Shown here one piece after another: positions 1-26,191 of a DNA stretch of 26,191 nucleotides (positions are counted from its first letter, which is position 1; each line of letters starts with the position of its first letter). The DNA is from a virus: the IMG/VR virus record IMGVR_UViG_3300044984_001389, positions 1 to 26,191 of that record; one strand, written 5' to 3'. Under the pieces are notes generated by a model, which was given only the letters and a program-made list of their open reading frames with translations, did no database searches and had not been told where the DNA came from. Both the position numbers and the translations under genes were made by a program.

Positions 1-1867
1 CGCGTGATAATGCAACATGTGTCCACGTATTCACTGCAACTACATCAGTAGATGTGATTACTGCAGTACCATTAACAGTAAATGCAACTTGATTAATAGA
101 ATTTAATGATAGCACGATTGCAGATTGCGGAGTACTAGTACGCATATCAATTAAAATTTGAGTTGCTCCAGAATTAACTGTTTGATACACCCATAGTTCA
201 ATTGTAAAATTACCGTTGCTAAAATTAAAATCAGGTTGACTAGGAACATTAAGAAAGTCTCCAGTACCATCTAAATTTAAACTTGAATTACCAAATTTAT
301 ATTCTAATGTAGAAATCTTAGCATTTCCGTTTGCAAACACTGCTTTTGGTATTCTATCTGTAATTGTTTGAAATCCAGACTGCTTGCCTACTAAGTTTAC
401 AAAATTACCATCAAAACTATCAATCACTCCGGTTGCAAGTACCGTAGTGCCGTTGGTATCATAGTAAGTAATAGTATCACCTACATTCCATGTACCTGTT
501 TTATTGTTAATTTTTAATCGTGTTTTGCCTATACCTGCAAACCCAGTTGTACCCGAATATGCATATATCCCTTTATCGGCAAAATATGTAAATGAATTTA
601 ACCATTCAATCCTAACACCATTAGTTGCAACAAGAGTTTCTTGATTTGGAGTGATAAATGTGACAGAATTAAATAATGCAGTAACTTCCTTACTTGCAGA
701 GTTTGCAATACTTCCATCAAAGAACGCACCTTTACCTGCATCGTTACTGTCGTATCCATATGGATCAGTGCTACTTGTTGTAGAACCTTTAGTAATAACT
801 GAAACATTTCTTATGTACGGACTACGAGATGAAACTAAAAAGTTAGATGCAAATCTAAATGCATATCCGGTATTGTTAGTACTATTAAATCTGTAACCAA
901 CGATAGATAAATCTTCAATTGTAGTTTCGCCGTTTAGTAAAAATGCATCGTTATCGATTGTTCCGACTGTTGGTTGAACAGTTACCGATCGAAGACCTGC
1001 ACCTTTGATTGTTACACCTACTGGAATAGTTAATGGGAATATCTCAGTGTAAGTACCGGAATAGATGTAAACAGTAGTACCTGCAGTTGCTACTGATAAC
1101 GCATGTTTTATTGATGCAAACGGATTATTTTCATGAACGCCTGCATTAGTATCATTACCGTTAACCGAAACATAAAATATGTTACCTTGAGGTAAGATTA
1201 AGTCAATGCCATTAACACTTAATGTATCAGCAGTAATATTAGTAGTTTGGATATTACTAATGTAGCTGGTGCCCCATTCTTGTCCGCCAGTTGTTGGATT
1301 ACTACCTAAGTCGTATGTATTTGTTTGATCAGGATTAATATTACTTGTAATATCAGCGTTAAACGTAACGCTATCAGTGTTAGCATCACCTAATATGATG
1401 TCACCGTCGGCAGTAATTGTTCCGGTAGCGTGTACATTACCAGTTACTAATACATTTGAATTAATATTTACTTGACCTGATCCATTAGTTTTAATTTCTA
1501 AATTAGAGTCAGTTGTTGTTGCTTGTATAATGTTTGATGAAATCTGTATGTTGTTATCAACGATTAATTTACCTTGATATACAACAGGATTTGTACCAGA
1601 TGGTTCTAAACTAATAATACTGTTGCTACTAGCAATAATATTATTATTAATAGTAAATGACGCAATATTAGCTTGAGTTGTTGTTTCTAAATTTGTAGTA
1701 CGAGTTGTACCATTAACGTCAAGTGTGTATTGTGGCGATGCTGTCTTAATGCCTATCCGCCCGTTTACTACATCTAAAAATAATAAGTCGGTCTCAAAAG
1801 CTAAATTCACACCGTCGCGAAGAAGGTTTGCTTTTAAGAGCGGACCAGAAATTCGACCAACAGCCAT
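1..1867 (-). CDS. Tail fibre protein with beta-helix and LamG-like region (C-terminus beyond window)
   Basis: Open from an ATG at 1867 to the window edge without a stop, giving at least 622 residues; the C-terminus is missing. A good Shine-Dalgarno (AAGGAGAG) precedes the ATG. The first ~400 residues are clearly paralogous to the 1052-residue protein encoded just upstream: the same start (GRISGPLL), the same DSVTFN.DITS segment, and the same block starting near residue 230 (FYVSVNGND, then SGTYTEIFPLTIPVGV and NNTGYAFRFASNF). That block looks like the DUF1565/pectate-lyase-like parallel beta-helix found in phage fibres. From about residue 525 the sequence changes to a LamG/concanavalin-type carbohydrate-binding fold (LDGTGDF, FTIELWVYQ, NTWTHVALSR), absent from the paralogue. 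The likely role is host-receptor recognition at the tail. It lies about 100 bases downstream of a late promoter. The structural call is firm; the exact fibre position is unknown. Confidence 0.8.
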   Translation of the reverse strand, partial: MAVGRISGPLLKANLLRDGVNLAFETDLLFLDVVNGRIGIKTASPQYTLDVNGTTRTTNLETTTQANIASFTINNNIIASSNSIISLEPSGTNPVVYQGKLIVDNNIQISSNIIQATTTDSNLEIKTNGSGQVNINSNVLVTGNVHATGTITADGDIILGDANTDSVTFNADITSNINPDQTNTYDLGSNPTTGGQEWGTSYISNIQTTNITADTLSVNGIDLILPQGNIFYVSVNGNDTNAGVHENNPFASIKHALSVATAGTTVYIYSGTYTEIFPLTIPVGVTIKGAGLRSVTVQPTVGTIDNDAFLLNGETTIEDLSIVGYRFNSTNNTGYAFRFASNFLVSSRSPYIRNVSVITKGSTTSSTDPYGYDSNDAGKGAFFDGSIANSASKEVTALFNSVTFITPNQETLVATNGVRIEWLNSFTYFADKGIYAYSGTTGFAGIGKTRLKINNKTGTWNVGDTITYYDTNGTTVLATGVIDSFDGNFVNLVGKQSGFQTITDRIPKAVFANGNAKISTLEYKFGNSSLNLDGTGDFLNVPSQPDFNFSNGNFTIELWVYQTVNSGATQILIDMRTSTPQSAIVLSLNSINQVAFTVNGTAVITSTDVVAVNTWTHVALSR

Positions 1868-1969
1868 ATACTCTCCTTAACCACCGCGTTTCACGGCTAA
1901 CCACCTTACATTGCGGGTTTACCACAGTTTCGTCTCGTGGGATTTTTGGTCTTATCCCAGCAGTAAAAG

Positions 1970-1977
1970 TATTTATC
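1970..1977 (-). promoter_or_regulatory. T4-type late promoter for the partial tail-fibre gene
   Basis: On the minus strand this reads GATAAATA followed by CTTTTA, close to the T4 late consensus TATAAATACTATT. It starts right after the stop codon of the 1052-residue fibre gene and gives a leader of roughly 100 bases to the ATG at 1867. Seen directly; promoter activity is inferred. Confidence 0.7.
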
Positions 1978-1978
1978 C

Positions 1979-4900
1979 TTAACCGAGTATAATGGCCCAT
2001 GTGTTCATAATATCGTCTACCTCGTCTGATGTTGCAAATGATGCAGAACCAATAGCTGAGTCCCAAATTGTTCCGTTAAATACTTCCCATATCTGTATTT
2101 CTGTATTAAATCGTGTTTCGCCAATTTCTGGATCTACCCGTCGCTGACTGTTGTCACCTATTGGAATTACTAACCCAAATGTTCCACCAAATTTAAAATA
2201 TCCTGCTGATGTTCCTTGCATTGTTAACACTTGATTGGTGTTAAGCATTATGTTATTAGGTTTAAATACTAAATTATTAACATTAATTGATGTTGATGAA
2301 CCGTTTGGTGTTAAAAAGAAATCTGTATTTGGTAATGCAGTTGTAATAGTGTTATTTAAAATATGAATATCGTCTATTTCTAATAAATTAGAAAATAAAC
2401 GAGATGAATTAATTTCAGCAACTACTGTATTATTAATTCCAAATCTAAGTGTATTGTCATTTGCGCCCGGGGTTAATTCAGGAGTAATATATGTGTTACG
2501 ATCAGTATCATACAAATTAGTAAAACTTTCTAAACCATCAGGAATATTATATCCTTCGTATAGATTAGTTGTACTATTATGTCTAATTTGTCCAACAGCT
2601 GACAAGTAATTAGTAGTTTCGTTACTGTAAGGTAATTTTAGATATTCTGTAGAATTTATTACAGTAAGACCAGTACCCGACGGAGTAAGTACAATGCTCT
2701 TTTGTAGATTAGTAGTTGCAATCGACCATCTATTACTAATAGTTGTGTTAGTAAATTTTATCTTATCATCAAATACTACGCCGCCTGTTCCGTTAGCAGA
2801 TAATGATAACGTATCTCCAGATGTGTTAGTGTAAATTTGGTTGTTAAGTATTTTAACACCATTAGATCGTAAATACGAGGTAGATCCGGTTATTATTAAA
2901 TTGTCTGTATTGTGTAAGGTACCAGTTAACCTAATATTTCCTGTTTGATTTATGTCTCCAGTTAATTCGACTAATCCAGAAATGTTAACATTTCTTAACG
3001 ATGTATCGCCATCGATAGTAGTAGTTCCTACTGCAGTTAAGTTGTTAGATACTGCAACATCAGTTGATGAAATCTGAATTTTTCCTGTACCTGCAGCTAC
3101 TAATCTTAAATCAGTATCAGTTGATATTGTTGATATTGTATTATTTGTTATTTGGGTAACATTATCAACATTAAGACCTGTTAGGAATGCAGTTTTCCAC
3201 GAAACATCGCTTGTGCCTAATGTATAAGTACTGGTAGTTTTTGGTTTAAAAGTTTGAGTCAGTCTTGGAAATATAGTTAAAGTATCTAATACTTCATTAC
3301 CTAAGAATACATTTCCTTTAACATTTGTTTCCCCAGTTACATCTAATAACCCAGTAACATATACATTAGTATTAAGATAAGTAGAAGTTGATGCAGCTAA
3401 AAAATTAACAGGTCCAACTAATGAATCAATGTCATTATCGTGTATGCGAATGTTTCCAGTTTGAATTGCAGTCATATTGATGTTTGTAACACCATACTCT
3501 GTTTCAAAAACTAGTCCGCCGGTTGCTCCAAAGTCAATATGTTGTGCGTTAAACACAACTTGGCCAGTTTCTTGGTTAACATAAAATATATCACCTACAC
3601 GAAAATCGCCTTTATGATCCATACTATCGTAAAAGATTCTTGCATCGTTGGTTGCAACAATTTCATTTTCTTGAAATACATTTGATTTATCGTTGCTTGA
3701 GATGTTACCAGATCCAACATAGCTAAAATTATGTCCAGTTAGATAACCTCTTGTATTTGTTCCGTCTGCAACTACACCGTATGTACCGTATATATTTGCG
3801 CTGTTAATACTTCTAAACTCTGCACCATTAGTTAAGTAACTACCTCGTTTAGCATAATAGGTAAACGAGTTTAACCATTCAACCCTAACATTATTTTTTG
3901 CAACTATAGAATCTTGATTTGGTGTAATTAACGTAACTGCGTAACATAGTAATGAAGGAACAATGTTACCGGATAAATCTGCATCAGTACTGTCAACTAA
4001 TATGCCGGCACCAGCATCCCCTTGATTAAATCCTAACGGATCGTTCGTTGGAGTTACTGAACCTTTAGAAATTATTGTAACATTTTGGATATATGGACTT
4101 TTAACTAATGATTTAAAATTGTTAGCAAATCTAAATGCGTATCCGGTATTATTAACAATATCAAAGAAGTAGTCTTGAATTGTTAAGAAAGAAACAGTAG
4201 TATCACCATTTAATAAAAATGCATCTTTGTTGTTTGTAGCAATCGTTGGTTTAATAACAACTGCACGAATACTCATCCCACGGACACTAACTCCTAGAGG
4301 AATTGTTAATGGGAATATTTCGGTATATGTTCCAGGAAAGATAACAACTTCGTCACCTACTGTTGCGATTGCTAGTGCTGCTTTTATCGTTTTAAAAGGA
4401 GCATGGGCGTGCATACCAGATAATGTGTCATTACCTGTAGTTGATACGTAAATTGTCTTACCAGAAGATAACGCTAGATTAATACTATTAATTGTAATAT
4501 CAGACGATGATGTTATATTAGTTGCAGTAACGTTGCGTGTGTACAAAGTTTGCCAATATTTACTTAACGATCCTAACCCGTATGTACTATTATCTGGTAT
4601 TATACTACTTGTAATATCAGTATTAAATGTTACGCTATCAAGATTGTTATTACCAAATGTAATAGTACCGTCCCACGTAACATCACCAGTTGCGTGAAGT
4701 GTACCGTCAATATTTACAGTTGAAGTTGTAAATTTTACTATTCCGGTACCGTTAGGATTAAGTTCAATGTTACTATCAACTGTAAGATTTTCTATTTTTT
4801 GATTAGTAAAACTAAGGTTAGCAGTCTGAAGTTCAGGTGCTTTAATTGTAGGATCAGTAGTTTGATTTGGACGTAAGTAAATCGTTCCGAGAGGATTTTG

Positions 4901-5137
4901 AATCTTATTTGTAAGTATTGAAAAGTTAGCAATATCAGCTTGTGTATCAACAACTAAGTAAGATGTTCGTGCATCTGCAACCGACAATTGTCGTGTTGGT
5001 GCATCGTTTTTAATGCCAATTTTGTTGTTATTAACATCTAGATACAGTAAGTTTGTTTCAAACGCTAAATCTTCACCGTTTCTTAATAAGTTTTCCGAAA
5101 GAAGCGGTCCGCTTACTCTACCCATTTCAATACCCAT
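1979..5137 (-). CDS. Large tail fibre protein with parallel beta-helix region
   Basis: The gene encodes 1052 residues rich in Thr, Asn, Ser and Gly with a short-period G/N/D pattern typical of trimeric phage fibres. Around residues 227-450 it carries a DUF1565/pectate-lyase-like beta-helix block (IYVSTTGND, then FPGTYTEIFPLTIPLGV). The last ~70 residues hold a short module (GLVIPIGD..., GETRFNTE, WEVFNGTIWDSA) that resembles a module in the neighbouring 342-residue protein. There is no obvious signal peptide or membrane segment. Two ATGs are close together (5137 and 5125); the first is chosen because AAGGAA lies five bases upstream. It sits 13 bases after the 342-residue gene with no promoter between them, so the two are probably cotranscribed. 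It is a tandem paralogue of the partial fibre gene that follows. Likely role: tail fibre or receptor-binding shaft; the tip specificity is unknown. Confidence 0.8.
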   Translation of the reverse strand: MGIEMGRVSGPLLSENLLRNGEDLAFETNLLYLDVNNNKIGIKNDAPTRQLSVADARTSYLVVDTQADIANFSILTNKIQNPLGTIYLRPNQTTDPTIKAPELQTANLSFTNQKIENLTVDSNIELNPNGTGIVKFTTSTVNIDGTLHATGDVTWDGTITFGNNNLDSVTFNTDITSSIIPDNSTYGLGSLSKYWQTLYTRNVTATNITSSSDITINSINLALSSGKTIYVSTTGNDTLSGMHAHAPFKTIKAALAIATVGDEVVIFPGTYTEIFPLTIPLGVSVRGMSIRAVVIKPTIATNNKDAFLLNGDTTVSFLTIQDYFFDIVNNTGYAFRFANNFKSLVKSPYIQNVTIISKGSVTPTNDPLGFNQGDAGAGILVDSTDADLSGNIVPSLLCYAVTLITPNQDSIVAKNNVRVEWLNSFTYYAKRGSYLTNGAEFRSINSANIYGTYGVVADGTNTRGYLTGHNFSYVGSGNISSNDKSNVFQENEIVATNDARIFYDSMDHKGDFRVGDIFYVNQETGQVVFNAQHIDFGATGGLVFETEYGVTNINMTAIQTGNIRIHDNDIDSLVGPVNFLAASTSTYLNTNVYVTGLLDVTGETNVKGNVFLGNEVLDTLTIFPRLTQTFKPKTTSTYTLGTSDVSWKTAFLTGLNVDNVTQITNNTISTISTDTDLRLVAAGTGKIQISSTDVAVSNNLTAVGTTTIDGDTSLRNVNISGLVELTGDINQTGNIRLTGTLHNTDNLIITGSTSYLRSNGVKILNNQIYTNTSGDTLSLSANGTGGVVFDDKIKFTNTTISNRWSIATTNLQKSIVLTPSGTGLTVINSTEYLKLPYSNETTNYLSAVGQIRHNSTTNLYEGYNIPDGLESFTNLYDTDRNTYITPELTPGANDNTLRFGINNTVVAEINSSRLFSNLLEIDDIHILNNTITTALPNTDFFLTPNGSSTSINVNNLVFKPNNIMLNTNQVLTMQGTSAGYFKFGGTFGLVIPIGDNSQRRVDPEIGETRFNTEIQIWEVFNGTIWDSAIGSASFATSDEVDDIMNTWAIILG

Positions 5138-5150
5138 AACAATTCCTTAA

Positions 5151-6179
5151 TTACTTGTCAAAGCCGTGTAAGACTGTAACTACTTTTCCTAATGGCACAG
5201 GTGAATTAAACTTTAAATAATATCCAATTGGTGACTGTATACTTTCAGAAATTGTAAGTTGTGTGTTCACTGCAATAGTACTAGTAGTGGTTGCATTACT
5301 AATCACTGCACTAATTAACGCGTCTGTATTTGCATCAGATACTGATGAAACAATAGTTGTACCATTAGGTATATTAGCGTGTCCGTTGATCGTTGCACCT
5401 GTAATATCTAATGAGGTGTAAATTGCATCTGCACTTTTAATTTGTCCAGATACTGTTGATGTTCCTGGATTTGACACTGCTAATGCATAACTAACTGAAC
5501 TAGTAGTTGACGAAGTAACGGTAAATGTTCCGTTATATGCAGTTGGCATATATCCAGTTACTACAATAGAAGACCCAACTGCAAATGGTGTTTGTGTTAA
5601 CGCTGTAAATTCAAGAGTTGCAACACTTGTTGACCAAGTTGCGTTTCCGCCTAATACATGACTATTAAAATACAAAGTTGTTGAACCTAATGGTGCAGCA
5701 AAACTTAATTTTGGCGTATAAGTTCCAGCGCCAATAGTTGGATTTTGTACAATTGTATAATTAGTATTTGATAGCTGAAGAACATTTTCAACAACAACTA
5801 AAATATGTTTAGCCATTTGAGTTACATCCCAAGTAATTCCACTTTGTACAGTAGTTACCGGAGCAGGCGATAATGGTCCAAAATATAAATTAAGACTGTC
5901 TCCTGCACCTAAACTTTGCTGTGTAATTAGTGTAGGTTCTTTAAATCTCAAACTACGCCAAGTACCAGATTGATAAACTTCTAATTCACCACCTGTTACT
6001 ATGTCAGTATTGTATCGCATCATACCGTTTATAGGTGCTACGGGTCGTTCTGCAGTAGTACCAGATGGTAATGTTACGTTGTTTGTAGTAGTCATAACAA
6101 CACTATTAGTCATGTCTACATATAATCTTTGATCCCATGGGGCTCTACGATTTAAAACTTGCTGACGTAAATATCTCAT
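5151..6179 (-). CDS. Virion structural protein, probable tail-fibre or fibre-adaptor subunit
   Basis: The gene encodes 342 residues. An N-terminal segment (residues 36-76: LPSGTTAERP, NGMMRYNTD, ELEVYQSGTWRSL) is a short module common in T4-like fibre and baseplate-periphery proteins and recurs at the C-terminus of the 1052-residue fibre. The rest is Thr/Ser/Val-rich, beta-sandwich-like sequence, including an immunoglobulin- or fibronectin-like stretch near the middle (VVTGYMPTAYNGTFTVT). The start ATG lies one base after the stop of the 110-residue gene, with GGCGGT upstream, so translation is probably coupled. No catalytic motif is visible. The role as a fibre subunit is inferred from composition and from position between other structural genes. 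Confidence 0.65.
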   Translation of the reverse strand: MRYLRQQVLNRRAPWDQRLYVDMTNSVVMTTTNNVTLPSGTTAERPVAPINGMMRYNTDIVTGGELEVYQSGTWRSLRFKEPTLITQQSLGAGDSLNLYFGPLSPAPVTTVQSGITWDVTQMAKHILVVVENVLQLSNTNYTIVQNPTIGAGTYTPKLSFAAPLGSTTLYFNSHVLGGNATWSTSVATLEFTALTQTPFAVGSSIVVTGYMPTAYNGTFTVTSSTTSSVSYALAVSNPGTSTVSGQIKSADAIYTSLDITGATINGHANIPNGTTIVSSVSDANTDALISAVISNATTTSTIAVNTQLTISESIQSPIGYYLKFNSPVPLGKVVTVLHGFDK

Positions 6180-6180
6180 G

Positions 6181-6513
6181 TTATACCGCCAATATGCTTA
6201 CTGTAGCTGTGATATTGCTTAGTGAATCGGTTTTTGCTACTAACGAATCTCCAGTACCTAATACCATTTTTTCTTGATCAAAACTAACAGTTTCACCTGC
6301 AGGTACTGGAAGACCGTTAACAATAATGTTACTAGCACCTGCTGTGCCGCCCGATGGTACTGCGTAGACATACAATAATGATTGATTTAAAGTAGGTGTT
6401 GCAGGTACATAGGTTGAGGTATTGCAGAAAATAAGAGTAGTAATTGCTCGATCTCCTGATCCTGACGCTAGTGTAGTGTTTGATGATGTTACTTCTGTGT
6501 TATAAATTGCCAT
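6181..6513 (-). CDS. Small virion structural protein (110 residues)
   Basis: A compact 110-residue, all-beta-looking protein with few charges (start MAIYNTEV, then GDRAITTLIFCN, VPAGETVSFDQEKMVLGTGDSL). The pattern of a short strand, a glycine turn and a PAGETVSF-like loop resembles small jelly-roll or beta-sandwich proteins encoded among tail genes of aquatic T4-like phages, but no specific family is claimed. AAGGAT precedes the ATG. It is packed between the 359-residue and 342-residue structural genes (9-base and 1-base gaps), so it is almost certainly cotranscribed with them. It could be a tail or neck decoration or fibre-joining subunit; function is unproven. Confidence 0.6.
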   Translation of the reverse strand: MAIYNTEVTSSNTTLASGSGDRAITTLIFCNTSTYVPATPTLNQSLLYVYAVPSGGTAGASNIIVNGLPVPAGETVSFDQEKMVLGTGDSLVAKTDSLSNITATVSILAV

Positions 6514-6522
6514 ATCTTATCC

Positions 6523-7602
6523 TTAAAAAAGCATACTTAATAGTACTGCTCGATTTCTGCTTACTAGTTCGTCATTGTTATATGCAGTTGCACCATAAGT
6601 ATTATTATTTGTAAAATATATACCTGTTCGGCCAGGCCCTTCAAGATCTTTTGAATATAATTTTGTTTTACCTGTTATTGCAGTTGTTTGACTTGATGCT
6701 TGATCATCTAATGTTAATACTGCATTTACTTCGACTAAGTTAGCATCAGATGTTAAAATTAAAGGATCAGTTCCGGTATTTTTAATAGTTGTACCAAATA
6801 AATTTAATGTATCAACACTTAACCCAGACGATGTAATAATTGCACGTTGCGTTGTATTAATTTTAAATATTATTTCTGAAGCAGTAGTTGTTTCAACCAT
6901 TGCTGTTATAGAACCAGGAGTACCCGGAACATCTGCTGTTTTTTTATAAATTGTGTCAACGTCGGCCATACTACCTAAAAACGGGGTAAACGTTGGAGCG
7001 GGTTTTAAGTTTCCAGAAACTACGTAGCTGTTAACATATAATTTAGTAGTAAGACTAGAATCAATTAATCGATTTTCGTAAGATACCGTGTTATAAGTTG
7101 AATTGATTACAGTTAGTGTAGTATTTGTACTTCGTAAATTAAATGCAATACCATTTGTGTTTGTACCATTATTTGAAATTGCACTAAGCTCAACTGATGA
7201 TACTTTTAAACTTGCAAGTGTATTGGTAGAATCTCTAGATGTTGATAACACATAGGTTCCGTTTTCAGTTGCATTTAATATTGGATTGTAGTGAGTTACT
7301 GCTTCTTCGTACAGCATTTTAGCAGTTAACACAATAGTGCCGTCGCGGCCTCGATCAATAGAAATTCCGGCAGACCCTAAGGTAATACCATTACCATTAG
7401 TACGTGGTTCACCATTGTTTAATACTATAATGTTATCTTTAATCGTAGCATTTGTCGATTCAATCGTTGTCGTTTGCCCTTTAATATCAAGATCACCAGT
7501 AATAATTACAGAACCAGTAGTACCAGTGTCTAATGTGATAGAATTACCAGTAGGGACTTTTATTCTGTAATCACCTTCACTAACTTTTAATATTTTTGAC
7601 AT
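6523..7602 (-). CDS. Tail-fibre-like virion structural protein (359 residues)
   Basis: The gene encodes 359 residues of Thr/Asn/Ser-rich sequence with fibre-like turns. The N-terminal part (residues ~20-75: GSVIITGDLDIKG, IVLNNGE, GNGITLGSAGI) resembles the shaft repeats of the two large fibre genes nearby. The C-terminus (GPGRTGIYFTNN, then DELVSRNRAVLLSMLF) ends in a short amphipathic segment that could be a trimerisation or attachment element. No enzyme motif or membrane segment is visible. The ATG has AAGGAAT six bases upstream, and this ribosome site overlaps the T-tract of the preceding terminator. No clear late promoter separates it from the 316-residue gene, so expression may depend on read-through. 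The call as a fibre or fibre-base component is an inference. Confidence 0.65.
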   Translation of the reverse strand: MSKILKVSEGDYRIKVPTGNSITLDTGTTGSVIITGDLDIKGQTTTIESTNATIKDNIIVLNNGEPRTNGNGITLGSAGISIDRGRDGTIVLTAKMLYEEAVTHYNPILNATENGTYVLSTSRDSTNTLASLKVSSVELSAISNNGTNTNGIAFNLRSTNTTLTVINSTYNTVSYENRLIDSSLTTKLYVNSYVVSGNLKPAPTFTPFLGSMADVDTIYKKTADVPGTPGSITAMVETTTASEIIFKINTTQRAIITSSGLSVDTLNLFGTTIKNTGTDPLILTSDANLVEVNAVLTLDDQASSQTTAITGKTKLYSKDLEGPGRTGIYFTNNNTYGATAYNNDELVSRNRAVLLSMLF

Positions 7603-7612
7603 TCATATTCCT

Positions 7613-7636
7613 TAAAAGAGGGCCTCACGACCCTCT
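7613..7636 (-). terminator. Rho-independent terminator after the 316-residue virion gene
   Basis: The minus strand forms an 8-bp stem (AGAGGGTC with GGCCCTCT, one wobble pair) closed by a GTGA tetraloop and followed by TTTT. It lies 13 bases beyond the stop codon of the upstream gene. The ribosome-binding site of the next gene begins inside its 3' tail, so it may be a partial terminator that lowers expression of the fibre genes. Confidence 0.75.
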
Positions 7637-7648
7637 ATATAATCTTTA

Positions 7649-8599
7649 TTAAGCGTTATCGATTTTTACAGATACACCTACAGTAGGTGTACTAAAAGTC
7701 CACTGTACTACTTGTGGTTGACTGTTAACTAATGGAAATTGTGTACCGGTGTTAGGATAGATTGTTGCTTTATGGCTAGTTAATTTAACAACCCAATATG
7801 TGCCGTTTGCACTATCGGTTGCATTAATAGTCATTTCGCCTAACGCAGTAGCTGCAGAAGATTTTAATTGAGCAACAACAGGAGTTCCACTTGTGTCAGA
7901 TGTATTAACTTTGTAACGATCTTTTGCAACTTGTTTAACGATATCAGCTTGTTTAGAGCTTGAACCAGTAAATGCATATGCAATGATACCTGGATCTGGG
8001 TTAGCAGCAGTACCTGTAACTGCAGTATTTCCAACCGGGCTTGTCATAACAACAGTACCTAATGTTACAGATTGTGTTGCAGTTGCAGTTGGTACAGTTG
8101 TTGAATAACCTGAACCAGCGTCAGTAATTAAAACTTCTTTAGCTTTATATGTTAATGTAACAGTTGCACCAGTAGCTAATGGGTTAGTTGCACTAATAAT
8201 AGAAGTTGTGCGAGCACCAGTAGCTAATGCACCATCTGCATAAAGGAATGTACCGCCGTTAGTAACGTTAAGTGTTTGAATTACACCAGAACCATTAACA
8301 GTTGCAACTGTAAAAATAGTACCGTTACCAATAGTAAATGTATCACCTTGACTGTAATTTGTGCCGCCTACAAAAGAACTAACAGTGTTAACTTGTGATG
8401 TGATAGTTGCAGTAGCAGCTACACTGTTTAATAAGTCTGGTGCGCCTGTTAATGTTACAGTTGGGCGAACTGTATATGAACTAGCAGCTGTTACTGGAAT
8501 GCTAGCTACACCTTTACCAACGATACCATCGTCAGCAATTGTTGATATTGAACCGACGTTGCGGTTACCAAAATATTTTTTATTTAATGGACGTCCCAT
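7649..8599 (-). CDS. Abundant-type virion structural protein (316 residues)
   Basis: The gene encodes 316 residues, mostly Thr/Ala/Val/Gly, with at least two similar beta-rich blocks (residues ~30-60 and ~160-180: YTVRPTVTLTG; GSGYSTTVPTATATQ) that look like repeated immunoglobulin-like or bacterial-surface-type folds. The N-terminus MGRPLNKKYFGNRN is a basic, glycine-rich anchor also known from structural proteins of aquatic T4-like phages. A strong AGGAG precedes the ATG. The gene has its own late promoter, a long hairpin-containing leader and its own terminator, an arrangement expected of a highly expressed virion component such as a decoration or whisker-like protein. No enzymatic motif is visible. 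The exact location on the particle is unknown. Confidence 0.65.
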   Translation of the reverse strand: MGRPLNKKYFGNRNVGSISTIADDGIVGKGVASIPVTAASSYTVRPTVTLTGAPDLLNSVAATATITSQVNTVSSFVGGTNYSQGDTFTIGNGTIFTVATVNGSGVIQTLNVTNGGTFLYADGALATGARTTSIISATNPLATGATVTLTYKAKEVLITDAGSGYSTTVPTATATQSVTLGTVVMTSPVGNTAVTGTAANPDPGIIAYAFTGSSSKQADIVKQVAKDRYKVNTSDTSGTPVVAQLKSSAATALGEMTINATDSANGTYWVVKLTSHKATIYPNTGTQFPLVNSQPQVVQWTFSTPTVGVSVKIDNA

Positions 8600-8675
8600 T
8601 TGATTTCTCCTTTTGACGTTTTATGTCATACGCAGTGGGTCACTGCATAAGTCCGCAATTACGGCACTTATTTGA
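8600..8675 (-). promoter_or_regulatory. Structured 5' leader of the 316-residue virion gene
   Basis: The predicted leader of about 75 bases contains a 9-bp stem (TATGCAGTG with CACTGCGTA, one wobble pair, loop ACC) and, upstream of it, a bulged stem AAGT/ACTT plus CCG/CGG. The ribosome site AGGAG follows, unpaired. Such hairpins can stabilise phage late mRNAs. No known riboswitch was recognised. Confidence 0.45.
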
Positions 8676-8680
8676 CAAAG

Positions 8681-8688
8681 TATTTATC
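8681..8688 (-). promoter_or_regulatory. T4-type late promoter nested in a stop codon
   Basis: On the minus strand this is GATAAATA followed by CTTTG. The TAA inside it is the stop codon of the upstream 190-residue gene. Start of transcription is predicted near 8675 for the 316-residue virion gene. Confidence 0.7.
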
Positions 8689-9256
8689 CGTAGGTGATAC
8701 CTACGCCTATCTGATTTACAATAACTAAATCACGATGCGGATAAACTTGATTGCTTCTAAAACTAATTGCAACACCAAATGACTCATTAGCAACATCTGC
8801 ACTTGTTAAGGTAGTTCCCCATTGGTTATCAGCACTTCCGTATACATTTGTATTGCCAATGATAGGAATTAATGGGCTGTTTTCACCTGTATACATATTA
8901 CTCTGTACTGGATCAACAGGACTAGCCATATTATCACCAATATATTCACCGTTGAGTCTAAGTTGTATGCGTAAATCTTCAATTCTTGAAAGTCGATGTA
9001 CATCTAAATACAATTCTATACCAATTACATTCAATCCTGCATCAGGAATATCAAATTTAGAAAACCATAATTCAGTAGTATGACTAAGGAATTTTTCCAT
9101 CCATAGTCCACTAACTGTATGAAGTGGTTGTCTACTAGTAATAGGATTGTCTGGTGTTAATGTGCCGTTGATATTCCACTCAACTAAAGGTTGAATTAAA
9201 TCAGTGTGTTCACTATATTCGATAGTTATTTTAGGATGATAATATTGTGTAGTCAT
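8684..9256 (-). CDS. Virion structural protein of unknown position (190 residues)
   Basis: The gene encodes 190 residues of mixed beta-type sequence (start MTTQYYHPKITIEYSEHTD; GLWMEKFLSHTTELWFSKFD in the middle; C-terminus YPHRDLVIVNQIGVGITYG). No enzyme motif, signal peptide or membrane segment is visible. It is the first gene after the strong terminator that closes the capsid block, so it needs its own promoter. The only candidate is GGTAAATA four bases before the ATG, which would give an almost leaderless mRNA; no convincing Shine-Dalgarno is seen. The position between gp23 and the fibre genes argues for a tail or head accessory protein. The family was not recognised beyond a resemblance to aquatic T4-like structural proteins. 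Confidence 0.6.
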   Translation of the reverse strand: MTTQYYHPKITIEYSEHTDLIQPLVEWNINGTLTPDNPITSRQPLHTVSGLWMEKFLSHTTELWFSKFDIPDAGLNVIGIELYLDVHRLSRIEDLRIQLRLNGEYIGDNMASPVDPVQSNMYTGENSPLIPIIGNTNVYGSADNQWGTTLTSADVANESFGVAISFRSNQVYPHRDLVIVNQIGVGITYG

Positions 9257-9260
9257 AATG

Positions 9261-9268
9261 TATTTACC
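9261..9268 (-). promoter_or_regulatory. Possible late promoter placing the start site at the ATG of the 190-residue gene
   Basis: The minus strand reads GGTAAATA then CATT and the ATG. It differs from this phage's common GATAAATA form at one base. With T4 late spacing, transcription would begin within one base of the start codon at 9256. The need for a promoter after the terminator at 9271-9297 supports it; the weak match argues against. Confidence 0.4.
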
Positions 9269-9270
9269 AT

Positions 9271-9297
9271 AAAAAAAGGGCTCCTAAGAGCCCTTTT
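9271..9297 (-). terminator. Strong Rho-independent terminator after gp23
   Basis: The minus strand forms a perfect 10-bp stem (AAAAGGGCTC with GAGCCCTTTT, loop TTAG) merging into a run of seven T. It lies 25 bases past the gp23 stop codon and closes the head-gene transcript. Confidence 0.92.
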
Positions 9298-9321
9298 GTG
9301 TAAAATAAAGTTAAGTAAACC

Positions 9322-10491
9322 TTAGCTAAATTTAACGTTACCGTTAGTAATACCAACACGACCTAAATAGTCAGCAGCGTTACCTAAAGATGATGCAGTG
9401 TTAGACAATTCAACATAACCATAACGTGTCATGAACGATACAACTGGTTCAAATGTTGATGGATCTAAAACAACACCTGATGACATCAAAGGAATGTAAG
9501 GGCAATAAAACGCAGGAGCGTCTGATTCTGAACCACCTTTGTAACCAATTAAGATTGAAGTGCTGTCTTGTGCATAGCTGTTTACATACACTTTCAATGA
9601 GTTGTTTAATGTACCAACAAATTTTGTGTTAGTCGGAGCTTCAAAAGTACCTTCAGTTGTACGAGCAAAAGCTGAAGTAGTAGCTGATTGTAAAATTGTT
9701 AATGCAAATGGTGATACAACAGCATAGTTACCAGCACCACGACGTGTACGTTGTGCAATCAAGTTGCTTACACGGTTGATTTGAACAGCTAATGCAGCGT
9801 GTTCGTCACCAACAAAAGTTGCTGTACCAGAAACTGCAGCTTGGTTATAAGTTTCAACGTCTGAACCAGCTAAAGTTAATAATGAAGTGATAATTTCTTG
9901 ATCAATCTCAGCAGTAATTTCTTGAGCCAACGCAGCCATAATTTCTGCTTCTACATCAATACCTTGTTGTGATTGAGCATCTTGAGCAGATTCAAATGTC
10001 CAGCGAGCTGACAACTTACGTGTTTTAGCTTCAACTGTTTGTTTCAAGATTTGAATACTCATTTTTTTGCCTGGTTGTCCTTCTAAAGTTGCAGTTGAAG
10101 CTGCTTTAGCATTAGAAGTTGAATCATTACCTGAATAAGCTTCTGCAATTTTGAATGGACTCAATGCTTCTTCGCCTGCTACAGTACTATTTGAACTGTC
10201 TGCATAACGAACACGCAATGTGTGGATTTGGCCAACTGGGCCAGTCATTGGTTGTACACCTACCAATTCGTTAGCAATAACGGTTGGCATTACACGTCTA
10301 ATTACTGGTAAAATTACACGGTTTAAAGTTGCAACGTTTCCAGCAGAAGTAGCACCAGCAGTAGGAGATTCTATCAAATACTTACGTGTATTTTCAAGTG
10401 TTACGCCCATTACTGATTTTTTTGTACCTGACAAGCCTTCTAAAAGTGCTTGTTTTGTTTCTGCCCAACGGCCATTAAGTAGTTCTGACAT
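9322..10491 (-). CDS. 23: Major capsid protein gp23
   Basis: The gene encodes 389 residues of the T4 gp23 capsid family (HK97-type fold). Family-typical stretches include residues ~40-95 (GNVATLNRVILPVIRRVMP, then PMTGPVGQIHTLRVRY), RKLSARWTFESAQD near the middle, and the C-terminal SSGVVLDPSTFEPVVSFMTR and RYGYVELSN. It forms the hexamers of the head shell. It is clearly shorter than T4 gp23 (521 residues), as in distant members of the superfamily. The N-terminal ~41 residues probably form the propeptide: LIE at residues 39-41 fits the hydrophobic-X-Glu cleavage rule of the gp21 protease. A strong AGGAGA lies 7 bases before the ATG. It follows gp22 directly and is followed by a strong terminator, as expected for the most abundant late product. 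No separate gp24 vertex gene is in the window. Confidence 0.95.
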   Translation of the reverse strand: MSELLNGRWAETKQALLEGLSGTKKSVMGVTLENTRKYLIESPTAGATSAGNVATLNRVILPVIRRVMPTVIANELVGVQPMTGPVGQIHTLRVRYADSSNSTVAGEEALSPFKIAEAYSGNDSTSNAKAASTATLEGQPGKKMSIQILKQTVEAKTRKLSARWTFESAQDAQSQQGIDVEAEIMAALAQEITAEIDQEIITSLLTLAGSDVETYNQAAVSGTATFVGDEHAALAVQINRVSNLIAQRTRRGAGNYAVVSPFALTILQSATTSAFARTTEGTFEAPTNTKFVGTLNNSLKVYVNSYAQDSTSILIGYKGGSESDAPAFYCPYIPLMSSGVVLDPSTFEPVVSFMTRYGYVELSNTASSLGNAADYLGRVGITNGNVKFS

Positions 10492-10509
10492 TTAAATTCT
10501 CCTAAATTT

Positions 10510-11604
10510 TTATAGACCAGCGAGGCGGCGGATATCAATAATGTTTGATTCATCTTCGCTGCTACGGGTGGTTGTGGAAACAATCTTGTTTCCGGTTATT
10601 TCTTTAGCTTCTACAAGAGCTTGTCTTTTTTGTGGTGCTTGTTTACCAGAAATTACTGCTGGTAAATATTTTTCAAAACTTTCGTTAAGTTTTGAAGTTT
10701 TTACACTCGTCATCAATTCGCCCATAATAGAGCGTTGTTCAGCGTTTAGAGGAGCCAACAATTCGCTCATAACTGCTTTTCTTTCTTGCGACTCTTTCAA
10801 CGCAACGATTTCTGCTTGTTTGCTTTCTAATATTTGGTCAGCTTTGACAACTGCATGTGCAGCTTCATTGATGGCTAAATTTTTCATGTCTATGACTTTG
10901 AGCAATTTTGCAGTTTCGGATTTTTCATTCAAGTAGCTCGATTGATATTCAGCAGCAAACGCTTCGAATAATTTACGACCAAAATCTGTACGACGAGCTG
11001 ATTCAATATCTTCTTTTAATGAAGTAATTTCAGCGTTTAAGGTTTGACCTACAACACTTTCAACCATTACTGCTGCGCGTTTTACAAATTCTTGTTTTAC
11101 TCGTTTGATTTCTTGACGACCTTCACGAATCAGACGAACTTTTGATTCGGCTACGTCTTTTTTATCTTTATAGAACTCTGCAATTTCTTGTGCAAGAGCT
11201 TCTACTACGAAGTGTTCTAATGTGCCAAATTTATTTGCCATTGACATTTGATCTTCGTGTAATTCTTTAACTTCTTGTGCTAGTTGACGGGTAACAAATG
11301 TGTTAACAGTCTTTGCGCTTTCGGTCATTTTTCTAGCAAATTTAACTTTCATTTCTGCTAGTTGTTTACGATCATCTACAAATTCGCTAAGTTCACTTGA
11401 TAGTTGTTCAGAGATCATACGATCTACTGCTTCAACCATAGTGTTTTTATCATGCTCATATTTTTGAGCAAATTCTTCGCGTAGTTGTTGAGCAACCTGA
11501 TTACGGTTTTCTACAATGCGTGATTCCCATGCTTGCTCAATAGACTCTTTGATCTCTGCCGAAACCACATTGTTTTCAAATAAAGTTTTTAGTGCATCCA
11601 ACAT
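10510..11604 (-). CDS. 22: Prohead core scaffold protein gp22
   Basis: The gene encodes 364 residues, strongly charged and predicted almost entirely alpha-helical or coiled-coil (long heptad-like stretches such as EQAWESRIVENRNQVAQQLR and KLLEVID-type helices), matching the T4 gp22 scaffold in size and position. It forms the internal core around which the gp23 shell assembles and is then degraded by gp21; several L/I-X-E sites suitable for that are visible (for example LREE, LIRE). The short C-terminal tail ends in RRLAGL. A CAGGAGAA site precedes the ATG, 16 bases after the gp21 stop. It lies directly between protease and capsid genes, the standard order in T4-type phages. Confidence 0.92.
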   Translation of the reverse strand: MLDALKTLFENNVVSAEIKESIEQAWESRIVENRNQVAQQLREEFAQKYEHDKNTMVEAVDRMISEQLSSELSEFVDDRKQLAEMKVKFARKMTESAKTVNTFVTRQLAQEVKELHEDQMSMANKFGTLEHFVVEALAQEIAEFYKDKKDVAESKVRLIREGRQEIKRVKQEFVKRAAVMVESVVGQTLNAEITSLKEDIESARRTDFGRKLFEAFAAEYQSSYLNEKSETAKLLKVIDMKNLAINEAAHAVVKADQILESKQAEIVALKESQERKAVMSELLAPLNAEQRSIMGELMTSVKTSKLNESFEKYLPAVISGKQAPQKRQALVEAKEITGNKIVSTTTRSSEDESNIIDIRRLAGL

Positions 11605-11620
11605 ATGTGATTCTCCTGTA

Positions 11621-12247
11621 CTATTGGAGTTTGCTTATTATATTCAATAAGCTCTCTTTGAGGTATTTTTGCGCTTGAGGATCTCCTCTAACTTCTTCCG
11701 CTATGCGAAAAGATTTAAGTCCACCTTTTGTATTCATTAGGTGTTCATAAATTGGCGTAGGGTAAGCTCCTGGTGCGCTAGGTTGAGCTACCATATCAAC
11801 TGTGATAATCTCAAAATCTGAAACTTCACCGGATCCGCTATCACTAACGTTACCAGATCCGCGTGAACTGACGCCGAGTTTCACTCCGCTTTCTAACATT
11901 GTTTTGATTAATTGTCCCATTGGTGTTGGTAAAATTTTAAGTTTACCGTAACCATTTGGACCTTCCATCCACATGTTAGTTATCATATGTGAAACTCGGT
12001 CTAAGTTTATTTTTAGATCATCTGGATGATCTACTTCTCCGAGCACAGAATAACCGTTTTGAATTTGATCGTTGAGGGTTTTAACAGCCTTGCTAATCTC
12101 GCTCACAGGATACACACGTTGATTTGCGTTACGGATACCGCCTTGTATACAAATACCGCTCATATACAAACTTTTTCCTTCCTTGTCGTCGGATTCAACG
12201 ATCATTTGTGCTTCGTTGAAGCTAAGGTTTTCTCGGAGATGTAACAT
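11621..12247 (-). CDS. 21: Prohead core protease gp21
   Basis: The gene encodes 208 residues of the T4 gp21 prohead serine protease family, which shares its fold with herpesvirus assemblin. The expected landmarks are present: GGIRNANQRVYP (residues 36-47), EVDHPD with catalytic His74, and GVSSRG (residues 125-130) carrying the catalytic serine, followed by DFEIITVDMVAQPSAPGA. It cleaves scaffold, capsid and internal proteins after hydrophobic-X-Glu during head maturation and then itself. Its size matches T4 gp21 (212 residues). The start ATG sits three bases after the stop of the gp67-like gene with only a weak ribosome site (AGAAAG), which suggests translational coupling. The C-terminal region contains likely self-cleavage sites such as IAEE. 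Confidence 0.95.
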   Translation of the reverse strand: MLHLRENLSFNEAQMIVESDDKEGKSLYMSGICIQGGIRNANQRVYPVSEISKAVKTLNDQIQNGYSVLGEVDHPDDLKINLDRVSHMITNMWMEGPNGYGKLKILPTPMGQLIKTMLESGVKLGVSSRGSGNVSDSGSGEVSDFEIITVDMVAQPSAPGAYPTPIYEHLMNTKGGLKSFRIAEEVRGDPQAQKYLKESLLNIISKLQ

Positions 12248-12250
12248 ATA

Positions 12251-13096
12251 TTACTTTCTACCTGGTATCAAACTTCTTGTGTTTGCTGCTTTTTCGCCAG
12301 TGCCTTTTCTTTCACTACCGTGTCCTGCAGGTACTTTTTGTAACTTAGGAGCTTTTGCGTTGCCAGGTACATTTTGGTTTCCGCCGTCCATTTTAGTTGT
12401 TGTAGGTTTTAATAATCCACCTTTAGTGCCTTCGCCTGAAGCTGTGCCACCAAATTTAGGAGCTACGCCGCCCATGTCATTGTATTTAGGTTTATTAAAC
12501 AAACTTGTGTTGTTATCACCGTTGTTACCATGTTTAGGTAATGCAACTTTGTTTACATATTCAAACATGCTTTGGAATTCATTTTCTTCTTCGCCAGCGC
12601 CAAATTCATCGCCGCCCATCATGTCGCCGCCAAATTCATCGCCGCCTAATTCATCATCAGCACCAAACATGTCATCATGTTCTGGTTCATCTTCTTCGCC
12701 AGCTAATAATTGTTCAAATTCTGATTTTAATTCGTCTAATGCATCTTCAAGATCCATAACGCGATCTTCTAAACCTTCGTCGCCTTCTTCATCACCAAAT
12801 TCGTCATCACCAAATTCATCGCCTTCTTCGTCGTCAGCACCAAACATGTCATCGTCTTCGCCTTCTTCGTCGTCAGCACCAAACATGTCATCGTCTTCGC
12901 CTTCTTCATCATCATCAGCACCAAATGCGTCATCTTCGGCATCATCATCTTCTTCTTTAAATTCTTCTGCTAATAATCTTTCGTAAATCTCGCGTGATTT
13001 ACCTACTACGATGTTGTGAAAAATATCTTTTGCTGCTTCATGATCTTCGTTGATCAATGCCTCAAGCATGGCTTCAAATTTTGTACGGTCAGTCAT
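12251..13096 (-). CDS. Acidic prohead core protein, gp67-like
   Basis: The gene encodes 281 residues. The N-terminal ~45 residues (FEAMLEALINEDHEAAKDIF, then YERLLAEE) match the pattern of the short helical head of T4 gp67, followed, as in gp67, by an extremely acidic tail. Here that tail is expanded: residues 48-108 are mainly Asp/Glu with 13-residue repeats containing DDMFGADDEE, then a helical segment (~109-133), a second FGADDE/GGDEFGG block, and a basic, Gly/Lys/Pro-rich C-terminus (~190-281). gp67-type proteins sit in the prohead core and are cleaved by gp21. The gene is followed immediately by gp21, the T4 position of genes 67/68. CAGGAG lies before the ATG. The gene is far longer than T4 gp67 (80 residues), so it may also cover the role of gp68. 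Confidence 0.75.
   Translation of the reverse strand: MTDRTKFEAMLEALINEDHEAAKDIFHNIVVGKSREIYERLLAEEFKEEDDDAEDDAFGADDDEEGEDDDMFGADDEEGEDDDMFGADDEEGDEFGDDEFGDEEGDEGLEDRVMDLEDALDELKSEFEQLLAGEEDEPEHDDMFGADDELGGDEFGGDMMGGDEFGAGEEENEFQSMFEYVNKVALPKHGNNGDNNTSLFNKPKYNDMGGVAPKFGGTASGEGTKGGLLKPTTTKMDGGNQNVPGNAKAPKLQKVPAGHGSERKGTGEKAANTRSLIPGRK
12821..12937 (-). repeat. 39-bp tandem repeat coding for an acidic 13-residue unit
   Basis: Two identical 39-bp copies (12821-12859 and 12860-12898) are followed by a degenerate third (12899-12937). In frame they encode units like EDDDMFGADDEEG inside the gp67-like protein. A related but diverged unit recurs near 12640-12680. Confidence 0.85.
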
Positions 13097-13135
13097 GTTA
13101 ATCTCCTGTGATAAATTTTATACAAGGCTGTCTTA

Positions 13136-13143
13136 TATTTACA
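13136..13143 (-). promoter_or_regulatory. Second possible late promoter for the gp67-like/head operon
   Basis: The minus strand reads TGTAAATA followed by TAAGAC, one base off TATAAATA. It would give a leader of about 27 bases before the gp67-like ATG. Weaker than the site at 13206. Confidence 0.4.
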
Positions 13144-13205
13144 CTACTTATAAAAAAGAACGTAAATATGGGGTCAAACCGGTGGTTTTTTAATATTTTA
13201 GAAAT

Positions 13206-13213
13206 TATTTATG
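13206..13213 (-). promoter_or_regulatory. T4-type late promoter for the head operon, nested in a stop codon
   Basis: The minus strand reads CATAAATA followed by ATTTC. Its TAA is the stop codon of the 78-residue gene. It would start transcription near 13200, with a leader of about 100 bases to the gp67-like ATG, and could feed gp67-like, gp21, gp22 and gp23. Confidence 0.65.
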
Positions 13214-13445
13214 CCGCCGGGGGCGGTGTTGAATACATTGAATGAACAAATGCTAATTCAACCTCTTGTTCTAAAATATGAGCTTCGCTGCTCTTACGTA
13301 ATTCGTTAATTTGTCTGAGAGACAACCGTGTCTTGCGCGTATCTGACCGCTGCATTAACGATTTATCATCATTTGGATTATACCGCATATCGCTTGCAAC
13401 ATGTCTTGTGTTAGGGTCAATGTAAAAAAGTTCTCGTAGTATCAT
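13209..13445 (-). CDS. Small conserved-position protein between portal and core genes (78 residues)
   Basis: The gene encodes 78 residues (start MILRELFYIDPNTRHV; a helical, charged middle RLSLRQINELRKSSEAHILE; end STPPPAA). No known domain is recognised. The central part looks like an alpha-helical coil that could bind portal or scaffold. It starts 8 bases after the gp20 stop codon and ends 112 bases before the gp67-like gene, in the slot where T4-type phages carry small head-assembly genes (T4 gene 67/68 region). The late promoter GATAAATA overlaps the gp20 stop and places the predicted transcript start exactly at its ATG, so it may be made from a leaderless mRNA as well as from the gp20 transcript. 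An AGGA lies 11 bases upstream. The head-assembly role is inferred from position only. Confidence 0.6.
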   Translation of the reverse strand: MILRELFYIDPNTRHVASDMRYNPNDDKSLMQRSDTRKTRLSLRQINELRKSSEAHILEQEVELAFVHSMYSTPPPAA

Positions 13446-13450
13446 ATATC

Positions 13451-13458
13451 TATTTATC
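13451..13458 (-). promoter_or_regulatory. T4-type late promoter nested in the gp20 stop codon
   Basis: The minus strand reads GATAAATA, then GATAT and ATG. Its TAA is the gp20 stop. With T4 late spacing, transcription would begin at 13445, the A of the ATG of the 78-residue gene. Confidence 0.55.
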
Positions 13459-15205
13459 CTATCGATGGAGCAGCGCCACCCATGGGTGCAGCTGGAGGCA
13501 TGCCACCGCCCATGCCGCCCATTCCTGCATCCATGCCCATTCCCATATCAGCAGGAGCGGCTAGATTTCCTGCCATACCTAAGTCTCCCTCCATACCTGC
13601 TGCGGATAACCCTGCACTACGCAGTTCGCCTGCAGCATCTGTATGTGTAGGCTGGCCTTTACCTTGTTCTTCACCCCATAATCTTTCATTTTCTGCCATT
13701 TCATCTTCATTTAATCCTAAAAATCTCTTAAGTGCAAAGCGTTTACTCATGTAAGGTACGGCTTGTATTGTATTAAACGTATTAATTCTTTCTGAATCTA
13801 ATCCTGCTTGCCGAGCACTGGCAAAGTTCATTGGAGGATTAAACGCTAATTCAAATAGATTAGCATCAATGTTCATTCCTCTAGAGAACATATACATTTT
13901 AAATTCGTTTGTAAACGATTCTGTAATCAAACTTTGTAATCTTTCACAGTATTTGTTAAATCTTAACTCTTGAATGTATGCTGTACCAACACGTCCGTCA
14001 TTAAAACTTGCTTGTGAATCATCTGCACCTGTTGGTAAGTAGCTACTTGGTATCCGTAAACCTCGAAATAATTTGTTTGTAAAGAATTTTAAGTCGTCGA
14101 TCTCACCTAGATTAGTTCCGCCTGGTAGTGTATCAACTTTAGAACCACGTCCTTCTGCAGTTTGCGGAAAGAAATAGTCCTCATTTATTGATAATGGATT
14201 GTATGCACTGTCAATAACGTTCTGACCGCCTCCACTTTGACTTGGAATTCTACGTTGATGTATCTCATTTTTAACTCTTTCTACAAACGCCATAGCTAAA
14301 TGACTTGGCATATTACCTACGTCAATGTGGAAAACACGTCTTTCAGGAGCTCTTTGTATACGATAAATTAAAATAGCATCTTCTAAAAGCTCTTTTTGCT
14401 TATAAACTTTGAAAATATTCTCTAATAAACTGTTACCAAACGGATAATTGTTATCTAAACCTTCTGATAATGATAAATGTACAACGTGTTCGGCGTTAAT
14501 TGCGTATTCTGTTTCAGCCATACCAAATCTAGATCCCGAACTAGCACTAGGATACGGTCCTGATGCACCTCGTTGTGCGCTTTGTGATCCCATATATCCT
14601 GCACCTGAGGTCATACCGCCGCCCGATTGTCTAGGATTAATATTAGGAGTTATCTGTGTAGCAACTAAATTTTCAAAGTTAGGAGCTAAGTCTTTAATAA
14701 TATATTGTTCAGGTTTCTTTCCATCGCTTTCATTTACAATGATTTTTACAATTTTACTAGGATCAACCCAACTCCATTTCTGTGTTTCAGGATCTCTAAC
14801 AAAGAATGCATCACCATACTTAAATACATTTCGAACAATGCGAAAGATTTTAGTATCAAATTGTTGTAATTTGTTCCATTGTTGTAAGTATTCACCTAAA
14901 ATTCGTATTTCTGAATTAGTACCTTTACTATTCCATCTAACTGTAAATGGACTTTTTCCATCTTTTAGCTTTTGTGTACAAAATTCAGCAAGAATGTCTA
15001 ATGCTGCATTAATTTCCGGGTCGCTATCCATTACTTCGTACTGTTGATATCGTTCAATACGATTTGGACTACCAGTATAAACATCAGGCAGGTAGCTAGA
15101 ATAGTTAGTTCTAGCAGGCCCTGCTTTTGAATTGTTTGATAATCCAACTGTACGTGATACTTCACCGTTTGTGTCAATTGGTGAAAAGTGTTTTCGCCAT
15201 GCCAT
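13454..15205 (-). CDS. 20: Portal vertex protein gp20
   Basis: The gene encodes 583 residues of the T4 gp20 portal family. Recognisable blocks are RYQQYEVMDSDPEINAALDI (residues ~52-71), IFRIVRNVFKYGDAFFVRDP, WVDPSKIVKI, the central EHVVHLSLSEG and RAPERRVFHIDVGNMP, and GTAYIQELRFNKYCERLQSL. Twelve copies form the ring through which DNA is packaged and ejected and on which the head core is nucleated. T4 gp20 is 524 residues; the extra length here includes a Gly/Ser-rich insertion (~195-225) and a Met/Gly/Ala/Pro-rich C-terminal tail (last ~50 residues) of low complexity. AAGGAAAT lies about 10 bases before the ATG. It follows the giant 1396-residue gene by 20 bases. Confidence 0.93.
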   Translation of the reverse strand: MAWRKHFSPIDTNGEVSRTVGLSNNSKAGPARTNYSSYLPDVYTGSPNRIERYQQYEVMDSDPEINAALDILAEFCTQKLKDGKSPFTVRWNSKGTNSEIRILGEYLQQWNKLQQFDTKIFRIVRNVFKYGDAFFVRDPETQKWSWVDPSKIVKIIVNESDGKKPEQYIIKDLAPNFENLVATQITPNINPRQSGGGMTSGAGYMGSQSAQRGASGPYPSASSGSRFGMAETEYAINAEHVVHLSLSEGLDNNYPFGNSLLENIFKVYKQKELLEDAILIYRIQRAPERRVFHIDVGNMPSHLAMAFVERVKNEIHQRRIPSQSGGGQNVIDSAYNPLSINEDYFFPQTAEGRGSKVDTLPGGTNLGEIDDLKFFTNKLFRGLRIPSSYLPTGADDSQASFNDGRVGTAYIQELRFNKYCERLQSLITESFTNEFKMYMFSRGMNIDANLFELAFNPPMNFASARQAGLDSERINTFNTIQAVPYMSKRFALKRFLGLNEDEMAENERLWGEEQGKGQPTHTDAAGELRSAGLSAAGMEGDLGMAGNLAAPADMGMGMDAGMGGMGGGMPPAAPMGGAAPSIG

Positions 15206-15225
15206 AATATATATTTCCTTAATCT

Positions 15226-18200
15226 TTATGCGTATCTATTGCCAGTTATACTTTTTGTTGCTTGGATTTGTTTGCGGCTATTATTGCTTATATCATCTGT
15301 ATGCTGAGCCATTTGTCCCATAGTCTTATTTAACTGCATTAACGCATCGTGCAAATCTTTTAATGTTACGTCTTTAGCAACAGGTGCTTGCACTACTGGA
15401 GGTGCAACTGGTTGTGGCTGCGCAGCCGGTTGTGGCTGCTCAGCTGGTTTTGGTGGAGTAACATCTTGCGCAGTTATTCCTGATCTGTCTGGTGTTGTAT
15501 CTTTAATTTGAGCATGTGCGCTTTTAACTTCAGCTGATTTGCGAGAATTATAGTCATCAAATCGTTCAATGCCAAACTTTTTATACATTGCATCAACATG
15601 TTGGTCTTCCTTAGACTTAGGTTTAACTATTGCTGGAGGTATAACTGGTTTTTCTGGTTCTTTTAAAGTAGCAGTAGCATCTTTTAATTTAGGTTTTTCT
15701 GATTCTTTTACAGTAGTGTTAGCATCTTTTAATTTAGCCTTTTCTGCTTCGGCTTCTGCTCGAGTAGTAGCACCTTTGTCTAATTTTTTTATTGCGGCTG
15801 CTACTTTTGCTTGTTCTTCAGGTGTTTGATTATTAGGGTTAGATTTTACATCCTCTATAGCTACAGCAGGTTTATCATCTTTAAAGAAATCTGATATCGA
15901 CGATCCGGCTTTACTAAATGTATCCGAAATTGTATCAAAGAATCCTTTATCTTCTGTCTTTTCTTCAGGAGCTGCAACATCAGTAGGTAACTTAAGACCA
16001 TTAATTGAATCTGCAATTGCATTAGATTTATCTTTTAAGCTATCCACTGCTGATGCAGGTTTTACATCAGTTGCAGATTGATCTACGTTAATAGGTTTAA
16101 TGTCTGGAAACATTTTGTTTTCGTTAAACATTTTTGACATTGTGTCACTAGCAGACTCAAAGACGTTACTAATATCTGGTGTTTTAAACATGTCCTGCGC
16201 TTTAGCAAATATGTCTTCATGACTTAACATTGGCGCGTTGTTAACACCATGTAACTGTTCACTTATGTTAGCAAACGGTTTAGAAAAGTCAGGCTGTAGT
16301 GTTTTAGATGCAACATGTTTGGCAATTTCTTCAGGATTTACAAAAGGCGTTGCGTTAGTGTCAATACCAAATTTAGTTTTTTCGTCTTTTTTAACTTCAT
16401 CGGGTTTTAATGCAGGTTTTGCAACTTTTGATTCTGCATCCATCCTAGTATTATAATCTTTAAACGTTTCAAGACCAAACTTTTTATACATGTCTTTTAC
16501 ATGTGCATCTTCTTTAGTATCTGCAGGTTTTTTAAGATCATCAGTTTTAGGTTTTTCTGGTTCTTTTTCTTTATATCTTCCGGAGTTTTTCTGTCTTTCA
16601 ATTTCTGCTTTTTGTGCTTCAATTGCTTCTGGACTATTATCTACTTTGCCAATACCTTCTTGAGATCTTTTATCTGCAGCATCTTTTTCTTCTTGCGAAA
16701 TTTCTTCGTATGTTACGTTACCTTTTGCAAACGCTGGTTTATCATCTTTGAATAATCCAGATATCGATGACCCAACTTTGCCAAACGCATCCGACACAGA
16801 ATCAAAGAAGCCTTTTTCTTCTTTTTTCTCTTCAACTTTTTCAGGAGCTTTAGGTTGTTCTTTAGTTTGTTCTTTTTTCTCTATACCGTCAACTTTTAAT
16901 GCACCAAAAAGTTTTTTGTTAAGTTCTTCTGTTGATTTAATTGGATCAATATCTTTAAATCCAGCTTTTGCAGTTATTATTGCATGCTGTTGCTGCTGTT
17001 CAATAAACGTTTTACTTTGTTGATAATCTTTAATTTTTGCAATAGCAGTATTTTCAGCATTAATTGCATCGGCTTTTTGCTGATCAGTAGTTGCATCTTT
17101 ATGAGCCTTAATTGCTTTTTCTAAATCCACCCCTGCAGGACCAAGAGATGCCATTTTTTCAGCACCTTCTTTAGTTCTAATACCGCCTGTTTGAATTTCA
17201 CTAGTTACTGTTTCAATAGTCTTAGATAATGCTGCAAATTTATCTTCAACAGGTTTAGTTTCTGCAGGTTTAACTTCTTCTTTTTTAGGTTCTTCTTTTT
17301 TAGTGTCAGTTGGTTTAACTTCTTCTTTTTTAGGTTCTTCTTTTTTAGTGTCAGTTGGTTTAACTTCTTCTTTTTTAGTATCAGTTGGTTTAACTGCAAC
17401 TTTTTCCATAACTTTAGCAGTATGCTCAGAAAGATTTTTTAACGCTGGTTCAAAATTAATGTTTTTAAGTTTATCAGCAACTTCACCTAGTGATTTAGTA
17501 ACATCTTTCATTTGAGTAGTAGCGGCAGTAAATGTTTTGTTAATTTCAGACATTTGAGGAGACGCTGCATTCGCTTGTGTAGCAACGGTATTCTTAACAT
17601 CTTCAAAATTTAATGCGGGTAATTCTGACGAAGTAGCTGCTGTATTTTTCATATCAGGTTTCATTTGTTCTGATATGCTGTTAAACAATCTATTCATTTG
17701 TGATTCGTTAGCAACTAACTCTTTACCATGTAACTCTACTAATTCACCATTTGGGTCAAAAGATTCAAACATATCTTTAAATCCACCACTTCCGCTAATA
17801 AAGCTTTCAAATGATGGTGAACCTGTTGAACGTTTTGGCGCAGCACTTGGAAGAGTCTCGTAGTTTTTAGTAGAATCTTGAAACTCTTTACGATTTTTCT
17901 CGTATGCATCGGCTAGCTTTCCGGCATCAAACGGAAGTGCTTTTACAATAGCATCACCAATTTCTTTTCCAATTGCTGCAGGAGTTGCTTCTGCTTGTGT
18001 TCTAGATCTAAGTGCTTCGGTAAGTTTTGATTCTGCTCCAATTACTTCATTAGTTTCTTTTACAAGTCCGTTAAATGCACTGCCGGTGCCGGCAGCAATG
18101 TCTTTTAATACGCTGTCAGCTTGGTTTATAGTTTGGCCAAGTTCGCCACCTTTAATCTTTTCGCCTTTTTCGTCAACACCCTTTCTATCTAATTTAGCCG

Positions 18201-19416
18201 ATTCATACAGCATATTTCTTGCAGTACTTGCATCAATGGTGTTGCCTTTGTTTTTTTCTTCGTCTATCTTAGCATTGATTTTTTGTAATTCGAGATTACC
18301 GGTATACATTTCTCTAGTTTTATCAGCAGCTGCACCGGTAGCAAAAACACCCATTTGCTTATACGAAGTAGAATTTTGAACTTCGGCAAATTTACCTAGA
18401 AATTCTTCATTTTGCTTTTGCGAAGCTAGCCTAGCTTCGGGAGAATTAGCTTCTGCAGATGCTCGAGCTGCTTTTAAAAGCTCTGGCCCAGCATCTCCCA
18501 TGCCAGCAATAGTAGCAGCTCCGTCATTAGTTCGTAGGCCACCGGTAAATTCTTCAGTAAATGCATCTTTAACTGCCTGTGGCGCGTTAGCCATTTGATT
18601 CATGGCTTCTTTATATCGCTCTTGAGCCTCTGGATCCATCATAGATAACGCCATCTGAGTTGATGCTTTTTCAGATTGTTTTTTTAAGTTAGCTTCTTGT
18701 TCCTTTCTAGATATCCCAGAAACTCGAGTGTTTTCATCCATTGCTGCAGCCATGCGCATGGCAGATTCAATTGCGTTTTGTTTTGCTGTTTGTTCAGATA
18801 AGTCTTTGCCTTGATTAAACGCTAAAGACGCTTCTGTAATTTGATTAAGTTCGTCGGTTGAGACACCAAGTTGTTTTAATCTAGAGCCTAACTGAGATTC
18901 TTGTAATCCTTTTGCAATTTCTAAAAAGTTTTGTTGGGTTTTATTAGCGTTTGAGCCAGCACCTTCTAGTTCACGCGTAGAATCACGAAGCATATCATTA
19001 TATTCGTTATGCGTCATCCTTGCGCCTTTAACGGCTTTGTCAAATTCCCCTAAATTGTTGCCCCAATCAGCACCGTACTTTACAGATTCTTTATTAGACT
19101 TGTTAACATCAAGTACAGCGTTTCCAAAATCTCCAGCAATTTTTCCTAACGCGGTACCAAGTGCGCCGCCGCTTTTTTGCAAAGTACCGGTTAGTAAGTT
19201 TAACCCATCGGATGCAGTTGCTGATCCTTCCCAAACTTTTCGTAGTGCGCCAGACACGTTACCTGAAATATCAGCAATGTCACCAAACATGTTTGATTTG
19301 CCGTCACTACTACCACTACTACTGCTAGCAGTAGTAGACGTGTTAGCACGCGGATTTCGATTGTTTTCTCTGAGTAAATTTCTTATTTCTTCAAGTAGTT
19401 CGCGTTCATCAGCCAT
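15226..19416 (-). CDS. Giant virion protein, possible tape-measure or ejected protein (1396 residues)
   Basis: The gene encodes 1396 mostly hydrophilic, helix-rich residues with no enzyme domain recognised. The N-terminus (LLEEIRNLLREN) is a short coiled coil; residues ~35-130 are Gly/Ala/Ser-rich. Residues ~555-570 carry NGELVELHGKELVANES, a short LHG-(K/Q)E motif common in phage tape-measure and tail proteins. Two internal duplications are visible: residues ~292-360 and ~744-812 (GG(L/I)RT..GA...A..G.AG..L), and ~869-1000 with ~1158-1300 (GFFD..SD.F.K.GSSIS, KED.HV..MYKKFG). A Lys/Glu/Pro/Thr repeat with the unit KPTDTKKEE lies at ~674-727. The ATG has AGGA upstream and a late promoter at 19459-19466, divergent from gp26. 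A tape-measure or head-internal role is inference; its length is over twice T4 gp29. Confidence 0.7.
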   Translation of the reverse strand: MADERELLEEIRNLLRENNRNPRANTSTTASSSSGSSDGKSNMFGDIADISGNVSGALRKVWEGSATASDGLNLLTGTLQKSGGALGTALGKIAGDFGNAVLDVNKSNKESVKYGADWGNNLGEFDKAVKGARMTHNEYNDMLRDSTRELEGAGSNANKTQQNFLEIAKGLQESQLGSRLKQLGVSTDELNQITEASLAFNQGKDLSEQTAKQNAIESAMRMAAAMDENTRVSGISRKEQEANLKKQSEKASTQMALSMMDPEAQERYKEAMNQMANAPQAVKDAFTEEFTGGLRTNDGAATIAGMGDAGPELLKAARASAEANSPEARLASQKQNEEFLGKFAEVQNSTSYKQMGVFATGAAADKTREMYTGNLELQKINAKIDEEKNKGNTIDASTARNMLYESAKLDRKGVDEKGEKIKGGELGQTINQADSVLKDIAAGTGSAFNGLVKETNEVIGAESKLTEALRSRTQAEATPAAIGKEIGDAIVKALPFDAGKLADAYEKNRKEFQDSTKNYETLPSAAPKRSTGSPSFESFISGSGGFKDMFESFDPNGELVELHGKELVANESQMNRLFNSISEQMKPDMKNTAATSSELPALNFEDVKNTVATQANAASPQMSEINKTFTAATTQMKDVTKSLGEVADKLKNINFEPALKNLSEHTAKVMEKVAVKPTDTKKEEVKPTDTKKEEPKKEEVKPTDTKKEEPKKEEVKPAETKPVEDKFAALSKTIETVTSEIQTGGIRTKEGAEKMASLGPAGVDLEKAIKAHKDATTDQQKADAINAENTAIAKIKDYQQSKTFIEQQQQHAIITAKAGFKDIDPIKSTEELNKKLFGALKVDGIEKKEQTKEQPKAPEKVEEKKEEKGFFDSVSDAFGKVGSSISGLFKDDKPAFAKGNVTYEEISQEEKDAADKRSQEGIGKVDNSPEAIEAQKAEIERQKNSGRYKEKEPEKPKTDDLKKPADTKEDAHVKDMYKKFGLETFKDYNTRMDAESKVAKPALKPDEVKKDEKTKFGIDTNATPFVNPEEIAKHVASKTLQPDFSKPFANISEQLHGVNNAPMLSHEDIFAKAQDMFKTPDISNVFESASDTMSKMFNENKMFPDIKPINVDQSATDVKPASAVDSLKDKSNAIADSINGLKLPTDVAAPEEKTEDKGFFDTISDTFSKAGSSISDFFKDDKPAVAIEDVKSNPNNQTPEEQAKVAAAIKKLDKGATTRAEAEAEKAKLKDANTTVKESEKPKLKDATATLKEPEKPVIPPAIVKPKSKEDQHVDAMYKKFGIERFDDYNSRKSAEVKSAHAQIKDTTPDRSGITAQDVTPPKPAEQPQPAAQPQPVAPPVVQAPVAKDVTLKDLHDALMQLNKTMGQMAQHTDDISNNSRKQIQATKSITGNRYA
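17260..17397 (-). repeat. In-frame Lys/Glu/Pro/Thr repeat in the giant virion gene
   Basis: Near-identical DNA units reading ACTTCTTCTTTTTTAG on the plus strand alternate with TCAGTTGGTT. They encode KPTDTKKEE three times, two of them spaced by PKKEEV, around residues 674-720. They form an unstructured, charged linker. Confidence 0.8.
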
Positions 19417-19441
19417 TTTAAAAATCCTATAATTTTGTGTA

Positions 19442-19449
19442 TATAAATA
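19442..19449 (+). promoter_or_regulatory. Consensus T4-type late promoter for gp26
   Basis: TATAAATA, an exact match to the T4 late consensus, followed by CGG. Predicted transcript start is near 19455. The 23-base leader contains CCGGAG as ribosome site before the gp26 ATG. Confidence 0.8.
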
Positions 19450-19458
19450 CGGTTAATA

Positions 19459-19466
19459 TATTTATC
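19459..19466 (-). promoter_or_regulatory. T4-type late promoter for the giant virion gene
   Basis: The minus strand reads GATAAATA followed by TATTA. Predicted start is near 19453, with a leader of about 37 bases. The element lies inside the leader of the oppositely directed gp26 transcript. Confidence 0.7.
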
Positions 19467-19477
19467 CGGAGTTATAA

Positions 19478-20302
19478 ATGGCACAAAATCCTTTACAAGA
19501 GTTTTATAGACAACCAAAAATCTTTGTTGCGTTACCATCAAGTGGAATGTACAATAAACTAGGCAGCTTAACAGGTGATGCAACTCACATGCCAATTTTT
19601 AGTATGACAGGAATGGACGAAATTATCGTAAAAACACCAGATGCATTATTGTCAGGTGAAAGTACTGTATCAATTATTAATAGCTGTTGCCCAAATGTTA
19701 AAGATGCATGGGAAATAACGTCGTTAGATACTGATTTATTATTAACAGCAATTCGAATTGCAACATTTGGAAATGTATTAGAAATTATACATACCTGTCC
19801 AAAATGTAGTGAAGAAAATGAATACGATATTGATTTAGGAACAGTAATTGATCATTTTAGCAAATGCAAGTATGATAATACAATTCAACATAACGGATTA
19901 ACAATAAAATTGCAACCGTTAACTTATAGACAAACAACTGAATTTTCACTTCGTAATTTTAAATTGCAACAGCGATTAGTTTCAGCAGGTGCAGAGTCAG
20001 ATGAAAAACAAAAAGAAATCGTTAGTCAGTTATTTAAAGAGTTAGGTGTTATTCAAAATGACATATATTCGGCTAGTGTTGAATCAGTAGATACTGGAAC
20101 TATTGTAGTTACTGAACCTAATTTTATTTTTGAATGGTTAACTAATTGTGACAAAAGTGTGTTTGACAAAATTCGTGATCAATTTAACATTAACAAAGAC
20201 ACTTGGAAAATTCCAGATGTTAGCGTTAAATGTACATCGTGCGGCCATGATTCAAAAGTATCAATTGATTTAGATCAAGCAAATTTTTTCGCTCCCGCCT
20301 AG
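19478..20302 (+). CDS. 26: Baseplate protein of the gp26 family
   Basis: The gene encodes 274 residues resembling the T4 gp26 baseplate family (PF12322-type): N-terminal FYRQPKIFVALPSSGMY, then MPIFSMTGMDEI and KTPDALLSGESTVSIINSC, characteristic of the family in aquatic T4-like phages. In T4, gp26 acts at the baseplate hub. Two cysteine pairs, CPKC at 107-110 and CTSC at 252-255, could form one zinc site joining distant segments. It is one of only two plus-strand genes and diverges from the giant virion gene, recalling T4, where genes 26/25 diverge from the 51-27-28-29 operon. The ribosome site GGAG lies 8 bases before the ATG. The downstream 71-residue gene follows after 5 bases. Confidence 0.82.
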   Translation: MAQNPLQEFYRQPKIFVALPSSGMYNKLGSLTGDATHMPIFSMTGMDEIIVKTPDALLSGESTVSIINSCCPNVKDAWEITSLDTDLLLTAIRIATFGNVLEIIHTCPKCSEENEYDIDLGTVIDHFSKCKYDNTIQHNGLTIKLQPLTYRQTTEFSLRNFKLQQRLVSAGAESDEKQKEIVSQLFKELGVIQNDIYSASVESVDTGTIVVTEPNFIFEWLTNCDKSVFDKIRDQFNINKDTWKIPDVSVKCTSCGHDSKVSIDLDQANFFAPA

Positions 20303-20307
20303 TTGGG

Positions 20308-20523
20308 ATGTCGCGCAGCGACATTGGTGATTATCTCACTAGGCTAGACAATGATGTTAAACGATTTAAACTTGAATTATATAGAATATGTTGGTACATG
20401 AGGGGTGGTATAGGTATTAACGATCTCCTATATAATTTAGGGATGGAAGATCGTAACATTATGTATGATATAATTAAAGATAATATTGAATTAACTAAAG
20501 TGTCACGTATGCCACTTATGTAA
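20308..20523 (+). CDS. Small partner of gp26 (71 residues), possible tail-assembly chaperone
   Basis: The gene encodes 71 residues, predicted all-helical (DIGDYLTRLDNDVKRFKLEL, then RICWYMRGGIGINDLLYNLG and DIIKDNIELTK). The WYMRGG element with a following helix of the form EDRNIMYDIIKDN is of a type encoded right after gp26 in aquatic T4-like phages; its biochemical role is not established. The ATG lies 5 bases after the gp26 stop, with TTGGG between as the only ribosome signal, so translation is likely coupled to gp26. Small helical proteins encoded behind a tail gene can be assembly chaperones, which is the reason for the tentative name. It ends 3 bases from the convergent 297-residue gene. 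Confidence 0.65.
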   Translation: MSRSDIGDYLTRLDNDVKRFKLELYRICWYMRGGIGINDLLYNLGMEDRNIMYDIIKDNIELTKVSRMPLM

Positions 20524-20536
20524 TTATTATAATAAT
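20523..20536. terminator. AT-only palindrome at the convergent gene junction
   Basis: ATTATTATAATAAT is a perfect 14-bp palindrome covering the ends of the plus-strand 71-residue gene and the minus-strand 297-residue gene. It could act as a weak bidirectional terminator, but it has no GC pairs. Confidence 0.3.
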
Positions 20537-21420
20537 ATCAATTCACCTTTAGCATTTCTTTTAAATCTAGTAGTATCGGTATATCTAGATCCAGGTACAT
20601 TTGTGTTTGCATAACTAGCTGGGTCTACTTCAGGCTCAGCAGGTCCTGGTTGTACAGGTGCATTTGGATCAGTTGGTTTAGTAGGTCCTGGTTGTACAGG
20701 TGCATTTGGATCAGTTGGTTTAGTAGGATCTGGTTGTACAGGTGCAGTTGGATCAGCTGGTTTATCTTGACCTGTCAATTCTGCAATTTCTTCTTTTGAC
20801 ATTTTAACTACTTTAGCTACCATTTCTTTAACGTCATTTATTGAAATTTTAAGTGCGTTCCACCCAATAAATTCCATTCCTTTTTCATTATTCAGTACCG
20901 ATGCACAAATAAGTTTTGCAATTATATCGCGACCTTTATCAGTATTAATATAATACATTAATGCTAGGGTAAGTTCTGGAGAGAAAGCTTTAATTATTGG
21001 ACCAAAAACATAACCTACTAGCGGCACTGCGCTAACTAAATATCCAATAGCAGTTATTGCTGCTTGGCCAACAAGCCGTACTGCCATTCCTGACGCAATT
21101 AGTGATACCATCATACCCATCTCGTATTGGTGACGTTGGTCAAATTGGTCTTGTGTAATTTTTTTTGAAGCTAGCTGTTTATCATAGATTAGCATGTTGC
21201 TGTTGTAGTTCCAAATTGGCACTCCTATAGCTCCTAACAATTTAAGAATAGCTACACCGCCTGTTCGTATTCTGCTACCAACTTTTATAGATTTATCAAG
21301 TCTACCGCCAGTAGGTGCCATGTAATTTTTTATTGCAGTAGTTAGACCTGATGAGAACAAATCATCAGTAAATCCTTCATTTAAATTTTGGTGTGGTTGA
21401 ATAATTTCACGTACTTTCAT
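20527..21420 (-). CDS. Putative internal head protein with membrane-active segments (297 residues)
   Basis: The gene encodes 297 residues. The N-terminus MKVREIIQPHQNLNE|GF resembles the capsid-targeting sequences of T4 internal proteins (MKTYQEFIAE|A): short, amphipathic, beginning MK and ending in hydrophobic-X-Glu before a small residue, the gp21 cleavage rule (here LNE at 13-15, then Gly16). Several hydrophobic or amphipathic segments follow (residues ~54-70, 101-117, 119-143, 148-158). A Pro/Asp/Thr-rich repeat with 14-residue period occupies ~222-262, and a basic tail precedes LILL. AAGGA lies before the ATG and a late promoter at 21457-21464 upstream; the unit is late and separately initiated. 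Inference: packaged in the head, trimmed by gp21 and ejected with DNA, acting on the host membrane. It could instead be a membrane protein such as a lysis factor. Confidence 0.6.
   Translation of the reverse strand: MKVREIIQPHQNLNEGFTDDLFSSGLTTAIKNYMAPTGGRLDKSIKVGSRIRTGGVAILKLLGAIGVPIWNYNSNMLIYDKQLASKKITQDQFDQRHQYEMGMMVSLIASGMAVRLVGQAAITAIGYLVSAVPLVGYVFGPIIKAFSPELTLALMYYINTDKGRDIIAKLICASVLNNEKGMEFIGWNALKISINDVKEMVAKVVKMSKEEIAELTGQDKPADPTAPVQPDPTKPTDPNAPVQPGPTKPTDPNAPVQPGPAEPEVDPASYANTNVPGSRYTDTTRFKRNAKGELILL
20642..20767 (-). repeat. 42-bp tandem repeat in the putative internal protein gene
   Basis: Three consecutive 42-bp units (20642-20683, 20684-20725, 20726-20767), the first two identical and the third diverged. 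In frame they encode the 14-residue unit PTDPNAPVQPGPTK. This makes a rigid, proline-rich linker. Confidence 0.88.
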
Positions 21421-21456
21421 AATAGTCCTTTTAGGATATCCCTTATATAATATGAA

Positions 21457-21464
21457 TATTTATT
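21457..21464 (-). promoter_or_regulatory. T4-type late promoter for the putative internal head protein
   Basis: The minus strand reads AATAAATA followed by TTCAT, one base off consensus, in a strongly AT-rich stretch. Predicted start is near 21451, giving a leader of about 30 bases with AAAAGGA. Confidence 0.6.
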
Positions 21465-21483
21465 AAAAAATATATTTCATATT

Positions 21484-21506
21484 AAAAGATGAACTAACGT
21501 TCATCT
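21484..21506 (-). terminator. Rho-independent terminator of the orphan late transcript
   Basis: The minus strand forms a perfect 8-bp stem (AGATGAAC with GTTCATCT, loop GTTA) followed by TTTAAT. It lies just upstream of the late promoter of the 297-residue gene, separating the two units. Confidence 0.75.
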
Positions 21507-21558
21507 GTATTTCGCTATCGCTCAATACTATTCTCTCTAACAACAATAATGAAAAAAC

Positions 21559-21592
21559 AATTAAATTATAAATGAATTAATATAATTTAATT
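21559..21592 (-). terminator. AT-only hairpin followed by a T-run
   Basis: AATTAAATTATA and TATAATTTAATT form a perfect 12-bp inverted repeat with a 10-base loop. On the minus strand it is followed by GTTTTTTC. It may help end transcription, although the stem lacks GC pairs. Confidence 0.4.
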
Positions 21593-21621
21593 ATTTTAAT
21601 AAAGAGATATCACTTTTGAAG

Positions 21622-21780
21622 TCAGATGCACCCTAATAAAAATAGATGCATGATTTCACCCCATCGCCATGGAATTTGCAGTAAGAATTTATATGACTGT
21701 AGACTTTTGCTATTGGCTACCTCCGGACCAACACTTACAGGTATTTTTAAGATATAACTTTCAGGTGCTTTGTATATCAT
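21622..21780 (-). CDS. Possible small protein (52 residues)
   Basis: An ATG-to-TGA frame of 52 residues (MIYKAPESYILKIPVSVGPE, later KFLLQIPWRWGEIMHLFLLG). The sequence looks protein-like, with an amphipathic or hydrophobic C-terminal half that could touch a membrane. There is no good Shine-Dalgarno. It lies 19 bases after the 34-residue frame in a different phase and inside a transcript bounded by a late-promoter match and terminators. A chance open frame of this length is possible in any one frame, so coding status is uncertain. Confidence 0.35.
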   Translation of the reverse strand: MIYKAPESYILKIPVSVGPEVANSKSLQSYKFLLQIPWRWGEIMHLFLLGCI

Positions 21781-21799
21781 TACAAAATTGTTACTATTA

Positions 21800-21904
21800 C
21801 TAGTATTCTACAGATTTAAAGCCTATGTATTCTTTTTCAAATACAGCTAGACCACCATTCCGATTAAACAAAGCATTGACGTCAATGGACGTTGCTTTTG
21901 GCAT
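21800..21904 (-). CDS. Possible micro-protein (34 residues)
   Basis: An ATG-to-TAG frame of 34 residues (MPKATSIDVNALFNRNGG, then LAVFEKEYIGFKSVEY). The composition is protein-like. GAGAGG directly abuts the ATG, too close to be a normal ribosome site, and is part of a small hairpin (CCTC/GAGG) that ends at the start codon. No homologue is recognised. It is the first frame after the structured leader of the orphan late transcript. Confidence 0.35.
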   Translation of the reverse strand: MPKATSIDVNALFNRNGGLAVFEKEYIGFKSVEY

Positions 21905-22050
21905 CCTCTCGCGTGAGGGTAGTGTTTAAAAGCCGTTGCACAATCAACGATTTGAGCAGCGGTTCTCGTTTCCAGAACTTGTCTCAGCAGTATTACAATC
22001 CGGCCTGCTAACCTTATGTTAGTGTGAATTAAAAGTGTTTTGTGTGTTTT
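21902..22050 (-). ncRNA. Hairpin-rich leader or small RNA in the gene-free stretch
   Basis: In the direction of transcription, four stems follow one another: CTAAC/GTTAG near 22013-22027, GTTCT/AGAAC near 21964-21980 with a GAAA-type loop, CGTTG/CAACG near 21934-21950, and CCTC/GAGG (extended by a wobble pair) at 21904-21918. The region is less AT-rich than its surroundings. It begins at a late-promoter match. No known riboswitch, tRNA or intron core was recognised. It could be a leader controlling the micro-ORFs or a stand-alone RNA. Confidence 0.35.
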
Positions 22051-22056
22051 GTCTAG

Positions 22057-22064
22057 TATTTACA
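22057..22064 (-). promoter_or_regulatory. T4-type late promoter for the gene-free stretch
   Basis: The minus strand reads TGTAAATACTA, one mismatch to TATAAATACTA of the T4 late consensus, including the CTA extension. It is flanked by direct copies of AAAAGTGTTTT (plus strand, 22031-22041 and 22064-22074). Predicted start is near 22051. Confidence 0.6.
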
Positions 22065-22094
22065 AAAGTGTTTTAAACAAGGGGTTAAAAGTGG

Positions 22095-22514
22095 TTAGTT
22101 GTTACGAGCAGCAGCTTCTGCTAAATCATTAGCGCGTTCGTTACCTGGATTACCTGCATGGGCTTTAACCCATTGCCAATCTATAGTGTGTGCAGCAGCA
22201 ACAGTTTCTAATTTAAGCCATAGATCACGATTTAAGTAATCAGTACGCCCTTTCTTTTTCCAATTAGGAAACCATTGTGTAAAGCCATCAACAAGATATT
22301 TTGAATCAGAATAAATTTTAACTTTGCATGGTCTTTTTAAACGCGATAGTGCTTCAATAGCAGCTTGCATTTCCATGCGGTTGTTAGTAGTTTGTGGTTC
22401 TGTTCCAGAAAATTCTTTAATGACGTCTCTGTATTGCATAGTAGCACCCCATCCGCCTTTACCTGGATTTGGTACACATGCGCCGTCTGTATAAATTATT
22501 ACGAGTTCTTCCAT
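22095..22514 (-). CDS. rnhA: Ribonuclease HI
   Basis: The gene encodes 139 residues of bacterial-type RNase HI, which cuts the RNA strand of RNA-DNA hybrids such as replication primers. The catalytic set is complete: Asp10 in YTDGACVPNPG, Glu48 in NNRMEMQAAIEAL, Asp70 in IYSDSKYLVDG, His119 in WVKAHAGNPGN and Asp130 in ERANDLAE; the first three sit at the same numbers as in E. coli RNase HI (155 residues). A basic helix region (WFPNWKKKGR) is retained. It differs from T4's own RNase H, which belongs to the FEN-1 5'-nuclease family. No Shine-Dalgarno is seen before the ATG (ACACAAAACACT). Upstream lie a sigma-70-type promoter and a late promoter, so it may be expressed both early and late. Confidence 0.95.
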   Translation of the reverse strand: MEELVIIYTDGACVPNPGKGGWGATMQYRDVIKEFSGTEPQTTNNRMEMQAAIEALSRLKRPCKVKIYSDSKYLVDGFTQWFPNWKKKGRTDYLNRDLWLKLETVAAAHTIDWQWVKAHAGNPGNERANDLAEAAARNN

Positions 22515-22557
22515 AGTGTTTTGTGTTAGATTATATTGTGTTTAGTTCTTAAACAAA

Positions 22558-22565
22558 TATTTATC
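22558..22565 (-). promoter_or_regulatory. T4-type late promoter upstream of RNase HI
   Basis: The minus strand reads GATAAATA followed by TTTGT. Predicted start is near 22552, 38 bases before the RNase HI ATG. It lies downstream of the sigma-70-type promoter. Confidence 0.5.
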
Positions 22566-22594
22566 TGAACATCTTACTCACCTTGTTAGAAACG

Positions 22595-22623
22595 ATTATA
22601 CAGTAATAGTGGAAGGAAGTCAA
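22595..22623 (-). promoter_or_regulatory. Sigma-70-type early promoter for RNase HI
   Basis: On the minus strand: TTGACT (22623-22618), a 17-base spacer and TATAAT (22600-22595), a near-perfect host housekeeping promoter. It begins 4 bases after the stop codon of the nuclease gene. Predicted start is near 22588. Confidence 0.8.
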
Positions 22624-22627
22624 CTAA

Positions 22628-23149
22628 TCATTTTGCCAAACATAAAGTTTTAACAACATCTTTATTTTCACTCCAAAAAGAATCGTAATCAGTAAACACC
22701 CATTTACCGTTCTTTTTGGAGTAATAGTCTACACTTTTTTGTAGTTTAAATTTTTTAATATGTTTATGTTCAAACGCAACATAAGAGCCTTTGCGATTAA
22801 ACTTCATCATGATGATATTAAAATCATCTGTATCAGCAACTTCTAAAGTTTGCTCAATCCAAGTATCTAAAATCTTAATTTCGCCTGCAGTAAACAATTG
22901 ATGAAATGGAAAATCAGCATAAGATTTACATTCAGCATTAAAGTGTTTCCAGTTTAATGGCGGTACAATATCACCTTTCATCGCACGAATTTGTCCTTCA
23001 TGTAAGAAGTCTTTGCGCACTGAATTCTTACCTCCGATGTATGCACCGCTGCCCGGCACCCGCATGAAAGATGCATTATACAGTGAGCTTAAATGTTTTG
23101 ATACTGTGTTTTCCCAACTATTTCCTTTTGTTTTAGATTTGCTTGGCAT
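22628..23149 (-). CDS. Probable PD-(D/E)XK nuclease, resolvase-like
   Basis: The gene encodes 173 residues. The order Glu13 (GNSWENTV), a glycine-rich segment RVPGSGAYIGGKN (residues 30-42), Asp60 (KGDIV) and Glu73-X-Lys75 (NAECKSY) fits the PD-(D/E)XK nuclease core and resembles archaeal-type Holliday-junction resolvases and related phage nucleases. The remainder (FNIIMMKFNRKGSYVAFEH) fits the following strands of that fold. It lies in the recombination/replication block with gp46/gp47 and RNase HI, which supports a role in processing branched or recombination DNA. AAGGAA sits 5 bases before the ATG and 8 bases separate it from the preceding gene's stop. A restriction-type nuclease is an alternative reading; the fold is inferred from motifs only. 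Confidence 0.65.
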   Translation of the reverse strand: MPSKSKTKGNSWENTVSKHLSSLYNASFMRVPGSGAYIGGKNSVRKDFLHEGQIRAMKGDIVPPLNWKHFNAECKSYADFPFHQLFTAGEIKILDTWIEQTLEVADTDDFNIIMMKFNRKGSYVAFEHKHIKKFKLQKSVDYYSKKNGKWVFTDYDSFWSENKDVVKTLCLAK

Positions 23150-23157
23150 ACTGTTCC

Positions 23158-23481
23158 TTAGTGTCTGTGTTTGATCTTTATTTTAGTTATCGGATCTGCA
23201 GTGCCATCTTTTATTTTTTGATCACGCTCTGCTATCAATGCTTTAGCGCGTTTACTAGGTTGTTTAGGAGAAAAGTGAAAGTAACGCCAATCTTGTACAA
23301 CATTACGTTGATCTTCACAATACTTTCTTAACTTAATACTAAGTTTTCTCATAGCCATTAATTCTTTACGTAAATCTACAACAGTTGATGAGTTTTGTAT
23401 AGTAACCCAACGTTGATGTGCTTTAAAGTATTCATTAAACGCATTCATTATTTCGTCGTGTAATTCTTCATTTGGTAACAT
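23158..23481 (-). CDS. Unknown helical protein (107 residues)
   Basis: The gene encodes 107 residues, strongly charged and predicted helical (MLPNEELHDEIMNAFNEYFK, then VVDLRKELMAMRKLSIKLRK), with a basic C-terminus (KIKIKHRH). The central RWVTIQNSSTVVDLRK region and net positive charge would suit a small DNA- or RNA-binding or replication-accessory protein, but no family is recognised. It is followed after 8 bases by the PD-(D/E)XK nuclease gene, so the two are probably cotranscribed. A late-promoter-like AATAAATA lies 20 bases upstream of its ATG; the ribosome site is weak (TGGAA). Confidence 0.55.
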   Translation of the reverse strand: MLPNEELHDEIMNAFNEYFKAHQRWVTIQNSSTVVDLRKELMAMRKLSIKLRKYCEDQRNVVQDWRYFHFSPKQPSKRAKALIAERDQKIKDGTADPITKIKIKHRH

Positions 23482-23500
23482 AATAATTCCATATAATAAC

Positions 23501-23508
23501 TATTTATT
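23501..23508 (-). promoter_or_regulatory. Late-promoter-like element before the 107-residue gene
   Basis: The minus strand reads AATAAATA followed by GTTATTA, giving a predicted start near 23495 and a leader of about 14 bases. The surroundings are AT-rich, so the match is only moderately significant. Confidence 0.4.
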
Positions 23509-23518
23509 AGTCGTGAGA

Positions 23519-23544
23519 ATGCCACTCTAAAAATAAAGTGGCAT
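23519..23544 (-). other. Stem-loop after the homing endonuclease gene
   Basis: ATGCCACT and AGTGGCAT form a perfect 8-bp stem around a 10-base, A-rich (T-rich on the minus strand) loop, five bases past the stop codon of the GIY-YIG gene. No T-run follows on either strand, so it is more likely an RNA-processing or stabilising hairpin than a classical terminator. Confidence 0.5.
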
Positions 23545-23548
23545 ATTA

Positions 23549-24277
23549 TTACGATTTTAATTTACATTTGTCACCGTGAAACAGAGTATAATGATTTTTT
23601 GCAATCGTCTTGTTACAATGCTCGCATGTTCGTTGATGTTTAAGTTGCTTCATCGGATTGTTATCTCCTGAATTTTTTAACTTGGACATTTGTTTATTAT
23701 AGTCAGATGCAGATTTTCCATACATTGGATTTTTTTCGCCTTTTAATCCTACTTTAGGATTTCCTTTTAATGATTTACTTATATTTTCATTATGTGTTGC
23801 TGGGCGAAATGCTGCATAATTTTTAACACCATCGCTTTGTTTTTGTTTAACTTCTGCAGAGTGATGTTTTCCAAAGTGTGGACTTAATTCACCCCTTTTA
23901 CCGTACATAGGATTTTTATCTCCTTGCCTTGCTAAACTTTTCTTTGCACGAGTTATTTTTGACTCGATTCTACCTAATCTATTTCCTGGATCAATTTTAG
24001 CATTTGATTGATTAAAACTCATAGGATCGTTTTTAGCATCTAAAATTGTAAGGTAATCAGATTCTAATTTTCTTATATATGATGCAGGGCCGATTGCTAA
24101 GATTTCATATCTCCAGTCATTTCTATTTTCTAAAATTAACGGCTTTACTATTTTACTTGAACACAGGTAATTCTCATGGCAAGCTGGATTCCACCCAGCT
24201 TGCGTTTTTGATCCTATATACCATTTATTAGTAGGTATGTGAATCCACTGGTAAAGGTACGGTATTGACTGTTTCAT
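23549..24277 (-). CDS. GIY-YIG homing endonuclease with NUMOD-type repeats and zinc finger
   Basis: The gene encodes 242 residues. The N-terminal ~95 residues are a GIY-YIG nuclease domain: YLYQW (residues 7-11, the GIY strand), WYIGSKT (19-25, the YIG strand), and Glu72 in RKLESDYL, the expected metal-binding glutamate. Then come NUMOD3-like DNA-binding elements: KNPMYGKRG (121-129) with SPHFGKHHS (132-140), a second KNPMYGK (182-188) and NNPMK (207 onward). The C-terminus holds a likely zinc finger (CEHC at 218-221, then His and Cys in HGDKCK). Such free-standing endonucleases spread by cutting phage genomes that lack them. Its ATG overlaps the gp46 stop by four bases (ATGA) and has no ribosome site of its own, so translation is coupled to gp46. 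It looks intact. Confidence 0.82.
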   Translation of the reverse strand: MKQSIPYLYQWIHIPTNKWYIGSKTQAGWNPACHENYLCSSKIVKPLILENRNDWRYEILAIGPASYIRKLESDYLTILDAKNDPMSFNQSNAKIDPGNRLGRIESKITRAKKSLARQGDKNPMYGKRGELSPHFGKHHSAEVKQKQSDGVKNYAAFRPATHNENISKSLKGNPKVGLKGEKNPMYGKSASDYNKQMSKLKNSGDNNPMKQLKHQRTCEHCNKTIAKNHYTLFHGDKCKLKS

Positions 24278-26037
24278 TGTATAGTTGGATAATCGTAATT
24301 CGTAAAACCGTTTTCTTTGTAAACTCGCAATATGTTGTCTACTCGTCCGATTAATTCTTCTTTATGACTAATTAACCAAATTGACGAATCTGATTGTCTA
24401 GCTCTAGCTTTTAAGATTGACAACGCACACTCAATGCCGTTTGAATCAAGCCCGTTGTCTAACAATTCGTCAACAAACAGTAGGTTAATTTTTTGATATA
24501 AGCTTTCCCATACATCTCGAAAAGCTAAACTTAACGAAATAATAACTCTATTCATTTCTCCTCTTGAAAGATTATGAAAATCTAAATCCTGTCCAAGTTG
24601 TGTAATTTCGACAGTTAAATCATTTTGAAATACTACATTATGCGGCAACCCCATCTTATCTAAGTAGTAAGTTAACCGATTGTTTAAGTACGCTAAATTT
24701 TGATCTATGATTTTTTTACGGATAAAACTGTCTTTATTTGTTAGTAGTTTAAGCAAAAACTCTTGGTGATCTTTAAGTGCAGTTGCTTCGTTAATCTTAT
24801 CCCAACTAATCTCTTGTAGTGCAGCATTCCGCATTTCGTCAATTTGTTCTTGGTATGGATCAGTGTCAACTGCTTTAACTTCTAACTGTTGTTCTAAAGA
24901 TCTAAAGTTAGTTTGGTGTTTTAATGCTTGCTCAAGTGTGTCATAATATGTATCTGGTCTAGTTTCAATAACTGTAATATTAGCTAGCTCATTGCATATT
25001 TTATTGTAATCAGATGACACTTTATCAAAATATTTTTGTGCTTCGAGTAAGTGTTGTTCGGCAGTGTTAAGTAATTCTGTGTGTTTGTGATCGTGTAATT
25101 CTTGTTCACAAGCATGACATTTTTTGTTATCAAGTGCGTCAATTTCTCTAACATATTTGTCTCTAGTTTTAGTAGCTTGACTTGATGCAGACTCTAAAGT
25201 TGCTTTTTCTTTGTTAAGACTTGATATTGTTGCACGTTGTTCTAAGTACTCTTTTAGTAACGAATGATTAGCAACTTCAGCTTCAATGTCTACACTTTCC
25301 ATTTCTACAATGGCACGAGCAAGTTTTTCAAGATCAGTTTCTTGTTGACTATACCATGCTTTTTGTCTTAATAACAGTGTATCAATGCTTTGCTGAATAC
25401 GTTCGTTTGACTTTTTAGCAGCTTCAATATTAGCAGTTTCTTGATAAATTGTATCTTTAGTTTGTCTAACTTGCTCTTTAAGTGTTTCGGCTTTTTCACT
25501 TAGTAGAGTAATACCTAACAGTTGCTCAATGATTTCTCTTTGATCATTTGCTCTCATTGACAAGAACGGTTCAGTGTACGTGTTTAGAGCAACAATATGT
25601 TTAAACATATCATGACTCATACCAAATAAATGATGTAAGTCTTTTTGTGTTTCTCTCATATCACCTTGTGCGTCATCAGCTAACACTTGTGATTCTTCGT
25701 TAACAAAAAACTTAAGAACAGTTGGTTTACGACCACGTTCGATGCGATATGTGTTACCATCCTTTTCAAAGGACAATGTAACTAACATGTTCTTATTATT
25801 AATTTTATTGATTAAATTGTCTTTTTTAATGTTAGTAAGAGCAGTACCGTAAAGCGCATAACTTAATGCGTTTACGATTGTCGTCTTTCCGGTTCCATTT
25901 CTTGAACCAGCGTCATCACCGCCTTGATCTAAGTTTTCTCCTAGTACAAGTGTTAGGTTTTCTTTCTCAAAGTCTACAGCTTGTGTAGAATTGCCAACGC
26001 TCATAAAATTCTTTACAGTTAATTGTTGTATCTTCAT
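24274..26037 (-). CDS. 46: Recombination endonuclease subunit gp46 (Rad50/SbcC-like)
   Basis: The gene encodes 587 residues of the SMC/Rad50 type, partner of gp47; together they resect DNA ends for recombination-dependent replication and help degrade host DNA. Visible elements are Walker A GSRNGTGKTT (residues 44-53, Lys51), a long coiled coil broken by the zinc hook CHAC (Cys307 and Cys310), the ABC signature LSRGE (490-494), and Walker B LLFVDELLDNG with Asp523/Glu524. The C-terminal D-loop and switch His (WLISHKEE) are present. T4 gp46 has 560 residues. Its ATG overlaps the gp47 stop codon (ATGA), so the subunits are translationally coupled; no strong ribosome site is seen. It is followed by an overlapping homing endonuclease gene. 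Confidence 0.95.
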   Translation of the reverse strand: MKIQQLTVKNFMSVGNSTQAVDFEKENLTLVLGENLDQGGDDAGSRNGTGKTTIVNALSYALYGTALTNIKKDNLINKINNKNMLVTLSFEKDGNTYRIERGRKPTVLKFFVNEESQVLADDAQGDMRETQKDLHHLFGMSHDMFKHIVALNTYTEPFLSMRANDQREIIEQLLGITLLSEKAETLKEQVRQTKDTIYQETANIEAAKKSNERIQQSIDTLLLRQKAWYSQQETDLEKLARAIVEMESVDIEAEVANHSLLKEYLEQRATISSLNKEKATLESASSQATKTRDKYVREIDALDNKKCHACEQELHDHKHTELLNTAEQHLLEAQKYFDKVSSDYNKICNELANITVIETRPDTYYDTLEQALKHQTNFRSLEQQLEVKAVDTDPYQEQIDEMRNAALQEISWDKINEATALKDHQEFLLKLLTNKDSFIRKKIIDQNLAYLNNRLTYYLDKMGLPHNVVFQNDLTVEITQLGQDLDFHNLSRGEMNRVIISLSLAFRDVWESLYQKINLLFVDELLDNGLDSNGIECALSILKARARQSDSSIWLISHKEELIGRVDNILRVYKENGFTNYDYPTIQ

Positions 26038-26191
26038 AGGTTGCTATAGATTGATAATAATGTATTTTTGTTATATGTTTCTGAGTCAATGTTTACAATT
26101 TGAGTAGCTACAATTTCGTCTATACTTTCAAATGCTTCAATATCTACATTGCTTGTTACGTCTATCGATTTGCGTTCTTCAATTACTTTAA
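26034..26191 (-). CDS. 47: C-terminal end of recombination endonuclease subunit gp47 (start beyond window)
   Basis: An open frame of 51 residues from the window edge to a TGA at 26034-26036 (KVIEERKSIDVTSNVDIEAF, then DEIVATQIVNID, ending SIYSNL). Only the tail is present, so no catalytic motif can be seen. The identity is inferred from the ATGA overlap with gp46: in T4-type phages the Mre11/SbcD-like nuclease gp47 is encoded just upstream of gp46. The acidic helical tail agrees with the C-terminus of such proteins. The 5' part lies outside the window. Confidence 0.75.
   Translation of the reverse strand, partial: KVIEERKSIDVTSNVDIEAFESIDEIVATQIVNIDSETYNKNTLLSIYSNL

Follow-up and report, generated by a model that had tools for sequence, protein, structure and literature searches.

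The window, that is the whole stretch of 26,191 nucleotides analysed here, is a 26-kb record of a T4-related jumbo phage. Its major capsid protein (MCP) is 66-70% identical to the MCPs of Phosso, PA5oct and GAP32, and its head genes follow the order MCP, gp22-position, gp21, core-position, gp67-position and portal, which is also the order in RaK2 and PBECO4. The target gene is an ORF of 297 codons on the minus strand with an ATG start and the N-terminus MKVREIIQPHQNLNEGF. A gp26-like hub gene and an ORF of 71 aa face it tail to tail; on its other side there are RNase H, a PDDEXK nuclease, a homing-endonuclease-like gene and gp46. A protein of 1396 aa is encoded between the portal and the hub (15226-19416, minus strand). 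It has no Pfam match, its relatives are 641-1396 aa long and differ strongly in sequence, and its counterpart in RaK2 is annotated as tape-measure-like. Genes and features in window coordinates are:

20527..21420, minus strand: candidate internal head cargo protein, 297 aa (ORF; family found by synteny beside the hub gene)
21376..21420, minus strand: putative capsid-targeting propeptide, residues 1-15 (MKVREIIQPHQNLNE), with the predicted gp21 cut before Gly16 (tag counts and site statistics)
21073..21276, minus strand: predicted long helical hairpin, residues 49-116, the best-predicted part (AF2 models)
20983..21111, minus strand: hydrophobic region, residues 104-146, of intermediate hydrophobicity
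20641..20764, minus strand: Pro-rich linker with three copies of a 14-residue repeat (Tandem Repeats Finder)
20533..20565, minus strand: predicted C-terminal beta hairpin, residues 286-296 (AF2 models)
21457..21463, minus strand: late promoter motif ATAAATA
21487..21529, minus strand: two-hairpin element preceding the late promoter; its stem covaries and surrounds the conserved loop GAGCG-NN-AGCGAA, and a terminator-like hairpin follows
19478..20302, plus strand: gp26-like baseplate hub protein, the conserved flank of the slot (Pfam T4_baseplate, phrog_150)
20308..20523, plus strand: ORF of 71 aa that separates hub and target and is kept in several relatives (blastp)
11621..12247, minus strand: gp21-type prohead protease, the presumed processing enzyme (phrog_207, E 1.2e-58)
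10510..11604, minus strand: gp22-position scaffold protein, the presumed partner of the tag (lies between gp21 and MCP; phrog_10922)
9322..10491, minus strand: major capsid protein (gp23), whose L-x-E/S or T site, present in 73 MCPs, serves as reference (phrog_138)

Upstream elements and the body of the protein

Late expression of the target gene is supported by its promoter motif. ATAAATA is the late-promoter consensus of the Rak2-like jumbo phage CBB (PMC5259590). In the window it occupies 21463-21457 on the minus strand, with 36 nt from its end to the ATG, and eight of its nine copies in the window are on that strand. The motif is found not more than 100 nt upstream of 56 of the 64 members of the family described below, with 5.0 expected, in line with the gene's own late promoter proposed in the first-pass annotation. 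The exact T4 late promoter TATAAATA was also considered and set aside: it is not enriched in the window (1 found against 4.0 expected), and ATAAATA is the relevant motif.

The two-hairpin element likewise precedes 56 of the 64 family genes. The arms of its stem vary and are mostly complementary (GTTC/GAAC, GCTC/GAGC, GTGTT/AACAC, TGCTT/AAGCA). A stricter search over 1.77 Mb of loci gave 78 copies in 71 loci, usually one in each, and the element is nearly confined to the target slot. It has no match in Rfam. It is possibly an undescribed RNA 3'-end element or an exchange cassette. As cited in PMC4503421, the PeSL cassettes of T4-like phages also place a stem-loop and a promoter beside a variable gene, and are reported to mediate gene shuffling; however, their promoter is an early one, whereas the element described here goes with a late promoter and is nearly restricted to one locus.

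Two AF2 models, those of the window protein and of its relative L136 (pLDDT 69 and 61, respectively), agree with each other. Both begin with an unstructured N-terminus and the long helical hairpin; short helices then span the hydrophobic region, and after a further helix come the disordered Pro-rich linker and the C-terminal beta hairpin. Fold searches returned no match at E <= 0.001. The first reading of the sequence had listed several hydrophobic segments, a proline-rich repeat and a basic tail. The repeat is confirmed, with a 14-residue unit (TKPTDPNAPVQPGP) in 3.0 copies of 42 bp (Tandem Repeats Finder), and a Pro-rich C-terminal part is found in the family. The basic tail is essentially absent by charge, as the last 40 residues have net charge 0 and the last 15 only about +3, and we dropped it as a feature of the protein. 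The hydrophobic segments reduce mainly to one region at about residues 104-146, which is unlike those of clear membrane proteins.

This region bears on one explanation of the protein, given in the first-pass annotation, namely that it is ejected and membrane-active, with the hydrophobic region inserting into the host inner membrane, e.g., for DNA entry or for blocking superinfection or a membrane-bound defence. The hydrophobicity is indeed kept in the family: the maximum KD-19 of the window protein is 1.85, above the other window proteins, and 29 of the 64 members reach a KD-19 of at least 1.6. The family median on a Hessa-type scale is 3.05, compared with 5.28 for the hub proteins and -0.31 for the annotated membrane proteins of CBB, and only two of the 64 members are at or below 1. 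The family is thus more hydrophobic than its soluble neighbours and well short of the CBB membrane proteins. The helices predicted in the region are also short, 10-16 residues. The data therefore argue only weakly for membrane segments. Since the hydrophobicity is intermediate and the helices are short, the case for action at the host membrane is weak, and we regard this explanation as rather unlikely.

The family in the slot and its N-terminal tag

The target protein has no match in PHROGs or Pfam. Nothing useful came from tblastn in phages, from a single-protein scan of viral contigs, from PDB sequences or from PADLOC, and tblastn in phages found no cultured relative of the family. A synteny search with the hub protein as bait worked where these direct searches failed. 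It gave 79 distinct proteins as neighbours of the hub gene, 64 of which were linked to the window protein by jackhmmer, with a membership that is soft at the edges due to the small database. Members are 13-27% identical to the window protein. Between relatives whose hubs share 60-80% identity, the median identity of the bodies is only 29-37%, against 67% for the first nine residues. By sequence comparison, the target family is a very divergent one that adjoins the gp26-like hub gene of T4-related jumbo phages; no counterpart of the gene was detected at the same place in RaK2 or PBECO4. A defence annotation of the family was discarded, since it came from one weak match among 45 members.

The beginning of the protein behaves differently from its body. 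The tag M[KR][ILVF]x[EDQ][ILVF] (MK[VI]x[ED]I-like) opens 61 of the 74 hub-neighbour genes versus 18 of the 2027 other ORFs of the same loci, counted with first-start ORFs left as called and kinship among the relatives ignored. Several of the 13 untagged neighbours look truncated or mis-started. In the window protein the tag runs into L-N-E-G at residues 13-16 (MKVREIIQPHQNLNE/G); this LNE followed by Gly, from which the first-pass annotation started, is present in the ORF translation.

A site of the type hxE[GAS] occurs within residues 6-30 in 67% of the 64 motif-bearing proteins, versus 2-14% for windows taken from the body; in the shuffled control the figure is 15%, with a maximum of 28%. 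These residues are nearly independent of the selection, because the 64 proteins were chosen on the first six residues only. Control genes of the same loci fall into two groups. The same stretch carries the site in 67% of gp21, 75% of gp22, 100% of MCP and 45% of core-position proteins, versus 0-2% for the hub, the portal, gp46 and the gp67-position protein. In site frequency the family resembles the head substrates gp21, gp22 and MCP, and therefore behaves like expected gp21 substrates. Furthermore, P3 of the MCP sites is Leu in all 73 matched, the same as in LNE/G of the window.

The site takes one of two places, either as I-x-E at residue 9, e.g., MKVYEIISE/G in L168, or as L/V/I-x-E at about residues 12-17, e.g., LNE/G at 15 in the window, LNE/G in L094, LDE/G in L098, and LYE/A at 12 in L002 and at 14 in L136. 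The late site is found in 14 of the 20 members without the early one versus 17 of the 50 with it (p = 0.008, kinship ignored). Loss of LNE/G from homologues that keep the rest of the protein, which by the first-pass annotation would have spoken against it, was looked for. The exact LNE/G is not fixed; however, a comparable site is mostly kept, being absent from both places in 6 of 70 members. The protease-type site moves yet is mostly retained, and not simply by inheritance. Chance appears to be a poor fit as well: a single hxE/G in 297 aa means little alone, but its N-terminal position and the behaviour of the homologues do not fit chance.

It could still be argued that the N-terminus is unrelated to head packing, being merely an inherited family sequence or a signal for association with the tail or baseplate. 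Common descent does account for part of the N-terminal similarity, as 64 of the 79 slot proteins form one family, and the gene adjoins a baseplate hub gene rather than the head genes, which also counts against our main reading. However, the same N-terminus is found on proteins without detected body similarity, including the gp22-position protein described below; the site moves and is mostly retained; and the controls separate head substrates from tail proteins. We consider this explanation improbable. The family and control-gene comparison instead supports the N-terminal targeting propeptide with a gp21-type site claimed on first reading, and it is very probable, judged from sequence, that the target protein bears a short address tag for head packing that can be removed.

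The tag on other proteins and in virion data

When viral contigs were searched with an exact DNA pattern encoding MK[IVM]x[ED]II-x-E[AG], at least 119 matches were obtained; among the matches listed, 105 are at the first ATG of an ORF, and 112 have an ORF no shorter than 75 aa. Scrambling the pattern while keeping its composition left 23 matches in a completed scan, 4 of them at a first ATG. With the first 12 residues removed, the 112 listed tagged bodies form 48 BLAST clusters, which is an upper bound, since remote relatives are split and some of the bodies belong to the target family. An N-terminus common to otherwise different proteins, which the first-pass annotation had proposed to look for, is thus seen both beside the hub gene and on many bodies in other viral contigs. 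With tblastn in phages, some of the other tagged proteins gave nothing, and the rest only diverged relatives in cyanophages and a few others.

The tag opens a 313-aa protein located exactly between gp21 and MCP, i.e., at the gp22 position (L175, L200). Recognisable bodies behind it include ClpS (L174), a T7 0.7-like kinase (L234) and a sigma region-4 protein (L181), and further tagged proteins match transglycosylases (L284, L247) and DUF6267. The proteins of L174, L181, L234, L247 and L284 are candidates for head-packaged effectors. L278 and L318 have a tandem pair of tagged genes of unequal lengths beside the hub gene.

We give an even chance to a wider reading, in which aquatic T4-like and jumbo phages generally use MK[IV]x[ED]II-x-E/[A/G] as a portable tag for loading the head. 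Many unrelated proteins (transglycosylases, the ClpS adaptor, the T7 0.7-like kinase, the sigma-region-4 protein and the hypervariable family) would be brought by it first into the head and later into the host. The cargo slot would be exchangeable and equipped with a conserved RNA-like element and a late promoter of its own, and the window gene would be one of its cassettes.

Two side observations concern single contigs. L318 and L320 are contigs of 335 kb and 153 kb binned as a Neomarinimicrobiota MAG; in both, the phage hub gene is accompanied by a tandem pair of tagged genes (188 aa and 761/745 aa), and they are probably jumbo-phage DNA within a MAG. In L223 (3-806, minus strand) a 268-aa protein starts MRISDFLTE/A, continues LYHYTG and looks ADP-ribosyltransferase-like by eye; it has no PHROGs match.

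The virion proteins of CBB, a cultured phage from the same larger group, can be compared by using the published mass spectrometry (MS) list (PMC5259590), with the 250-310 kb stretch of the genome left out. Early hxE[GAS] sites are found in 9 of 55 MS-detected virion proteins versus 14 of 293 other ORFs (p = 0.004), an enrichment that speaks for our main reading. The target tag consensus was not seen among the CBB virion proteins, only N-terminal hxE sites, and this counts against it. CBB_298 and CBB_299 (L315 16536-17528) are adjacent MS-detected virion proteins starting MSKQFSKMME/S and MRFSQITE/D, which makes them candidate internal head proteins in a cultured phage.

A protein entering the head may also be structural. 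Then the target protein would enter the prohead core via the same tag and be cleaved, but would serve core building, head-size control (like gp67, gp68 and IPIII) or an inner body, and would not be a delivered effector. The tag on the gp22-position protein speaks for such a role, as does the inner body of unknown make-up in phAPEC6, a phage of the same larger group (PMC7247149). On the other hand, the body diverges very fast compared with the neighbouring hub gene, the window already has gp67, gp21, gp22 and a core-type protein, and the gene lacks a detected counterpart at its place in RaK2 and PBECO4. We regard this role as possible but doubtful. The chances that we give to the alternatives overlap with the main reading, because packaging does not preclude a part in assembly or an action at the membrane.

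Proposed route of the cargo and comparison with known systems

The internal proteins (IPs) of T4 are the textbook example of proteins that are packed into the head and reach the host together with the phage DNA. Their targeting sequence, MKTYQEFIAE, is one residue longer than the family tag and ends differently. Comparison of the relatives shows that the tag is conserved, that a protease-type site is retained, that the late promoter recurs and that the slot is hypervariable. We consider it quite likely that the target, encoded in this slot, is head cargo of the T4 internal-protein type, with its tag trimmed by gp21. For packaging, cleavage, ejection and function we infer the following course.

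At first, the target protein would be synthesised late in infection, and its first ~15 residues would bind the prohead core, so that the protein enters via its tag. The gp21-type protease would then remove residues 1-15 after L-N-E, and residues 16-297 would stay in the head together with the DNA. At the next infection the cargo would most likely be delivered with the DNA; given packaging, the T4 precedent makes delivery into the host likely. The edges of the slot are conserved, with the two-hairpin element, the late promoter and the tag on one side and the hub gene on the other, which may leave the body free to diverge fast. Since the body diverges quickly, an anti-host or anti-defence role with a changing host target would suit the delivered protein.

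If the tag and the protease site hold, the cargo of uncultured jumbo phages becomes predictable from sequence. Internal head cargo is otherwise hard to recognise because the bodies share nothing. The N-terminal consensus would direct attention to new takeover and anti-defence proteins, and the contents of large jumbo-phage heads would become testable. The kind of mechanism is already known from the capsid-targeting signal (CTS) of T4, but we found no description in the literature of the family, its tag consensus or the upstream two-hairpin element, which are apparently undescribed.

In T4, targeting needs no more than the first 10 residues of IPIII, the cut by gp21 comes after L/I-x-E, and Alt is ejected, as are many of the IPs (PMC9026906). 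Like IPI, IPII and IPIII, the window protein has a short M-K propeptide with an L/I-x-E site followed by a small residue, and belongs to a set of variable bodies in a phage with gp21, gp22 and gp23 (PMC9026906, PMC3012670). Unlike them, it lies beside the hub gene, its body is larger by a factor of 2-3 and includes a hydrophobic region and a Pro-rich linker, and no similarity of this body to the three was found (no PHROGs, Pfam or T4-type phage match). Alt, the ADP-ribosyltransferase of T4, is likewise a cleaved, head-packaged and ejected protein of a T4-type phage (PMC9026906), comparable to what is presumed for the window protein; however, neither an ADP-ribosyltransferase nor any other known domain was found in the latter. 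In phiKZ and SPN3US, which belong to a different phage group, the cleavage motif is S/A-x-E instead of the L/I/V-x-E seen here; their ejection and inner-body proteins also have propeptides that are trimmed C-terminal to Glu by a gp21-like protease, at more than one cleavage site (PMC9026906).
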